Below the pieces are notes generated by a model. The model had not been told where the DNA came from, made no database searches, and worked only from the letters and a program-made list of their open reading frames with translations. Shown here piece by piece: positions 1 to 64,000 of a DNA stretch of 64,000 nt. Every line of letters begins with the position of its first letter. Position 1 is the first letter of the stretch. A program made the position numbers and the translations under genes. Where the stretch lies: contig NZ_LT635783.1 of NCBI RefSeq assembly GCF_900128455.1, forward strand, positions 3,152,546-3,216,545, read 5' to 3'. The stretch is from Bacteroides mediterraneensis (GTDB lineage Bacteria; Bacteroidota; Bacteroidia; Bacteroidales; Bacteroidaceae).

Positions 1-276
1 TTCCACTTCTTCCTGTGTATCTGTATTGGTAACAACCAGCGTATAACCATCTACATTTACATCTTCCTCGTTGAAATTGCCAGTAGTTGTACCGCCATCT
101 ACAATTTCAGTGGCACGACTCATTTCGACCCCATTATAAACTGAAGACAAACTAAGCTCCAGCGTACCGGCATTCTCGCCTAATTCATTCTTGCCTAAGA
201 TTTCATCACGCATCTCACAAGATGAAAATCCTAACATAAGGCCCAAAAGCCAAATTAAACCTTTATATCTTTTCAT
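1..276 (-). CDS. Lipoprotein, N-terminal part (runs off the left edge)
   Basis: The visible 92 residues begin MKRYKGLIWLLGLMLGFSSCEM, a lipoprotein signal whose lipobox Cys is followed by Glu-Met. The export is therefore probably to the outer membrane by the usual Bacteroidetes route. After the signal comes a low-complexity acidic stretch and the start of a beta-rich domain (GENAGTLELSLSS). This start resembles the DUF4493-type surface lipoproteins of Bacteroides, which have no known activity; that assignment is tentative because the C-terminus lies outside the window. The start codon lies 12 bp downstream of the stop of the next lipoprotein gene, so the two are probably co-transcribed. Confidence 0.7.
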   Translation of the reverse strand, partial: MKRYKGLIWLLGLMLGFSSCEMRDEILGKNELGENAGTLELSLSSVYNGVEMSRATEIVDGGTTTGNFNEEDVNVDGYTLVVTNTDTQEEVE

Positions 277-288
277 ATCTTTCGTCTT

Positions 289-1110
289 TTATTTTGAACT
301 TGGAATATATTCGCCCGGGATAACCACTGTCACTTCTTGTTCTGTCACACCGTCATCTACCGTTACAGTCAGTCCAAACTTACCTCCTGCAATATCCGTA
401 CTATTCGGTTTAATAGTCAAAGTATAAGAGTAACACGGCTGCAAATTTATCTCTTTCATATCCTCAAAGCCTTCCACTGTTACAGGAGAACCACTTTTAT
501 CTGTCAAGGCAAACGACAAAGTAGCTTTCACACCTTCGTCGCCGGTCTTCAGATACAATTCCTGTCCTTCGTTCGATTTGTTCATCGTCCATGCCTTGTC
601 CATGTAGTCAGTCTTGACAGAAACGGTGCAATCTCCAAAATAATCTTCAAAGGTATCGCTGTCATCGTTGCCTTTGTAAACCAGCTTCATTTTTGCATTT
701 GCAGGCTTACAAGTCACATTCACTGTTTTTCTATCCCCCTGAGCCACAGTAAATGTCTGGCTGCCTTTCACATAGAGTTTATCGTAACCAGCCGGTACGT
801 CTTCTCCATAATAAGCAACCAATGTGTAAGGAACTCCAAAATCAACCTTTTGGTCTACCTCCAAATCCCCATAAAGTTTGTCCGTATAAACAGCTTCTTC
901 CCCTTTATACAGAGACACTTTGTAATTTTGTACATTCTGATAAGCGCTCTCATCAATTGAGCGGCTCTTGTAAGACAGGTTCGTTGACAAATCAATCATT
1001 ACGCTGCCTTGTCCAGAAATACTCTCCTGTTCTTTCTCACTGCTGCAACTTCCCAAGAAAAGAAGTATCGCCAATGAAAAAAACGCCTTTAAATAGTTTC
1101 TCATCTTCAT
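289..1110 (-). CDS. Lipoprotein, possible DUF4493-type
   Basis: A 273-residue exported lipoprotein. The signal ends in LFLGSCSSEKE, with Cys as the lipidation site. The mature part contains repeated short beta motifs (YKVSLYKGEEAVYTDKLYG, PYTLVAYYGEDVPAGYDKLY, YSYTLTIKPN). These resemble the DUF4493 family of Bacteroides surface lipoproteins, whose function is unknown. The frame is open upstream to 1170, but that extension crosses the likely promoter. I therefore start at the ATG at 1110, two codons before another ATG at 1104. It is followed after 12 bp by a second lipoprotein of similar look, suggesting a small operon of surface proteins. Confident as a gene; the family is an inference. Confidence 0.8.
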   Translation of the reverse strand: MKMRNYLKAFFSLAILLFLGSCSSEKEQESISGQGSVMIDLSTNLSYKSRSIDESAYQNVQNYKVSLYKGEEAVYTDKLYGDLEVDQKVDFGVPYTLVAYYGEDVPAGYDKLYVKGSQTFTVAQGDRKTVNVTCKPANAKMKLVYKGNDDSDTFEDYFGDCTVSVKTDYMDKAWTMNKSNEGQELYLKTGDEGVKATLSFALTDKSGSPVTVEGFEDMKEINLQPCYSYTLTIKPNSTDIAGGKFGLTVTVDDGVTEQEVTVVIPGEYIPSSK

Positions 1111-1141
1111 TTGATAATAAAATTTTTCTTTTTTCAGTGTG

Positions 1142-1173
1142 CAAAGTAACACCAATTCCAAAATCCTCACAAG
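1142..1173 (-). promoter_or_regulatory. Likely Bacteroides-type promoter for the 1110 lipoprotein operon
   Basis: On the minus strand a -33-like CTTG is followed after 20 bp by TTACTTTG, one base off the TAnnTTTG -7 consensus. The predicted start of transcription falls about 25 nt before the ATG at 1110. The -33 part is weak. Confidence 0.45.
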
Positions 1174-1332
1174 GTCTTTTTTTTTTATTTTTGGCTGATT
1201 TTTAATAATACATTAGAAATAATCATCCCTTTTATCTGATAATTAGTATAAAAAACCATTTTATAAAGTAATTCAATGGTCTATTTTTAAAATTCCATCG
1301 AACCCCACTGGAGCATCCTATGAAAAAATTTA

Positions 1333-1340
1333 TACCTTTG
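1333..1340 (+). promoter_or_regulatory. -7 element upstream of the PCMD lipoprotein gene
   Basis: TACCTTTG matches TAnnTTTG exactly and lies 34 bp before the ATG at 1375. No convincing TTTG is visible at the -33 position. The gap from 1111 to 1374 contains this element and the divergent promoter and no gene that I can see. Confidence 0.5.
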
Positions 1341-1374
1341 CAAATACAATACTAAACTGAAAACTATCAACCAA

Positions 1375-2493
1375 ATGAATTCAAAGTACATTTTATCCGG
1401 ATGCTTGTTAAGCCTCATCTTCAGTTCCTGCATTCAGGACGAGGCACCCAATGTAGAAGCAGCCATAGACGGCTGCGCCGGAGCACAGATTCAGTCTGCC
1501 ACCATCGACCATTTAAGGAAAGAGGTGGAAGTCTATGTGTTGGACGGAACCGACATTTCCCAACAGGAACTGGTTTTCACCTTGCCTGAAGGCGCTTCCA
1601 TCCAGGCGGAGGAAACAGAAACAAACGACCGCCCTCCTTTGTATGATTTCAGCCAGCACGCCTCCAGACATTTTGTGGTAACCTCCGAAGACGGAAATAC
1701 ACAGACCGAATACCTTATACGGATAAACAAGCTGGCCTTACCCACAAGTTACTCTTTCGAGGAACTGAAAACCGTCACTCCCTACCATGTCTTATATCTG
1801 ACAAACGCATCGGGCATCATGCAATGGGCAAGCGGGAATCCCGGATACGACCTGAGCGGCATGGCCTTGAACGAAACGCAATACCCCACCGTACAGTCTC
1901 CCGAGGGCTATTCCGGAAAATGCGCCAAACTCACGACACTCAGTACCGGCAGTTTCGGTAAACCACTGGGGATGCCCATCGCCGCCGGAAATTTATTTAT
2001 CGGTTCCTTTGACACCCAGAATGCCGTACTGGCTCCCTTGCAAGCCACTCACATGGGATTTCCTTTCACCAAACGCCCCTCCCGAATGACCGGCTGGTTC
2101 AAATACAAGGCGGGAGAAACCTTTACCGACAAGGCGGGCAACGCAGTGCCAGGGAAAAAGGACCGAGGCGACATCTATGCCGCACTCTATGAAGCTCCCA
2201 GCAGCGACTTCTCGCTCGACGGCAATCTTTTCCCGGACGGGACGGGAATCGATGAACACATCGTGCTTTTGGCCCGTATCCCGGAACAGGAAATGACAGA
2301 AACAAACGACTGGAAAAAGTTTGACCTGGAGTTTACTCCCCAAAACGGGAAGACTCTCAATGCCGAAGACCTGAAGAACGGAAAATACAAACTTGCCGTG
2401 GTGTTCTCTTCCAGCGTCATGGGAGCCTACTTCCAAGGGGCAGTCGGCAGCGAATTGTGGATAGATGAAGTGGAAATTATTTGTGAAAACTAA
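1375..2493 (+). CDS. PCMD-domain outer-membrane lipoprotein
   Basis: A 372-residue lipoprotein (LLSLIFSSCIQDE, lipobox Cys near residue 19). After the signal is a beta-sandwich-like domain at about residues 30-118, ending in EDGNTQTEYLIRINK, a form often seen before PCMD. The C-terminal half (about 225-372) looks like the putative carbohydrate metabolism domain (PCMD): GWFKYKAGETF, GDIYAALYEA, DWKKFDLEF, and the terminal SELWIDEVEI. It is clearly paralogous to the C-terminal half of the lipoprotein encoded convergently at 3368-4939. The downstream barrel protein starts 14 bp after its stop, so the pair is an operon. Probable role: cell-surface glycan binding or processing; the exact activity is unknown. 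Confidence 0.82.
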   Translation: MNSKYILSGCLLSLIFSSCIQDEAPNVEAAIDGCAGAQIQSATIDHLRKEVEVYVLDGTDISQQELVFTLPEGASIQAEETETNDRPPLYDFSQHASRHFVVTSEDGNTQTEYLIRINKLALPTSYSFEELKTVTPYHVLYLTNASGIMQWASGNPGYDLSGMALNETQYPTVQSPEGYSGKCAKLTTLSTGSFGKPLGMPIAAGNLFIGSFDTQNAVLAPLQATHMGFPFTKRPSRMTGWFKYKAGETFTDKAGNAVPGKKDRGDIYAALYEAPSSDFSLDGNLFPDGTGIDEHIVLLARIPEQEMTETNDWKKFDLEFTPQNGKTLNAEDLKNGKYKLAVVFSSSVMGAYFQGAVGSELWIDEVEIICEN

Positions 2494-2507
2494 CCGATAG
2501 AAAAAAC

Positions 2508-3293
2508 ATGAAAAAATATATACTACCCCTATTGGCCCTGTTCTTATGCGGCTTCACTCTGACGAGTCACGCACAGTCTGCCTCCCACAAAGGTCTGGCA
2601 TGGCTGTCCTCACACGGACTGGACTATGAAATAAAGGCCGGAATTAATATAGGAGGAACTTCTCCCCTTCCTCTGCCCAAGGAAATCAGAAGCTTGGACA
2701 GCTATTCGCCCGGGTTGGCCATCACCTTGGAAGGAAATGCCACCAAATGGCTGGACGCAAAACAGAAGTGGGGCGTCAGCCTGGGGCTGCGGCTCGACAA
2801 AAAAGACATGGATACCAAAGCTACCGTAAAGAACTATGGCATGGAAATCTTCAGCGAAACCGGAGGGAAAATAAAAGGCCTCTGGACGGGAGGAGTAAAG
2901 ACTACCGTGAAAATGTCTTACCTCACCATCCCGGTTCTGGCAAACTACCGTATCAGCAACCGCTGGAAAGTGATGGCGGGACCGTATTTCTCTTACATGA
3001 TAAACGGAGAATTTTCCGGGAATGTATATGAAGGACATCTGCGTACACCCGATGCCAGCGGAAGCCGCGTTAATTTTGAAGGAGAGAACAAGGCTGCATA
3101 CGATTTCTCGGACAACCTCCGCCGGTTTCAGTGGGGCCTGCAGGTAGGCGGAGAATGGAAAGCCTACAAACACCTGAACATCCATGCCGACCTGACCTGG
3201 GGACTGAACGACATTTTCCAGAAAGACTTCACCACGGTCTCTTTTGCCATGTATCCCATTTACCTGAACCTGGGATTCGGATATGAGTTCTGA
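2508..3293 (+). CDS. Outer-membrane beta-barrel protein (PorT/OMP_b-brl type)
   Basis: 261 residues with a signal peptide ending near SHAQS. The mature part shows alternating beta-strand patterns ending in an aromatic residue (YLNLGFGYEF at the C-terminus), typical of small outer-membrane barrels annotated as porin-family or PorT-like. Motifs such as YEIKAGINIGG near the start and YRISNRWKVMAGPYFSYMINGEF in the middle fit that family. It follows the PCMD lipoprotein by 14 bp and probably acts with it at the outer membrane. The substrate is not readable from sequence. It ends before a strong bidirectional terminator. Confidence 0.8.
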   Translation: MKKYILPLLALFLCGFTLTSHAQSASHKGLAWLSSHGLDYEIKAGINIGGTSPLPLPKEIRSLDSYSPGLAITLEGNATKWLDAKQKWGVSLGLRLDKKDMDTKATVKNYGMEIFSETGGKIKGLWTGGVKTTVKMSYLTIPVLANYRISNRWKVMAGPYFSYMINGEFSGNVYEGHLRTPDASGSRVNFEGENKAAYDFSDNLRRFQWGLQVGGEWKAYKHLNIHADLTWGLNDIFQKDFTTVSFAMYPIYLNLGFGYEF

Positions 3294-3311
3294 TTACACC
3301 TTATATAAAGG

Positions 3312-3349
3312 AAAGGGCTGAGACGCAAACCTCAGCCCTTTTCTTTATA
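3312..3349. terminator. Bidirectional Rho-independent terminator
   Basis: An 11-bp perfect stem (AAAGGGCTGAG / CTCAGCCCTTT) with an 8-nt loop and T-rich flank. It lies between the convergent barrel gene (ends 3293) and PCMD lipoprotein gene (ends 3368). Confidence 0.85.
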
Positions 3350-3367
3350 GTAACCTCTACCTTATTA

Positions 3368-4939
3368 TTATTCGAAGGTAATCTGCAAATCGTCCAGCAG
3401 CAATTTACTGTTGGGAGCGCCCTCATACACATCGCCGTTCTTACTGGAGGTGCAGATAAACGCTATTTTATATTTCTTATTGGCATCGTAAGATTTGCCG
3501 TTCACTTCCTCGAAGTTCAAGTCAAATTTCTTCCAGTCGGTCGCACCGCCATTCTCAATGCCCGCACGCATCACGATAGGCGCATCGGCCTGCTTGATGG
3601 TTTCCCCATCCAACACGAAGCTTTCACTTTCCGCCTCATACAACACCGCATAGATGTCACATTCATCCACTTTGTCGGCTACGGCATTCGCGTCTTTGTC
3701 ATAATAGGTCTCACCCGGAGTGTACTTATACCATCCTGAGAATTTCAGGGGCTTTCCTTCATGCATCACGCCAAACTTGGTCGATTTCAAAGGTGCTGCC
3801 GCATTCAGTTCGAATGTACCCATAAACAAACTTCCTGCCGTAATGTTCGGTGCCATGGTGGCCATCAATGCCCCTACAAATCCGCCATAATTTTTCAGGT
3901 CTTGTTTGGCTTGCAGCAGACTGACGGTCTGCAGGCAGGCAGCTGTAGTGCCTTCCTTCACGTCTTTCGTTTCTTGAGTCACGCAGTAAGGAGGTACCAC
4001 CACTTCCGGATGACTGGCAGCAACCCCTTCCAAAGAACTATACACAATAGCGCTTCCTCCGTTTGTCGAAGCATAAGGGCCTGCCGGGGTATAATAATGA
4101 TAAGTGTCGTCGTAAGTCCAGTCTTCAAAATTCAAAGCCAGTACTTTCGAACTGATTGAAACCTTATAGGCAGCCACCGTACCGTCTTCAGCAGTTACAG
4201 TGTAAGTCACCACCTTGCCATTTGAGAAATCCTGTGCCTCTCCGCTGGCTGGAACCACCGTCGCTCCGGCCGAAACTTCAATGGTAGGTACCAGAGCCGT
4301 CAAATAGGCGGCCTTTGCCGTATCGGCAACCATAAAAGTAATGGTCTTTGCCTCTTCATTGATTGTCGTTTCGCCTACAACCAGAGAATCCACTGCGGCC
4401 ACGGCCTTATCGAAGATAAAAGAAGTGATTTTGGCCTCACTGCTCTCGTTTCCCGTCAGGCGAGTACCTGAATAAGTCACTTTCACGGCCTGTTTGACTC
4501 CACCCGTCAGCGTGGCATCTATATCCAAATCCATATTCAGAGTTCCGTTGCTAATCACTCCGGTCGCATTTACGCCTGCCGTAAGCAGTTCGGCCTCAAC
4601 CGTAGTCACTCCGGTAAACTCATATTTATCGCCATTGGCTGTCAACGCACAATCATTCAAGTTGATGTCTCCGATTTTTATTCCCATAAATGAGAAGTCC
4701 GTAATAGACAGACTAATCGTATTATTGCCGGCTTTGCTCACAGAAATAATTTGTGAGTTCACCGTTCCACCCGGAATATCTACACCGCCTTGCGAAATGG
4801 AAACATCTAGTTTTCCTTTATACTTACCTGCCAAATCGCTATCAATAGGAATCTCTATTGATTTGTCTTTACTACAAGAAGTAAACAAATTCACCACACA
4901 CAAAAGGGCAAACATGTAAAAAAATAAGCTCTTTTTCAT
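3368..4939 (-). CDS. Calycin-like / PCMD-domain lipoprotein
   Basis: 523 residues, starting at MKKSLFFYM; the lipobox is NLFTSCSKDK. Three parts are visible. A calycin- or lipocalin-like beta domain (about 30-160: AGKYKGKLDV to VKVTYSGTRL) is followed by a cadherin-like linker (about 165-270, ending VAAYKVSISSK). A C-terminal PCMD domain follows (GWYKYTPGETYYD, CDIYAVLYEA, DWKKFDLNFE, LLLDDLQITFE). I chose the ATG at 4939 because it begins the signal peptide; the open frame extends 16 codons further into the promoter. It is convergent with a shorter PCMD paralogue, suggesting a duplicated glycan-handling surface protein. The catalytic or binding role is unproven. Confidence 0.82.
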   Translation of the reverse strand: MKKSLFFYMFALLCVVNLFTSCSKDKSIEIPIDSDLAGKYKGKLDVSISQGGVDIPGGTVNSQIISVSKAGNNTISLSITDFSFMGIKIGDINLNDCALTANGDKYEFTGVTTVEAELLTAGVNATGVISNGTLNMDLDIDATLTGGVKQAVKVTYSGTRLTGNESSEAKITSFIFDKAVAAVDSLVVGETTINEEAKTITFMVADTAKAAYLTALVPTIEVSAGATVVPASGEAQDFSNGKVVTYTVTAEDGTVAAYKVSISSKVLALNFEDWTYDDTYHYYTPAGPYASTNGGSAIVYSSLEGVAASHPEVVVPPYCVTQETKDVKEGTTAACLQTVSLLQAKQDLKNYGGFVGALMATMAPNITAGSLFMGTFELNAAAPLKSTKFGVMHEGKPLKFSGWYKYTPGETYYDKDANAVADKVDECDIYAVLYEAESESFVLDGETIKQADAPIVMRAGIENGGATDWKKFDLNFEEVNGKSYDANKKYKIAFICTSSKNGDVYEGAPNSKLLLDDLQITFE

Positions 4940-4967
4940 CTCTTGATTATGTTTTAAATTACAGTTG

Positions 4968-4999
4968 CAAAGGAAATCAATATGCATTGTTTCTGCAAG
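4968..4999 (-). promoter_or_regulatory. Likely promoter for the 4939 lipoprotein gene
   Basis: On the minus strand CTTG, 20 bp, then TTCCTTTG. The layout matches the promoter at 1142-1173, with the same T at the second base of the -7. The remaining gap from 5000 to 5179 is AT-rich and shows no gene. Confidence 0.4.
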
Positions 5000-5179
5000 G
5001 TCGAATTATCTTATTTTTTGCCGATTTTTCAAATTGTCCCAAATCAATTCCTCAATAATTAACTTCTAGATGCATTTTTTCTCATTTCAAATAGTCTATT
5101 TTTAAAATATACTATTTTATCTTATTTCCTGTTTTTATATTTTTAAGTGTCAATCCATACAACCGTTTCAAATTTCCAT

Positions 5180-5187
5180 TATCTTTG
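5180..5187 (+). promoter_or_regulatory. -7 element for the TonB-receptor-like gene
   Basis: TATCTTTG, an exact TAnnTTTG match, lies 42 bp before the ATG at 5230. It overlaps an in-frame TTG at 5185, which argues that the real start is the ATG at 5230. Confidence 0.5.
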
Positions 5188-5229
5188 AAACCACTGAAAC
5201 TGAAAAAGAAAACCAATATCTTAACTTTT

Positions 5230-7692
5230 ATGAGACACAAAGCACTTGCACATTTCACAGGCATCTTTATTACTTTTTTGATTCTAAATGTATTCAACCT
5301 GCAGGCACAATATACCGTAAAAGGTACCCTCGTGGATTCGCTCACCCACGAAAGCGAGCCTTATGCCACCCTGCGCATTATGCTCGACAAATCGCCCGAC
5401 AAACCGATCCGGCTGAACGTGACGGATACCCAAGGGAAGTTTCAGGAAAAACTGCCTCACACCGGCAATTACACACTGCAAATCACATCCGTAGGCAAGC
5501 GCACCGTTATCCGCCACTTTACCATCACGGAAAACAAGCGGGTGGCCGATTTGGGCACGCTCTACACCTGCGACGATACCCAGATGCTGAAAGGCGTGGA
5601 AGTGGTGGCACAAAAACCGCTCGTAAAAGCGGAAATCGACAAAATTTCCTACAGCATAGAAGATGACCCCGATTCCAAGACCAACACCACCCTCGAAATG
5701 TTGCGCAAGGTACCCCTTGTCACAGTCGACGGGGAGGATAACATCCAGGTCAACGGTTCCAGCAATTTCAAGGTGCATGTCAACGGAAAACCCAACACAC
5801 TGATGAGCAACAACCCGAAAGAAGTGCTGCGAAGCCTGCCGGCCAATTCCGTCAAATCCATTGAAGTGATTACGGAACCGGGGGCCAAATACGATGCGGA
5901 AGGCATCGGAGGCATTCTGAACATTATCACCACCGATGCCAAGATGCAAGGCTACAACGTGACCCTCGGAGCCAATGCCAACAACATGGGCATTTCGGGA
6001 TATGCGTATGGCACGGTGCAGGTAGGGAAATTCACCCTCACCGGAAACTATTCCTACAACTACCAGGACCAGCCGCGCAGCCTCTCGGAAAGCGGACGCG
6101 AGGATTTCACATCTACCGACTACCGCCACCTGTCTACCGGAGGCTCTTCCAAGAACAAGGGGAACTTCCAGTTTGGAAACATTGAAGGAAGCTATGAAAT
6201 AGACACGCTGAACCTGATTACCTTCTCGGCCAACATTTTCGGAGGGAAGTTTGACACGCAAGGCGATTCGCATACGTCCATGAGCGACAACGAGTGGAAC
6301 GAACGCTACAGCTATCTCACCCGCAACCAGTCGACCAACCAGTTCGGAAACATCGGCGTGAATGCCGACTACCAGCACTCCTTCAAGAAGAAAGGAGAAT
6401 ACCTCACCTTGTCCTATAAATTCAACAATTCCCCCAACAACAACGAGGCAGACACTTATTACGACGAGGTGAAAGACGTGCCTTTCAGTCTGCCACACCA
6501 ATATTTCGACAACGAGGCCCACACGGCAGAGCATACCGCACAGATTGATTACGTCAATCCCTTTAACAGCGTTCACTACATGGATGCCGGAATGAAGTAT
6601 ATCTACCGCGAGAATTACAGTGACAGCCAGTACTTCCTGGAAAACGCCCAGGGCGAGATGGAGGCCAGCCAGGACCTTTCAAGCAAATACCAGCAGGGAC
6701 AGCACATTCTTGCCGCCTACGCGGACTACCAGCTGAAGTGGAAAAAATTCGGGGCGAAAGCCGGTGTGCGCTATGAGCACACGTTCATGGACGTGGAATA
6801 CGACTACATGCCCGAACGTAATTTCAAGGCCGGATTCGACGATGTGGTTCCCACCCTGAATCTCTCCTACATGCTGGGGATGAGCGCCACCCTCCGGGCC
6901 AACTACAACATGCGCATCAACCGTCCGGGTATATGGTACCTGAATCCTTTCCGCGACACCAGTAACCCCACGTCCGTCAGCTATGGAAACCCGGACCTGG
7001 ACACCGAAAAAGCACATATCCTCGGAATGACGTTCAACACCTTCAGTGCCAAGTTCAGCCTGAATGCCAACCTTACCTATACGTTCATCAACAACGGTAT
7101 CGAACGCTATTCCTTCATGAACAACGGGGTGCAGGAAAACACTTACGGCAATGTAGGAAAAAGCCAGCGCACACGCCTGGCCTTATGGATGAACTGGAAC
7201 CCGGGCAGCACCACCCGCCTCTCGCTGAACGCCGGCGGCGACTATGCCGACTACCGGAGCAAGGAATTGAACTCATACAACAGCGGATTCTCCGGAAACC
7301 TGTTTGCCAACGTACAGCAGACCATCCCCTGGGAGCTACGCCTCAGCCTCTATGGCGGCGGAAGCACCCCGTACGTGTCGCTGCAAGGAAAAGGCTCTTC
7401 CTACTACTATTACGGCATCAACCTCAGCCGCTCCTTCCTGAAAGAAAAGCGGCTGAACATCTCGCTCTTTGCCAGCAGCATTTTCCAGAAATACAATTCC
7501 TACCGCAGCGAAACCGTGACCGATACCTTCCGCTCATGGTCGAACAGCAGTTATCCTTCCCGCAGATACGGCATCAGCATCAGCTGGCGGTTCGGTGAAC
7601 TGAAGACACAGGTGAAAAAGACACAGCGAAGCATCACGAACGACGATTTGAAGGCAGGCGGCGACAACAAGACAGGCGGAACGATGCAGTAA
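5230..7692 (+). CDS. TonB-dependent-receptor-like outer-membrane barrel (OMP_b-brl_3)
   Basis: 820 residues from MRHKALAHF, with a signal peptide ending at about NLQAQ. An N-terminal carboxypeptidase-regulatory-like beta domain (about 27-110, YTVKGTLVDS to VADLGTLYTC) is followed by a plug-like domain (about 120-235: KISYSIEDDP, LRKVPLVTVDGEDNI, IEVITEPGAKYDAEG). The rest is a long barrel with aromatic-ended strands. This matches the outer membrane beta-barrel family (PF14905 type) related to TonB receptors. There is no SusD partner next to it, so it is not a standard SusC/SusD pair. An AraC-type regulator follows 38 bp downstream and may control it or respond to the same signal. The ligand is unknown. 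Confidence 0.85.
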   Translation: MRHKALAHFTGIFITFLILNVFNLQAQYTVKGTLVDSLTHESEPYATLRIMLDKSPDKPIRLNVTDTQGKFQEKLPHTGNYTLQITSVGKRTVIRHFTITENKRVADLGTLYTCDDTQMLKGVEVVAQKPLVKAEIDKISYSIEDDPDSKTNTTLEMLRKVPLVTVDGEDNIQVNGSSNFKVHVNGKPNTLMSNNPKEVLRSLPANSVKSIEVITEPGAKYDAEGIGGILNIITTDAKMQGYNVTLGANANNMGISGYAYGTVQVGKFTLTGNYSYNYQDQPRSLSESGREDFTSTDYRHLSTGGSSKNKGNFQFGNIEGSYEIDTLNLITFSANIFGGKFDTQGDSHTSMSDNEWNERYSYLTRNQSTNQFGNIGVNADYQHSFKKKGEYLTLSYKFNNSPNNNEADTYYDEVKDVPFSLPHQYFDNEAHTAEHTAQIDYVNPFNSVHYMDAGMKYIYRENYSDSQYFLENAQGEMEASQDLSSKYQQGQHILAAYADYQLKWKKFGAKAGVRYEHTFMDVEYDYMPERNFKAGFDDVVPTLNLSYMLGMSATLRANYNMRINRPGIWYLNPFRDTSNPTSVSYGNPDLDTEKAHILGMTFNTFSAKFSLNANLTYTFINNGIERYSFMNNGVQENTYGNVGKSQRTRLALWMNWNPGSTTRLSLNAGGDYADYRSKELNSYNSGFSGNLFANVQQTIPWELRLSLYGGGSTPYVSLQGKGSSYYYYGINLSRSFLKEKRLNISLFASSIFQKYNSYRSETVTDTFRSWSNSSYPSRRYGISISWRFGELKTQVKKTQRSITNDDLKAGGDNKTGGTMQ

Positions 7693-7707
7693 TTCCTGTA
7701 AATTAGC

Positions 7708-7715
7708 TATCTTTG
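7708..7715 (+). promoter_or_regulatory. -7 element for the AraC-type gene
   Basis: TATCTTTG exactly matches TAnnTTTG, 15 bp before the ATG at 7731. This implies a very short leader. No clear -33 element is visible. Confidence 0.45.
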
Positions 7716-7730
7716 CAAAAACTATGCACT

Positions 7731-8576
7731 ATGGAAAAGGAACTGCCTAAAATAGATTTGCCGGAAGAATGGCTCATCGGCACCGGCATCAGCAAAGAAC
7801 TGCTAGGACTCTACACCAATTATCCGGTACGCCTGAAATGTGAAATCTTCGTACTCTGCACATCCGGAGAGGTGGAAGCCTCGGTCAACCTGAATAAAAT
7901 CAAGGTGGAAGCCCACGACTTCATTACGCTTACCCCCGGAAGCATCTTCCAGATAAACGCCATCAAGGGCGACCTGAACATCTACTTTGGCGGGTTCTCG
8001 TCCGAATACATGGAACACAACATTCAGTCGCACTCCTTCCTCGACACCATGTACCTCACGCTCGGACGCCCCGTCATCCGCCTGAAACCAGAAGGAGCCA
8101 AAATGATGGAGGAATACATGCAGCTGCTCATCAAGATGTATGAGTTTCTGCCCGAAAAAATCAGGCCGGAAATCGCCACCAACCTGTATGCCGACATACA
8201 CAAAGGCATCTCCATGCTCTACCGGAACAAGACCGACGAGGTGCACACCCTGTCGAAGAGCGAGCTGATTTGCCGCAACTTTGCCCAGCTGGTCATGCAG
8301 CACTACAACCAGACGCGCAACGTGGCCTGGTATGCCGAAAAGCTCCAGATTACCCACGCCCACCTCTGCACCACGGTGAAACAGATTACGGGGAAGACCT
8401 GCGTGGACATCATTTCGTCCATGGTCATCATGGATGCCAAGTCGCAGCTGAAATCTTCACAGCTTTCCATCCAGAACATCTCCGATTCCCTGAACTTTGC
8501 CAACGTGTCGTTCTTCGGGAAATACTTCAAGCGATACGTGGGAATGAGTCCGCTGGAATACCGGAACAACGGGTAG
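7731..8576 (+). CDS. AraC-family transcriptional regulator
   Basis: 281 residues. The N-terminal part (about 15-150) looks like a cupin-type sensing domain (VEAHDFITLTPGSIFQI). The C-terminal 95 residues form the paired helix-turn-helix of the AraC/XylS family: NVAWYAEKLQITHAHL for the first HTH and LSIQNISDSLNFANVSFFGKYFKRYVGMSPLEYR for the second, the latter being a textbook AraC signature. The ATG at 7731 is preferred over an upstream TTG lying in the promoter. It sits between a TonB-receptor-like gene and a GH31 gene, and a 22-bp repeat array begins 38 bp after its stop. It is a candidate regulator of GH31 through that array (inference). Confidence 0.9.
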   Translation: MEKELPKIDLPEEWLIGTGISKELLGLYTNYPVRLKCEIFVLCTSGEVEASVNLNKIKVEAHDFITLTPGSIFQINAIKGDLNIYFGGFSSEYMEHNIQSHSFLDTMYLTLGRPVIRLKPEGAKMMEEYMQLLIKMYEFLPEKIRPEIATNLYADIHKGISMLYRNKTDEVHTLSKSELICRNFAQLVMQHYNQTRNVAWYAEKLQITHAHLCTTVKQITGKTCVDIISSMVIMDAKSQLKSSQLSIQNISDSLNFANVSFFGKYFKRYVGMSPLEYRNNG

Positions 8577-8613
8577 AAAAAGGAAGAAATAAGAAGACTT
8601 CCGACGACATTCG

Positions 8614-8723
8614 AAACGTTTTGAAGACCGTAAAAAAACGCAAGTGCGTTTTGCTCAAAACGTACTTGCGTTTCAAGTAAAACGTCCTTGCATTTTAAAC
8701 CAAACGCACTTGCGTTTTCACAT
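8614..8723. repeat. Five-unit array of 22-bp direct repeats with palindromic 16-bp cores
   Basis: Units begin at 8614, 8636, 8658, 8680 and 8702, exactly 22 bp apart. The core is AAACGCACTTGCGTTT, an inverted repeat of AAACGCA around two bases. Units 2 and 5 are perfect palindromes; units 3 and 4 vary at one to three positions; unit 1 is degenerate after AAACGTTTTG. The array ends about 45 bp before the GH31 start. A 22-bp period is about two helical turns, so bound dimers would sit on one face of the DNA. It could be an operator array for the neighbouring AraC-type protein or another regulator, or a dispersed intergenic repeat. Confidence 0.8.
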
Positions 8724-8768
8724 CATCCTGAAACAAATATACAACACACAATAAAGACCTTGAAAAAC

Positions 8769-11243
8769 ATGAGAAAAGAAATTCTATTCCTAGCCGCACT
8801 GGCTTCTTGCATGTCCTCCTTCGCGCAGCATTTTGAAAAGACTGCCCAAGGGGGAAAATTCCAGACCGCACAACCTGTTTTGAACGGGGAAGTGATTTTT
8901 TACTCTCCTTCCATCGTGCGCATCGTGAAATATCCTTCGGCTGAAATGCCCGAGAAAAAAAGTTATCCCGTCATCAAGACTCCGGAAAAAGTGGAGATTG
9001 CCTACACTCAGAACGGGAACACGGTGTGCATGACCGCCGGAAAGATGAAAGTCACACTGGATGTGGCCACCGGAAAAGTGACCTACACCGATGAAAAAGG
9101 AAAAACCTTGTTAAAGGAAAAAGTAGAAGGCACCAACTTCATCCCCCGGAAAGATGTAAACCGCGATGCGTATACCGTGAGCCAGGCGTTCAGCCTTGCC
9201 CCCGATGAAGCCATCTACGGACTGGGACAACGGCAGAGCGGGGCCATGAACCACCGCAACCAGCAGATTCACCTGTCCAACGGCAACACCAACATCTGCA
9301 TCCCCTATTTCACTTCCGAAAAAGGCTACGGTGTGTACTGGGACAATCCCGGCATCTCCGACTTCAGCGACACGCCCTACGAAACCTCGTTCTCTTCACA
9401 GGTGGGCCTTTGCTCCGACTATTACTTCCTCTATGAAGACGGCACACAGGACGGCGTGATTGCCTGCATCCGCGACCTGACGGGAAAAGCCACCATGTTC
9501 CCGCTCTGGACCATGGGCTACTGGCAGTGCCGCGAGCGCTACAAGAGTCCCGACGAACTCTGCGGCGTACTCGACAAGTACCGCAAACTCGAGATTCCCC
9601 TCGACGGCATCGTACAGGACTGGCAGTACTGGGGATGCGACTCCAACTGGAACGCCATGAAGTTCATGAACCCACGCTACATCAACAAGATGGACGATGC
9701 GGAAGCCCTGCGCTACCTGCCGAACGGCGAAGACAAGAACGCCCGCTATCCGAAACCCCGCTTCAAAAGCCCGGAAGAGATGGTGGAATACGTACACAAG
9801 AACAACGCCCACCTCATGATTTCCGTATGGGCCAGCTTCGGCCCCTGGACCGACCAGTTCAAGGAACTCGACAAGATGGGTGCCCTGCTGAAATTCGAAA
9901 CCTGGCCGCCCAAGTCGGGAGCCCATCCCTACGACCCGTTCAACAAGGACGCACGCGACCTCTACTGGCGTTACCTCAGCCATTTGCATCAGATGGGCAT
10001 CGATGCCTGGTGGACCGACTCTACGGAACCCGACCACCTGAACCCCAAGGAAAGTGATTTCGACCTGCTGACAGCCGACGGTTCTTTCCGTTCCGTACAC
10101 AATGCCTTCCCGCTGACCCACAACCGGGGTATCTATGAACACCAGCGTGCCGTATCGGATGCCAAGCGAGTGTTCCAGATGACCCGCTCGGGCTACCTGG
10201 GCCAGCAGCACTACGGTGCCCTGAGCTGGAGTGGCGACGTAGTATCGAGCTGGGACGTACTCCGCCAGCAGATTCCCGCCGGACTGAACTTCACGCTTTG
10301 CGGCATCCCGTTCTGGAATACAGACTTAGGAGGTTTCTTCGGCTGGGAATACAACAACGACTGCACGAACGTGGCCTATCAGGAACTGCATGTACGCTGG
10401 TTCCAGTGGGGTTGCTTCATGCCGCTGATGCGCAACCACTGTTCTTCGCCGATGCTGAACGAAATCGACCTCTTCGGCAAGGAAGGCGACTGGGCCTACG
10501 ACGCACAGAAACGCATCATCGAACTCCGCTACCGCCTCTTACCTTATATATATAGTCTGAACGGAGCCGTGGTACAGGAAGACGGCTGCATGATGCGCCC
10601 GCTGGTGATGGATTTCGCCACCGACCGCAAGGCCATCCTGCTGGACAACGAATACCTCTTCGGCAAACAGATTCTGGTACGTCCGGTCACCGAGCCGCTA
10701 TACACCAAGAAGGTGGAAGGCAACAAGGGCGTGACCACCGTGCCCGATGTGGCCAAGGCTTCCGCTCCGGTGAAAGTGTACTTGCCGAAAGGCACGAAAT
10801 GGATTGATTTCTGGACCAACGAGACCGTGGAAGGCGGACAGGAACTCCAACGCGCATGTCCGGTAGACATCCTGCCGCTCTACATCAAGGCCGGAAGCAT
10901 CCTGCCGCTGGGCCCAAAAGTACAATATTCTACCGAAAAGAAGTGGGACAACCTGGACATCTGCGTTTATCCGGGTGCCGACGGCGAGTTCACCCTCTAC
11001 GAAGACGAATTCGACAACTACAACTACGAAAAGGGAATGTTCTCCACCATCCGCTTCCATTGGAACGATGCCACCCGTACGCTGACCATCGACGACCGCA
11101 GCGGAGAATTCCCGCACATGCTGAAAAAGCGCAATTTCCACATCACCCTGATGCAGCCGGGCAAACAATCTGCCGAAACCGTCACGGTGAAACCCGACAA
11201 GAAAGTGTCTTATTCGGGTAAGAAGATGACAATCAAGCTGTAA
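8769..11243 (+). CDS. Glycoside hydrolase family 31 (alpha-glucosidase / alpha-xylosidase type)
   Basis: 824 residues from MRKEILFLA with a signal peptide ending near SFAQH, so exported to the periplasm or surface. Domains in order: an N-terminal galactose-mutarotase-like beta-sandwich (about 25-235), the catalytic TIM barrel (about 235-590), and C-terminal beta domains including a DUF5110-like part. The nucleophile Asp is in WWTDSTEPD (about D417). The likely acid/base Asp is in SWSGDVVSSW (about D490), followed by GIPFWNTDLGGF, all typical of GH31 retaining enzymes. Substrate (xylosyl or glucosyl linkages) is not decided by these motifs. Upstream frame extends to 8688 within the repeat array, so the ATG at 8769 with signal peptide is preferred. 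Confidence 0.92.
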   Translation: MRKEILFLAALASCMSSFAQHFEKTAQGGKFQTAQPVLNGEVIFYSPSIVRIVKYPSAEMPEKKSYPVIKTPEKVEIAYTQNGNTVCMTAGKMKVTLDVATGKVTYTDEKGKTLLKEKVEGTNFIPRKDVNRDAYTVSQAFSLAPDEAIYGLGQRQSGAMNHRNQQIHLSNGNTNICIPYFTSEKGYGVYWDNPGISDFSDTPYETSFSSQVGLCSDYYFLYEDGTQDGVIACIRDLTGKATMFPLWTMGYWQCRERYKSPDELCGVLDKYRKLEIPLDGIVQDWQYWGCDSNWNAMKFMNPRYINKMDDAEALRYLPNGEDKNARYPKPRFKSPEEMVEYVHKNNAHLMISVWASFGPWTDQFKELDKMGALLKFETWPPKSGAHPYDPFNKDARDLYWRYLSHLHQMGIDAWWTDSTEPDHLNPKESDFDLLTADGSFRSVHNAFPLTHNRGIYEHQRAVSDAKRVFQMTRSGYLGQQHYGALSWSGDVVSSWDVLRQQIPAGLNFTLCGIPFWNTDLGGFFGWEYNNDCTNVAYQELHVRWFQWGCFMPLMRNHCSSPMLNEIDLFGKEGDWAYDAQKRIIELRYRLLPYIYSLNGAVVQEDGCMMRPLVMDFATDRKAILLDNEYLFGKQILVRPVTEPLYTKKVEGNKGVTTVPDVAKASAPVKVYLPKGTKWIDFWTNETVEGGQELQRACPVDILPLYIKAGSILPLGPKVQYSTEKKWDNLDICVYPGADGEFTLYEDEFDNYNYEKGMFSTIRFHWNDATRTLTIDDRSGEFPHMLKKRNFHITLMQPGKQSAETVTVKPDKKVSYSGKKMTIKL

Positions 11244-11249
11244 ACAAAA

Positions 11250-11287
11250 AAAGGAGCTGCATCCCCCAATGGCGACGCAGCTCCTTT
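11250..11287. terminator. Rho-independent terminator after GH31
   Basis: An 11-bp perfect stem AAAGGAGCTGC / GCAGCTCCTTT, preceded by an A-run and ending in TTT. It separates GH31 from the convergent ABC transporter gene and may work both ways. Confidence 0.8.
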
Positions 11288-11309
11288 GCTGTCAAATCAT
11301 AGTCAAATC

Positions 11310-12944
11310 TTATGGTTTCTTCATCCAGACCACCGACGTACACAGCTGCGCGATGGCTTCACGGTGACTGATCAGAATCAATGTCTTTCCATGCAGCTGG
11401 CCCGACAGACGCTGCAACAGCAGCTGCTCCGTCTCGCTGTCCAGCGAAGAAGTCGGCTCATCCAACAAGAGGATGCTTCCCGGACGCAGCAGTCCCCGGG
11501 CAATGGCAATCCGCTGGGCCTGACCTTCACTCAGTCCCGTACCCCGCTCCCCGCACACCGCATCCAGTCCGTCGGACAAGGCAAACACAAAATCGGCCAC
11601 CGCCAGATGAAGTGCCTGCCTCATCTCTTCCTCCGTCGCGTCGGGATTTCCCATCCGCAGGTTCTCCCGGATGGTGCCGCTCACCAGCGTGTTGCCCTGC
11701 GGCACATACGACAGGTTGCAACGTGTCTGCGGCGAAGCCACTACCTCCCGGTTGCCGTGATAGAAGACCACCCTTCCCTTGTCCGGCTCCAGCAAGGCCA
11801 ACACCAGACGAAGCAGCGTGCTCTTTCCCACTCCGGTCTCTCCCACGATGGCCGTCAGGCTTCCCGGCGGGAAATCGTGCGAGAAATCCGTCAGCACCTG
11901 CCGGCTACCCCCCGGATAGGTATAACACACCTGCTCCATGCGGACACCGACCTCTCCCTCCAGGCGTACAGGCGTTCCCTGCCGTTCCTGCGGCAGTTCC
12001 TCCAGCTCCACCAGCCGTTCCGTCGAAGTGAAAATCCGGATAAAAGCCGGAATCTGCCGGCTCAGGTCCACCATCGGGCGCTGAATCTGCGCCACCAGCT
12101 GCAAGAACGCCGCCATCATGCCAAAAGTCACTGTCCCTTGTTGCAGGCCGAACACCCCCCACAGGAAGGCCACGGCATACCCCGTCATGAAACCTACCTG
12201 TACCATAGAGCGGGAAAACACCGAAAAATCCGTGCGCTCCTTCACCTTTCCCCACAGTTCCTCCTGCACCATTCCCAGTTTGCGGACTGCCTGGGCCGTA
12301 TATTCCAGCGTACGAATCAAGACCCGATGCTGCAAGTTCTCCTGCAAATGACTCTGTATCCGGCTGTCCGTACTGCGAATCTCACGCGACAACCGGCGCA
12401 TCTTCCGCACATAACTCTTGCTGAACAGCAGAGCCACCGGCATGATGCAGACCAACACCCCCGTCAGGCGGATATCCAGACGGGAAAGAAAGAACAAGGC
12501 CCCGCACAGCTGGAAAAACGTGATAAAGACCGAGGGAATCGTAGAGCACAACGCCCCTGTCACGGTCTGCACATCCTCTTCCAAGCGGTTCAGCATGTCG
12601 CCGGAGTGCAGTTTCTCCCGCCCCGACCAGCAGCTTTCCATCAGATGCACAAACAGCCGCCGGTGCAGCTCGTTCTGCAACGCCGTTTCCGTACGGCTGA
12701 CCAGGCAGCTTCTGAACGCCGAAAAAGCCAACTGCGCCAGCAGACACCCTATCATCCACGCGATATAAATTCCCAGCGCATCGGCCGATACGCCCGTGGC
12801 AATATCAATCAGGTGCTTGCAGACATACACAAAAAACAGAGAAATACCGACATACAGCACCCCCATCCCTGCATACACGACAATGGGAATCCGAAAACCA
12901 CAGGAGGTTTTCCACAGCCATCTCACACAATAACTTATCCTCAT
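11310..12944 (-). CDS. ABC exporter, fused permease and ATPase
   Basis: 544 residues. The first 310 or so contain about six membrane helices of the ABC exporter type. The ATPase domain follows, with Walker A GETGVGKST (about 368-376), signature LSEGQAQRIAIARG (about 471), Walker B ILLLDEPTSSLD (about 491) and the H-loop His in LISHRE (about 526). It exports an unknown substrate across the inner membrane. The start ATG overlaps the stop of the S24/S26-like gene as ATGA, preceded by a GAGGAT ribosome site. The two are thus translationally coupled. Exporters of this shape accompany PqqD / kinase / peptidase-like genes in modified-peptide loci, and homologues of those genes occur about 10 kb away. 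A link is inference. Confidence 0.88.
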   Translation of the reverse strand: MRISYCVRWLWKTSCGFRIPIVVYAGMGVLYVGISLFFVYVCKHLIDIATGVSADALGIYIAWMIGCLLAQLAFSAFRSCLVSRTETALQNELHRRLFVHLMESCWSGREKLHSGDMLNRLEEDVQTVTGALCSTIPSVFITFFQLCGALFFLSRLDIRLTGVLVCIMPVALLFSKSYVRKMRRLSREIRSTDSRIQSHLQENLQHRVLIRTLEYTAQAVRKLGMVQEELWGKVKERTDFSVFSRSMVQVGFMTGYAVAFLWGVFGLQQGTVTFGMMAAFLQLVAQIQRPMVDLSRQIPAFIRIFTSTERLVELEELPQERQGTPVRLEGEVGVRMEQVCYTYPGGSRQVLTDFSHDFPPGSLTAIVGETGVGKSTLLRLVLALLEPDKGRVVFYHGNREVVASPQTRCNLSYVPQGNTLVSGTIRENLRMGNPDATEEEMRQALHLAVADFVFALSDGLDAVCGERGTGLSEGQAQRIAIARGLLRPGSILLLDEPTSSLDSETEQLLLQRLSGQLHGKTLILISHREAIAQLCTSVVWMKKP

Positions 12945-13390
12945 ATCCTCCACCTTCTGCACAGATACAGCAACACCCGGCGCAACGGAAGCAGCTTCCG
13001 CCACACCCGCGCCCTGAAAAGTTCTTTTCGCGAAGTACAGTCCACAAACCGCCCGTCGCGTATGATTTTGACGGCCACGCCCACCACCTCGTTCCGGCGG
13101 CAACGCTCCGTGGCATACAGATTTCCGTCGCCCATCAGCACCATCGCCTCCTTTTCCAGCCGGTAGACCCGGTGCAACACATAGCTTCCGTTCTGCAACC
13201 GTACCAGTACGATACTGCCCACGGCAATATCCTTCCTTCCCTGCAACACCACACTGTCACGCTCGTCCCGGATGAACGGGAACATGCTGTTTCCCTTCGC
13301 CCGCATCGTCACGGAATGCCCGTTCTGCAACATCCGGCCTATCTCTTCAAAAAACTGCGCATTATTCAGCCACAACTTCTCCGTCTGCAT
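12941..13390 (-). CDS. S24/S26 (LexA / signal-peptidase-like) family protein
   Basis: 149 residues from MQTEKLWLNN, chosen over an upstream TTG because a good GGAAGAG ribosome site sits just before it. The fold signature is MRAKGNSMFPFIRDERDSVVL (about 40-60), in which the Ser of GNSMFP corresponds to the S24/S26 nucleophile. GSIVLVRLQNGSYVLHRVYR follows (about 77-96), where the R/K region and HRV are typical. There is no N-terminal membrane helix, unlike true signal peptidase I. The catalytic Lys position is not obvious, so activity is uncertain. It is coupled by a 4-nt overlap to the ABC exporter. Such proteins may process or bind a cargo before export; the cargo is not visible. Confidence 0.75.
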   Translation of the reverse strand: MQTEKLWLNNAQFFEEIGRMLQNGHSVTMRAKGNSMFPFIRDERDSVVLQGRKDIAVGSIVLVRLQNGSYVLHRVYRLEKEAMVLMGDGNLYATERCRRNEVVGVAVKIIRDGRFVDCTSRKELFRARVWRKLLPLRRVLLYLCRRWRI

Positions 13391-13403
13391 CTCTTCCTGA
13401 CAC

Positions 13404-13445
13404 AAAAAATCCCCTTTCCGGCCATTTTCCAAAGCCAGAAAGGGG
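13404..13445 (-). terminator. Terminator downstream of the ompA-like gene
   Basis: On the minus strand CCCCTTTCTGGC, an 11-nt loop, GCCGGAAAGGGG and then ATTTTTT. The 12-bp stem has one mismatch. It lies 10 bp after the OmpA-family stop and ends just before the S24/S26-like start. Confidence 0.85.
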
Positions 13446-13455
13446 AGACAAAAAA

Positions 13456-14652
13456 TTACTTACTACGTGTAATTACCACACGGCTCAAGCGAGGATTGTC
13501 ATAGAACATATTGTCTACCCCACCCTTATATTCCACTTTAAGCTGTGATTTGGAAACACCAAATTCATTGACCAGACAGTCACAAACGGCTTCCGCACGT
13601 TCCTTGCTCAGACGCTCGTTCGTCTTCTGGCTGCCTGTACCTTTATCCGCATACCCCGTGATGGTGTACACCGTGTTGGAACCGCCAGCCTTGATGGCCT
13701 CAGCCAACAGCTGCAGGTTGGCACGTGCTTCTTTCGACAGAGTGGTCTTGCCAATCGGGAACACTATCAGGTTGGCCGCAATCACCTTGTTGATGACTTC
13801 CTGTTTCTGCTGGCCCTCTGCCGCAGCCAAAGCCTCTTTCAGACGGGCTACTTCCTGGTTCATCTCGTTCAGGCGGTCGCGCATCGCATTGGCCTCGGTC
13901 TGGTCGTAGCGGGTCACCGTCTTGCTGCGGTCCCATCCGCGACGTTTGAACTTATAGGTCAGGCCGACGGTAGCCGAGAGCAGACCGTCGAACTTGGATC
14001 CGCCGATTTCGCCGTCGATGGCATCATCCACCATGGAAGCCCGCAAGTCGATGTTGGCATCCAAGGCATCACACAGGCGGAAGGAATTCAACCAACCGGC
14101 ACTCATCGTAATATCACCGGCTGTAGGTGCCTCCCACGTACGCATGTAGCCTACACCTGCATAAAAACTGCTGTTCCAGATACGGTTTTCACGATAACCG
14201 CAGAACAGGTTGGAAAGGTTGAACAACACATCGGCACGAAGGTTGTAATACTTGAACTTGGAGTAATCCATACCGCTTCCCCAGCCGGGCACCTGCTCGC
14301 CGGTAGAGTGGGCTGCTCCCCAACGGGTAGCCCCCTTCAAGGAAAGACCGTTGTACATCAAGCGGACACCGATGCCCGGAGTGAACCATTTACCTACAGC
14401 GATGTCCAGCGCAGGCGAAATACGTTTGCCGAACCCAATCTGCTTGTCATGGTCACCGAACATCACCTGCGGTCCCGCACCTACAGTGAGGAACCAATTG
14501 TCCCAGAAGTGATTGGTTTCCACTTTATATTTGTCGTCGGTGTATTCCACTTTTTCCGTGATACCACCGTTTTGTGCTGTCTGCTCCGACTGAGCCAAAG
14601 CAGGACTTGCAGCCGCCAACGCGAGGGCTGCAAAAAGTGTTTTCTTCATCAT
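13456..14652 (-). CDS. OmpA-family outer-membrane protein
   Basis: 398 residues with the signal peptide MMKKTLFAALALAAASPALA. An N-terminal beta-barrel-like part (about 40-240, beginning NHFWDNWFLTVGAGPQVMFGD) is followed by a short coiled coil (about 250-285, MRDRLNEMNQEVARLKEALAAAE). The C-terminus is an OmpA peptidoglycan-binding domain (about 290-398) with YTITGYADKGTGSQKTNERLSKERAEAV, close to the family's TDxxG...NxxLSxxRA pattern. It likely anchors the outer membrane to peptidoglycan. The gene begins 32 bp after the fimbrillin-like gene's stop, so it may share its transcript. It ends at a strong terminator. Confidence 0.9.
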   Translation of the reverse strand: MMKKTLFAALALAAASPALAQSEQTAQNGGITEKVEYTDDKYKVETNHFWDNWFLTVGAGPQVMFGDHDKQIGFGKRISPALDIAVGKWFTPGIGVRLMYNGLSLKGATRWGAAHSTGEQVPGWGSGMDYSKFKYYNLRADVLFNLSNLFCGYRENRIWNSSFYAGVGYMRTWEAPTAGDITMSAGWLNSFRLCDALDANIDLRASMVDDAIDGEIGGSKFDGLLSATVGLTYKFKRRGWDRSKTVTRYDQTEANAMRDRLNEMNQEVARLKEALAAAEGQQKQEVINKVIAANLIVFPIGKTTLSKEARANLQLLAEAIKAGGSNTVYTITGYADKGTGSQKTNERLSKERAEAVCDCLVNEFGVSKSQLKVEYKGGVDNMFYDNPRLSRVVITRSK

Positions 14653-14684
14653 AACATTATGTATTAGTTAATGTATTTTTTAGT

Positions 14685-16781
14685 TTATTCCTCTCTTACG
14701 CAACGAATTGCACAGGCATCACGACGACTGGAACTGAAGTCACAGACATTGACCTTGTTTTCTGCTCCCCATGGGGTTGAACCATTCACGTCCGTATAAG
14801 AACCTATCGACATATAAGCCGAATAGGCATCCGTTGTACCACCGATATCATAAGGAGAAGCCGACCAATATCTGGATGAACCTCCTCTCATCAGCACCGA
14901 TCCTTGCCCGGCAGACCACATCGTACCAGTCGATCCATACCGGCTACCCGTCTGAGGATAGAATGTACCTTCGGTATCCGAGTCGTTCTTCTTGAAATAA
15001 TAACCGTTGTCATACTTGACATAGTTAATATAATCAAGTCGACTCGTCGTACCGGAAATGCCGGCTGTATTCCCGTCACTTCTCTTCACAAATCCAGTCC
15101 ATGTGTACTTGTTTGCCACACGGTATCCCACCGGTGAAGGATCGTAGATGGTCTTCACATCCGTCCATCCGGCACATGCCGTCGAATCTTCCAGATAATC
15201 CGGATACTTCGGGTTGGTACCGTTTGTGTCTCCCCACAGGTAATTGTTGGTTTCACCCAGCCAATTGCCATAAGTGTTGTCGATATATTTCTGCAACTCT
15301 GCAGGATGCTGTACACTTTCGGCTATCGTTCCGGTTTGTGAAACATAGATGGGGAAAGAAGTTTCCACCTCTGTCGCCACACCGTCCACATAATAAACCG
15401 AAGTGTTCGGGAACGGATCTTTGCGTCCCCACTGATACAAGGTAACATAAAGTGAGGTCTTGGAATGTGCGCCCAGCGTACGGTCCATCACGGTGAACTG
15501 TGAACCTACTTTGTTAGTATATACTTCATCAGACGGCATTTCATCGCCTACCCCCCAGATGTGCCAGCTCCAAAGAATATCCCCGGTCTGGTTCTCGCCA
15601 CTATAAACGGCAATCACCGCATTGCCCACATTCTGGTTTGCAGTATAATAACAACGTCCGTCAGCGCCAAGTCTGACAGAAGGTGCATCAACGAAACCCT
15701 CCACATCCTGCCACAACAGTTTAGCAGATTTCGGACTAATGTATGCAGACTCCGTATGGAATCCAGCCCCCGGAATGATACCTTTCTGACCATTGCCTAT
15801 AACGGTAGCCAAGAAAGAATGTTCCCCAACCGCATTAATCATATAGCAGTTTGCAGTTTCCTCTTCCACCAGGTCAGGAGCTTCTTCTATCACAGCCTGA
15901 TTGTTTTCCAACACGGTCGCATTCAGCGGCATAACGTAATACTTGCCAGCCTCGAAGTCACAAAGAGCCGTAGTGGTGAATGAAACCTGATGTTTATCGG
16001 TCAGGAACATACACTCCCATGTTTTGCCGCCTTGAGCGCCCGGAGCTGCCACAGCGTATGCTATCACCTTTTCCGAAAGCGAAGGTTGGTTGACGAAAGT
16101 CAGATTCAGCGAAGTGCTTTGAGCCTCAGATGAACCCGTGAAACCGTTATCCAGATTGGTTAGGTCGTAGGTATAACTCCCGGTAACCGGAGCACCGGTT
16201 TTCAGTTCCACACGCTGTAACTTTTCATCTGTGGCTAAACCGTCCACGCCGGTCAGACTGATTTCAAAACGAACCAGTGAAACCATCTGCCGCATATTCA
16301 GCTGATAACTTCCGTTTCCCTTATCCGTAATGACATCAGTAGCCTTTACATCGTATGCAGCAATCGAATTCACATCCGCATAAGCCTGCTCTGTAGGGAT
16401 GGTTACAGGTATAGCCTGAAGATTGACTGCTTGCTCACTATACGGATAGTAAGCATACTTCGGCACATCGCCCGAAGTCATATTTCCAGAGAAAGTCGTT
16501 TGAGCAGCAGGAGCCGTATGATTCCCCGTAAACGATGCGTTCACGGTATTATCACCAAACACACCCACCTGGTCACCAACCGACCACTCCATCAGTAATG
16601 CCCCGTCTCCAGCCATACTGCCCACCTGCGTGCGGGTTGAAGGCAAAGCGGAGAAACCCTCAAGCGTACCGTTAATACTAATCTGCTCTTGTGCAGGAGA
16701 AAAACCTTCGTTCATCTCCGAGCAGGAAACCATCAGGGCGGCCAACCCTAAGAAACAGCCTGTCAATCGAATGTTTTTCAT
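14685..16781 (-). CDS. Fimbrillin-like lipoprotein with FISUMP-type C-terminal domain
   Basis: 698 residues. The lipobox is AALMVSCSEMN. The N-terminal third has the usual fimbrillin-family sequence: STRTQVG, LMEWSVGDQVGVFG, ASFTGN, YAYYPYSEQ, and MRQMVSLVRFEISLTG. The C-terminal half contains VMDRTLGAH, LYQWGRKDPFP, YDPSPVGYRV, YWSASPYD and a terminal DACAIRCVREE, which resembles the FISUMP / major-paralogous-domain type. Such proteins are surface-exposed and may form or cap fimbria-like structures; this one is much longer than a simple fimbrial subunit, so it may be a tip or anchor component. It lies downstream of the PI-PLC-like fusion gene on the same strand. Confidence 0.8.
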   Translation of the reverse strand: MKNIRLTGCFLGLAALMVSCSEMNEGFSPAQEQISINGTLEGFSALPSTRTQVGSMAGDGALLMEWSVGDQVGVFGDNTVNASFTGNHTAPAAQTTFSGNMTSGDVPKYAYYPYSEQAVNLQAIPVTIPTEQAYADVNSIAAYDVKATDVITDKGNGSYQLNMRQMVSLVRFEISLTGVDGLATDEKLQRVELKTGAPVTGSYTYDLTNLDNGFTGSSEAQSTSLNLTFVNQPSLSEKVIAYAVAAPGAQGGKTWECMFLTDKHQVSFTTTALCDFEAGKYYVMPLNATVLENNQAVIEEAPDLVEEETANCYMINAVGEHSFLATVIGNGQKGIIPGAGFHTESAYISPKSAKLLWQDVEGFVDAPSVRLGADGRCYYTANQNVGNAVIAVYSGENQTGDILWSWHIWGVGDEMPSDEVYTNKVGSQFTVMDRTLGAHSKTSLYVTLYQWGRKDPFPNTSVYYVDGVATEVETSFPIYVSQTGTIAESVQHPAELQKYIDNTYGNWLGETNNYLWGDTNGTNPKYPDYLEDSTACAGWTDVKTIYDPSPVGYRVANKYTWTGFVKRSDGNTAGISGTTSRLDYINYVKYDNGYYFKKNDSDTEGTFYPQTGSRYGSTGTMWSAGQGSVLMRGGSSRYWSASPYDIGGTTDAYSAYMSIGSYTDVNGSTPWGAENKVNVCDFSSSRRDACAIRCVREE

Positions 16782-16810
16782 CTATTCTCGTTTAGTAAAA
16801 GAGTTAAGGA

Positions 16811-16837
16811 AGTCATCCGGCTTTAGGCCGGATGACT
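16811..16837. terminator. Hairpin between the PI-PLC-like and fimbrillin-like genes
   Basis: An 11-bp perfect stem (AGTCATCCGGC / GCCGGATGACT) with a 5-nt loop. The T-tract (GTTTTT) is on the plus-strand side. For the minus-strand transcript there is only a weak tail. It may therefore be a partial terminator or processing site that lowers fimbrillin expression relative to the upstream gene. Confidence 0.5.
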
Positions 16838-16853
16838 GTTTTTCCCATTTTGT

Positions 16854-19274
16854 TTATTTAATTACACTTCCTCCTGAAGTATATGAAGCATCAGAAGCTG
16901 TTTGTCCCTGAGCATTATCCTTAGTAATAAGCGGGAAGCGGTAATTATTGTTAATAATTACTGACGGCAAATAAGAACCACCACCTGATTCATACACTCT
17001 ATCCAGAATTACAATATTCATCGGGCCATAGATATTTTCTGCGCCATAATTCAATATTTTATTATAGAACCAGTTATTGATATCTGTCGCAAAAGACTCA
17101 ATGTTGCCGGCTATACCACCGTTACCATAACCCAAAGATTGAGTATCACCATTACTATCTGTATAAATACCTGAACCTCCCTCAATATATGGTTTTTTAC
17201 TTAACTCCACTGCATCATCCACATAATATCCGTCTAGACAGTTAATATAGAATGTCGAACCCTGTTTGTTATTATTATCTTCTATGGCAAGCTCAAAAGT
17301 ATTCCATATGTCATTTTGTTTTTCTGTTAAAGATTCCTGCCAATAGATACATTGAGTATAGTCTACAACATAATCCCATGTAGGCCTTCCTTCATATGTG
17401 TAAGAGGTATATAAGCTATAGTTCTTAGATTCTTTCGCAACGCGTGCCCAATCCTGAATATACGCACTTCCTGTAGTACCATCAGCACGTGTAGTATTAT
17501 GCTTATAATTTACAGCACCTTTAGTTGGTAAAGTAGGGATAGTACCTCTATTTAACATAGAATTCTCAATAGAACTAGATAAAGAAGAATTCTTAGCCCA
17601 GTTATCAACCGGATAACCACGTCTGTTCCAGTTATCCTTCAATGAGCCCCATTGGTCTATAAATACACCTTGTCCAGGATTCGAAAGCTTAAGACTACCA
17701 TCTTCTTCACTGGTAATACGAGCTAAGAACATCAACGTACCTCTTGCTTCTCCAACAGTAAGATCTCTTGAATAAGTTGTATATTTATATCCTAGATGAT
17801 CAGTAAAGAACTGATTCAAATCGTCGGCAAAATCTGATACATTAGTTCCACGTCCTGCATTCGATTCAAAGGCAGGCATAATCATAGCGAACTCACCGGA
17901 GTTTTGAACTTTTTTCCAAATTTCATCCACAGCCTCACCGAATGTAATACCAAGATCTTGACGATTACACTGCAACTGTACATCTTCAAGACTATTGGTG
18001 CTACTATTTGGACATCTCAATTCAAAGCAACGGATTCCGGAATTCCACTGTTGTTCAAAATCAATAGTTTGCGCTTTATAATTTTGTGCATCACTACCAG
18101 TATATTTATTAGAGAACGAATTAGCTGTTCCAGGAATAGACAACTGTGAAACAAGCACATTGTCATTCATACCTGTAATCCAATTGTTCACTCCACCAGA
18201 GCTAATTTTCGGCGCATTAACTGTAACACGAGTTTTCTGATGTGGACGAAGCAACACTGATGAGCCTTTACTATCAACAAGTTTCATTGTCTTACTTGCT
18301 GTATTGAATCCGGCAACTCTGACACTAATGTTATCCAAATCAGTATGTGGTAAAAGGAATACATTAAATGTAATAGATTCTCCATCTTTAAGCTCCAACG
18401 GTTTCTGAGTTCCTCCATCATCATAATACCCACTTATCGTAATCATATTCCTTACAGTAGCTGATGACTCATAATCGCAGGTCAATTTGCTATTATCAAT
18501 TGTTGTAGTACTGGCCTTTGTCAAGTCACAGCTAAAATATCCGGCAATATTATCGCCATCATTTGCAAAAACATTTATTGACGCGATAGGTGCTTCAGTA
18601 GGACCTTTTATTGTCAATTCCAGTGTAGTGGTCAATGGTACAAAATGCAAAGATACACCATCATCCTGGGTATCACCACTCGGTATAGGATAATCCTTCA
18701 GAACCGCAGCCATATACAGATAATCCATATTCGGTTTTGCAGTCCAAGTACCATCCGTATTATGTGTAATAGTGTGTTGCTGGTTCACAGGTATATACCC
18801 TTTCAGAACACCATTTTCAAACGAAACGACATTTTTTACAGCAGTATTACTCATACTTTCTATAGCAGGATAAATAGCATAAAAGTCCTGAGTAGAAGAT
18901 GCTCCATCCCATTGTAATCCATCACCTAGAGCCAGTAAATAAGCATGACTATTATCAGCATCATTAATATTCGTAATACCATATTCAACCTGTTGCAAAG
19001 TTGGAGATGCTGGAGAATATATATCTACATGATCATCAGTCACCCAATTTATAGCCTGACTTACTTTCTCGCCATTGTCACCAGTTACATAATCTCCATA
19101 CTCTGTTCTGCTTTGAGGATCACCCGCATAACTTGCATTAGCTCCAAACACAATTCCATTTCCCTTAGGAATGTTATTATCTTTTTGTACGAACTCTTCT
19201 TCAGTACATCCGCTCATTGCAGCAAGCATCATCGCACTGAATAGAGACCAGTTCAAATACGATTTAAATTTCAT
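16854..19274 (-). CDS. Fimbrillin-like lipoprotein fused to a degenerate PI-PLC-type domain
   Basis: 806 residues from MKFKSYLNWS. The signal has lipobox AAMSGCTEEE. The N-terminal 360 residues have fimbrillin features: NGIVFGANASY, QSRTEYGDY, VDIYSPASP, MDYLYMAAVL. From about residue 366 a PI-PLC-type TIM barrel begins with LVSQLSIPGTANSFS, then FEQQWNSGIRCFELRC and later FAMIMPAFES and GTLMFLARI. In active PI-PLC enzymes the first motif is SIPGTHDS and a second His follows the IR motif. Here the first His is Ala and the second region reads VQLQCNRQ. Both catalytic His appear lost, so it is likely a binding or structural protein. A 59-residue ORF sits 17 bp upstream. The open frame extends 9 codons to 19301; I chose the ATG at 19274. 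Confidence 0.82.
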   Translation of the reverse strand: MKFKSYLNWSLFSAMMLAAMSGCTEEEFVQKDNNIPKGNGIVFGANASYAGDPQSRTEYGDYVTGDNGEKVSQAINWVTDDHVDIYSPASPTLQQVEYGITNINDADNSHAYLLALGDGLQWDGASSTQDFYAIYPAIESMSNTAVKNVVSFENGVLKGYIPVNQQHTITHNTDGTWTAKPNMDYLYMAAVLKDYPIPSGDTQDDGVSLHFVPLTTTLELTIKGPTEAPIASINVFANDGDNIAGYFSCDLTKASTTTIDNSKLTCDYESSATVRNMITISGYYDDGGTQKPLELKDGESITFNVFLLPHTDLDNISVRVAGFNTASKTMKLVDSKGSSVLLRPHQKTRVTVNAPKISSGGVNNWITGMNDNVLVSQLSIPGTANSFSNKYTGSDAQNYKAQTIDFEQQWNSGIRCFELRCPNSSTNSLEDVQLQCNRQDLGITFGEAVDEIWKKVQNSGEFAMIMPAFESNAGRGTNVSDFADDLNQFFTDHLGYKYTTYSRDLTVGEARGTLMFLARITSEEDGSLKLSNPGQGVFIDQWGSLKDNWNRRGYPVDNWAKNSSLSSSIENSMLNRGTIPTLPTKGAVNYKHNTTRADGTTGSAYIQDWARVAKESKNYSLYTSYTYEGRPTWDYVVDYTQCIYWQESLTEKQNDIWNTFELAIEDNNNKQGSTFYINCLDGYYVDDAVELSKKPYIEGGSGIYTDSNGDTQSLGYGNGGIAGNIESFATDINNWFYNKILNYGAENIYGPMNIVILDRVYESGGGSYLPSVIINNNYRFPLITKDNAQGQTASDASYTSGGSVIK

Positions 19275-19291
19275 AATAAACTCCTTTCTTT

Positions 19292-19471
19292 TTATTGCCA
19301 TTCGTTTCCGGTAAAATCATAATCCCCTGAAATCTCTTGATTACCCGCAGTGACGTCACTATTAGGCTCATCTTTGTCTACAACCGAGGCCTTCATAAAC
19401 CCCTGTTCCAACTCCACTTCCACAAAGGTGGTCTGCGGAGTTTCATACTCTTTTTGCTTTTGATTCTTCAT
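19292..19471 (-). CDS. Small conserved-looking protein upstream of the PI-PLC-like gene
   Basis: A 59-residue frame starting MKNQKQKEYETPQTTFVEVE and ending DYDFTGNEWQ. It is acidic, with no signal peptide or membrane segment. Its N-terminal pattern, KxYxTPxTxxVEVELEQGF, is like short proteins found near surface-lipoprotein genes in Bacteroides and Prevotella. Its stop is only 17 bp from the start of the downstream lipoprotein, so they are probably an operon. Its function is unknown; it could be a leader peptide, a small secreted subunit or a chaperone. The AAAGTGAGGAA sequence just upstream could be its ribosome site. Confidence 0.7.
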   Translation of the reverse strand: MKNQKQKEYETPQTTFVEVELEQGFMKASVVDKDEPNSDVTAGNQEISGDYDFTGNEWQ

Positions 19472-19580
19472 AAAAATTCCTCACTTTCTTTTTAGATTTA
19501 ATTAATTAACTTCCAAATTCTCAAATAATTCGCTTCACTCTCATTTAGTTTTTCCATACACATTTATTTAAAAACAAGTT

Positions 19581-21926
19581 TCACTTTTTCTTCTTTTCAT
19601 GCCCGTATCCATAACCATACCCGTAACCATATCCGTACCCGTAGCCATACCCGTGACGTTCCGGATTAGCCCCGTTCAGCACCAAAGCCATATTCTTCAG
19701 CTTCTTTTCCTGATACAGCTGTTCGATGTCGGGCAGCTGGCGGCGGTCCAGCTTGCCGGCACGTACCACGAAAATGGTCAGGTCGGTCACACGGTTGGCA
19801 ATCGTGGCATCGGCAATCAGCCCTACCGGCACATTGTCCACAATGATGTAGTCATAGCGGCGGCGCAGCTCGTTCATCAGCTCGTCCAGCCGTACGTCCA
19901 TCAGTAGTTCAGCAGGGTTGGGCGCTACCGGACCCGAACCGATAAAGTCGAACTGCTCCTTTTGCTGGATGATTTCGTCCACCTGAATGGTATTGTCCGA
20001 CAGGTAGTTGGTCATCCCTTTATGGTGGTGATGCCCAAATTTCCGGCTCAATGTCCCCTTACGGATATCCAGGTCGACGATAATGACCCGCTTCTTCATG
20101 TAAGCCAGACTCATGGCCAGGTTGCGGGCAATGAAGGTCTTTCCGGCACCGATGTTGAACGAGGTAAAGGTGATGACCTGCATCGGCTTGTCTTTCTTGG
20201 CCAGAAACGCCATGTTAGTACGCAGAATACGGAAAGCCTCGGTCACGATGTCATCCCCCTGCTCTTTCACGGTAAAGGCATTCTTTCCATGCTCTTTCAA
20301 AGCCTCCTTGTCCAGCGGGATTTCGCCCAGATAAGGCACGGAAGTGGCACCTTCGATGTCTTTCCGTCCGTGCACCCGCGTATCCATGAAGAGGATGCCC
20401 AGGAAAACCACTCCCGGCAAGGCGATGCCAACCAGCACGCCCAGCAGCAGGATACGGTTCCGCTTGGGAGAGATAGGTGCGTTGCTGCCCTCTGCCCCGT
20501 CTATCACGCGGGCATTGTTGTCGGCCATGGCCTGCGAAAGCGCATTCTCTTCCCGCTTGTTCAGCAGGAACAGATAAAGTGCCTCCTTGATTTTCTGCTG
20601 GCGTTCGATAGACAACATCTTTCTTTCCTTGGTCGGGATGGCCGTCACACGGCTCTGTGCCCGCATCTCGCGGTTCTGCGCATCGTTGCGCTTCACGTCC
20701 AGACTCACAATCATGTTGTCCACCGCCCGGATGATGCTCTGCTTCATGGCATGCAAGGAGTTGTTCAGCTCCTTCACCACGGGGTTGTTCACGCTGCTGT
20801 CGTCTATCAGACGGTCACGCTTCAGCTTGGCCGCATTGTACAAGCTGATCTGGTTCTCGATGTTCATGTCGCTGATACCCGTATTCGACGGAATCAGGTC
20901 GGTTTCCTTGCTGGGGTCGGTCAGGTAGTTCTTGATAAAGCCCGCCAACCGAATCTGCGTCTCCAGTTCCAAGGCATCCGAGCTGTATTTCTGCGACTCG
21001 CTCATGTACATGCCTGCCGAAGAAGAGATGTCCACAATCTGGTTCTGCTGCTTGAACGATTCCAGGTCGGATTCCACATTGCCCAGCTCGCGTTCGATGA
21101 TAATCAGACGCTCACTGATGAAATTGGCGGTATTCACTGCCACCTGGTTCTTTTCCTTGATGGCTTCTTCGTTGTACACCGTAATCAAAGTGTTCAGCAC
21201 ATCCTCCGCACGGGCCGGCGAACTGTCTTTCAGGGCCAGTGTCAGGATGGAAGATTCTTCCTCTTCCTGCTGGATGCCCAACCCGTTTTTATAGTAGTTC
21301 ACCATTGCCTCTACCGGAAGTTTCCGCACGCGTATCGGTGTGTCCAGCCACGCCTTCTGCAAATAGTTTGTCGCCGTCACCACCACGTTTATTCCTTTGC
21401 TGATGGCCACCGTGTCGTTCAATTTCACGTCACGGGGAGCGGCGGCGATGCCCGAAAAGTCGGACAAGGAAACTGTCTTCTCGTTTTTCAGGGTCATCGT
21501 GAACGAGAAGCTCTGCTCCGGCAGCACATCCGGGAAACTGACCAACACGGGCGACTGCGTGTAAAGCTCATTCATGCGCAAGCCGTCCTCCACCTGATAG
21601 CTCACCTCGGCATGTATGCGCTGCACCACCTCACGCATCAGTTTCTTGGAGCGGAACTGCAAGATTTCGTTGGCCACATTCACCTTGTTGATGATATTGT
21701 CAAAACGGTCCAGCCCGGAAGTGGAAGTCTTGTTCGACGGGTCTTTGATGATGACCGTGGCCGAACGGAAATACACCAGCGGCGAACGGGCGTAATTGTA
21801 CCAGGCGATGCCTCCGCAAATCAGGACGGAAAGCAAGAACCATTTCCACTGGGAAGCCAGATAGACAAATAAATCCACCAGGTTGAGTCCCTGGTCGTTT
21901 TTACTAGAAGATTTGGTTGTCTGCAT
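19581..21926 (-). CDS. wzc: Capsule export tyrosine autokinase (Wzc type)
   Basis: 781 residues. Wzz-type chain-length domain at the N-terminus with a membrane helix about 28-46 and a second about 492-513; a long coiled-coil periplasmic part between. The cytoplasmic BY-kinase domain (about 560-750) has Walker A' NIGAGKTF (about 591-598, Ala where Glu is common), Walker A' partner VIIVDLDIRKG (about 615-625) and Walker B YIIVDNVP (about 693-700). The C-terminus is a tail of eight Gly-Tyr repeats followed by HEKKKK, the autophosphorylation cluster. It controls chain length and export with Wza. It is the last gene of the capsule operon, 30 bp after wza. Confidence 0.93.
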   Translation of the reverse strand: MQTTKSSSKNDQGLNLVDLFVYLASQWKWFLLSVLICGGIAWYNYARSPLVYFRSATVIIKDPSNKTSTSGLDRFDNIINKVNVANEILQFRSKKLMREVVQRIHAEVSYQVEDGLRMNELYTQSPVLVSFPDVLPEQSFSFTMTLKNEKTVSLSDFSGIAAAPRDVKLNDTVAISKGINVVVTATNYLQKAWLDTPIRVRKLPVEAMVNYYKNGLGIQQEEEESSILTLALKDSSPARAEDVLNTLITVYNEEAIKEKNQVAVNTANFISERLIIIERELGNVESDLESFKQQNQIVDISSSAGMYMSESQKYSSDALELETQIRLAGFIKNYLTDPSKETDLIPSNTGISDMNIENQISLYNAAKLKRDRLIDDSSVNNPVVKELNNSLHAMKQSIIRAVDNMIVSLDVKRNDAQNREMRAQSRVTAIPTKERKMLSIERQQKIKEALYLFLLNKREENALSQAMADNNARVIDGAEGSNAPISPKRNRILLLGVLVGIALPGVVFLGILFMDTRVHGRKDIEGATSVPYLGEIPLDKEALKEHGKNAFTVKEQGDDIVTEAFRILRTNMAFLAKKDKPMQVITFTSFNIGAGKTFIARNLAMSLAYMKKRVIIVDLDIRKGTLSRKFGHHHHKGMTNYLSDNTIQVDEIIQQKEQFDFIGSGPVAPNPAELLMDVRLDELMNELRRRYDYIIVDNVPVGLIADATIANRVTDLTIFVVRAGKLDRRQLPDIEQLYQEKKLKNMALVLNGANPERHGYGYGYGYGYGYGYGYGHEKKKK

Positions 21927-21956
21927 ATTGTTCTGAAAAAATAATTAGCGTTACTT

Positions 21957-22751
21957 TTATTTGAGTACCCACAGCAGAGAACATACTGCCGTAACCACAG
22001 ACAGCAGGGTGGTACCAATCTGCCAGCCGCGGTCTTCGTTGTCTTTCTTCTTGTACTTGGGCTCTACATACACGATGTCGTTCTGCTGGAGGTAGAAGCA
22101 GGGGGAGTCGAAGATGTCCTTGCTGCGCAGGTCGTGCATGAACATCTGCCGATTGCCGTCTACCTCGCGAATCACGGCCACCCGGTCTATTCTCGCCTTG
22201 GCCGTCAGGTCGCCCGCCTTGGCAATGGCTTCCAGCAGTGTCACCCGGTCGCCGTCTACCGTGTAAGTGCCGTTACCTCCCACAGCTCCCAGCACGGTGT
22301 ACTTGAAGTTCAGGAATTCGATGGAAACCAACGGGTCTTTCATGTATTCTCCCTCTTCTATCTTTTCCTTAATCAAATCGCGCACCTCGCTCACCTTCAT
22401 GCCTTCGATGTGCAACTTGCCCAGAATCGGGAAATCGATGTTTCCGTCCACATCCACCCGGTAGCCTTTTTCATTGACCTTGCTCGTGGCATCCGATGTC
22501 ACATTTCCGTCTGCCCCGACACGGAACGTTCCGTCGTAGATGTTGAACGGGATGGCCAGTTCCGGGTTCTTGCAACTGACCGTAATGCTCAACCGGTCGT
22601 CCCGGTGAATCACAGCCTCATATTTGTTTTCGATGGGATATTTCAGTCCCATTTCCATATCCTGCAAATACACAAAATTCTTGCGTGAAGCGCAGGAACT
22701 CAACAGTAGCAGGGCAAACAAGCTTGCCCATAAAAACGATTGTTTTCTCAT
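21957..22751 (-). CDS. wza: Capsular polysaccharide export lipoprotein (Wza type)
   Basis: 264 residues. The lipobox is LLLLSSCASRKN. A Poly_export domain (about 45-140: YEAVIHRDDRLSITVSCKNPEL) is followed by an SLBB domain (about 150-215: YTVLGAVGGNGTYTVDGDRVTLLEAIAKAGD). A C-terminal hydrophobic helix (TTLLSVVTAVCSLLWVL) would cross the outer membrane, as in Wza. It forms the outer-membrane channel of capsule export and pairs with the Wzc downstream. The HprK-like gene stops 41 bp upstream. Shorter than E. coli Wza but typical for Bacteroidales. Confidence 0.93.
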   Translation of the reverse strand: MRKQSFLWASLFALLLLSSCASRKNFVYLQDMEMGLKYPIENKYEAVIHRDDRLSITVSCKNPELAIPFNIYDGTFRVGADGNVTSDATSKVNEKGYRVDVDGNIDFPILGKLHIEGMKVSEVRDLIKEKIEEGEYMKDPLVSIEFLNFKYTVLGAVGGNGTYTVDGDRVTLLEAIAKAGDLTAKARIDRVAVIREVDGNRQMFMHDLRSKDIFDSPCFYLQQNDIVYVEPKYKKKDNEDRGWQIGTTLLSVVTAVCSLLWVLK

Positions 22752-22792
22752 AATCCAGGTATATAATAATTAAAGTATTATTCGTTTCATTC

Positions 22793-23707
22793 TCATTGGT
22801 CGGACGGTGACAAGGCACGGTGGCACATCAGAGCCGCCTCTTCATCGGGTCTGCATTCCAGTATCCCGACCGGAACCTGTTCGGCCAGCTGGACCAGTGT
22901 ATCGTACAGGCACGAACGCAAAGCCACATCCTGACGGATGACCGAACAGCCGGGAAGGATGGCCGCAAAAGCATCCACCTCCTTCTGCCGGTAAAACCGG
23001 TTGGCCGGAGCCTGCTTCAGACGCACCATTCCCCCCAAGGGAAAACAAAGCGGCTTGTAGCAGGGAGTCTTACCGCTCCACGGAGTGCCGTAAGTATATG
23101 CCTTTCCCTGAATCATACGCAGGGTGGGGTTGTCATCGTTCAGCAGTTCCACTCCAGGCACATACTTCATCCACAGTGCCGCATGTGTGCTTTTGCCGGT
23201 CCCGCTTCTGCCCATGAAAAGGAAAGCCCGGTTTCCGCAAAAGACCGCCGAAGCATGGAGGGAAATTCCCCCACGGTAAAGCACCGCCTGCGAATAGGCA
23301 ATCCGAAGTAAGGAAGATAATGCATGCCCTGCCAGCCTTTCGTTTTCATACAAATATACCTGGACAGTAGAAAAGAAAACGTCGGCCTGCATGACATGCA
23401 ATCTTCCTTTTTGTTCCGCGGAAAGGGTGACACAATACCCCTCAGCTTCCTTATCATATTTATACAAACTCACATAGCCCATATCATTGACCGTACTTTC
23501 CAGCAAAGTGCCGGGAAGCACACCGGAAGGTCTTTCCGTTTCCGCCGCCGCATACACCGTACACGTCAGCAGTTTTTCTGTCTCTTCCGCCTCGTCCGGG
23601 CAACGGAAAGCGCGGAACGAGGGCAGCAAGGCATCTACATTCCATCCCTGAGGCAGGCTGATTTGCAATGTGAAACCTGCTACCGAAAAATTATATTTTA
23701 TCCTCAT
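22793..23707 (-). CDS. HprK-like kinase-family protein
   Basis: 304 residues from MRIKYNFSVAG; this start overlaps the nucleotidyltransferase stop as ATGA. The C-terminal part is HPr-kinase-like: LHASAVFCGNRAFLFMGRSGTGKSTH with Walker A GRSGTGKST at about 166-174, then ELLNDDNP (acidic pair about 191-192) and GTPWSGKTPC. The N-terminal half is beta-rich and may bind the substrate. In paeninodin-type lasso peptide loci, HprK-like kinases act together with PqqD-like and nucleotidyltransferase proteins. The same trio is present here, but inside a capsule operon and without precursor, B2 protease or cyclase. The substrate is unknown. Confidence 0.78.
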   Translation of the reverse strand: MRIKYNFSVAGFTLQISLPQGWNVDALLPSFRAFRCPDEAEETEKLLTCTVYAAAETERPSGVLPGTLLESTVNDMGYVSLYKYDKEAEGYCVTLSAEQKGRLHVMQADVFFSTVQVYLYENERLAGHALSSLLRIAYSQAVLYRGGISLHASAVFCGNRAFLFMGRSGTGKSTHAALWMKYVPGVELLNDDNPTLRMIQGKAYTYGTPWSGKTPCYKPLCFPLGGMVRLKQAPANRFYRQKEVDAFAAILPGCSVIRQDVALRSCLYDTLVQLAEQVPVGILECRPDEEAALMCHRALSPSDQ

Positions 23708-24792
23708 TTGAATTGTCCTTTCAACAGACTGGATACAATCCAGAAACTTTCTTTCGGGGCATAGCGGAACGCAAACCCCATATTTCTCCGAAAAGCGCAT
23801 GCCGTCTGCCACTTCCGTTTCCACGATGGAACCATCGGGCGCAGATTACCGGCATTGTACTGGCCGAAATTGCCTCCCCGCCAGATTATATCGAGCAAGG
23901 GGGAAGCCTCGGAAGCCCTGTCCGGATAAGGCAGACATTCCACCGGCAGTCCGAGATGATTCACCAGGCAGGCATGCAACAGGCTGTGCCAACGTCCCAG
24001 TCCCAGGCGAAGACTGATTCTTTTCACTTCCACGGCATCGACTTCCTGATGCAAGGTGTAGCAGGTACGGGCCAGGTCGCACAACTGCCGCAACCCGATG
24101 CCCCATCCAAGAGCATGTTTCAAGATATGCAGGCTCTGCAACAACAGATTCAGTACCGGAGAAGGCACCGTGATTTCAGTCCCGTCCTCATTTCCTAAAG
24201 AAACGTGGCTGTAGCCGTACCGAGGCACCAGCTGACCTGCATAATGCCGCAGAAAAGGATTGTGTAAATCCAGCAACCGGGTGTGATGCTCTATCGCCAC
24301 GCCTTTCCAGGTATAGGCAATGCTCTGGTCGGGCATTTTTTCTTCCTGCAACTTGCAGCGGCGCACGAAATAAGAAGCCCGCTCAAAGTCCTGCCGGCTT
24401 TCAAAATAAAGATCAATGTCGCCGCATTCCCGCCACAACGGTTTTTCATACAACGAAGCCACGCCTTGTCCTTTCTGCAACACAGGGCTCACACCAATGG
24501 ATGTAAACATCTTCACAAGCGACACCAGCACCTCATTCATCCGACGGTTCTTCCGCTCGATGGCATCCGTCTCCGCCATCCAGCGCACAAGCAACGGTTC
24601 CGAAGGCAACAGGTCCTCGCTCAAAGACAACACCCCTTGGAACACGATTCCGGTCACCGTCTGCTGCCGTGACAACAGATAAACCTTTTGCCACTCCGCT
24701 TCCGTCAGCGGGAAACAGGAAGCATCTTCCACTCCACGCTCCCACAAACCGGCTCTCAACAGCACAAGCAATGCCGCATGTATCTTCTCCAC
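23704..24792 (-). CDS. Nucleotidyltransferase family protein (NTP_transf_5 type)
   Basis: 362 residues, with a GTG start at 24792 as the only start that includes the N-terminal helices. The family core is around residues 100-130: VSPVLQKGQGVASL and WRECGDIDLYF, with the metal-binding GDID at about 124-127. The C-terminal half is helical (LLQSLHILKHALGWGIGLRQLCDLA). NTP_transf_5 proteins occur next to PqqD-like and HprK-like genes in lasso peptide clusters and in capsule loci. Its product is 30 bp downstream of the PqqD-like gene and coupled by ATGA to the HprK-like gene. The acceptor is not known; an unknown peptide or a sugar/lipid carrier is possible. Confidence 0.8.
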   Translation of the reverse strand: MEKIHAALLVLLRAGLWERGVEDASCFPLTEAEWQKVYLLSRQQTVTGIVFQGVLSLSEDLLPSEPLLVRWMAETDAIERKNRRMNEVLVSLVKMFTSIGVSPVLQKGQGVASLYEKPLWRECGDIDLYFESRQDFERASYFVRRCKLQEEKMPDQSIAYTWKGVAIEHHTRLLDLHNPFLRHYAGQLVPRYGYSHVSLGNEDGTEITVPSPVLNLLLQSLHILKHALGWGIGLRQLCDLARTCYTLHQEVDAVEVKRISLRLGLGRWHSLLHACLVNHLGLPVECLPYPDRASEASPLLDIIWRGGNFGQYNAGNLRPMVPSWKRKWQTACAFRRNMGFAFRYAPKESFWIVSSLLKGQFK

Positions 24793-24822
24793 TGTCCGAT
24801 TCTGTTTCAGTGTATGATTCTT

Positions 24823-25113
24823 TTAGGATTCAGTCACCACCAGTCCGAACTGCCGCCATTCCGCCAGCTGGTTTTCCACGTCGTGGAAAGCCCTTTCCCG
24901 TTCCACCTGATAGTCTCCACACAGCCGGTCGGCGAGTTCATCCGGCGAAGAGACACCTTCCGCCAGCCGTTCCCACATCCATGCCGCCGTACCATTCAGA
25001 CTGTACACATGGCTCAGGTTCACATTATTCTCACACGCATCCACAATCATGTAACGGTTGCCAATCTTCCGCAACTGCAATCCTTTTCGTATTCCAAACT
25101 TGTTCTGCTCCAT
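24823..25113 (-). CDS. PqqD-like protein
   Basis: 96 residues with the PqqD-family pattern: LRKIGNRYMIVDA near the start, YSLNGTAAWMWERLAEG in the middle (NxTAxxIWxLxxG in the family) and the helix EVERAFHDVENQLAEW near the C-terminus, before GLVVTES. PqqD proteins recognise the leader region of ribosomally made peptides. No precursor peptide is visible within the tightly packed neighbourhood, where the gaps are 14 and 30 bp. It lies between the initiating sugar transferase and the nucleotidyltransferase gene. Why a leader-recognition protein sits in a capsule operon is unexplained. Confidence 0.85.
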   Translation of the reverse strand: MEQNKFGIRKGLQLRKIGNRYMIVDACENNVNLSHVYSLNGTAAWMWERLAEGVSSPDELADRLCGDYQVERERAFHDVENQLAEWRQFGLVVTES

Positions 25114-25127
25114 AATTCATCTTCCAA

Positions 25128-25805
25128 TTAAAACTTCTTTCCTCCCAAAATGGCCGTTGCCGTCAGCCAGATAATCTTGATATCCACCCATAACGAACGG
25201 GTACGCATGTACTCCAGATCCATCCGCAGACGTTCCAACATCTTCTCCATGGTATCGGTGTACCCATTGTAGAGCGTAGCCTTGGAGAACAGTCCCGGAC
25301 GCAGCTTGTACAACAGCTCATAATCCGGATTGATGGCCCTGATTTTGTCTACAAAAAACTTCCGTTCCGGGCGTGGTCCCACAAAGCTCATCTCCCCTTT
25401 CAGCACATTCCACAGCTGAGGAAGCTCATCCAAATGGTGTTCCCGCAGGAAACGTCCGATTCTGGTCAGCCGCGCATCATCTTTCTGGCATAAGGCCGGC
25501 TTTCCGTCCGACTCAGAATCCACCCTCATGGAGCGGAACTTATACAAAGTGAACGGTTTGCCTTTATATCCAATCCGTTCCTGGCTGAAGATTACCGGAC
25601 CACCGTCTTCCCGTTTGATAAGCCAGGATATCAGCAAAAATACCGGTGAAAAGACAAGCAATGCCACCAGACTTCCCGCTATATCCGCCACACGCTTTAT
25701 CCTGCAGGAAGTAACCGACATTCCCTCCCCAAAATAATAAGTGCCGCTTGCCATATATGCCATCATAGCTTTCGACATGACATCTTCTTCATTAACCTTT
25801 TTCAT
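25128..25805 (-). CDS. Initiating polyprenyl-phosphate sugar-1-phosphate transferase
   Basis: 225 residues starting at the ATG at 25805, which overlaps the upstream GT4 stop (ATGA); an in-frame ATG at 25829 lies inside that gene. A single membrane helix at about 40-62 (RVADIAGSLVALLVFSPVFLLI) precedes the catalytic Bac_transf part: PVIFSQERIGYKGKPFTLYKFRSM, DELPQLWNVLKGEMSFVGPRPE and YKLRPGLFSKATLYNG. It belongs to the PglC/WcaJ family and transfers the first sugar phosphate to undecaprenyl phosphate to begin capsule repeat-unit assembly. It sits at the distal end of the operon rather than near the start. Confidence 0.92.
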   Translation of the reverse strand: MKKVNEEDVMSKAMMAYMASGTYYFGEGMSVTSCRIKRVADIAGSLVALLVFSPVFLLISWLIKREDGGPVIFSQERIGYKGKPFTLYKFRSMRVDSESDGKPALCQKDDARLTRIGRFLREHHLDELPQLWNVLKGEMSFVGPRPERKFFVDKIRAINPDYELLYKLRPGLFSKATLYNGYTDTMEKMLERLRMDLEYMRTRSLWVDIKIIWLTATAILGGKKF

Positions 25806-26923
25806 AACTCCAAATATATCGTTAAACATCTCTCTATCATACGTTCTTTGGTGAACAGGTCCCGATAACGCTTTCTCGCCCCTTCGGAAAACCGCCGATA
25901 GGTTTCCGCGTCTCCTGTCACCTTCTCAATGGCCTCCGCCAGCTCCTGCGCCTTTTCCGGTTCCACATTCAAACCCGACACGCCCTCCTGGTTCACCCAG
26001 GAAACCCCCGACTGAGGAATTCGTGTGGCCACCACCGGCTTGCCGCACGACATCGCCTCTATCTGTACGATGCCGAACGCCTCCGTCTTCTGTACACTGC
26101 TCAGGCAGAACACGTCACAAGCTCCATAATAGGCCGGTAAATCCTCGTCACTGACCCGTCCCAACAGCTTTACTTTCTCTTGCAGGTTCAAATCCTCTAT
26201 CTGCCGTTGCAACTCTTCCTCCAAGGCTCCCGTGCCGCCAATCAGCACCACATAGTCCTCGCTCAGATACCGGGCTGCCTCGACCAGGAAACAAAATCCT
26301 TTGTAAGCCACCAGCCGCCCTAGGGAGAACACGATTTTCTTCCCCGGATATTGCTTCCGGACAGCCTCTACAGCTTCGGGTACAGACACCACGGGCACCA
26401 CCCCTATGGGCAGGCAAACCGTCTTTTCCTGCACCTCCTGCAAGCAAGGCGATTCGGCCAGATAGACGGGAGAAGTCCCCACAATCTTATCGGCCCGGCG
26501 CAACAGCCATTGCTGTAGCGGGCGATACAATTTCAACAGGATTTTCTGCTTCTGAATGTCACTGTGCCAGTGTAGTACCACCTTCCCTCTATACCCCGAA
26601 AGAAAAAGGGCCAAACAGGCCATCGGGTCGGGATGATGCACATGGATAATATCGTATTCCCCACAAATCTTCCGCAACGTGAAAATCATGGAAGGCGAAA
26701 TCATGGTCGCACACGCCTTTACCCACGTCCGGCAACAGATGAGCCGGGCATATTCGTTCAACCGGATGTTCCGGTCGCCCCCCTCTTCTGCCGCACAAAG
26801 CATGTCACAAGGTATGTGCCTTTCCGACAATCCCCTCATCAAATCAAACGCCACCTTTTCCACCCCACCCCGTATCGGATAGAATTTCCCCAGTTGCAGC
26901 ACTTTCATCTTATCTGGATTCAT
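25802..26923 (-). CDS. Family 4 glycosyltransferase
   Basis: 373 residues. GT-B fold: the N-terminal domain has QLGKFYPIRGGVEKVAFDLM, the family start pattern, and IIHVHHPDPMACLAL. The C-terminal donor domain has FSLGRLVAYKGFCFLVEAA, AYYGACDVFCLSSVQKTEAFGIVQIEAMSCGKPVVAT, with the EAFGIVxxEAM motif of GT4. It adds a sugar to the lipid-linked capsule repeat unit in the cytoplasm. The start could be MKVLQLGKF at 26908, five codons later; the ribosome site does not decide. It is coupled by a 4-nt overlap to the initiating transferase. Confidence 0.88.
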   Translation of the reverse strand: MNPDKMKVLQLGKFYPIRGGVEKVAFDLMRGLSERHIPCDMLCAAEEGGDRNIRLNEYARLICCRTWVKACATMISPSMIFTLRKICGEYDIIHVHHPDPMACLALFLSGYRGKVVLHWHSDIQKQKILLKLYRPLQQWLLRRADKIVGTSPVYLAESPCLQEVQEKTVCLPIGVVPVVSVPEAVEAVRKQYPGKKIVFSLGRLVAYKGFCFLVEAARYLSEDYVVLIGGTGALEEELQRQIEDLNLQEKVKLLGRVSDEDLPAYYGACDVFCLSSVQKTEAFGIVQIEAMSCGKPVVATRIPQSGVSWVNQEGVSGLNVEPEKAQELAEAIEKVTGDAETYRRFSEGARKRYRDLFTKERMIERCLTIYLEL

Positions 26924-26959
26924 ACACCCACAATTTATTTTTCAATTCTGTATCTTTAT

Positions 26960-28258
26960 CTATTTTTCGGACGGGCATTTCCGCTGTTTCACCAGCTCCG
27001 GATAGTTTCTCCGGACATACCCTCCCAAACTCTTCTCGTTCAAGTCCAGCCGCCGTGCAATTTCTTTCAGTGTATCCGTCGTAGTGGCATACAGACGTAT
27101 CGCCTCCGCATATTTGTCTTCACTTCGATGTAACACCTTCCGCCCTTCTTCCGTCACCGTCATCCCCTGCCGGCGGGCCAGTTCCGGCTCATATTTGTGA
27201 AGGTAGTTTCTGAACGTTTCCGGATGCAGATGAAATTCCGCAGCCACCTGTGCCACCGCCCGTGGATTCGCTTTCAGGCTTTCAATCGCCTCTGCATATT
27301 TGGCTGTCACTGTCTTCATCCGTCGGCGTTCCCGGCACAAATTCGTATGTGCGTCTATCGGTCCTGTTATACCAGCACGCTCAGCCACCAACTCTTTATG
27401 CCACTTATGCAGATAAAAACGAAAGCCCTCAGCCGGTACCCCCGTACGCCGCACAATCTCTTTCAGCGTCAAGGCCGTATCTTTGTAAAGCGCCAACGCC
27501 TCCGCATATTTCCGTTCCGTCTGCGGTAAAGGCCGGTAGATACGTCCGTTCCCCGTCAGATTTCCCTGCAATTGGCATCCCTTTGCCGCTTTCCGGGATT
27601 CCCTTTTCTGCTGCAGCAATTCTTTATGGTAAAAACGCAAATACTGCATCAATCCCCCCACCGAAAGCTGGCACACATCCGCAATCTCCGGCAGCGTCGT
27701 ATTCGTGGTCTGGTATAATTTCACGGCTTCCGCATACTGTTCCACACTCTCCATGCGTGCCCCACGCCGGAGGTTGTCATTAATTCCCAGCCGGACACGT
27801 ACCTTCTCACGCCACACCAGCGTATCCTCATAATGAATATGCATGAAATTGGCCAGCGAAGCCCCGTCCACTCCAAACTTACGTGCCACCTGAGACAGGT
27901 TCAAATCGATATATTCCAAAGAATCACAAGCTGCTACAGCCTCCTTGTACTTCTCATGTGCATTCACATTCTGTTGGCCGACAGCCTTAATCTTCAGGTT
28001 CTCCAGCTGCTTTCCCTCCGCTGAAATATGATTTCGCTTCAGTACCAGCTCCCGCCAGTAACGACGCAGATAATTCCCCAATCCCCCTACCGACACACGG
28101 CAGGCTTCTGCAATGTCCGCCAGTGTCTGGTCGGTATCCGCATACAGCTCCACCGCCTTCTCATATTTGCAATGAAGCGCATGCCGGCGCAACAACCTTT
28201 CCTTTTCTTTGCCCGTCAAGGAAAAGGTTTCCGATTCAAAGCCCTCAAGAGGATTCAT
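26960..28258 (-). CDS. Protein of six helix-turn-helix-like repeats in the capsule operon
   Basis: 432 residues from MNPLEGFESE; the open frame extends 37 codons upstream into the previous GT gene's tail and has no support. Six related segments of about 46 residues lie at about 30-75, 101-152, 172-219, 249-295, 319-365 and 380-425. Each has the pattern KYxEAxxLY..TxxTLxEIAxxxxVxxxGLxxYLRxxxxELVxxR, which reads as an HTH with two extra helices. The linkers are variable, basic and long. It looks like a homeodomain- or resolvase-like DNA-binding repeat protein. It lies between two GT4 genes (gaps 36 and 20 bp) with good operon packing. I do not recognise a named family; function in capsule control is inference. 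Confidence 0.8.
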   Translation of the reverse strand: MNPLEGFESETFSLTGKEKERLLRRHALHCKYEKAVELYADTDQTLADIAEACRVSVGGLGNYLRRYWRELVLKRNHISAEGKQLENLKIKAVGQQNVNAHEKYKEAVAACDSLEYIDLNLSQVARKFGVDGASLANFMHIHYEDTLVWREKVRVRLGINDNLRRGARMESVEQYAEAVKLYQTTNTTLPEIADVCQLSVGGLMQYLRFYHKELLQQKRESRKAAKGCQLQGNLTGNGRIYRPLPQTERKYAEALALYKDTALTLKEIVRRTGVPAEGFRFYLHKWHKELVAERAGITGPIDAHTNLCRERRRMKTVTAKYAEAIESLKANPRAVAQVAAEFHLHPETFRNYLHKYEPELARRQGMTVTEEGRKVLHRSEDKYAEAIRLYATTTDTLKEIARRLDLNEKSLGGYVRRNYPELVKQRKCPSEK

Positions 28259-28278
28259 AGTGATTGGGTTTCGTGCGG

Positions 28279-29514
28279 TTACCCCCGCATTGTCAGTTCG
28301 TCGTACAAACGGATATAATCCGCATAACGGTCTTCTTTCTTGAAATGCGCCAACGCATATTCCCGGCACCGGCCTTGGTAATAAGCTTTTCCCCGCTGTT
28401 CCACCTGCCGTGCCGCTTCCAACAAGCCTTGCCAGTCACCTTGTTCCACCACAAAGCCCGTCTCTTCCGTCACCGCTTCCACACTTCCCCCCGTCCGGTA
28501 CGTCACTACGGGAGTACCACAGGCAATCGCCTCCATATTCACCGTAGGATAATTATCCTGCCAGGTGGGATTGATGAACGCATCCGCAGCCGCATACAGT
28601 TCCGCCAGCTGCCGTATATTTTCTGTCCGGGCTATCCCGACCACCTTGCCGGGCAGTCTTTTTCTTTCTTCCGGCTTGACTCCTACCAGCACAATGAGCT
28701 CATCCTCCCGCAACCGTTCCGCCATCTGGATGAAATCGTCCAGCCCCTTCTCCTTACTCCAGATACTGGCTACCCCCAGCAGCACATGCTTGTTTCCCAG
28801 TCCATACTTCTTCCTTACTTCCGTGGAGTCATACACCTGAAACGCCTCCGTATTGATGCCATTGTGAATCACCCGGAAATCATATCCGCGGAAAAACGAT
28901 TGCTGCATCTCCGACTTAATCCACTCGGACACCGGCACCATAACCAACCGGTCTTTCGGCATGGAAGTAAACGCCTTCCGCTTGTCCTCATAATTTTGTT
29001 CGCTCCGGTCATGCCACAAACTCGTCGGGAACAGTCCGCGCTGCGGGCAATCATGACACCCTTCCTGCCAACGGTTGCACCGCACATACGAATAATAATA
29101 ACAATGCCCCGTGTACAACCAGCAGTCGTGTACCGTCCATACCACCGGGATGTCACATTTTGCCAGATAATCGAACAAAATCCGGTAATTCAGGAAATAC
29201 CCATGAATGTTGTGGATATGAATCACGTCTGGCTTTATCTGTTCCATCCGTCGGATAAACTGCCGGGTAGCCCCCGAAGAAGCCAGTCCGTGTGCGTCCA
29301 GCAACCGCGTTTTCACGCCGTGCCACGCCACGCTCCACTTGTTGCCCACCGGCACCAGTTTCGAGGTGCACGGCTTGATGCCATCCCGTCCGCGGCTGTA
29401 GGCAATATAGCTTTCCCAACCATTCCGAATGGCCAGTTCCCCAATTTCCTGCATGATACGTCCCGTTGAAGTAGAGATCCTCAACACAGGATTTATCTGA
29501 AGCAATTTTTTCAT
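28279..29514 (-). CDS. Family 4 glycosyltransferase
   Basis: 411 residues from MKKLLQINPVL, with its ATG overlapping the previous gene's stop. GT-B domains: the acceptor half has DVIHIHNIHGYFLNY and VWTVHDCWLYTGHC, and a CxxC-containing loop (CNRWQEGCHDCPQRG). The donor half has LLGVASIWSKEKGLDDFIQMA and INPTWQDNYPTVNMEAIACGTPVVTYRTGGSVEA. The NYPTxxxEAxACGTPV pattern is the GT4 donor site. It acts in capsule repeat-unit assembly. Linkage and sugar are not predictable from the motifs. Confidence 0.88.
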   Translation of the reverse strand: MKKLLQINPVLRISTSTGRIMQEIGELAIRNGWESYIAYSRGRDGIKPCTSKLVPVGNKWSVAWHGVKTRLLDAHGLASSGATRQFIRRMEQIKPDVIHIHNIHGYFLNYRILFDYLAKCDIPVVWTVHDCWLYTGHCYYYSYVRCNRWQEGCHDCPQRGLFPTSLWHDRSEQNYEDKRKAFTSMPKDRLVMVPVSEWIKSEMQQSFFRGYDFRVIHNGINTEAFQVYDSTEVRKKYGLGNKHVLLGVASIWSKEKGLDDFIQMAERLREDELIVLVGVKPEERKRLPGKVVGIARTENIRQLAELYAAADAFINPTWQDNYPTVNMEAIACGTPVVTYRTGGSVEAVTEETGFVVEQGDWQGLLEAARQVEQRGKAYYQGRCREYALAHFKKEDRYADYIRLYDELTMRG

Positions 29515-30650
29515 CGTGCTGTAATAGAAGTAAACAAGCGGATCCATCGTGCCATGACCGCTTCTTCCGAGTATGTGTCGACCACCTTCCGTGCATTCCG
29601 TGACAACATTCTGCGGTAAGTCTCATCCGTCATCACCTCCATCATGGCATTGGCCAACGCCTTAATATCCCCCTCGGGCACCAGCAAACCGTTTATTCCG
29701 TGCTGGATAATATCTTTCGGACCACATTTACAGTCAAATGAAACTACCGGTACTCCACATGACATAGCTTCTACTAAAACCATGCCAAATCCTTCATAAT
29801 GTGAACTCATCACTAACAAAGAACTTTGAGCATACTCATTCATAATAGCATTCGTAGGTGGATTTATCCGAGCTGTATCTTGCAATCCTTTTTCATCTAT
29901 CATGTGCTGAAGCATTTCTCGCCATTCCCCTTGGCCGAAAATATCCAGCCGCCAGTCCGTCAGTTTCCCTGTGCCCTGTATCCATTCCCAAGCTTCAATC
30001 AGGCGGTCGAACCCTTTCTGGTAATCCAGCCGTCCCACCGCAATGACCCGTTTGTTCGTCACGTCCGAGTAGCTTTCGCTCACCTGCATGGCCGCATTGG
30101 GAATCACCTCGATGTTCGGCAGGTTTCCCCAATATCCCTTGTCTTCGTGGGTCAGCACCACGAATTTGTCAAACCTCCGAACAATCCGTTCATCCTGACG
30201 AGTGCGTAGCTTGTCAATCCATCCCAACAAGCCCTTCCGGCCATACTGTAAACGGAAAAACTTACAGAAATGCAGTTCGAGCACCTTCTTGCTTCCATCC
30301 TTGATGCCCGGAATGAAGGACGATTCCGAAGGGTAAAGCGACACCACGATGTCCGGCCTTTCTTTTTCAAGCAGTGCCGTCAGTTTCCGTTTGTGCTCCT
30401 TCCGCTTGCGGAGATAGCCAAAAATCTTTTTCCACACCCCTTTGTCATTGTCGTCCGAATAGTTGATGTCCAGATCGGTCATCCGTACCTTCTCCGGAAA
30501 GGGATAGAACGGAGGACGGTGATGCTGGTCGGTAGTAACTACCGAAATCTCCCATCCTGGAAGCTGGGAAAGGTACGTCACTTTGTTCAACAGTACACGT
30601 TCCATTCCGCCGGGGTTACATGTGGAGTGGGTGCAATAGAGGATTTTCAT
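29511..30650 (-). CDS. Family 4 glycosyltransferase
   Basis: 379 residues. It starts MKILYCTHSTCNPGGMERVL, the standard acceptor-domain start. The donor domain has IAVGRLDYQKGFDRLIEAW and LLVMSSHYEGFGMVLVEAMSCGVPVVSFDCKCGPKDII, with the EGFGMVLVEAM motif. It belongs to the GT4 group related to amylovoran/colanic acid transferases. It is coupled by an ATGA overlap to the following GT4 and begins 7 bp after the acyltransferase stop. It probably adds a hexose or amino sugar to the capsule unit. Confidence 0.88.
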   Translation of the reverse strand: MKILYCTHSTCNPGGMERVLLNKVTYLSQLPGWEISVVTTDQHHRPPFYPFPEKVRMTDLDINYSDDNDKGVWKKIFGYLRKRKEHKRKLTALLEKERPDIVVSLYPSESSFIPGIKDGSKKVLELHFCKFFRLQYGRKGLLGWIDKLRTRQDERIVRRFDKFVVLTHEDKGYWGNLPNIEVIPNAAMQVSESYSDVTNKRVIAVGRLDYQKGFDRLIEAWEWIQGTGKLTDWRLDIFGQGEWREMLQHMIDEKGLQDTARINPPTNAIMNEYAQSSLLVMSSHYEGFGMVLVEAMSCGVPVVSFDCKCGPKDIIQHGINGLLVPEGDIKALANAMMEVMTDETYRRMLSRNARKVVDTYSEEAVMARWIRLFTSITAR

Positions 30651-30657
30651 TGATTCT

Positions 30658-31734
30658 TCAATCCTTTTTATTCACAAGTTGAGGCTTATCCCCAAATAAT
30701 AAAAACGCAAGATACGATTTCTTTAAAGATATATAGGAATTTACACATACACTAAACCATATAACTCCAATTGACAAAAGTGGGAAAATCAAAATTATAT
30801 AGATTGCAGAATGTTCTAAATCTGCTTGAATAAATCGTATCGTGATAATCTCTACAATTACTGTCTGAATAACATAAATACCTAACGTATATTTTCCGCT
30901 ATCTGCCCACTTTTTCAGCAGCCCCCACAACCTGATATTTCTAAATAACTTATAGGATCCAATAATAAAAAACACTGAAGCCGCAATTCCTACAATCATG
31001 TTAAGATAACGACGACCCACAATATCCAATAAAAACAAAAAATTTGATTCTATTGACATTAAACCACTAAATAAAGCTTGACGTATCCCTTTACCTGTTA
31101 TCCAATATTCAGGAGAGAAAGATAAATATAGCGATAATATTAAAAAGAAAGTCCCAGAAATCCATAAGACCAATTTTAAATTATTCAACAAACAATTGAA
31201 ATATTTATAGATAAACATGCCACATAAAAAACATGGAAACATTATAAAAACATTCCACAGCAAACAAATCTGACTAATCAAAAGTGATAAAATAATATAT
31301 AATACCCGATTCCCTTTCTTTTTATATGCCAAATATCCTAAAAGAGAACAGATAAAAAGGCTCTTGAAAAACCATAAATCATTGATTAATGTTGCTTTTA
31401 ACATTGATAAAGACCAAGTATTATCCGCCATTAAACCTTTTACTAAAAAGATTATCATAAGCCAATTTATACAAGGTAACATTACTCGCATAAAACGTTT
31501 TGTAAAATATTCTTTAAATGTATTTTTCTCATAGCCTTTACCAGCAAAGAGTCCTGCTAGAGTCATAAACAATGGCATATGAAAAGTCTGAATCCATGCA
31601 AATACCGGACATTCAAAAGGAGACCAACTTACCATATATTGTAAAAAATGTCCCATTATCACAAGAAAAATAGCAAAAGTTTTAAGTAAGTCCCATGCCT
31701 CAACACGATGATAATTTATTTCTTTTTTATCCAT
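30658..31734 (-). CDS. Membrane acyltransferase (acyltransferase-3 family)
   Basis: 358 residues with about ten hydrophobic segments. The N-terminal AWDLLKTFAIFLVIMGHFLQY contains the conserved His of the acyltransferase-3 family, and FHMPLFMTLAGLFAGKGYEK follows as in O-acetyltransferases. It likely transfers acetyl groups to the capsule on the membrane. The gene is AT-rich compared with both ends of the operon. The 18-bp gap to its upstream neighbour fits operon membership. Confidence 0.85.
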   Translation of the reverse strand: MDKKEINYHRVEAWDLLKTFAIFLVIMGHFLQYMVSWSPFECPVFAWIQTFHMPLFMTLAGLFAGKGYEKNTFKEYFTKRFMRVMLPCINWLMIIFLVKGLMADNTWSLSMLKATLINDLWFFKSLFICSLLGYLAYKKKGNRVLYIILSLLISQICLLWNVFIMFPCFLCGMFIYKYFNCLLNNLKLVLWISGTFFLILSLYLSFSPEYWITGKGIRQALFSGLMSIESNFLFLLDIVGRRYLNMIVGIAASVFFIIGSYKLFRNIRLWGLLKKWADSGKYTLGIYVIQTVIVEIITIRFIQADLEHSAIYIILIFPLLSIGVIWFSVCVNSYISLKKSYLAFLLFGDKPQLVNKKD

Positions 31735-31752
31735 TCCATAGATTGGTTTTTA

Positions 31753-32511
31753 TTATTGACAACACTTAAAGCCTTTAAAACAAAAAGATTTCATCTTTTT
31801 TACAATTATAGAACAAAAATGAGCAACATTATATCCGAATAACCGTCTTATCAATCTAAAAATTTTTTTATCCATCGGATACCATGAAGCTGCAAAATGA
31901 TGAATGGAATATGTATACGAAGAAACCGGACATTTAAAGCTATTAGGATATTTAGGTGAAAAATATGTTGCGGGAAACACACAAAATATATTTTCATCTT
32001 TTATAAAATCAGAAGGATATTTCATACGTATATATTTGTATTTCTTATTAATATTGCCTGACATGATTACAGGCAATGTTATCATATCAAAAACACCATT
32101 TACATTAAAATGTCTGTTATCATAGTACTCCATCATTTCCTTCATAAATTTCCAGCCCTTTTCACATCCCATAACAGCAGGTTCTATATTACCCCCCTGT
32201 TCTTCACCTATAAAATAAGAAAGATGAAGAAGATCATCAAATGGTTTTAAGATTTCCACGTCAGAATCCAAATAAATTCCTCCTTCTGTATACAATGCAT
32301 AACAACGAATATAATCTGCAGCAAATGCATATTTTCGTGACTCAAAAGCCTCTTTGCACCACACAGAAGAATCTATATCAAAACGTGATAAATTCCATAA
32401 ACGTATTTCGTAATCAGGAAGTTTATCCTTCCACGAATTAATGCAATATGCTATTTTTGAAGGATATTCATCGTTTGAAAGCCAGCAAAAATGGATTATT
32501 TTAGGTATCAT
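31753..32511 (-). CDS. GT32-like capsular glycosyltransferase
   Basis: 252 residues. It begins MIPKIIHFCWLSN, and at about 78-100 has the family's DXD region, ADYIRCYALYTEGGIYLDSDVEI, with DSD as the metal-binding motif. This is the DXD-sugar-binding glycosyltransferase type seen in mannosyl- and galactosyl-transferases of capsule loci (GT32). The C-terminus is basic and has no membrane helix. It adds a sugar to the repeat unit in the cytoplasm. Confidence 0.85.
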   Translation of the reverse strand: MIPKIIHFCWLSNDEYPSKIAYCINSWKDKLPDYEIRLWNLSRFDIDSSVWCKEAFESRKYAFAADYIRCYALYTEGGIYLDSDVEILKPFDDLLHLSYFIGEEQGGNIEPAVMGCEKGWKFMKEMMEYYDNRHFNVNGVFDMITLPVIMSGNINKKYKYIRMKYPSDFIKDENIFCVFPATYFSPKYPNSFKCPVSSYTYSIHHFAASWYPMDKKIFRLIRRLFGYNVAHFCSIIVKKMKSFCFKGFKCCQ

Positions 32512-32556
32512 ATAAACAAATATAAAGTATTTTTTACTATCAATAGTATACCAATT

Positions 32557-33861
32557 CTATATTGTTTCAATGTATCCATTTGTATTGATATCATCACTTT
32601 CCTTAACATCATTAATACACAAAAAAGGAGCAAATACCAAGAATATATCTGTAGAGACTTTAATCCAAATAGATAATCCTAATATAAGAATAGCTATAAA
32701 TAAGAGTCGATTTTTTTCTATCCCTTTTATACATTCATTACATACAATGATAAAAAAAAGAATAAATGAGGAAAGGCCTATCAATCCAAAATAAAAGATA
32801 AAGCGAGAATATCCTGCATCCGTATTCATATAAAAACCATAATCGGCAGGGCCTATATAGTAGGGATCATTTGATCCACTTGCCATATATCCATCACCAA
32901 TTATCCAAGTTCTAAAATTGTCAGGGAATATCATTCCTTCTGATAACATATTGGTAGAATTAGTCTCAAAAGTACCATGTTCAAAATAATTAAAGAAGGC
33001 TTCAAATCCGAATCTTAACAATTTATGCATTTCCGGACTTACATTATATAGCCCGACGCAGATAATCACTCCAATAATGACCACTAAGCCGGCAATAGAT
33101 AGAAAAGAACGGATAGAGGTTGCCTCAATCTTTCGATCAGAACAAAGAGAGAAGACTAAATAAGCGATGGCTATGGCTGCTCCTACGATGGTAGTACGTC
33201 CAATCATATTACCTATTACCAAGATATAGAAAAAGGATCCCAGCAGGCCCATAAACACCCACCAGGCTTTCTGGCGTTTGATAGACTGTAAAATCACATA
33301 AGCCAGTATGATGAGTATGGCGCCTAAGCGACCTCCACCGACATCTAAGGCACAACCTATTCCATGAATTCTACCTTCAATTCCTATCATGTATTTCTCT
33401 CCAGTAACAATACTATTAACTGCATTATTAATAAATGGGAAATAATTTATTAGCATACCGAGTGTACATTGTAATAAAGCTACCGCCACCAAATAGTTAC
33501 CAATCGTTTCTACAGATACTTCCCCATGTACCTGACGCATGAGATATACGCAAAAATAAGCGGCAAACAACCATACCCACATGGAAATAATATAACTTAA
33601 ATAAGAATTATCAGGCGTATTATTTATAGTCATTGAAAGGAAACTACAAAATGAAACGCCTAAGGCCCCTATAGAGATTCTAAAGAGTTTATTCTCAAAA
33701 AACTGCGTATGGTTGTTTGAGCGATCTATCACAAAAATAATCAAACCTAAAGCCGCCAAAATCATTTTTGTGTTTACAGACGGTAAAAAGGTAAAGAAAA
33801 AAGGAAAGAAGAAAAAACTAGTTAATATAGTTATTATAGAAACTTGTATTGCTCTTATCAT
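32557..33861 (-). CDS. wzy: Capsule repeat-unit polymerase (Wzy-like)
   Basis: 434 residues, very hydrophobic, with about ten membrane segments and one long periplasmic loop (about 270-350, containing FNYFEHGTFETNSTNM, DNFRTWIIGDGYMASG and NDPYYIGPADYGFYMNTDAGYSRF). The loop's FRTWIIGDG-like and GYSRFI patterns occur in O-antigen ligase/polymerase proteins. It is the only candidate for the polymerase in the operon and the flippase is present upstream. The sequence is poorly conserved in this class, so the assignment rests on topology and context. Confidence 0.78.
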   Translation of the reverse strand: MIRAIQVSIITILTSFFFFPFFFTFLPSVNTKMILAALGLIIFVIDRSNNHTQFFENKLFRISIGALGVSFCSFLSMTINNTPDNSYLSYIISMWVWLFAAYFCVYLMRQVHGEVSVETIGNYLVAVALLQCTLGMLINYFPFINNAVNSIVTGEKYMIGIEGRIHGIGCALDVGGGRLGAILIILAYVILQSIKRQKAWWVFMGLLGSFFYILVIGNMIGRTTIVGAAIAIAYLVFSLCSDRKIEATSIRSFLSIAGLVVIIGVIICVGLYNVSPEMHKLLRFGFEAFFNYFEHGTFETNSTNMLSEGMIFPDNFRTWIIGDGYMASGSNDPYYIGPADYGFYMNTDAGYSRFIFYFGLIGLSSFILFFIIVCNECIKGIEKNRLLFIAILILGLSIWIKVSTDIFLVFAPFLCINDVKESDDINTNGYIETI

Positions 33862-33933
33862 TATTTTTTACTCTGATTTATGAATTTATTATGGCCATAC
33901 TATTGTACATTTTCTAGCTATCAGATTAAATAA

Positions 33934-34920
33934 CTATTTATATATAACACCATACACTAAATGACATATTAATTGATAATGTAACCATACTGCCCAATAT
34001 AAGTGATAGCGTGCACATATTTGGACCATCCTACTCCTTAATGATATATTTTTATTCTTGAGAATATACTGATTAGCTTCAGGATATAAATTATTCCATA
34101 GACGATACAGAGACATCTTGGAAGACATTATCAATAAGGGGTATTTTGCTTCAAGTTTTAAGAATGCTATTTCTGCATCAAACTTATGTCCATAAGTATT
34201 ATATAAATATTTTTCTATTCTAGATACATTATATTTTAAATCCTCCCAATATTTTTCTGAATAATTACTACTAATAGCAGAAGTGTTTAGTTTTACATAA
34301 TGATAAAATGCTTTAGGCAAATATATAACCTTTTGAGCATGTACAAACAGCAGCATCATTGTCATATCTTCTCCCATAGCATATCCTGAAGGAAATGTTA
34401 TATGATTCTTGGCATAAAGTTCTCGGTTTACCAATTTATTCCAGACATTAAACTTCATTCTTCCACCCAACATGGCTTTTAAAGCTTCTTCGGCAGTTGC
34501 AAAGTTTGGTTGCTTCATATAGCGTTCTGATTTCTCAAAAGTCAGATACCAGTCACACCACACGATATCTGCACCAGTTTCCGTAGCTTTGTTATAAAGC
34601 TGTTCAAGCATTTCCGAATCCACGAAATCATCGCTGTCACAATGAAAGATATACTCTCCTTCAGCCACAGAAAGTCCAGTGTTGCGAGCTGCCGGCAGTC
34701 CTTTATTCTCAGTATGTGTCAGAATCCTGACGTGGCTACTTCGTTCGGGATACTCAGCAAGAACAGTACGTAACATGGTGAGGCTGTTATCAGGTGAGGC
34801 ATCATCTACAAAGATATATTCCACATCCGCCAACGTTTGCTCCATCAACGACCGCGCACATCGCTCTATAAATTTTTCAACTTTATAAACTGGTATAATA
34901 ACCGAAACTTTATATTCCAT
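33934..34920 (-). CDS. Family 2 glycosyltransferase
   Basis: 328 residues. GT-A domain: VSVIIPVYKVEKFIERCARSL at the start, IFVDDASPDNS (UDP-binding), and YIFHCDSDDFVD as the DXD metal site. A later GYAMGEDMTMMLL carries the ED motif near the active site. The C-terminal 100 residues are helical and basic. It probably adds one sugar of the repeat unit. The 72-bp gap upstream (33862-33933) is AT-rich and holds no visible signal. Confidence 0.88.
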   Translation of the reverse strand: MEYKVSVIIPVYKVEKFIERCARSLMEQTLADVEYIFVDDASPDNSLTMLRTVLAEYPERSSHVRILTHTENKGLPAARNTGLSVAEGEYIFHCDSDDFVDSEMLEQLYNKATETGADIVWCDWYLTFEKSERYMKQPNFATAEEALKAMLGGRMKFNVWNKLVNRELYAKNHITFPSGYAMGEDMTMMLLFVHAQKVIYLPKAFYHYVKLNTSAISSNYSEKYWEDLKYNVSRIEKYLYNTYGHKFDAEIAFLKLEAKYPLLIMSSKMSLYRLWNNLYPEANQYILKNKNISLRSRMVQICARYHLYWAVWLHYQLICHLVYGVIYK

Positions 34921-34932
34921 CCTATCGTGATT

Positions 34933-35805
34933 TTATACTGCCAACCAGTTTTTACACAAAATTCTTTCAGAAGTGAATTCTGCACAGCTGTCCGAATTAA
35001 ACCACACCTTGGGTGCAATGACAGTCTTACCAGAATACACGTTCAGGAATGCACTCCACCAACTATAAGTACTGTTGGATATAATATTATGTTTACACAC
35101 ACTCATCAACTGCATGTCAAAATGACTACCCCAGCCACTGGCGGGATTCCCTTCTACCAGCGTGTAGGGGAAGTCATTAAAATGCTCTTTCACCCATGCC
35201 GGATTATCGGTGAAGACATAAAACTTAGGATGGCTCACCTTCTCGGTAATCAGCCGGATTGCCCTTTGATAATATTCCACGGGACAGGTGTTCTGATACC
35301 ATACTCGCTGTGCGTAGTCCTCTCCTTTGCGGACGTGAATACCAACAGACTCACAGGCAGACATTTCTTTTTCCAGTCTTTGGTTTCGTTCGTCGGTAAA
35401 AGGCTTAAAAGTGAAACAACGTTTCACATCCTTTTCTACGGCTTCCACCATCTTCGCATTCTGAAATACACCGATGATATATTGGTTTTTTTTGTCACAA
35501 ACAGGCAGGTCAGCGTCAAAGGCCGTAGGCATATTAATCACACCAGTGAGAAAAGGTAGATATCTGCGACGAATCTTGGATAAGAAATCAGAGCCTCCTC
35601 CCAGTCTCAGCACATTCCAGGAAGAAGCTTGGTCTATCTTTGCCTCTGGGAAGATGTCGTACCAGGCCACTTTCTCATGAGCCAGCTTGGCCGAATGATA
35701 GAAATCCACCTGTACTTGGTAACCCTGATGTTTCAGGAAGAGGTAATAGCTATATTGGAACATCCGGTTGGCAAGGCCGCAGGCCATATTTACAATAACA
35801 GACAT
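34933..35805 (-). CDS. Alpha-1,2-fucosyltransferase-like GT11 enzyme
   Basis: 290 residues. The start MACGLANRMFQYSYYLFLKHQG matches the GT11 N-terminal motif. The nucleotide-sugar motif is VGIHVRKGEDY (family HxRRxDY), followed by YYQRAIRLI, FYVFTDNPAWVKEHF and NIISNSTYSWWSAFLN, all GT11 hallmarks. It would transfer fucose from GDP-fucose in alpha-1,2 linkage. No GDP-fucose synthesis genes are in the window, so the donor must come from elsewhere. The Lys and Glu in the HxRRxD motif are slightly unusual. Confidence 0.87.
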   Translation of the reverse strand: MSVIVNMACGLANRMFQYSYYLFLKHQGYQVQVDFYHSAKLAHEKVAWYDIFPEAKIDQASSWNVLRLGGGSDFLSKIRRRYLPFLTGVINMPTAFDADLPVCDKKNQYIIGVFQNAKMVEAVEKDVKRCFTFKPFTDERNQRLEKEMSACESVGIHVRKGEDYAQRVWYQNTCPVEYYQRAIRLITEKVSHPKFYVFTDNPAWVKEHFNDFPYTLVEGNPASGWGSHFDMQLMSVCKHNIISNSTYSWWSAFLNVYSGKTVIAPKVWFNSDSCAEFTSERILCKNWLAV

Positions 35806-35816
35806 ATAGAACGTTC

Positions 35817-36839
35817 TTAGAATGATAATTTAAACCACAATGCAATGGAGAAGCCTTTACAAAATATCTTTTCCAATATGGGATATTGGGCTATTCTTCT
35901 CCATAATCGGATATGGAGATTAAGCGAATTGATATATTGATACAGGAAAGGAGCATTGACTTTGAATTTCCGGTCAAACTCTCTAATAAGGGCCTTGTCT
36001 ATTTTGGATGTATTAGTGAAATAAGTAAGGTAGATGTCCTGTACATTCGGACGGATCCGGGCATCCAAATAGGCTTTAACAGCAGGGGATACCTTCTGAT
36101 ACAGTCTTTCATATTGAATAGCCATGTCTAACGCACATTTGATACGGTCTACCATCTTCTTTATTTTAACTGCAGGGTCTACGGTTTGTCCTACACGGCC
36201 TATCAAGTATTTATAGACAGGCCGGTTAAAGATACCCACGGTCTTCACAGTAGCCATGGGACTAAAAATCCATTGCTGGTCTGTATAAGAAATACCTTCC
36301 GTTTGGGAATATCCAGAACTCAACAGTAATTCTCTTCTATATGTGACAGCATGCATTTCCATATCCTTAAAACGATTTGTAGAACAAATCTGTTCCATGG
36401 GAATTAAGGATTTACCGAAATTGTAAGATATCTTTTTGGTTTCTATCCGATCTTCATTGACTAGTGTGAAATCAGAAAGCGCTAAATCCACGTCATGCTC
36501 TGCAAGGAATGAGACGAAATCGTCCAGATTCTCGGTATTTACGCTGTCATCGGCATCTACCACCTTTACATATTTTGCTGTGGCGACCGGTAGGGCAGCA
36601 TTGATACAAGAACCATAATTCCCGTTTTTCTTATTTATAATCTTAAAGACATCTTCAGCGCAGGAAACATATTTCTTGGCAATATCCAATGACTTATCGG
36701 TACTTCCGTCATTCACAATCAAAACCTCAAGCTTGTTAAGGTTCTTATGAATCAGAAATGAGTCCATACAATATGCGAGATATTTCTCCATATTGTATGT
36801 CGGTACGATGATTGATAAAACTTTCTGGGACATTTCCAT
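35817..36839 (-). CDS. Family 2 glycosyltransferase
   Basis: 340 residues. LSIIVPTYNMEKYLAYCMDSF at the start, VLIVNDGSTDKSLDIA, and VKVVDADDSVNTE as the DXD site. The C-terminal 120 residues are helical and close with basic residues, suggesting membrane association. It lies 11 bp after the fucosyltransferase and 5 bp before the DxD glycosyltransferase gene. An ATG two codons later (36833) could be used instead. Confidence 0.87.
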   Translation of the reverse strand: MEMSQKVLSIIVPTYNMEKYLAYCMDSFLIHKNLNKLEVLIVNDGSTDKSLDIAKKYVSCAEDVFKIINKKNGNYGSCINAALPVATAKYVKVVDADDSVNTENLDDFVSFLAEHDVDLALSDFTLVNEDRIETKKISYNFGKSLIPMEQICSTNRFKDMEMHAVTYRRELLLSSGYSQTEGISYTDQQWIFSPMATVKTVGIFNRPVYKYLIGRVGQTVDPAVKIKKMVDRIKCALDMAIQYERLYQKVSPAVKAYLDARIRPNVQDIYLTYFTNTSKIDKALIREFDRKFKVNAPFLYQYINSLNLHIRLWRRIAQYPILEKIFCKGFSIALWFKLSF

Positions 36840-36844
36840 CTGAT

Positions 36845-37882
36845 TTATTGGATAATAAATCCTGTTTTTCTATCTTTTAAACGCTGCTCCCGTAAGAATT
36901 CCAGCAGAATCTCCGGAATGAACCGCTTTATGCGTGCATGCGGAATCTTCCGCGGAGGCACTCGTCTGTACGGAGAGGGAAGGCTCTCAAGCTCAACCTG
37001 TTTGGATTGTATGTTTTGCATGATGCTTTGCACGGAATCGGAAATATCTTTCATCATGGAATCCTTATTCCAACTTTCAATGCAGATTCGGCCGTATTTC
37101 TCGAGAATCCCCATTTTGTCCAGTTCTTCACGCTGCGTGAAGAATGCGAAGTGTGCTACAATGGCATCTCCATTCCAAGCATTTGACACTCCTTGTGAGG
37201 TAGGATATATGCAAGACAGAAATTCCTCATCGTCTCCCGGTACCTTTCCTTCTATTTTCTTCATCTCGTCTCCGAACCACAATACAGCATTAATGGAAAA
37301 TCGGGTCATGCCCATTTCTCTCTTGCCAAGGTGTAATTCGTTCCATTTCCCGGCCTTTAGATAGTTTTGTATGAACCAAAGGTGTAGGTCACTGGCAAAA
37401 AAGCCGTTCTCCCAAAGCACGGGATGAGAAGAGGCTGCCGAATAATATTGGTCCAATTTTATTTTACCTGCAACTTGCAACAAATAGGTGGATAACGAGT
37501 TATTAATGACGAGCGGAGAGACCAGGAAGTAGTGAGGATTCTCAACTCTAAACCGAACCATCTTTTCTATCAATTCCGGTTCCATCCACACTACATCATC
37601 ATCCAGTTTAAAGTAAATCGTATCTGGTTCTATGCAGGCCTTATAAAAAGCATTAATACTTTCGTTGCCATTCACGACGCCGTCCGGTTGCCAGACAAGG
37701 TTCACGACGGGAAAGCGGTGTGCTATCTGTTTAAAAAATTCGATATCGGCTCCGTTGTGGGTATTGATCCAGATATCATATCGGTCTACAATAGGAGAAG
37801 ACACGATATAAGGTATCAGATACTGCATGTATCGCCGGCGTCCTGCTGCGGTATTGACTACCACTTTATAGTTCTTGTACAT
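36845..37882 (-). CDS. DxD-containing glycosyltransferase-like protein
   Basis: 345 residues beginning MYKNYKVVVNTAAGRRRYM. A metal-binding LDDDV motif (KLDDDVVWMEPELIEKMVRF) occurs at about 85-105, after a TIYF lead. PGDDEEFLSCIYPTS comes later. It does not carry the GT2 start pattern but the overall layout is like the DXD transferases of capsule loci. Its family number is unknown to me. Position between Glf and a GT2 gene, with 5- and 6-bp gaps, supports a role in repeat-unit assembly. Confidence 0.72.
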   Translation of the reverse strand: MYKNYKVVVNTAAGRRRYMQYLIPYIVSSPIVDRYDIWINTHNGADIEFFKQIAHRFPVVNLVWQPDGVVNGNESINAFYKACIEPDTIYFKLDDDVVWMEPELIEKMVRFRVENPHYFLVSPLVINNSLSTYLLQVAGKIKLDQYYSAASSHPVLWENGFFASDLHLWFIQNYLKAGKWNELHLGKREMGMTRFSINAVLWFGDEMKKIEGKVPGDDEEFLSCIYPTSQGVSNAWNGDAIVAHFAFFTQREELDKMGILEKYGRICIESWNKDSMMKDISDSVQSIMQNIQSKQVELESLPSPYRRVPPRKIPHARIKRFIPEILLEFLREQRLKDRKTGFIIQ

Positions 37883-37888
37883 GATAGA

Positions 37889-39019
37889 TTAAAATTTGAA
37901 GTGTTTCAACACCGACTCTATAGTAGGAGCCATATCGTAATATTTATATTCTGCTAATCTACCTCCGAATATAACGTTTGGCTCCTGGTCTGCCAAATGT
38001 TTATATTTCTGATATAAGTCAGAGTTACGGCTGTCGTTTACTGGGTAATATGGCTCCATGCCCGGCTTCCATTCCGTGGAGTATTCTTTTGAAATCACAG
38101 TCTTAGGACACTTGTCCACTTCCTGTCCGAACATCTCGAAATGCTTATGTTCGATGATACGGGTATACGGTACCTCCCGCTCTGTATAGTTCACGACGGC
38201 ATTACCTTGATAATTAGCCGTATCGAGCGTCTCCGTCTCGAACTTTACAGTCCGGTATTCCAGCTTGCCATAGCAATAGTCAAAATACTCATCTATGGCA
38301 CCAGTATAGACCAGCTTGTCTGCAATCTCATGCCATGTATCCTTCAGTGTCGAGAAGTCCATGCCTGTACGTGTTTCTACACCATCCAGCAAGCCCTCGA
38401 TCAGTCTGTTATATCCACCGATGGGAATTCCTTGGTACTTGTCGTTAAAATAGTTGTTGTCGAACACCAGACGTACGGGTAGGCGCTTGATGATGAATGC
38501 CGGCAGTTCCGTACATTTACGTCCCCACTGCTTCTCCGTGTAGCCTTTTATCAGCTTCTCATAGATATCCTTTCCTATGAGGACCTGTGCCTGCTCCTCC
38601 AGATTCCTCGGTTCCGTCACTCCGTCCGCCTTCATCTTGGCCACGGCCTCGGCTTTCTGTTCCTCTATCTTGGCCACGGCCTCGTCTGGGGTCGTTACTC
38701 CCCACATCTGGTAAAAGGTGTTCATATTGAACGGCAGGTTATACAACTTACCTTTATAATTGGCTACGGGAGAGTTGGTATAACGGTTGAATTCAACCAG
38801 CGAATTGACAAAATTCCATACTCGTTTATTAGATGTATGGAAGATATGGGCACCATATTTGTGGACATGAATACCTTCCACTTCTTCACAATAGATATTG
38901 CCGCCTAAATGAGCACGCTTGTCAATCACCAGACATTTTTTCCCTTGCTGATGAGCTAAATATGCGAATGTGGCTCCAAACAGGCCAGAGCCAACTATCA
39001 GATAATCGTATCCTTTCAT
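37889..39019 (-). CDS. glf: UDP-galactopyranose mutase
   Basis: 376 residues. An N-terminal FAD-binding GSGLFGATFAYLAHQQGKKCLVIDKR with the GxGxxG pattern, then HKYGAHIFHTSNKRVWNFV and FNRYTNSPVANYKGKLYNLPFNMNTF, typical of UDP-galactopyranose mutase. The C-terminal VIFGGRLAEYKYYDM contains the FAD-contacting motif. It interconverts UDP-galactopyranose and UDP-galactofuranose, so the capsule probably contains galactofuranose. It is the only nucleotide-sugar enzyme visible in the operon. Confidence 0.96.
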   Translation of the reverse strand: MKGYDYLIVGSGLFGATFAYLAHQQGKKCLVIDKRAHLGGNIYCEEVEGIHVHKYGAHIFHTSNKRVWNFVNSLVEFNRYTNSPVANYKGKLYNLPFNMNTFYQMWGVTTPDEAVAKIEEQKAEAVAKMKADGVTEPRNLEEQAQVLIGKDIYEKLIKGYTEKQWGRKCTELPAFIIKRLPVRLVFDNNYFNDKYQGIPIGGYNRLIEGLLDGVETRTGMDFSTLKDTWHEIADKLVYTGAIDEYFDYCYGKLEYRTVKFETETLDTANYQGNAVVNYTEREVPYTRIIEHKHFEMFGQEVDKCPKTVISKEYSTEWKPGMEPYYPVNDSRNSDLYQKYKHLADQEPNVIFGGRLAEYKYYDMAPTIESVLKHFKF

Positions 39020-39034
39020 ACCAAGATTATAGTA

Positions 39035-40090
39035 TTAAAGTTTTATTTTATTGAGAAGATACAAATGCCTTTTAATTTGTTGTATTCCCATCTTATGTAT
39101 CAGTGCGAACAATGTACGTTGAAATAAAGTGTTGATTTTCGGATCCATCTTATTTAAAACCTCCCGGTAATTCATTTTTAGGAATTTTTCAGGCGAGACA
39201 AATAAATCCGGATGTTCCATTCTAACTTCTTTTACTTTGTCACAGCAATAGGTTCTATTAGCGTGTAAATGAAACCAAACTGGACCTGTAAACATTACCT
39301 TGTAGGGATTATGGAACAGTTCCGTACAAGAATAAGTAAGTTTATCTGCAAAGCGTCTTGAAAAAAAAGTTTTCTCTGTTAATTTGAAGATTACAGTGTC
39401 ACCTTCTCCATTATATGGAGGATGAATATTAAACCTGTCAAAGGGAACATACCATTGGTCATCTTTAAAAAGGTTCAGACCCGACAAAGCTATACATGCT
39501 GTACCTCGTAATAATCTCCATTTGGCATAACGGATATATGGATTAATAAAAATATTAACTAACTTATCTGGCAACATAAATATTTCAGGTCTATTCAATT
39601 TCACAGAAATATGTCTATATACTGAGAAATATATCATGAATAACCATCCCCACAAGTAGGTCGGTCTCCATTTTAAAGGATATTTCCCGGCACATACATC
39701 CCGCCATTTTTTTATCTCGTCAGCAAAGTATATTTGATCAGCATCTATCTTTACAGCATATTTATATTGCATTTTGGATAATCCAAAATTACATTGGTTG
39801 CAATATAGACGTGGCGAGTCGTCTGGTAGGGCCTTCGCATATTCAAACTCTTCATGGGTTAAATCAAAAGAAAGCACTTTGTGATTATATGCATAAACCT
39901 TAAGCTTATCAGGATACTGTTTTCTCTTTTTTTCTAAAACCGATTCCGTATCATCTGTGCAATCATTATAGACAACAATTAATTCATCTAATGCATCAAT
40001 GCAAGAATCGATACAAGGTCCAAGAAGTCTTGCTTCATTTCGAGTTCTCATCAAACCTGATAAACCGTTTTTCTGATTAAGTCTATTCAT
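39035..40090 (-). CDS. Family 2 glycosyltransferase-like protein
   Basis: 351 residues from MNRLNQKNG; an upstream TTG frame extends to 40108 and overlaps the preceding gene. SGLMRTRNEARLLGPCI is the GT2 start, DELIVVYNDCTDDTES follows, and the DXD site is AVKIDADQIYFADEI. It differs from the other GT2s by a longer C-terminal part rich in aromatic residues. Only 4 bp separate it from the preceding GT2. Role: adding one sugar to the capsule unit. Confidence 0.83.
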   Translation of the reverse strand: MNRLNQKNGLSGLMRTRNEARLLGPCIDSCIDALDELIVVYNDCTDDTESVLEKKRKQYPDKLKVYAYNHKVLSFDLTHEEFEYAKALPDDSPRLYCNQCNFGLSKMQYKYAVKIDADQIYFADEIKKWRDVCAGKYPLKWRPTYLWGWLFMIYFSVYRHISVKLNRPEIFMLPDKLVNIFINPYIRYAKWRLLRGTACIALSGLNLFKDDQWYVPFDRFNIHPPYNGEGDTVIFKLTEKTFFSRRFADKLTYSCTELFHNPYKVMFTGPVWFHLHANRTYCCDKVKEVRMEHPDLFVSPEKFLKMNYREVLNKMDPKINTLFQRTLFALIHKMGIQQIKRHLYLLNKIKL

Positions 40091-40094
40091 AAAA

Positions 40095-41063
40095 TTAACC
40101 TCTACCAATTAAAGTTCTAATTTTACAAAATAATGATACACAAAAACTCATTTTGTGTACAAGCAACCACATTAACAATTTTATTTTACGATTACAAAAA
40201 GAAGTGGGACAACTCAGTATGTAACGATGTGAGAGTGGATACATAGTTAGAAACCGATGATGTAGTTCAGGTTTTAAAACTAAATCTTGTTTGCATCTTA
40301 ATATACGCCATGAAATCTCTTTTTCATATAAATTTAATACTCCATTGCTTTGAAAAAAGTTGATAGTATCTATATAAGATAAATATTCACTATTTCGTCT
40401 TTCTTCATTAGGATTATTCAAGATAGAATTTACATTTTCTCTATTGTAATAATATAAAGGAATATGTAAACTATATATTTTTTTAGCATAATAAAATAAG
40501 CGAACAGTTAACCAGAAATCCTCACAATTATTAATATCCTTTGGGATTTTTAAATTATTATCGACATACAAATTACGACTTACCAACATGTTACATAAAG
40601 AAGTAAAAGACAATATGTAGTTGCGCAGAATTTCTATTTTATCACTTTCTGTAGAAATAGCCTCTATTAAAAATGTTTTACCTAAGCCATGATATTCATA
40701 AAAACTGCACAATACAATATCAGCTTGAGTAGATACAGCCGTATTATACAATTTTTGATACATATTCTTATCAATCCAATCATCAGCATCCACAAATGTT
40801 ATCCATTGTCCCTTTGCATTATCTAATCCTACATTACGAGCAGAACTTACACCTTCATTTATTTTATGGAAGACTCTTACCCGAGAATCTTTATTAGCAT
40901 ACTCATCACAAATTTTCCCCGAACAATCGGTACTACCATCATCAACCAACAGAACCTCTATATCTGTATATGTTTGAGACAAAATACTATCTATACTACG
41001 ATTTAAATATTGGTCAACATTATATACTGGAACAATTACCGAAATCAAGGGATATTTTTTCAT
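40095..41063 (-). CDS. Family 2 glycosyltransferase
   Basis: 322 residues. SVIVPVYNVDQYLNRSIDSI, LLVDDGSTDCSGKIC, and WITFVDADDWID as the DXD motif, followed by INNCEDFWLTVRLFYYA with the E-D pair. It is closely similar in layout to the GT2 at 41160-42092, suggesting a duplicated pair that add successive sugars. The C-terminus is hydrophobic and basic. The AT-rich 96-bp upstream gap (41064-41159) has no obvious signal. Confidence 0.88.
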   Translation of the reverse strand: MKKYPLISVIVPVYNVDQYLNRSIDSILSQTYTDIEVLLVDDGSTDCSGKICDEYANKDSRVRVFHKINEGVSSARNVGLDNAKGQWITFVDADDWIDKNMYQKLYNTAVSTQADIVLCSFYEYHGLGKTFLIEAISTESDKIEILRNYILSFTSLCNMLVSRNLYVDNNLKIPKDINNCEDFWLTVRLFYYAKKIYSLHIPLYYYNRENVNSILNNPNEERRNSEYLSYIDTINFFQSNGVLNLYEKEISWRILRCKQDLVLKPELHHRFLTMYPLSHRYILSCPTSFCNRKIKLLMWLLVHKMSFCVSLFCKIRTLIGRG

Positions 41064-41159
41064 AACTTATGTTTAAATATTCATATTACGAATAGCATAT
41101 TTATTTTATGATCAATTTCTTTGTACATCTAAAGATATATCCGTTTTTTTATGTTCTTT

Positions 41160-42092
41160 TTATAAATTGATATTTCTTATAAAATTTAGAAATTTAGAAA
41201 ATAAACTATACGACATTAATGCATAAGTTATTCTATATTTTAATGAAAAACTATCTTTGATTAAATTATAGATATACTTCACTCTTTCATCTTTATACCA
41301 AGAACTTACATTTTGATAAATATGTTTTTGACAAATCAGTTTGTAATCACCAAAAATTCTTCTTTCAAAATCTTTTGAACGTACTTTTAGTTTTTGGTAA
41401 GATAGATATATCCTGTTTAAACAATATATTGAACTTTTTACATCAAGACTATACTTTAGAATGAAGTTATTAGGCATATAATACAGATATACGTCTTTGT
41501 CTATAACTCTCAATTCTTTAACTCGTTGCAAATATTGCATTACGAAAAGTGTATCTTCTCCTACTTTCATATTGGTATCAAAATCCAAGCCCTTACATAG
41601 TCTATTTCTAAATAATTTTCCCCAAACGACTCCAAAGATGGGAGCGCTTATATTTTTGGTATAGAACTCTGATAAATGATTTTGATAGAAGACACCGGCA
41701 TGTAAGAACCAGCGATGATATTCCTTGTCTTCTTTAGCTTCATAATATGCTCCTACAATTAAATCTTCTGTAAAATATTTACAATCATCTGTAAAAGTAT
41801 TCTTGGGTATTTCGTCGTCTGAGTCAATGAATGTAATCCATTCTCCTTTAGCATGGTTTAATCCGGTATTTCTGGCTGAACTTACTCCGCCATTCTTCTT
41901 ATGAAAGACTTTGATTCGTTGATCTTTTGAAACATATTCATCACAAAGCTCTCCGGACCGGTCAGTGCTGCCGTCGTCTATCAGCAATAATTCCCACTCC
42001 TGAAAGGTCTGACTCAAGATACTGTCGACGCATCTATTAAGAGTCCTTTCTGCATTGTAAACTGGAACAATGATAGAAATTGAAGGATTCAT
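41160..42092 (-). CDS. Family 2 glycosyltransferase
   Basis: 310 residues. ISIIVPVYNAERTLNRCVDSI, LLIDDGSTDRSGELC, WITFIDSDDEIP with the DXD motif, then MKVGEDTLFVMQYL. It shares the KDQRIKVFHKKNGGVSSARNTGLNHAKGEW region with the adjacent GT2, which has KDSRVRVFHKINEGVSSARNVGLDNAKGQW, showing they are paralogues. The gene starts 3 bp after the pyruvyl transferase stop. One sugar of the repeat unit is its likely product. Confidence 0.88.
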   Translation of the reverse strand: MNPSISIIVPVYNAERTLNRCVDSILSQTFQEWELLLIDDGSTDRSGELCDEYVSKDQRIKVFHKKNGGVSSARNTGLNHAKGEWITFIDSDDEIPKNTFTDDCKYFTEDLIVGAYYEAKEDKEYHRWFLHAGVFYQNHLSEFYTKNISAPIFGVVWGKLFRNRLCKGLDFDTNMKVGEDTLFVMQYLQRVKELRVIDKDVYLYYMPNNFILKYSLDVKSSIYCLNRIYLSYQKLKVRSKDFERRIFGDYKLICQKHIYQNVSSWYKDERVKYIYNLIKDSFSLKYRITYALMSYSLFSKFLNFIRNINL

Positions 42093-42095
42093 TTT

Positions 42096-43193
42096 TCAAA
42101 GATTAGTTTTTAGAAATGAAAGAGACTGAGCTTGAAGGAACTGCAGCCGGTCTTGTACTTGATCGTAATCAATTGAGGACAAATTACCCATATATTCATC
42201 GGGAGACAAAATCAATCGGTCTTGTAAAGAAAATAATGTCAAAAGAGATTGGAAGCGACTCAATCCTCTTCCTTTATTTCCAATAGCCAGGAATTGTTTT
42301 CTAAAAATAATGGAAAAGGCACATCCGTGAAAGGAGTCAGTCAGAACAAAGTCGGCATCATCGAAGCTGCGGAGCCATTGCTCCACCGGCATTTTAATAC
42401 GCTGCTCTAAGGGAAGAGTTTCATCATCAGTGTCATTGCTCATCCAAAATGGTGTTAATCCCTTTTCTTGGGCTATGCGTTCAACAAACGCTTCTTTTTC
42501 TTTAGTCCGGTCTATCATATAAACAAGCATATTGCCTTTTGATGGTTGAGTCTTGCCTTTCTTTATGAGAATCCTGTAGTCATCGACGGAAAGAAGCAGG
42601 GTAGGATCAAGTGCCTGAACTGCCTTGGTATCAAAATATTCTTGACAAAGCTGAACACCGGACGACTCGCGTACGGACACGGCATTGAATTTCTTTAGGA
42701 GAGACGAACAAAATTTTCTCTGCTCTTCTGTATATTCGCAATAATCTACACCGAACGAAGCAGCGTAAGCAACGCGCTTGATATCTGCATCACCTAAAAA
42801 AGACAAGAATGCTTCTTCTATTGGTTGATAGTACAAGGGGCGCCAAACTTGATCACTACCGACAACAATCGCATCAAAATGAGAAGCAATCTGAGCTATC
42901 CATTTTCTTTGGGTGTATTGATGAATATATCGGTGCATAAACTTGTTTGTGTTTTGTCTGATAATTTGATGAGGAGCCTTAAAAATAGCAACTTTCTTAC
43001 CCAATACAACGCGTTTGAGTAAACGTTTACAAACTGCTAAAGGATATATGATATAATAAGAACGCCCATATTGAGGCCTTGTCAAAACCTGTACATCATG
43101 TCCCATCCATTCTAATACAGTCTGTAAGGCATAGCATTGTAAGATACCTCCATAATTAGTATGCAAAGGCAAAGTCAATATCGCAATCTTCAT
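42096..43193 (-). CDS. Polysaccharide pyruvyl transferase family protein
   Basis: 365 residues. The N-terminus TNYGGILQCYALQTVLEWMG and AIVVGSDQVWRPLYYQPIEE are typical of the polysaccharide pyruvyl transferase family, as is the later ADFVLTDSFHGCAFSIIFRKQFLAIGNKGRG. It probably adds a pyruvate ketal to a capsule sugar, giving the surface a negative charge. It lies 14 bp after the TPP enzyme, which could be linked through pyruvate-related chemistry, but this is inference. Confidence 0.87.
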   Translation of the reverse strand: MKIAILTLPLHTNYGGILQCYALQTVLEWMGHDVQVLTRPQYGRSYYIIYPLAVCKRLLKRVVLGKKVAIFKAPHQIIRQNTNKFMHRYIHQYTQRKWIAQIASHFDAIVVGSDQVWRPLYYQPIEEAFLSFLGDADIKRVAYAASFGVDYCEYTEEQRKFCSSLLKKFNAVSVRESSGVQLCQEYFDTKAVQALDPTLLLSVDDYRILIKKGKTQPSKGNMLVYMIDRTKEKEAFVERIAQEKGLTPFWMSNDTDDETLPLEQRIKMPVEQWLRSFDDADFVLTDSFHGCAFSIIFRKQFLAIGNKGRGLSRFQSLLTLFSLQDRLILSPDEYMGNLSSIDYDQVQDRLQFLQAQSLSFLKTNL

Positions 43194-43207
43194 ATAATTT
43201 GCAAAAG

Positions 43208-44965
43208 TTATCTATGTACTATTTTTCTTACGGTATCATATCCATTCTTACCAAGAATATTTTTTGCTGTTTGCTTAATCGTATTCTTGAATGCCAGTTT
43301 AGGGTCTGAAAAGATATTCAATATCTGCTCCAAAGCTTTACTTTCATCTTCAGTTTGAGTAAACACCTCTAATAGCATCGGTTTGTCTGTCATTTCTGGA
43401 GTAAGGAACCTATCTATTACAGCTTTGAACTCACTTTTGTTGCTAGCTACCAAATATTCGTATCCCAGATCTGTTGAAAAATCCTTTACCAACTTTCGTG
43501 ACATATTACCAAAATGTCCTGCAGCACCTACATATAAGTCTGCTTCCTCTCCTAAAAAATAACAAGGATGATTGTAATTGCGAAACTCATTACCTTTTCC
43601 ATTATTAATCAAAAGAATACGCACATTATTACCCACATGTCTGTTTCCGATTACATTTAAGTCATAAAAGAAGGCCAAGTCTCCAAAAATACCAATAAAG
43701 ATTTTTTCAGGATGTATAAAGGAAGCCCCCATCATCGTAGACACTCCTCCATCTATCCCAAACCCTCCTACATTGCATTTGGCTTGTATACCAATTGGAA
43801 GTTTAAAAAAGTTCCATGATCTAAGACAATGATATATACCGAGGTGTAGTTCACAACCTTTAGGAAGTCTATTGTGCATTTGTTGTGCTATCCATACATT
43901 GCTGAAAGGTAGTTCTGGAAGTTTTTCTTTAACAGCCTCAACTTCTGCCGTCATGGCATCCAACAATTCCGTATGACTGACATTATCCTCTGCATATTTT
44001 TCAAAGAATTCTTCTTCAGGCATCATGAAAACACGTCGGAGGTTACCGAAAGTATCACGCAAAGCACCGTCTGGACTTACACGCCATGTGTGTTTCGCAT
44101 ATAGCTTATATTGGTCCCCAGAAACTTCACCTATATGAATACATAAATCCACATTGGCTAAAGGAGAATGCCATTGCTGCTGAGCACACACAATCTGATA
44201 GTGCACCTCATACTTTCCACGATAACCGCTTGTATGATCACACAACACCACGGAATCATAAGTAGCACAGAATCTGTCAACAGCTGCTGTAAGGCGATCA
44301 GAAAAGTCAGCATGCGCTCCTACAAAGATAATAATTTTGCTATTCTTGGGAATCACCGGAAGATTCTGATCAAAGACCGTATATCGGTAGATAGCATTGA
44401 CATAAGGAATCTCCGTTACACCGCAATTCTGACTATATCGAGTATATAAATTAATGTGTGCCGGTCCACCACCATTGAGCTTCAATGCCAGTATAGCCTT
44501 GTTAGTTTCAACTTCACAAAAACGCTCATCTTCCTGATCCTTAACCATCGGGATGGTTACACTCTCTATTGCAATGTCATTTGGAAGATTCCGACGATCA
44601 ATCTGCTGATCGATAAGATGACCAATTTGATAATTTCCACGTGTTGAGGTAATTGCAAGTACCGGCAATTTTCTATAATATGCTTCTGTCAGGCCGGGCA
44701 TATAATTACGGGATGCAGTAGCCCCAGTGCAACTGATAACAACCGGCTCACCAGTTTCTGCCGCCATGCCACAAGCAAGATATGCGGCACTACGTTCATC
44801 AACCGATGACCAAATCTGAAACCAAGGGTCGTTTTCAATGCTGACTACAAAGGTCATATTCGTTGCTCCAGGAGATACAATTACACGATGTATGCCATGA
44901 GCTTTCAGCAAAGCAATGACAATCTGAACATTTCGTTCATCTGTATATTTGAACTTTGATTTCAT
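43208..44965 (-). CDS. Thiamine-diphosphate-dependent enzyme of the MenD/acetolactate-synthase class
   Basis: 585 residues from MKSKFKYTDERN; an upstream ATG adds ten residues. The N-terminal TPP-binding part has VSPGATNMTFVVSIENDPWF and SVDERSAAYLACGMAAETGEPVVISCTGATASRNYMPG, the Glu activating the cofactor being in VDERSA. The C-terminal TPP part has FIGIFGDLAFFYDLNVIGNRHVGNNVRILLINNGKG, matching GDxxx...NN. It resembles MenD but also other TPP lyases. In a capsule locus it likely makes or modifies an unusual sugar or acyl group. It sits beside an SDR and a pyruvyl transferase, suggesting a three-gene modification set. Confidence 0.84.
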   Translation of the reverse strand: MKSKFKYTDERNVQIVIALLKAHGIHRVIVSPGATNMTFVVSIENDPWFQIWSSVDERSAAYLACGMAAETGEPVVISCTGATASRNYMPGLTEAYYRKLPVLAITSTRGNYQIGHLIDQQIDRRNLPNDIAIESVTIPMVKDQEDERFCEVETNKAILALKLNGGGPAHINLYTRYSQNCGVTEIPYVNAIYRYTVFDQNLPVIPKNSKIIIFVGAHADFSDRLTAAVDRFCATYDSVVLCDHTSGYRGKYEVHYQIVCAQQQWHSPLANVDLCIHIGEVSGDQYKLYAKHTWRVSPDGALRDTFGNLRRVFMMPEEEFFEKYAEDNVSHTELLDAMTAEVEAVKEKLPELPFSNVWIAQQMHNRLPKGCELHLGIYHCLRSWNFFKLPIGIQAKCNVGGFGIDGGVSTMMGASFIHPEKIFIGIFGDLAFFYDLNVIGNRHVGNNVRILLINNGKGNEFRNYNHPCYFLGEEADLYVGAAGHFGNMSRKLVKDFSTDLGYEYLVASNKSEFKAVIDRFLTPEMTDKPMLLEVFTQTEDESKALEQILNIFSDPKLAFKNTIKQTAKNILGKNGYDTVRKIVHR

Positions 44966-45005
44966 TATAAATTTATCATTTAAGAGAAAACACACAAATA
45001 AAAAA

Positions 45006-45868
45006 TTAAAAACTATAATCTATACCTTCAAAAGAAACAAGTGCAGATCCACCTGTCATATATATGATATCACCTAAAATAGTTTTACCCAAACCACTAA
45101 CCAAGAATACTGCCATATTTGCAATTTCCTCTGGCAAAGCATAACGACCAAGTATTGTATCATTTGCCAAGCTTCTTGAAGTATCCTTTAACAACATCGG
45201 TGTCGCTGTAGGCCCCGGAGCAATACCGTTTACAGTAATTCCATACGGAGCAAAAGCTCTTGCTAATCCCAATGTAAGCCCCCGAATACCCCACTTAGAT
45301 AACATATATGCAGAAACTGCAGGTCTAAGGCTCGATGAAGAAGCTATATTCAATATATTACCTTCTATTCCATTTTCTTTCATATATTTACCGAATAACT
45401 GCGATAAAAAGAAAACTCCCCTAAGGTTCGTATTCATAACATTATCATATTCTGTTACAGATGTCGTACGTATATCTCCCCCCAATATCCCTGCATTATT
45501 TACGAGAATATCAATATGACGTCCACCTATTAGCGATATCGCATTTTGAAAAGCCTGTTCAAATGTATTTACTTTGGTATTGTCCAAGACAATACCAAAT
45601 ATTCTCTCTTTATATGATTCAGCAAGTTTTTCACAAGATATTTTTAGTCTTTCATCGTTACGACTTGTTATGATTACAGTTGCACCGCTATCAAGAAACG
45701 CCTTTGCTATACAAAATCCGATTCCACTTGTCCCCCTGTTATTAAAGCGTAACGGCCTTTTAACAATTCATTTGGTGCCAATGTTACAATTGTGGGTGTA
45801 ATTTTTCTGACCGGAACCCCTTTAACAATGAAATGCAATCCTCGTTTAAGATATTCTTTGAGTGCCAT
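45006..45868 (-). pseudogene. SDR-family oxidoreductase, frameshifted
   Basis: The reading frame starts at the ATG at 45868, which overlaps the flippase stop as TAATG, and reads to LKGRYALITGG. There a run of five Gs (plus-strand 45732-45736) shifts the frame and it stops at 45707 after 53 codons. The original frame resumes as TSGIGFCIAKAFLDSG and continues through NNAGILGG, the S...YMLSK catalytic pattern and a normal C-terminus ending at 45006. One missing base would restore a 287-residue protein with an intact TGGTSGIG cofactor motif. It may be a genuine inactivation, a slippage event, or a sequencing error. An SDR here would work with the TPP enzyme on an unusual sugar. Confidence 0.82.
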
Positions 45869-47400
45869 TACTTATTTAATTTAACTATAGTTATAAGCTT
45901 ATTAGATATCATTTCCCGCTCTGTTTCTTCCAAGCCCAATACATATATTACAGATATAGTTGAAAAAAAACTGATAATACAGATTACACACAATCTAAGA
46001 AATCCTTCCTCAAGAAAATACAACACTAATAATGGCATTACAAAAGAAACAACAGAGACTATACTAACCTTCAGAATAACATTGAATATATATAATTTTA
46101 TCGGAAAGTCCATCAGACCTCTTGCAATGTAGGCTCTGACAAAATTTAAAAGGAAATAAATGACAATGTATATTATATACGTAGCTTCAGGAGGAAAACC
46201 CAATTTAAAAGCAATCCATGTCAATGGAAAAACAAAACAGCCAGTAACTGTTATCCAAATTTGATATCTTTTTATGTTTCCTGTGGCCTGTATAGCTGTG
46301 AGCATTGTGTTGCCCAACAAGGTTATTAATGTACCGAATAACATCAATCGTAAAAATGTCGGTGCATACTCAGGAACAGTCTTTAGCCAAAGATGTAGAA
46401 TATAATCAGTCTCACATACAATCGGTACGGCAAATATCAAAAGGAGAAAATAAGAAAAACGGGCACCACGGCAAACTAACTTATTCATATATTCTCTATC
46501 TCCTGAAGCATACGATTTTGTGATTTGAGGATTGATAGCTACCGTAAAATTACCCACAAACTGCATGACCGCATTTTGTACCTGTGAAGCAACCCCTTTT
46601 GCAGCGTTGAGTGTAACTCCGAAAAAGATATTGATGAGCATATCTACTCCTTGCGTGTTGAGCATATAGGCAGTATTACCAAAAAAACTCCAGCCGGCAA
46701 AACCAGTCATTTCTTTTATCAAAGGTCTATCACATATAAACTCATAGTGACTTTCAATAAAGTGTTTATTACAATACCATCCATATATCAATCGCATTAT
46801 CAAAGAAACCACAACAAATAATACGGCATAGCTTATAAGTTTATCATAGGGAGAGATGAAAAGCATGTAAACTATAGCCAACTTCAAAATAGTTTCCAAG
46901 ATACTCATATATGCAAAGACGGACATCCGTTCATGAGCTATAATACAAGCATTATAAGGAACACTAATGAGACCGATGGCAAATGACAAAAGTGAGCATT
47001 GAAAAACCCAATTGGCAGCAACCAATCTACCTGCCGGGATATTCAATTTGTGATTGACAAACCAAACTCCTATACATTCGGCGAGTATCACAATAATCAG
47101 TGCTATACCGATTTGAATGTTTACACTTGTAGAAAAAATCCGTTTTAACTTAGTGATATCACCATGCCCCAGCTCGTATGTGATAAAGCGACTAATGGAC
47201 GAAGAGAGGGAACCAGAAATGACAGAAAACATGCCGACGACTCCACCCACCACATTACTAATACCAAAATCGGAAACTCCCAACGTGTTCAATATCACAC
47301 GGCTTGTATATAGTGACACCAACATTGTAAATAAAGTGCGCACATACAGCATCAACGTATTCTTGGCAATCCGCTTGGTATTTTCCGACTGTGAGGTCAT
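45868..47400 (-). CDS. wzx: Capsule repeat-unit flippase (Wzx / MATE-like)
   Basis: 510 residues with 12-14 membrane segments in the polysaccharide-transport (Polysacc_synt) arrangement. It begins KNTLMLYVRTLFTMLVSLYTSRVIL and shows FGISNVVGGVVGMFSVISGSL, then a second half with a similar pattern (WSFFGNTAYMLNTQGVDMLINI). It would flip lipid-linked repeat units across the inner membrane for polymerisation by the Wzy-like protein. Second gene of the operon, 23 bp after upxY; its stop overlaps the SDR start. Confidence 0.92.
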   Translation of the reverse strand: MTSQSENTKRIAKNTLMLYVRTLFTMLVSLYTSRVILNTLGVSDFGISNVVGGVVGMFSVISGSLSSSISRFITYELGHGDITKLKRIFSTSVNIQIGIALIIVILAECIGVWFVNHKLNIPAGRLVAANWVFQCSLLSFAIGLISVPYNACIIAHERMSVFAYMSILETILKLAIVYMLFISPYDKLISYAVLFVVVSLIMRLIYGWYCNKHFIESHYEFICDRPLIKEMTGFAGWSFFGNTAYMLNTQGVDMLINIFFGVTLNAAKGVASQVQNAVMQFVGNFTVAINPQITKSYASGDREYMNKLVCRGARFSYFLLLIFAVPIVCETDYILHLWLKTVPEYAPTFLRLMLFGTLITLLGNTMLTAIQATGNIKRYQIWITVTGCFVFPLTWIAFKLGFPPEATYIIYIVIYFLLNFVRAYIARGLMDFPIKLYIFNVILKVSIVSVVSFVMPLLVLYFLEEGFLRLCVICIISFFSTISVIYVLGLEETEREMISNKLITIVKLNK

Positions 47401-47423
47401 AGCTGAAAAAATTACGGTTTCTA

Positions 47424-48014
47424 CTACTGAATATACTCCGGATCCACCTCCACGGCTGCCGTCAGGAGATTAGGCAGTTCCACGAAAAGATGTTTTGCAT
47501 GCGCTCCCTGTATCTTCTGCAAATATCCTTCGTAGCCATCCAAAGGGCCGCCCACGATTCTCACCTTCTTGCCAACCATGGAAGGCTTTATTTCCTCCGG
47601 AGTATAGAAACAAGGAGCACTCATGGTACTTACCGCCTTTATGAAACGTTCCATCTCCTCCGTTCTCACCGTCATGGGCATGCTCATCCCACCTCTGACA
47701 AAGCGATATTGAAGAGTGGGTATCTGCTCCACAATAGGGTCGAGAGTCTTGCGTGAATCGTAAACGAACAACAAATCTTGCATGAAAGGAACCAGCTGAG
47801 GAATCCGCTTGCCACGACGAACAACGGTTTTCCACACCATAGGCGTAAAAAACCTGATATTCAATTCATCCAGCAGTTTATATGCCGGACACTTGGCATT
47901 GCTTCTCTTCAAGTCGCGCATGACGAACCATTGAGGCAATGTCTTTGTGTCTGTAGGCGACTGCAAATCATTGGTTTGTAGATTGCCCTGACCAGGCTGA
48001 CAGAAGTCTTTCAT
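47424..48014 (-). CDS. upxY: UpxY-family transcription antiterminator
   Basis: 196 residues. An NGN domain at about 27-125 (QWFVMRDLKRSNAKCPAYKLL at its start, PFMQDLLFVYDSRKTLDPIV later) and a KOW motif at about 142-178 (MVGKKVRIVGGPLDGYEGYL). This is the UpxY group of NusG paralogues, which prevents premature termination in the cognate capsule operon. It is the first gene of the operon. No UpxZ-type gene follows it; the flippase gene comes next. The gap upstream up to 48186 precedes the invertible segment. The 170-bp gap is AT-rich and would be the leader. Confidence 0.95.
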   Translation of the reverse strand: MKDFCQPGQGNLQTNDLQSPTDTKTLPQWFVMRDLKRSNAKCPAYKLLDELNIRFFTPMVWKTVVRRGKRIPQLVPFMQDLLFVYDSRKTLDPIVEQIPTLQYRFVRGGMSMPMTVRTEEMERFIKAVSTMSAPCFYTPEEIKPSMVGKKVRIVGGPLDGYEGYLQKIQGAHAKHLFVELPNLLTAAVEVDPEYIQ

Positions 48015-48185
48015 AGTTCAATATGGGGTATACTCTCTAATCCTGCAAGCTGTAATAAATCGCTAAACAACAAGCAGTTACAACACACCTTATCAGAAAA
48101 ATAATATTCCTCCCCTCACATTTTCTCCCAATCTTCTCCATTTCATGAGCAAGAATGAGATTCTCTCTTTTGCAATCATAAAGAT

Positions 48186-48202
48186 TATCTCCTAAGATGA
48201 GA
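48186..48202 (+). repeat. Left arm of the capsule promoter inverted repeat
   Basis: TATCTCCTAAGATGAGA, the exact reverse complement of 48751-48767. Outside the 17 bp the match stops at once. Confidence 0.9.
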
Positions 48203-48416
48203 TAATGGACTACCAATTAATCATTAAATATCAAATAATTAAGCATTTCAGACCAACTATTTTGGTCAACAAATCAGGATTCTTTTGAATACAAGTATAA
48301 AACTGACACATAGAACTAATGTTTATCTACAAAATATACAACTAACTAGAACTTAATTTACAGCCATTCAATTATCCAAACTCAATAAACGAATTTTTTA
48401 AAACTTCATGGGATAA

Positions 48417-48506
48417 TCTCTGTCCCATAGTGTGGTTTTTATATCCCACAGTGTGAAATACAAATCTCACACTGTGGGATATATATTTCACAGTGTGGGA
48501 CAGAGA
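48417..48506. repeat. 90-bp imperfect palindrome with four CACAGTGTG-like motifs
   Basis: Two outer arms (TCTCTGTCCCA, 48417-48427, and its complement 48496-48506) and a perfect 16-bp inner inverted repeat (48441-48456 and 48467-48482, ATATCCCACAGTGTGA) share one centre, with a 10-nt loop. Four motifs of the type CACAGTGTG result, one per arm section. It lies within the invertible segment, upstream of the promoter. As DNA it may be a regulator binding site or cruciform. Confidence 0.85.
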
Positions 48507-48571
48507 ATTTTCTTATAGATTCAAGGAAATAGATAGGAAGAAAAAGGATTTTCTGAAAAGGCAGAAACAGG

Positions 48572-48607
48572 TTCCCGCCATTGGTCAGACCGAATCAATG
48601 GCGGGAA
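48572..48607. repeat. 11-bp inverted repeat within the invertible segment
   Basis: TTCCCGCCATT / AATGGCGGGAA with a 14-nt loop. There is no T-tract on either side, so it is not a standard terminator. It could be a binding site or a transcript structure. Confidence 0.6.
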
Positions 48608-48705
48608 TCTTGTCAGAAATCAGATGTGACGGTACGGCCTCCATTAACGAACGTGAGGCGTTCGAAAAATGTATAAATTATGAATGAAATAAAGATTTAA
48701 AAATA

Positions 48706-48735
48706 CTTGAATATAAATTTAATTTCCTATCTTTG
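48706..48735 (+). promoter_or_regulatory. Capsule promoter, present orientation reading away from upxY
   Basis: CTTG, 18 bp, TATCTTTG: a good Bacteroides -33 / -7 pair. It is 16 bp from the right inverted repeat and faces the 3' end of the recombinase gene, so it drives nothing useful now. Confidence 0.75.
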
Positions 48736-48750
48736 CCGCGATGAAGACTG

Positions 48751-48767
48751 TCTCATCTTAGGAGATA
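48751..48767 (-). repeat. Right arm of the capsule promoter inverted repeat
   Basis: TCTCATCTTAGGAGATA. It lies between the promoter and the end of the recombinase gene (48788). Confidence 0.9.
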
Positions 48768-48787
48768 TCCCATTTATACACAAGCAT

Positions 48788-50002
48788 TTAAAGGTCTCTC
48801 AGGATTTTCCGGTTGGCCCTGTCCACCTCTTCCGACTTGATGGAATCCAGGTAAATTTGCGTAGTGGCTTCCGAATCGTGCCCCAACCCTTCACTGATGA
48901 CAGACAGAGGTATGGATTTCCCTCTGGCTATTGTGGCCCAACTGTGACGGCTATAATACAAGGATAAAGGGACAGACAAACGCATGAGAGAGGCAACCTC
49001 CTTCAGGCTGCGGTTTATCTTCATCATCTGATTCTGATACTGACGGCGTTCGCTGCCGTCTTCACGGACAATCAGGGGAAGAAGATACCGGGTGGAATTG
49101 CCCTTGTACTTGTCTATGAGCGACTGCATCTGCCGGGTCCACTCTATGGTGAGCAGCTGGCCGGTCTTTTTCCGACGGTAAATGAGATAGCCGTTCTTCA
49201 AATCGCTCTTCCTGAGATAGGCCATGTCCACAAACGACATGCCGCGGGTGCAAAAACTGAAAATGAACATGTCGCGGGCAAAATCCAAAGCCGGCTTGAG
49301 GGACAAGTCCAGCTCTTTCATCTTTTTTATCTCGTCGAACGACAGGCATCGCTTCACCGTTTTGTCCATGCCGCAATACACGTGCTTGAAGGGATGGCAA
49401 TCTTGCGTAAGCCCTTTTTCTACCGCCAGTTTGTAGTTCGTACGCAATATGCGCAAATAGAAGGAACTGGTATTCCGCACGACTCCCCGCCTCCGCAATT
49501 CCGCCTCATAAAGTTCCATCAACTCCGAATCGAACATATCGAAAGTCAAATCGACTCCTTGCCTGAAATTCATGAAGCTGTTAAGAGTGGCCTGGTAGGT
49601 CTCGCTGGAACGTATCTTCCCCAATTGCTTTTTACGCAGAATCTGGCTTCGGATGAAATGGAACACACTGTATTCCTTATTTATATAAGGATTGTATTTC
49701 CGTATCACCAGGTCGAGGTTCCATTCTTTTCCGGAACGCTCAAACGTATCGATTATCTTTCCGAGACGCCTGAGCTCCCATTCCACATTATAACGTATGA
49801 CATGCAACTGGCCACATCGGGATGGGTCGGAGGTCGCCAATGCAATCCGTCCGGCAGTATCGTCCCATTCCTCCTTGTAAATCTTATATTCACTCTTGAT
49901 TCTGCGGACCTTACGCCCACGAATCAACTGAAATATCAGTGAACCGGCCTTTCGTGGATCCACTGATGCCCTAAATTTTAGCTTGATGGATGTTCTTTTC
50001 AT
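48788..50002 (-). CDS. Tyrosine site-specific recombinase (integrase family)
   Basis: 404 residues. An N-terminal arm-type domain and a SAM-like core-binding domain (about 100-200) precede the catalytic domain (about 215-400). Catalytic residues visible: Arg in SFCTRGMSF, Lys in IYRRKKTGQ, the Arg in LYYSRHSWAT (where the usual first His is Tyr), His in GLGHDSEATT and the nucleophile Tyr in TQIYLDSI. This is the Bacteroides family that inverts promoters and mobilises integrative elements. Its stop is 21 bp from the right inverted repeat, so it is the likely invertase for the capsule promoter. No phage or conjugation genes are nearby. A GGAAAG ribosome site precedes its start. Confidence 0.92.
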   Translation of the reverse strand: MKRTSIKLKFRASVDPRKAGSLIFQLIRGRKVRRIKSEYKIYKEEWDDTAGRIALATSDPSRCGQLHVIRYNVEWELRRLGKIIDTFERSGKEWNLDLVIRKYNPYINKEYSVFHFIRSQILRKKQLGKIRSSETYQATLNSFMNFRQGVDLTFDMFDSELMELYEAELRRRGVVRNTSSFYLRILRTNYKLAVEKGLTQDCHPFKHVYCGMDKTVKRCLSFDEIKKMKELDLSLKPALDFARDMFIFSFCTRGMSFVDMAYLRKSDLKNGYLIYRRKKTGQLLTIEWTRQMQSLIDKYKGNSTRYLLPLIVREDGSERRQYQNQMMKINRSLKEVASLMRLSVPLSLYYSRHSWATIARGKSIPLSVISEGLGHDSEATTQIYLDSIKSEEVDRANRKILRDL

Positions 50003-50075
50003 ACTTTCCTTAGTACTTTTTTTGTTAATTACAATTTCTCAAAAAATAACCATTAGTAATAGCAATAAAATAATT

Positions 50076-50111
50076 GGGCAAGCCTTGACTTCTCTAAGTC
50101 TAGACTTGCCC
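50076..50111 (-). terminator. Likely terminator of the PEP/pyruvate-binding gene
   Basis: A hairpin with outer stem GGGCAAG / CTTGCCC and inner GACTT / AAGTC. On the minus strand it is followed by AATTATTTTATT. It sits between the 50191 stop and the recombinase start. Confidence 0.6.
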
Positions 50112-50190
50112 CTGCACCTGAATGTATAATTTGTATTCCACTGATGAACAAACAAAAAAACGATTCTGTTTGTTCAACTTGCCAATTTAC

Positions 50191-53157
50191 TCAACTTTCC
50201 GGCAATTCGACCACACCCAGTTTTTTCTTGCCGTCCATCTTGACGGAAAGCGGCTTCTCAAACCGTACCCAGCGGAGGAATTTCGTTTCTTCCACGGCGG
50301 GCATGCTGTCGAGCAATGCCTGATTGTAGATACCGTCGTTCATATAGGCATTGATGGTGAAATAGCCCACCCCGAACGAAGTCAGGTTCTGGAAGAAATG
50401 GGTGCCCTGACTGGGGTCTACCCGGTAGTTGGTCAGCCCGGCTTCCACGATAATCCGGGCTGCCGAAATGTTGGGCCATTTCACCGGTATACCAAGCCAG
50501 GTATCGCTGCTGCCCCAGCGTCCGGGACCCACCAGAATGTAATGCTTTCCTTCATCGAGGAAGCGGCGGTTGAGCTTTTCGATGTCGTAGGCTATCAGCT
50601 GGTTGTTGGAGGCAGAATAGCCTTCGGTCTTCACATAGATGACATCCTGTAGGTCGTCCATCACGCCATGCCCCAGTGAGTTTTCGCTCTTGAGCAGGAG
50701 CTTTTCTTCCGGCACCTGAGTCAAGTCTTCATCCAGCCCGGCTTTCACATCGACCATCGGACGGATTTGCAGCAGATAGAACACGCCGCTCTTGGTACGG
50801 GCATCCAGATTGACGGCAAACTCGATTTCTACCGGACGGCGCATCTCGCCCTGACCGTATTTCTGTACGAGCTGGAGAATCCGGGCCAAGGGGAAGACGT
50901 CGTGCTGGAGGATGTTGGCAAAGGTGATGAGCTTGCGCCCGCCGGGATAGATGCCGTCGCGTATCACCATGTCATACGGGTCGTAGGTCGAGGCGATGAA
51001 GTTCAAGGCGCCGTCGGCTTCGGCATCTTTCACATGGAGCTTCAGCAGGTTGAACCCGTCGTCGAGCGAGAAGTTCTGCCCCAGGTTTTTCAGGTCGAGG
51101 GCATAGAAGCGGGTCTGTGTCTCGCGCAAGGCGATTTCCATCTCGCTGGTCTGGAGCACCTGCGTGGGGTGGTACGGACAGACACGCAAGGTGAGGCCGC
51201 CGTCGACAATGTATTTCCCGAGTCCCAGCGCCAGGCTCACCGTGCCTTCTTCGGCCAGTTCGTCGTTGATGGGATAATAGTTGATGGAGCGGGCCACACC
51301 GGATATGGCCGGATAGTAACGGTCGCCATACTGGGTGCCGACCACTTCCTGAAGGATGACGGCCATCTTTTCCTGGTCGATGACGTTGCTGGTGGCTTGC
51401 ATGTAGGCCTTGCTATCCTTATAATATACGGAGGCATACACGCCCTTGATGGCATCGCTCAGCATGCGGAGCATCTCGTACTTGTCGTCCAGATAGGGAA
51501 TCATGTAGGTGGAATAGATGCCGGCAAACGGCTGGTAGTGGGAGTCTTCCAGCAGGCTGGACGAACGGATGGCAATGGGGGCCTTGACGGCATCGAAGAA
51601 GGCGAAAAAGTCTTCCACCAGACTGTCGGGCAGCTTGGCCCGGAGGAAAGCCTGCAGAATCACGTCGTCGGCGGCATCGCTCAAGGCTATCTGGTACAGC
51701 TGGTTGGAGTCCATGAACTCATCGAACACATCGGTACAGAGCACCACGGTTTTCGGAATCATGACCGAGGCGTTTTCAAACTCGTCGAACTCGGGATGAC
51801 GCTTCACCATATTGTCGATAAAGGCCAGTCCGCGCCCTTTTCCTCCCAAAGAGCCGTCGCCGATGCGGGCAAAATTGGAATAACGGTCGAAACGGTCGCG
51901 CTGGAACACGGCCACCACGCCCTGGTTTTTCATCTTGCGGTATTTCACAATGGCTTCGAAAATAATCTGCCGGTGCGCATCAATGTCCTGAAGGGATTCC
52001 CACGTAATCTGTTTCAAGAACTCGGCCACCGGGAAGATGGCACGCGAATACAGCCAGCGCGAGATGTGGTTGCGGCTGATGTGGTAGAGGAAGGACTCTG
52101 CCGGAATGGCGAAAATCACGTTCTGGAGTTCTTTCAGGTTATGGATGCGGGCCACTTCCTTCAGGGTATGGGGGTCGCGGAAGATGAAGTCGCCGAAACC
52201 GAAATTGTCCGACACGGCTTCGCGCAGGTCGATGTTCATCTTCTTAGAGTTTTTGTCGATAAACACGGCATCCAGTTCCGGGGCATATTGGCGGTTGCTT
52301 TCTTCGGCCGACTGCAGAATCAGCGGGATGAATGGGTCGCGCCTGCGTATCTCACGCAGCAAGCTTACCCCTGCCTCCGCATCGTTTTCGCCTTCACGGG
52401 GGAAACGGGCATCGGAAATGACGCCCAGCATGTTGTTCTGGTACTTGTTATACAGGTCCATGGCTTCCTCGTACGAACGGGCCAGCACGATTTTAGGACG
52501 ACCGCGCATGCGCAGCGTACGCTGGTGCTCGTTCAGGGCTTCGGTGGCAAACTCCTGGCTCTGTCGGAGCACGAACTTATAGAGATTGGGCAGCACGGAC
52601 GAATAGAAGCGGATGGAGTCTTCCACGAGCAGAATCATCTGTACGCCAATTTCCTTGATGTCGTGCTCCAGGTTCATCTTGTCCTCAATCAACTTGATGA
52701 TGGAGACCAGCAGGTCGGTATTCCCCAGCCAGCAGAACACGTATTCGAAAATGCTCAGGTCCTCGTGTTCCATCCGTTCCTTGATGCCATGCGAAAAAGG
52801 AGTCAGCACCACCAGCGGCAGATGGGGATACTCCCGCTTGATGTCGCGGGCAATGTCGAAGGTGTCACTGTTGTCGGAACCCGGCATACAGATGACCAGG
52901 TCGAACATGGTGTTGCGCAACTGCTCCCAAGCTTCCTCTCCCGTAGACACCTGGGTGAAACGGGGCGGATAGCGCAGGCTCAGGTTCATGTATTCATTAA
53001 AAATCTTCTCATCGATGCGGCCATCGTCTTCGAGCATGAACGCGTCGTACGGATTGGCCACCAGCAGGACGTTGAAAATACGCTTTGTCATCAGGTTGGC
53101 AAACTGCGTATCCTTGAAATAAAGCTGCCGGAGTTTAATTCTCAGGTTGTTTAGCAT
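50191..53157 (-). CDS. PEP/pyruvate-binding-domain protein with two receiver-like domains
   Basis: 988 residues. Residues about 27-155 form a receiver-like fold (FNVLLVANPYDAF, DLVICMPGSDNSD). Residues about 173-305 form a second one with more complete receiver residues: E179-D180 in MILLVEDSIR, D249 in GVISDARFP and K302 in FIDKNSKK. From about 430 an ATP-grasp of the PPDK/PEP-synthase type begins (RIGDGSLGGKGRGLAFIDNMV), with APIAIRSSSLLEDS and later PVEIEFAVNL and YLLQIRPM. The swivelling phospho-His domain and PEP-binding barrel are absent, so it cannot do the full PEP synthase reaction. It may be a phosphotransfer or signalling protein. Annotated PEP synthases in databases may hide this. 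Confidence 0.85.
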   Translation of the reverse strand: MLNNLRIKLRQLYFKDTQFANLMTKRIFNVLLVANPYDAFMLEDDGRIDEKIFNEYMNLSLRYPPRFTQVSTGEEAWEQLRNTMFDLVICMPGSDNSDTFDIARDIKREYPHLPLVVLTPFSHGIKERMEHEDLSIFEYVFCWLGNTDLLVSIIKLIEDKMNLEHDIKEIGVQMILLVEDSIRFYSSVLPNLYKFVLRQSQEFATEALNEHQRTLRMRGRPKIVLARSYEEAMDLYNKYQNNMLGVISDARFPREGENDAEAGVSLLREIRRRDPFIPLILQSAEESNRQYAPELDAVFIDKNSKKMNIDLREAVSDNFGFGDFIFRDPHTLKEVARIHNLKELQNVIFAIPAESFLYHISRNHISRWLYSRAIFPVAEFLKQITWESLQDIDAHRQIIFEAIVKYRKMKNQGVVAVFQRDRFDRYSNFARIGDGSLGGKGRGLAFIDNMVKRHPEFDEFENASVMIPKTVVLCTDVFDEFMDSNQLYQIALSDAADDVILQAFLRAKLPDSLVEDFFAFFDAVKAPIAIRSSSLLEDSHYQPFAGIYSTYMIPYLDDKYEMLRMLSDAIKGVYASVYYKDSKAYMQATSNVIDQEKMAVILQEVVGTQYGDRYYPAISGVARSINYYPINDELAEEGTVSLALGLGKYIVDGGLTLRVCPYHPTQVLQTSEMEIALRETQTRFYALDLKNLGQNFSLDDGFNLLKLHVKDAEADGALNFIASTYDPYDMVIRDGIYPGGRKLITFANILQHDVFPLARILQLVQKYGQGEMRRPVEIEFAVNLDARTKSGVFYLLQIRPMVDVKAGLDEDLTQVPEEKLLLKSENSLGHGVMDDLQDVIYVKTEGYSASNNQLIAYDIEKLNRRFLDEGKHYILVGPGRWGSSDTWLGIPVKWPNISAARIIVEAGLTNYRVDPSQGTHFFQNLTSFGVGYFTINAYMNDGIYNQALLDSMPAVEETKFLRWVRFEKPLSVKMDGKKKLGVVELPES

Positions 53158-53193
53158 GGCATCTTCTTTTAGGCTTGTTCTTATTTATAAAAA

Positions 53194-53225
53194 CAAAAAT
53201 CGGAAATTCACCTGATTTTTGCAAA
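53194..53225 (-). promoter_or_regulatory. Promoter for the PEP/pyruvate-binding gene
   Basis: On the minus strand TTTG, 20 bp, GATTTTTG (one base off TAnnTTTG). It places the transcript start about 30 nt before the ATG at 53157 and is divergent from the gdhA promoter. Confidence 0.55.
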
Positions 53226-53292
53226 TCTTTCTTGAGCGTTGGTGAAAAACTATCAAAATTCAAGCCGGCACACGAAAAATATGAGGAAAAGC

Positions 53293-53322
53293 TTTGTCAG
53301 TACAGGTAAATTCCTATCTTTG
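53293..53322 (+). promoter_or_regulatory. gdhA promoter
   Basis: TTTG, 18 bp, TATCTTTG, both elements exact, 45 bp before the gdhA ATG. Confidence 0.75.
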
Positions 53323-53367
53323 CATATACAAAATATTTCATTTTGTCAGACCTTAAATTATTTGATT

Positions 53368-54705
53368 ATGGATATTAATAAGATCATGTCATCCCTGGAA
53401 GCCAAGCATCCAGGTGAATCTGAGTACCTTCAGGCAGTGAGAGAAGTATTGCTTTCCATCGAAGATATTTACAACCAGCATCCCGAATTTGAAAAGGCTA
53501 AAATCATTGAACGGCTGGTAGAACCCGACCGTATTTTCACTTTCCGCGTCACATGGGTGGACGACAAGGGGGAAGTACAGACCAACCTGGGTTACCGCGT
53601 GCAGTTCAACAACGCCATCGGCCCGTACAAGGGTGGTATCCGTTTCCATGCATCGGTCAACCTGTCTATCCTGAAATTCCTGGGATTTGAACAGACTTTC
53701 AAGAATGCGCTGACCACACTGCCGATGGGCGGCGGAAAAGGAGGCTCCGACTTCTCTCCGCGCGGAAAGAGCAATGCGGAAATCATGCGTTTCTGCCAGG
53801 CCTTCATGTTGGAATTGTGGCGCCATCTGGGTCCGGACATGGATGTGCCGGCAGGCGACATCGGTGTAGGCGGACGCGAAGTGGGCTACATGTTCGGCAT
53901 GTACAAGAAACTGACGCGTGAGTTTACCGGAACGTTCACGGGCAAGGGACTGGAATTCGGCGGTTCACTGATTCGCCCGGAAGCTACGGGCTTTGGAGGC
54001 TTGTATTTCGTGAAACACATGCTGGATGCAAAAGGTATTGATATAAAAGGAAAGACGGTGGCCATCTCTGGTTTCGGCAACGTGGCCTGGGGAGCTGCTA
54101 CCAAGGCTACCCAGCTGGGGGCAAAAGTAGTCACCATCTCCGGACCGGACGGTTACATTTATGACCCGGACGGCATCGAGGGAGAAAAGATTGACTACAT
54201 GCTGGAACTGCGTGCTTCGGGCAACGACATCGTAGCACCGTATGCAGAGAAATTCCCGAGAGCTACTTTCGTGCCGGGACGCCGCCCGTGGGAGGTGAAA
54301 GTGGACATCGCCCTGCCGTGTGCTACCCAGAACGAACTGGACGGCGAAGATGCGCAGCATCTCATCAAGAACCAGGTGCTCTGCGTGGGCGAAATCTCCA
54401 ACATGGGATGTACGCCGGAAGCTATCGATGCCTTCATCGAACACAAGATGATGTATGCGCCGGGTAAGGCTGTCAATGCGGGCGGAGTGGCTACTTCGGG
54501 ACTGGAAATGAGCCAGAACGCCATGCACCTGAGCTGGACCGCACAGGAAGTGGACGAGAAGCTGCACCAGATTATGCACAACATTCACGAACAGTGCGTG
54601 AAATATGGTACGGAAAGCGACGGATATATCAATTACGTGAAGGGTGCCAACATTGCCGGATTCATGAAAGTGGCTCATGCGATGATGGCCCAAGGAATCG
54701 TATAA
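53368..54705 (+). CDS. gdhA: NADP-type glutamate dehydrogenase
   Basis: 445 residues. I chose the ATG of MDINKIMSSLE, downstream of the promoter; the open frame runs further up. The substrate part has YKGGIRFHASVN and TLPMGGGKGGSDFSP with the catalytic Lys, then RFCQAFMLELWRHLG and DVPAGDIGVGGREVGYM. The Rossmann part has GKTVAISGFGNVAWGAATKA. This is the hexameric type of about 445 residues. It makes glutamate from 2-oxoglutarate and ammonia, a main ammonium assimilation route in these bacteria. It is a single-gene transcript ending in a terminator at 54829. Confidence 0.96.
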   Translation: MDINKIMSSLEAKHPGESEYLQAVREVLLSIEDIYNQHPEFEKAKIIERLVEPDRIFTFRVTWVDDKGEVQTNLGYRVQFNNAIGPYKGGIRFHASVNLSILKFLGFEQTFKNALTTLPMGGGKGGSDFSPRGKSNAEIMRFCQAFMLELWRHLGPDMDVPAGDIGVGGREVGYMFGMYKKLTREFTGTFTGKGLEFGGSLIRPEATGFGGLYFVKHMLDAKGIDIKGKTVAISGFGNVAWGAATKATQLGAKVVTISGPDGYIYDPDGIEGEKIDYMLELRASGNDIVAPYAEKFPRATFVPGRRPWEVKVDIALPCATQNELDGEDAQHLIKNQVLCVGEISNMGCTPEAIDAFIEHKMMYAPGKAVNAGGVATSGLEMSQNAMHLSWTAQEVDEKLHQIMHNIHEQCVKYGTESDGYINYVKGANIAGFMKVAHAMMAQGIV

Positions 54706-54828
54706 GCATTAAGAATCTTTAAATAACTCTAGAAGGAAAAGTAAAGTCTAAAATTTTACCGTATATTTGAAAGCTTTAATTTTAGCACAAAATCTCGTTT
54801 AGTTGTATTTGTATTTTGTATTGTAGCT

Positions 54829-54870
54829 TGCGCTATCCAGCCTGTGAAGGTCTGATAGCGCATTTTTTTT
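54829..54870 (+). terminator. gdhA terminator
   Basis: A perfect 9-bp stem (TGCGCTATC / GATAGCGCA) followed by eight Ts, about 125 bp after the gdhA stop. Its loop is 16 nt. Confidence 0.85.
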
Positions 54871-54894
54871 GTTTTTGCAAGAAGGGAAAGGATA

Positions 54895-54924
54895 CAAAAA
54901 AAGGCCTTGCTCATGCAAGACCTC
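54895..54924 (-). terminator. Terminator of the tRNA-His pair
   Basis: On the minus strand AGGTCTTGC, a 4-nt loop, GCAAGGCCT (one G-T pair) and then seven Ts, just after the first tRNA. Confidence 0.8.
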
Positions 54925-54931
54925 TTTAAGG

Positions 54932-55006
54932 GGTGACTAGTGGGACTCGAACCCACGACATTCAGAACCACAATCTGACGCTCTAACCAACTGAACTATA
55001 GTCACC
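54932..55006 (-). tRNA. tRNA-His (anticodon GTG)
   Basis: On the minus strand GGTGACTATAGTTCAGTTGG starts the cloverleaf. Acceptor arms GTGACTA/TAGTCAC pair, with an extra G at -1 opposite C73, diagnostic for histidine tRNA. The anticodon loop is TTGTGGT with GTG in the middle. The T loop is GGTTCGAGTCC. CCA is not encoded. It is the downstream copy of a tandem identical pair. Confidence 0.95.
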
Positions 55007-55039
55007 ATGTTGGTATGAAAAACGTTAAAAATGAAGGAG

Positions 55040-55114
55040 GGTGACTAGTGGGACTCGAACCCACGACATTCAGAACCACAATCTGACGCTCTAACCAACT
55101 GAACTATAGTCACC
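55040..55114 (-). tRNA. tRNA-His (anticodon GTG), second copy
   Basis: Identical to the copy at 54932-55006 over 75 nt, 108 bp apart. It is promoter-proximal for the pair. Confidence 0.95.
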
Positions 55115-55142
55115 ATGTTGGCTTCCTTTTCAAAAGCGATTG

Positions 55143-55173
55143 CAAAGGTAGAGGATTTTTTCGAAACTGCAAA
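55143..55173 (-). promoter_or_regulatory. tRNA-His promoter
   Basis: On the minus strand TTTG, 19 bp, TACCTTTG, both exact matches, ending about 28 bp before the first tRNA. Confidence 0.75.
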
Positions 55174-55201
55174 CATTTCATCGAAAAAATCACCTAAAAT
55201 C

Positions 55202-56080
55202 TCAATATATCGCCTTTTTACCAGCCAACAGCGTATTTTTCATCAAAGAAACGATGGTCATCGGCCCTACTCCACCGGGTACGGGCGTAATGTAAGAGCA
55301 CTTGGGTGCCACTTCGTCGAACTTCACATCGCCCGTCAGCTTAAAGCCTGATTTCTTGGAGGCATCGGGCACACGGGTGGTACCTACGTCTATCACCACG
55401 GCCCCTTCTTTCACCATGTCGGCTTTCACAAAATTGGGCTGTCCCATCGCGGCAATCAGGATGTCGGCTTCCTGGCACTCCTTCACCAAGTCCTTGCTCC
55501 GGCTATGGCATACGGTCACGGTGGCGTCTCCCGGCACGGACTTCTGCATCATCAGCATGGCCATCGGTTTACCCACAATATTGCTCCGGCCCAGAATGAC
55601 GCACTTCTTTCCCCGCGTCTCAATCTGATAACGGCGCAAAAGTTCCATAATTCCATTGGGAGTGGCTGAAATATAGCACGGCAGCCCGATGGACAAACGG
55701 CCTACATTGATGGGGTGGAAACCGTCGACATCTTTCCGATAATCGATTGTTTCTATCACTTTCTGTTCTGAGATATGGGGCGGCAACGGAAGCTGCACGA
55801 TAAAGCCGTCCACATCGGCATCAGCATTCAGTTCACGCACCTTCGCCAAAAGTTCCTCTTCCGTCACATCCGACTCGTAACGAATCAGGGTTGACTTGAA
55901 CCCACACACTTCGCATGCCTTGACTTTTGCAGCCACATACGTTTCACTGCCTCCATCATGTCCCACCAGAATGGCAGCCAGATGAGGACGCTTGCCTCCT
56001 TTTGCCACTATATCGGCCACCTCGGCAGCGATTTCCTGTTTCACTTGCTCAGAAACTGCTTTTCCGTCGATTAATGTCAT
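55202..56080 (-). CDS. folD: Bifunctional methylene-THF dehydrogenase / cyclohydrolase
   Basis: 292 residues. The catalytic Lys region is [16 protein letters not shown], then [14 protein letters not shown], and the NADP site is [19 protein letters not shown], followed by [11 protein letters not shown] and [13 protein letters not shown]. This is standard for FolD, which interconverts methylene- and formyl-tetrahydrofolate in one-carbon metabolism. A strong AGGAG lies before the ATG. Expressed from its own promoter at 56110. Confidence 0.97.
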
Positions 56081-56109
56081 AAATACTCCTTTCCATTTTA
56101 TGATTGATA

Positions 56110-56117
56110 CAAATGTA
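56110..56117 (-). promoter_or_regulatory. folD -7 element
   Basis: TACATTTG on the minus strand, an exact TAnnTTTG, 29 bp before the folD ATG. The -33 is not obvious. Confidence 0.55.
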
Positions 56118-56222
56118 GGAAATTTAAAGTAAAGACCTGCTTATTTTTCGGATTTTATAGCAATTATAACAGCAACGGAAGAATTCTTCCGGCCACAGGA
56201 AAGCTAGTCGATAAAAAAATAT

Positions 56223-56230
56223 TAACTTTG
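56223..56230 (+). promoter_or_regulatory. -7 element of the amidase gene
   Basis: TAACTTTG, 16 bp before the ATG at 56247, implying a very short leader. A -33 TTTG is not visible. Confidence 0.45.
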
Positions 56231-56246
56231 CCACGTTATTATAATT

Positions 56247-57440
56247 ATGCAAAGGAGAAAATTCGACATACTGTTTATAGCCCTAAGCCTGCTGCTGGCT
56301 TTCAGCCTATTCCCTGAAACGCATGCTGCCGAAACTCGCTTCACCGTCGTGATTGATGCCGGACACGGGGGAAATGACCCCGGAGCCATAGGCCGAAGAG
56401 GGAAGGAAAAGAACATCAACCTGAGCGTGGCGCTCAAATTGGGAAGGCTCATCAGGCAGAATTGCCCGGATACACGTGTGGTCTATACCCGCGAAAGAGA
56501 TGTATTCGTTCCCTTGCACAGAAGAGCGGAAATAGCCAATGACGCGAAGGCCGACCTCTTCATCTCCATCCATACCAATTCGGTGGCTTCGCGAAACAAA
56601 AGTGTCAATGGGGCAGAAACGTACACCCTCGGACTGCACCGCACACAAGAGAACCTGGAAGTGGCAAAAAAAGAGAATGCCGTAATCCTCATCGAAAACG
56701 ACTACAAGCAACGGTATGCAGGATTCAACCCGAATTCATCGGAAAGCTACATCATTTTTGAGTTTCTGCAAGACAAGAACATGGCACAGAGCGTCAGCTT
56801 TGCCACCTCTGTACAAAAGTGTTTCCGGAATGCCAACCGGACGGACAAAGGGGTGCATCAGGCCGGTTTTCTGGTGTTGCGGGCCACTTCCATGCCGAGT
56901 GTGCTGATTGAGTTGGGATATATCACCAATCCTACGGAAGAAGCTTACCTGATGTCGGAACAAGGCAGCTCAACCTTGGCCAAAAGCATCTATCGCGCAT
57001 TTCTGAATTACAAGGGAGGCAAGGTTTCGTCCGCACAACTGGCAGCGGAACCGGACAGCTCCTACAAGCCCGAAGAAGAGGAAACCACTGTAGCATCTCA
57101 ACCGCAAACACCGGCTGTTCGTACACAGGTCTCCTCCAAGCAGGATGTGACACGGGCCAGCGTAGCGGGAAAGCCGGTCTTCAAAATACAGATATTGACT
57201 TCCGACCGCAAACTGCCTTCCAAAAGCAGGCAGTTCAAAGGGCTCAGTCCCGTAGACAGCTACGAAGAGAACGGAATCATCAAATATACTTATGGGGCCG
57301 ACACGAACTACAACAAGATTCTCCGCCTGAAACGCAACAAAGTGGACAGCAAATTCAAGGATGCGTTTATCATTGCATTTAAAGACGGGCAGAAAGTCAA
57401 TATCAACCAAGCCATACGAGAATTCAAACGAAACAGATAA
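56247..57440 (+). CDS. N-acetylmuramoyl-L-alanine amidase (Amidase_3)
   Basis: 397 residues. A signal peptide (LSLLLAFSLFPETHAAE) precedes the zinc-dependent amidase: VIDAGHGGNDPGAIG with the first His ligand, KNINLSVALKLG containing nothing unusual, ADLFISIHTNSVASRN with another His, and the Glu in VLIELGYITNPTEE. The C-terminal 90 residues (FKIQILTSDRKL ... YTYGADTNYNKILRLK) look like a SPOR-type domain, which would target septal peptidoglycan. It cleaves the bond between MurNAc and L-Ala during cell separation. An MCE-family gene follows after 22 bp, probably co-transcribed. Confidence 0.93.
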   Translation: MQRRKFDILFIALSLLLAFSLFPETHAAETRFTVVIDAGHGGNDPGAIGRRGKEKNINLSVALKLGRLIRQNCPDTRVVYTRERDVFVPLHRRAEIANDAKADLFISIHTNSVASRNKSVNGAETYTLGLHRTQENLEVAKKENAVILIENDYKQRYAGFNPNSSESYIIFEFLQDKNMAQSVSFATSVQKCFRNANRTDKGVHQAGFLVLRATSMPSVLIELGYITNPTEEAYLMSEQGSSTLAKSIYRAFLNYKGGKVSSAQLAAEPDSSYKPEEEETTVASQPQTPAVRTQVSSKQDVTRASVAGKPVFKIQILTSDRKLPSKSRQFKGLSPVDSYEENGIIKYTYGADTNYNKILRLKRNKVDSKFKDAFIIAFKDGQKVNINQAIREFKRNR

Positions 57441-57462
57441 AAATAGAAGTAAAGTAAACTAT

Positions 57463-58350
57463 ATGAAGAAAGAAGTAAAAATCGGATTAGCAGGAATCGG
57501 CTCATTGTTGATTCTCTTTTTTGGCATCAACTACCTGAAAGGAATCAGTATGTTCAAGCCGGAGAGCTATTATTATGTGGATTTTACCGATGTAAACGGA
57601 CTGGCACAGTCAAGTCCGGTATTTGCCAACGGCTACAAGATAGGTATCGTACGCGACCTTCAATACAATTACCAGAAACCGGGACATGTGGTGGTAGGTA
57701 TTGAAGTAGATCAGGACATGCGCATCCCGGCTGGCAGCAAAGCGGAACTGGTGACTGAAATGCTGGGAACCGTCAAGATGAACATGCTGCTCAAACATGA
57801 ATCGACCACTTTTCTGACCCCTGGAGATACAATTGAAGGCTCAGCCAATACGGGCATTCTGGGCAAGGCTGAACAGGAATTGCTGCCGAAGGTGGAACAG
57901 ATGATGCCTAAACTGGATTCCATTCTGGGCTCATTGAACCAGCTGTTGGCCGACCCTGCCTTAAAAAACACTTTGCACAATGCGGAAAAGCTGACGGCCT
58001 CGCTCAATGCGACCAGCACGCAGCTGCACAGTTTGATGAGCAAGGACATCCCGCAGCTGACAAGCAATGTCACCACCATCACGGAAAACCTGAAAGGTAT
58101 CAGTGAGAACCTGAAAGGGATTGACTACGCATCGACCTTCCAGAAAGTGGATTCCACTCTCCAGAATGTACACATGCTGACCGAAAGACTGAGCAGCAAG
58201 GATAACTCTATCGGACTTCTCCTGAACGACGATGCTTTATACCAGAACCTCAGTGCAACCTCGGCCAACGCGGCCTCTCTGCTGAAAGACTTGCAGGAGC
58301 ATCCGAAGCGCTATGTACATTTCTCCCTGTTCGGAAAGAAAGACAAATAA
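57463..58350 (+). CDS. MCE / MlaD-family lipid-transport substrate-binding protein
   Basis: 295 residues from MKKEVKIGLAG; the frame extends upstream into the amidase gene. One N-terminal membrane helix (IGLAGIGSLLILFFGINYLKG) is followed by the MCE domain (about 35-115: YYYVDFTDVNGLAQSSPVFANGYKIGIV). The rest is a helical or coiled-coil tail with repeated LKGISENLKG. This is the periplasmic partner of phospholipid ABC importers (Mla). The permease and ATPase are not in the window. Followed by a terminator at 58370. Confidence 0.9.
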   Translation: MKKEVKIGLAGIGSLLILFFGINYLKGISMFKPESYYYVDFTDVNGLAQSSPVFANGYKIGIVRDLQYNYQKPGHVVVGIEVDQDMRIPAGSKAELVTEMLGTVKMNMLLKHESTTFLTPGDTIEGSANTGILGKAEQELLPKVEQMMPKLDSILGSLNQLLADPALKNTLHNAEKLTASLNATSTQLHSLMSKDIPQLTSNVTTITENLKGISENLKGIDYASTFQKVDSTLQNVHMLTERLSSKDNSIGLLLNDDALYQNLSATSANAASLLKDLQEHPKRYVHFSLFGKKDK

Positions 58351-58369
58351 AATATCTCCTCTTCATAAG

Positions 58370-58411
58370 CACAGGAAGGTATACATCCAGCAAATGCCTT
58401 CCTGTGTTTGT
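58370..58411 (+). terminator. Terminator after the amidase-MCE operon
   Basis: A perfect 10-bp stem CACAGGAAGG / CCTTCCTGTG with a 17-nt loop, followed by TTTGTTTG. Confidence 0.7.
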
Positions 58412-58784
58412 TTGAAAACGAAGCATTTGAGTTGCTCAGCTAAGATTTCCTCCAAATTACATTATATAGAAATAATCTAAATAATAAAGATGAGGACCCA
58501 TAGGCTTCGACAAATTCGCAACCGCCTAATTCTCAAAGACAAGCATATTTGTCCAATGGAACATTCCGCAGCAAGGGCAGAATGATAAGCATCTGATAAA
58601 TAGAAAATTATAAATTCACAAGAGAATTTCTTCTTATCAAATATTTAACAAATTCATAACTCCCTATTTATCAATGACTTAATTTATCAAGATAAAAAGC
58701 AAGGAAAATGGCATTTGTTTTTCTGAAATTTCATTACGAAATTTGCAAGCGTAGAAGTTTCGCTTTATTAATAACAACGCACGT
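58412..58784. other. AT-rich region upstream of dnaA
   Basis: 373 bp without a gene. It contains three TTATCAA motifs (58634, 58668, 58684) and two inverted TGATAA (58583, 58594). A candidate dnaA promoter lies at 58714-58745. No exact TTATCCACA DnaA box is present. It could be an autoregulatory region or a distant oriC relative; neither is shown. Confidence 0.5.
58714..58745 (+). promoter_or_regulatory. Possible dnaA promoter
   Basis: TTTG, 20 bp, GAAATTTG (one mismatch to TAnnTTTG). It ends 39 bp before the dnaA ATG. Confidence 0.4.
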
Positions 58785-60200
58785 ATGATTGAACATAACC
58801 AAGCCGTTGCATTGTGGAACCGTTGTCTGGCATTCATCAAGGACAACGTGAATGCTACGGCTTTTAAAACATGGTTTGAGCCTATCGTACCTTTAAAATA
58901 TGAGGATACAGAAAAGGCATTGACAATCGGCGTCCCAAGTCCTTTCTTCTATGAATATCTGGAAGAAAAGTACGTGGGACTGCTGCGCGCCGCCATCTAT
59001 AAGGAAATAGGTGAAGGCACGGAGTTGATGTACTCTATCCTGACCGATAAGACCAACCATATTACTGTCAATATAGAAGGGACCAAACGCTCTTCTGCAT
59101 TGCCGGAACAGGCTCCTGTGTACAATGGAAACAAGGCGCCTAATCCTTTGCAGGCTCCGGCACCACAGGATCTGGACCCGCACCTGAACCCGAACTACAA
59201 CTTTGAGAATTTCATCAAAGGTAACAGCAATGAGTTCTCCAGAACGGTGGCGGAAACTGTGGCTCAGAATCCGGCACGCACTTTCAACCCCTTGTTTATC
59301 TATGGCCCGTCGGGGGTAGGTAAGACTCATCTTATCAATGCCATTGGTACAAGAATCAAGGAATTGTATCCGGAGAAACGTGTGCTGTATGTATCAGCTC
59401 ATCTTTTTCAGGTGCAATATACAGACTCCGTGCGAACCAACCACTTCAATGATTTCATTAGCTTCTACCAGACAATCGACGTGTTGATCATTGATGATAT
59501 ACAGGAATTTGCAGGGGTAACCAAAACGCAAAACACGTTCTTCCATATTTTCAACCATCTTCACCAGAACGGAAAACAGCTGATTCTGACTTCCGACCGT
59601 GCACCTGTCATGCTGCAAGGTATGGAAGACCGCTTGCTCACTCGCTTCAAATGGGGATTGGTGGCTGAACTGGAGAAGCCGGATATCGAACTCCGGAAAA
59701 ACATCCTGCGCAACAAAATTAAACGTGACGGACTGGTGATTCCGGAATCGGTTATCAGCTACATTGCGGAAAGCGTGAACGAAAGCGTGCGTGAGCTGGA
59801 AGGTATTGTCAACTCCTTGCTGGCGCAATCTATCTTGTTCAAACGTGAAATCGACCTCGACTTGGCACAGCACATTGTGAGAAAGGCGGTGAAGTGCGCA
59901 GAAAGCAAACCGATGACGGTGGCCGATATCATCACAAAGGTGTGCGAACACTACAAGATAGATGAGACGGCTATCCACACCAAGACACGCAAACGGGAAG
60001 TGGTACAAGTGAGACAGGTAGCGATGTATCTGGCAAAGAAACATACGGATACGTCTTCTTCCAAGATCGGTCAGCTTATCGGAAACAAAGACCATGCCAC
60101 GGTGTTGCACGCATGCAAGATTGTAAAAGACCAGGTGGACGTGGACAAATCGTTTAAGGCTGAAATCGAAGAAATAGAAATGAGTCTTCGAATGAGATAA
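58785..60200 (+). CDS. dnaA: Chromosomal replication initiator DnaA
   Basis: 471 residues. Domain I (about 1-90, [19 protein letters not shown]), a variable linker, then the AAA+ domain: Walker [12 protein letters not shown] (about 170), Walker [11 protein letters not shown] (about 235) and sensor regions RLLTRFKWG. Domain IV ends with the DNA-binding signature [15 protein letters not shown]. Its normal length for Bacteroidales supports the ATG at 58785. It opens the origin and activates or represses several genes. Transcribed alone, ended by a strong terminator. Confidence 0.97.
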
Positions 60201-60240
60201 AAAAACAGGTGGCTTGATTTTGAAGCCACCTGTTTTTTTT
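60201..60240. terminator. Bidirectional terminator between dnaA and nitroreductase
   Basis: AAAAACAGGTGGCTT / AAGCCACCTGTTTTT, a 15-bp perfect stem with a 7-nt loop and eight Ts on the plus strand. It serves both convergent genes. Confidence 0.92.
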
Positions 60241-60254
60241 ATACCGGCTATCTC

Positions 60255-60995
60255 TCAATCATCGAAGCCTTGCCGTTTCAGTACTTTCTTAAGGCCTTCC
60301 GACATGTATTCATTGTCGGACTTCTTGTAACGGATATCTGTAAAAATCTGAGCCAGCGTTTCTGTATGGTTGATTTCTACAAAATGCTTGTTCTCCGGCA
60401 GACTTTCCTTATAGGCATAGATATCGTCAATTTCGGAAGGGGTATAGTCGTGATACTGCTCTTCGTGGATAATCCCCCGGATGGGCAAACGGTCGGGTTG
60501 GTCCGGACACTCATCGGGGTAACCTACTGTAATGGTGGCCACAGGCACCACAAGCTTCGGAAGCTTCAGCAAATCAATAATCTGTTCAGGATTATAGATA
60601 GTGGTTCCCAGGTAACAGATGCCCAACCCTTTCTCTTCGGCCAGGGTACAGAAATTCTGCGTCACCAACAGGGTATCACTCGCCGCATTCAGAAAAGATA
60701 TCAGATTATTATATCCCGGCACGGCCTTCCGTTGTTCACACCACTTGCTAAAACGGTTAAAATCGGCACAGAAAGTAAGTACGACTGGAGCTGAAGTCAC
60801 CATCGGCTGGTTAAAATGAGCAGGTGCCAGACGCTCCTTCATTTTTGCATCGCGGGTCACCACCACACTATATAATTGCATATTGCCCATGGTGGACGCC
60901 CGGAAGGCTTCCTCCAACAACTCATTGAGCAACTCAGCAGGAATGTCTTCCTGTTTATACTTGCGAATTGTCCGTCTGTTTTTTATTGATTCCAT
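60255..60995 (-). CDS. NfsA-like FMN nitroreductase family protein
   Basis: 246 residues. The N-terminal IKNRRTIRKYKQEDIP (FMN-contacting RRTIRxY) and the later NLISFLNAASDTLLVTQNF and EEKGLGICYLGTTIYN are typical of the nitroreductase fold, followed by VPVATITVGYPDE. It would be an FMN-dependent NAD(P)H oxidoreductase acting on nitro- or quinone compounds. Its natural substrate is unknown. It is divergent from nrdJ and has its own -7 element. Confidence 0.9.
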   Translation of the reverse strand: MESIKNRRTIRKYKQEDIPAELLNELLEEAFRASTMGNMQLYSVVVTRDAKMKERLAPAHFNQPMVTSAPVVLTFCADFNRFSKWCEQRKAVPGYNNLISFLNAASDTLLVTQNFCTLAEEKGLGICYLGTTIYNPEQIIDLLKLPKLVVPVATITVGYPDECPDQPDRLPIRGIIHEEQYHDYTPSEIDDIYAYKESLPENKHFVEINHTETLAQIFTDIRYKKSDNEYMSEGLKKVLKRQGFDD

Positions 60996-61021
60996 AATAT
61001 ATCGGCTTTATAGATTGTCTA

Positions 61022-61029
61022 CAAAGATA
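61022..61029 (-). promoter_or_regulatory. -7 element of the nitroreductase gene
   Basis: TATCTTTG on the minus strand, exact, 26 bp upstream of the ATG at 60995. No -33 TTTG is visible. Confidence 0.5.
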
Positions 61030-61088
61030 ACAAGAATCGGTGAAAATCCCTACTTTTATAAGACATAAGAAACAAGCTGAAAAAAGCA

Positions 61089-61114
61089 AAGTTTTCCAAA
61101 ACGGAAAACTTTTC
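61089..61114. other. 10-bp hairpin in the nitroreductase-nrdJ gap
   Basis: AAAGTTTTCC / GGAAAACTTT with a 5-nt loop, followed by T. It lies upstream of the nrdJ promoter. It could be a weak terminator or operator. The rest of the gap is AT-rich. Confidence 0.45.
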
Positions 61115-61208
61115 AATACGTCAAATTTTATAATACACTAATTATCAGATATCTAATATTTTAAAATAGAAAACCACTCACACTGTTGATAACTTCTTAC
61201 TTTTTTAT

Positions 61209-61239
61209 TTTGCGAATTAAAAAAACATCTTTAGCTTTG
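61209..61239 (+). promoter_or_regulatory. nrdJ promoter
   Basis: TTTG, 19 bp, TAGCTTTG: exact matches and standard spacing. The leader would be about 80 nt. No B12-riboswitch sequence is visible in it. Confidence 0.7.
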
Positions 61240-61325
61240 CAGACGTTTGTTAGAAATAAAACGACCTTCTACATTTTGCGACTTATCATTTTATTGCGAA
61301 CAAACTTATTCATATACAAACAACC

Positions 61326-63869
61326 GTGGAAAAGAAAACGTATAGCTACGATGAAGCTTATAATGCTTCGTTGGAGTATTTCAAAGGAGACGAACTGGCA
61401 GCTCGTGTTTGGGTAAACAAATACGCTGTGAAAGACTCATTTGGAAACATCTATGAGAAATCGCCTGAGGACATGCATTGGCGAATTGCCAATGAGGTGG
61501 CTCGCATAGAAGCAAAATATCCTAATGCTCTCAGCTCTCAGGAACTTTTCGATTTGCTCGACCATTTCAAGTACATCATACCGCAAGGTAGTCCGATGAC
61601 GGGAATTGGCAACAATTATCAGATTGCGTCGCTGTCCAACTGTTTTGTAATCGGACTTGACGGAAATGCCGACTCGTATGGTGCCATCATCCGCATTGAT
61701 GAAGAACAGGTACAACTGATGAAACGCCGTGGGGGCGTAGGACATGACTTGTCGCACATCCGCCCGAAAGGTTCTCCGGTGAAAAACTCGGCCTTGACTT
61801 CCACCGGACTTGTTCCTTTTATGGAACGCTACTCCAACTCTACACGTGAGGTTGCTCAAGACGGACGTCGCGGTGCACTGATGCTGACTGTATCAATCAA
61901 GCACCCGGATTCAGAAGCGTTCATCGATGCCAAAATGACGGAAGGAAAAGTAACTGGGGCTAACGTTTCCGTGAAACTGGACGATGCCTTCATGCAGGCT
62001 GCCATTGAAGGAAAGCCTTACACGCAGCAATATCCGATTGATTCGGCCAACCCGATGGTCGCCAAGGATATTGATGCTTCGGCACTGTGGAAAAAAATTG
62101 TACACAATGCATGGAAATCGGCAGAGCCGGGGGTGTTGTTCTGGGATACCATCATTCGTGAGTCTGTACCCGACTGTTACGCCGACTTAGGTTTCCGCAC
62201 GGTTTCAACAAACCCTTGTGGCGAAATTCCTCTGTGTCCGTACGACTCTTGCCGTCTGCTGGCCATCAACCTGTATTCATACGTAGTAAATCCATTTACT
62301 CCGGAAGCTTACTTTGATTTTGAACTGTTCAAGAAGCATGTGGCATTGGCACAGCGCATAATGGACGACATCATCGATCTGGAACTGGAAAAGATTGAAC
62401 GGATTTTTGAAAAAATAGATTCTGACCCTGAAAGCATGGAAGTGAAAGGGACAGAACGCCACTTGTGGGAAAAGATTTATCGTAAATCGGGCTTGGGACG
62501 CCGTACGGGTGTAGGTATCACGGCTGAAGGTGATATGTTGGCTGCCATGGGACTGCGTTATGGTACGGAAGAGGCTACTGAATTCTCTGAAAAAGTACAC
62601 AAGACCATCGCCCTCGAAGCTTACCGTTCTTCCGTAAACATGGCCAAGGAACGTGGGGCTTTCGAAATCTACGACGCAGAGCGTGAAAAGAACAACCCGT
62701 TCATCAACCGTCTGAAAGAGGCCGACCCTGAATTGTACGAAGAAATGAAGAAGTATGGCCGACGGAACATTGCCTGCCTGACGATTGCACCGACAGGAAC
62801 TACCAGTCTGATGACTCAGACTACTTCGGGTATTGAACCGGTATTCATGCCTGTGTACAAACGTCGCCGGAAAGTCAATCCGAATGATACAAACGTTCAT
62901 GTAGATTTCGTGGATGAAACTGGAGATGCATTCGAAGAGTATGTAGTGTTCCATCACAAATTCCTGACTTGGATGAAAGTGAACGGCTACGATCCAGACA
63001 AACGCTATACACAGGAGGAAATTGACGAACTGGTAGCTAAATCACCGTATTATAAAGCCACTTCCAACGATGTGGACTGGCTGATGAAGGTGAAGATGCA
63101 AGGACGTATCCAAAAATGGGTGGACCACTCCATCAGTGTGACCATCAACCTGCCGAACAACGTAAGCGAAGACCTCGTGAACCAGCTTTATGTAGAAGCT
63201 TGGCGTTCTGGCTGTAAAGGTTGTACCGTATATCGGGATGGCTCCCGTGCCGGCGTACTGCTTTCAACAAAGAAGAAAGACAAGAAAGAAGAAGAGGAAT
63301 GCCGCTGCAAACCGCCTCAGGTAGTGGAGGTACGCCCGAAAGTGTTGGAAGCCGACGTGGTACGTTTCCAGAACAACAAGGAAAAATGGGTGGCATTTGT
63401 CGGTCTGCTCGATGGAAGACCTTACGAAATCTTCACTGGTCTGCAGGATGATGAGGAAGGCATCGTATTGCCGAAATCTATTACCTCCGGACGTATCATC
63501 AAGAGCTACGACGAAGACGGTACCAAACATTACGACTTCCAGTTCGAAAACAAACGTGGCTACAAGATGACCATCGAAGGACTTTCTGAAAAGTTCAACA
63601 AAGAATACTGGAACTATGCCAAGCTGATTTCGGGTGTGCTCCGCTGGAGAATGCCGATTGAACAGGTCATCAAGCTGGTAAGTTCTCTGCAACTGGATAG
63701 CGAAAGCATCAACACGTGGAAGAACGGAGTGGAAAGAGCCCTGAAGAAATACGTGCAGGACGGTACTGAAGCCAAAGGCGTGAAATGTCCGAACTGCGGC
63801 CATGAAACCCTGGTATATCAGGAGGGCTGTCTGATTTGCAAGACTTGCGGTTCTTCACGCTGCGGATAA
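61326..63869 (+). CDS. nrdJ: Adenosylcobalamin-dependent ribonucleotide reductase
   Basis: 847 residues with a GTG start at 61326. The substrate-site part has YQIASLSNCFVIGLDG, the GGVGHDLSHIRPKGSPV loop and the radical-site motif STNPCGEIPLCPYDSC. A long insertion-free barrel follows, with TIAPTGTTSLMTQTTSGIEPVF near the end. The C-terminus has CPNCGHETLVYQEGCLICKTCGSSRCG, a zinc-ribbon-like redox tail. This is the single-chain class II enzyme needing B12, which works with or without oxygen. It reduces ribonucleotides to deoxyribonucleotides. Strong promoter, and no nrdR box or B12 riboswitch recognised. Confidence 0.95.
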   Translation: MEKKTYSYDEAYNASLEYFKGDELAARVWVNKYAVKDSFGNIYEKSPEDMHWRIANEVARIEAKYPNALSSQELFDLLDHFKYIIPQGSPMTGIGNNYQIASLSNCFVIGLDGNADSYGAIIRIDEEQVQLMKRRGGVGHDLSHIRPKGSPVKNSALTSTGLVPFMERYSNSTREVAQDGRRGALMLTVSIKHPDSEAFIDAKMTEGKVTGANVSVKLDDAFMQAAIEGKPYTQQYPIDSANPMVAKDIDASALWKKIVHNAWKSAEPGVLFWDTIIRESVPDCYADLGFRTVSTNPCGEIPLCPYDSCRLLAINLYSYVVNPFTPEAYFDFELFKKHVALAQRIMDDIIDLELEKIERIFEKIDSDPESMEVKGTERHLWEKIYRKSGLGRRTGVGITAEGDMLAAMGLRYGTEEATEFSEKVHKTIALEAYRSSVNMAKERGAFEIYDAEREKNNPFINRLKEADPELYEEMKKYGRRNIACLTIAPTGTTSLMTQTTSGIEPVFMPVYKRRRKVNPNDTNVHVDFVDETGDAFEEYVVFHHKFLTWMKVNGYDPDKRYTQEEIDELVAKSPYYKATSNDVDWLMKVKMQGRIQKWVDHSISVTINLPNNVSEDLVNQLYVEAWRSGCKGCTVYRDGSRAGVLLSTKKKDKKEEEECRCKPPQVVEVRPKVLEADVVRFQNNKEKWVAFVGLLDGRPYEIFTGLQDDEEGIVLPKSITSGRIIKSYDEDGTKHYDFQFENKRGYKMTIEGLSEKFNKEYWNYAKLISGVLRWRMPIEQVIKLVSSLQLDSESINTWKNGVERALKKYVQDGTEAKGVKCPNCGHETLVYQEGCLICKTCGSSRCG

Positions 63870-63906
63870 GAATTTATGACATTCGAGTGAATTACTCAAC
63901 CATATC

Positions 63907-63960
63907 GGGCATGAATCTGGCAAGAAGCTTTGAACAAGCGCCGGATTCATGCCTCTCTTA
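63907..63960 (+). terminator. Likely nrdJ terminator
   Basis: A 14-bp stem GGCATGAATCTGGC / GCCGGATTCATGCC (one G-T pair) with an 18-nt loop and TCTCTTATAT after it. It lies about 40 bp after the nrdJ stop. Confidence 0.65.
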
Positions 63961-63973
63961 TATCCCCTTCAAC

Positions 63974-64000
63974 ATGAAACAATCTGAAATGTACATTCAC
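63974..64000 (+). CDS. Possible start of the next gene (nine codons)
   Basis: An ATG (MKQSEMYIH) open to the window edge, 14 bp after the terminator stem. Nothing else can be said. Confidence 0.25.

Follow-up and report, generated by a model that had tools for sequence, protein, structure and literature searches.

Invertible promoters placed in front of UpxY-led capsule operons are a known kind of locus (PMC13114119, PMC12118408, PMC8748976), and the available text of one report calls such a locus typical of gut Bacteroidales capsule loci (PMC13114119). As far as the same excerpt goes, Phocaeicola vulgatus CL10 carries a promoter between inverted repeats upstream of an upxY-led locus of a predicted 30 genes, with a recombinase gene upstream; inversion was demonstrated there by PCR, and both orientations were found in faecal pellets of mice (PMC13114119). 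Tyrosine-invertase/UpxY capsule loci in Bacteroides xylanisolvens and loci linked to an integrase in Parabacteroides distasonis likewise combine an invertase or integrase, inverted repeats of 17-20 bp and an antiterminator gene in first place, with putative invertible regions of 280-345 bp in the accessible part of that description (PMC12118408). In Bacteroides fragilis, the excerpted account likewise has inverted-repeat-flanked promoters driving UpxY-led capsule operons, and a single global invertase, Mpi, serves seven loci (PMC12632263). Invertible promoters of resistance genes in Bacteroidales, including Phocaeicola and Paraprevotella, also join an invertase, an invertible promoter and upxY, and are said, in the portion available, to share their origin with the glycan/upxY switches (PMC8748976). 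According to partial texts, UpxY prevents premature termination in the leader (PMC7819879), and capsule switching has been connected with phage permissiveness and gut fitness in Bacteroidales (PMC12118408, PMC13114119).

Here, we analyzed a window of 64,000 nucleotides from the genome of Bacteroides mediterraneensis (contig NZ_LT635783.1), and we hold with high confidence that it contains a site-specific ON/OFF switch of a capsule operon, that is, a phase-variable promoter stored in the OFF orientation. This explanation is preferred because UpxY scores over its profile cut-off, the recombinase residues are intact, the module recurs, and both orientations occur in relatives; the same four observations support the original prediction of a match to phase-variable capsule loci. 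As in the described class, a promoter flanked by inverted repeats lies immediately upstream of the operon, and an upxY-family gene comes first in a polysaccharide operon. The locus differs from that of P. vulgatus CL10, whose adjacent recombinase is defective in the text available (PMC13114119), in that its recombinase is intact, and from those of B. xylanisolvens and P. distasonis, whose repeats (GTTACTTCTTAGGTAACGGA; GCTACTYRGNRAGTAGC) recur at several loci per genome according to the excerpt (PMC12118408), in that its 17-mer is confined to a single locus. Unlike the B. fragilis loci with their global invertase (PMC12632263, in part), it has a linked recombinase and a locus-specific site. 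As an example of capsule phase variation, the locus is intact and has a linked recombinase, and the site family of that recombinase can be written as TCTC-N7-GAGA with a locus-specific core. Mpi is a serine recombinase, and the gene linked to the present locus encodes a tyrosine recombinase, not one of the serine type.

The left recombination site, TATCTC-ctaagat-GAGA (48186-48202, + strand), reads GATTATCTC-7 bp-GAGATAATG together with its neighbours, and its arms, neighbours included, are symmetric at eight of nine positions as read from the sequence. The right site (48751-48767, - strand) repeats it perfectly in inverted orientation, the 7-bp core included. The two copies are complementary at 17/17 positions with 548 nt between them, and they enclose a putatively invertible segment of 582 bp (48186-48767), its inversion being deduced from relatives. 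In 500 dinucleotide-preserving shuffles of positions 48015-48787, the longest perfect inverted repeat measured 8-10 bp in 436 cases, the maximum of 16 bp was attained once, and 17 bp was never reached. The perfect 17-bp repeat around a 582-bp segment that had been proposed is confirmed. A scan of the whole window yielded one other 17-bp pair, at 8635-8718, whose arms are themselves nearly palindromic. In the 4.08-Mb assembly, the 17-mer has exactly two copies, both at the ends of 48186-48767, and the next best match carries two mismatches; two viral contigs matched among those scanned, which is close to the chance expectation by a rough estimate made without computation. Each site consists of inverted arms, TCTC and GAGA, around the 7-bp core CTAAGAT, and short inverted arms around a short core are the form of a tyrosine-recombinase site. 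The repeat, which had not been recognised originally, can now be assigned to the TCTC-N7-GAGA family of sites that accompanies this recombinase clade. None of the papers searched contained the site or repeat strings, and the novelty of the string is minor at most. The segment also contains a separate inverted repeat at 48569-48610, with 15-nt arms that match at 93%, located between a 90-bp dispersed element and the promoter.

The promoter (48707-48735, + strand), with TTG at 48707-48709 and the -7 box TATCTTTG at 48728-48735, is of what we take to be the Bacteroidales type (TAnnTTTG/TTG). Its box is the sole TAnnTTTG match in positions 48015-48787 when both strands are scanned, and as stored the promoter points away from upxY (47424-48014, - strand), that is, OFF both by score and by distance; the distance from the end of the -7 box to the segment end is 32 bp, compared to 25-35 bp in the 14 relatives in which the orientation was called. 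A scan for E. coli-type promoters did not list this promoter, which is of the Bacteroidales type, and was replaced by the TAnnTTTG scan. With the start placed 7 nt past the -7 box, transcription would begin at approximately 48742, or at approximately 48211 after a flip, giving a predicted leader of ~197 nt to upxY. Thus, the original prediction holds in that the only strong promoter (there 48706-48735) is directed away from upxY, and in that a flip would give a leader of about 200 nt ahead of a 28-kb operon. The further claim that the sequenced cells were not expressing this capsule goes too far: what an assembly displays is the majority orientation or a chosen one, so absence of the capsule from every sequenced cell does not follow. 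Laboratory stocks of the strain may be mixed or OFF, and as far as the sequence goes, a weak promoter outside the segment may exist.

The operon comprises same-strand frames that run from 48014 down to 19581, ~28.4 kb. Its first gene, upxY (47424-48014, - strand), encodes a transcription antiterminator with a NusG domain that scores 127.8 bits against the NF033644 profile, for which the cut-off is 100. The rest of the operon (19581-47400, - strand) holds a flippase-like gene, glycosyltransferases, a UDP-galactopyranose mutase, pyruvyl and acyl transferases, an initiating sugar transferase, an export protein and a Wzc-like kinase, and its product would presumably be a capsule. The flippase-like gene is the second in the operon, and its MatE match lies below the cut-off of that family. 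The upxZ gene is often, not always, second in such capsule loci; the PF06603 (upxZ) profile had no match in this genome, and likewise none in any control genome. No resistance gene was found among the operon frames scanned. A frame of 469 aa within the operon (26960-28369, - strand) matches a dozen Pfam families of helix-turn-helix type in scattered stretches and no sugar enzyme, which makes it an unusual protein for a capsule operon. NF033644 matches three proteins in the genome, two of them over the cut-off. Upstream of the second of these (L049), no inverted repeat of at least 11 bp was found in the 1.5 kb examined, and a promoter-like site there is directed towards upxY; the match below the cut-off (L051), which we take to be the housekeeping nusG, likewise showed no inverted repeat of at least 11 bp in the 1.5 kb upstream examined.

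The gene next to the right site (48788-50002, - strand) encodes a tyrosine recombinase of 404 aa with a SAM-like N-terminal domain and an integrase catalytic domain, and its protein is the putative inverter. Its position beside the right repeat is as predicted, whereas its stop codon is 20 bp, not 21 bp, from that repeat. R-K-R-H-Y is the catalytic residue set of tyrosine recombinases. The query was aligned with 30 relatives, from which L070, L073 (both with in-frame stops) and L083 were dropped; across the resulting 28 proteins, the window's included, K279, R352, H375 and Y384 are kept in 28/28 and R253 in 27/28 (L075 has C). These domains and residues, together with cognate inverted sites around a short core, mark the protein, by sequence, as a recombinase of the tyrosine site-specific (invertase) type. 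The adjacent recombinase need not be the acting enzyme, because the genome holds 19 further matches besides the protein itself (20 in total, some perhaps pieces of one gene), and because the capsule promoter of P. vulgatus inverts even though its neighbouring recombinase is broken, according to the text available (PMC13114119). Inversion by another recombinase of the genome, with the adjacent gene as a passenger, is nevertheless unlikely: the other 19 matches cover part of the query at only 20-37% identity, and recombinase and site travel together across species.

This joint conservation was followed in relatives of the recombinase at 24 loci, comprising 21 with at least 60% identity and three from Dysgonomonas with 37-39%. 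A TCTC-N7-GAGA-like site is located 3' of the gene, within ~300 bp, in 20 of the 21 closer relatives, some of these sites having been read by eye; the first site mostly lies 20-50 bp past the gene (~255-275 bp in L055 and L069), and none was seen after the gene of L070. At 17 of the 21 loci (among the 24) that have at least 359 bp of downstream sequence, a perfect inverted repeat no shorter than 15 bp begins within 450 bp after the gene, the exceptions being L064, L069, L070 and L074; the upstream control scan gave 0/18 loci (of the 24). One locus outside the 24, L081, does show an inverted repeat of 18 bp upstream, on the control side. At L058, L059 and L068, the contig ends 102-133 bp past the gene, with the first site present in all three; such breaks would fit mixed orientations and prove nothing. 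Among 14 further loci on the minus strand (L076, L080, L083, L087, L089-L093, L098, L101-L104), 13 have downstream sequence, and 11 of these 13 carry a perfect inverted repeat that is at least 15 bp long, that of L093 sitting in a stretch unlike the family site; the repeat of L089 is 12 bp long, L102 has none, and the downstream sequence of L098 is only 12 bp. The core varies between loci and is identical at both sites of one locus. Tyrosine recombinases as a rule require identical cores for strand exchange, and a core common to the two sites of a locus is expected on that basis. If the core is an address that ties each recombinase to its own switch, it would help explain how several switches per genome are kept separate.

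An upxY gene lies downstream of the recombinase at 15 of 53 loci, in which frames of at least 80 aa were searched by BLASTP with the window's UpxY as query, at 55-67% identity. After removal of the duplicates L077, L078 and L079, 12 are distinct (11 from the 24 recombinase loci, and L081), and this count is a lower bound, since 14 of the 53 loci were searched on the opposite strand, one of which, L080, repeats L071. L053, L061 and L065 keep the switch and the leader element described below, with no UpxY-like frame of at least 80 aa in the downstream stretch examined; by our own reading, L053 and L061 have a HAD-like frame in that place. The segment measures 179-213 bp in most relatives versus 582 bp here, and longer ones are seen in L054 (313 bp), L057 (564 bp), L061 and L071 (258 and 246 bp, both to the outer site) and the Dysgonomonas loci L072 and L073 (515-516 bp). 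In L057, from position 7204, there appear to be two tandem switch units whose 70-bp inverted repeats carry promoter copies, one in the OFF and the other in the ON orientation, and a leader hairpin lies between the units, ahead of upxY. Ahead of upxY in L071 (7188-7460), three sites share one core, and another promoter-like stretch separates the second site from the third; this may be a switch that can take more than two states. In L064 (3580-3980), the first site is present, the second was not found, and a transposase-like frame (our own reading) occupies the place of the segment; this is a probable broken switch.

The orientation of each relative was called from the better promoter match that had the end of its -7 box 25-35 bp inside the segment end, the distances of L061 and L071 being measured to the inner right-hand site. 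Of 18 relatives with the repeat (17 of the 24, and L081), eight are ON (L052, L053, L060, L061, L062, L067, L071 and L081), six are OFF (L055, L056, L063, L065, L066 and L075) and four are uncalled (L054, L057, L072 and L073). The score alone left L054, L057, L062, L072, L073 and L075 open, and the distance rule, which was added post hoc, settled L062 and L075. The flipped order, for which a comparison of related genomes had been proposed, was found in two natural sets that come from different species and not from one culture. The segments of Paraprevotella clara (L060, ON) and P. xylaniphila (L066, OFF) are identical at 160/171 positions when one is flipped and at 79/172 when it is not, while their flanks are collinear (28/31 and 159/169). 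The second set consists of five genomes of the window's genus group, with a recombinase 49-50% identical to that of the window and another site, TTTCTTAGACAGAGGGA: L091 matches L086, L087, L090 and L092 at 166-170 of 179 positions flipped and at 72-74 unflipped, with collinear flanks (left 32/32, right 194-195/200). Across both sets, identity is 93-95% flipped versus 40-46% unflipped. We regard these natural flips as the strongest evidence that the architecture can invert. The switch regions of L086, L087, L090, L091 and L092 (179-bp segment) are nearly identical past the recombinase in these five genomes of different species, suggesting recent horizontal transfer.

A former invertible promoter that has become fixed OFF in this lineage, with decay marked by the segment's length and its inserted repeat, is very unlikely. 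The segment is about three times the usual 179-213 bp and holds the 90-bp dispersed repeat, and the arrangement of L064, with a transposase-like frame after the one site found, indicates that such decay seems to happen. However, the sites of the present locus match at 17/17 positions, the recombinase is full-length and retains its catalytic residues, the promoter and the leader are both intact, and long spacings also occur in L057 and the Dysgonomonas loci. That the repeat arose by chance or has another role (operator, terminator), with a fixed promoter of an unannotated rightward RNA, would agree with an assembly that shows one orientation only, but is made extremely improbable by the shuffle test, the conserved module and the natural flips. 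The switch is real and intact, and it is very probably functional.

For the phase-variable promoter, the following mechanism can be proposed. The recombinase (48788-50002) would bind the TCTC/GAGA arms of both sites, and strand exchange within the identical core CTAAGAT would invert the 582 bp. In the stored OFF state, the promoter would fire rightwards, antisense into the 3' end of the recombinase gene, leaving the operon presumably silent. After a flip to ON, the ~197-nt leader would be transcribed, followed by upxY and the capsule genes to ~19.6 kb, and a hairpin of 42 nt in the leader would probably pause RNA polymerase while UpxY loads. The scan listed no terminator-like site between the OFF promoter and the recombinase 3' end, and in most relatives the first site is equally close to the recombinase gene. 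A state-sensing switch, in which antisense transcription damps the recombinase and so stabilises OFF, is conceivable at low probability; the four-dyad 90-bp element might add the binding of a protein that also binds at 19 other places.

The leader hairpin (48038-48079, - strand; AACTGCTTGTT...GCAGGATTA, full element AACTGCTTGTTGTTTAGCGATTTATTACAGCTTGCAGGATTA) lies between the left site and upxY. The element was found in 13 distinct relatives and the window, always with a length of 42 nt even though the search pattern allowed other lengths; L055 has a similar leader element that the pattern missed. In the chosen stem (columns 7-18 with 30-41), 84.3% of cells pair versus 78.4% in shuffles (0/500 as high), and both-sided changes number 12 cells versus 4.5 (0/500 as high), whereas further pair types, 10 versus 8.8, are within chance (131/500 as high). 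Altogether, four of five stem measures exceed the shuffles (0, 5, 0 and 0 of 500 as high); because the stem was drawn after viewing the alignment, these controls lean towards it. A shift of the stem by -1 still left 5 pairs, with changes on both sides in 8 cells. RNAalifold proposed another stem of 5 pairs (C10-G42 and on), without both-sided changes, and we prefer the counted one; the two stems share bases, and thus either may form. Rfam on 46500-50600 gave nothing on the leader. In 2024, Saba et al. (cited in PMC12691694) reportedly described that UpxY loads at paused polymerase, aided by leader hairpins. The present hairpin shows covariation and is a probable element of pausing or UpxY recruitment.

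Two features are particular to the locus: the site is found nowhere else in the genome, and the long segment contains the 90-bp dispersed repeat (48417-48506). The latter has four CACASTGTG-like dyads spaced 21 bp apart, approximately two helical turns, and ends in TCTCTGT/ACAGAGA. It occurs at 20 places in the genome, its own copy included, and the other 19 are beside unrelated genes. Among the 18 of 20 copies that were read, the length between the end motifs is equal in 16, the other two differing by where the pattern caught the ends; with copies cut at 90 bp, the dyads start at position 10 in 17/18, 31 in 18/18, 52 in 16/18 and 73 in 13/18. Five of the 18 copies lie inside a frame of at least 90 aa under a crude choice of frames, and these frames are taken as spurious. 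The arms of the window's own copy are 84% complementary. We rejected the idea that the family is maintained as a long hairpin, because complementarity within a copy is not above that between copies: 0.724 versus 0.768 for 43-nt arms (1996/2000 permutations as high), 0.808 versus 0.815 for 22-nt arms (1504/2000) and 0.638 versus 0.719 for the inner units (2000/2000). Nor is there support for an operator shared by genes of one theme, as no theme was apparent in the 20 of 34 listed flanking frames that were scanned (17 copies). Rfam on 46500-50600 returned eight matches, all of them microRNA families over this element and all below the gathering score. The element is also present in other genomes of the genus, with many matches in two of them (G022 and G039).
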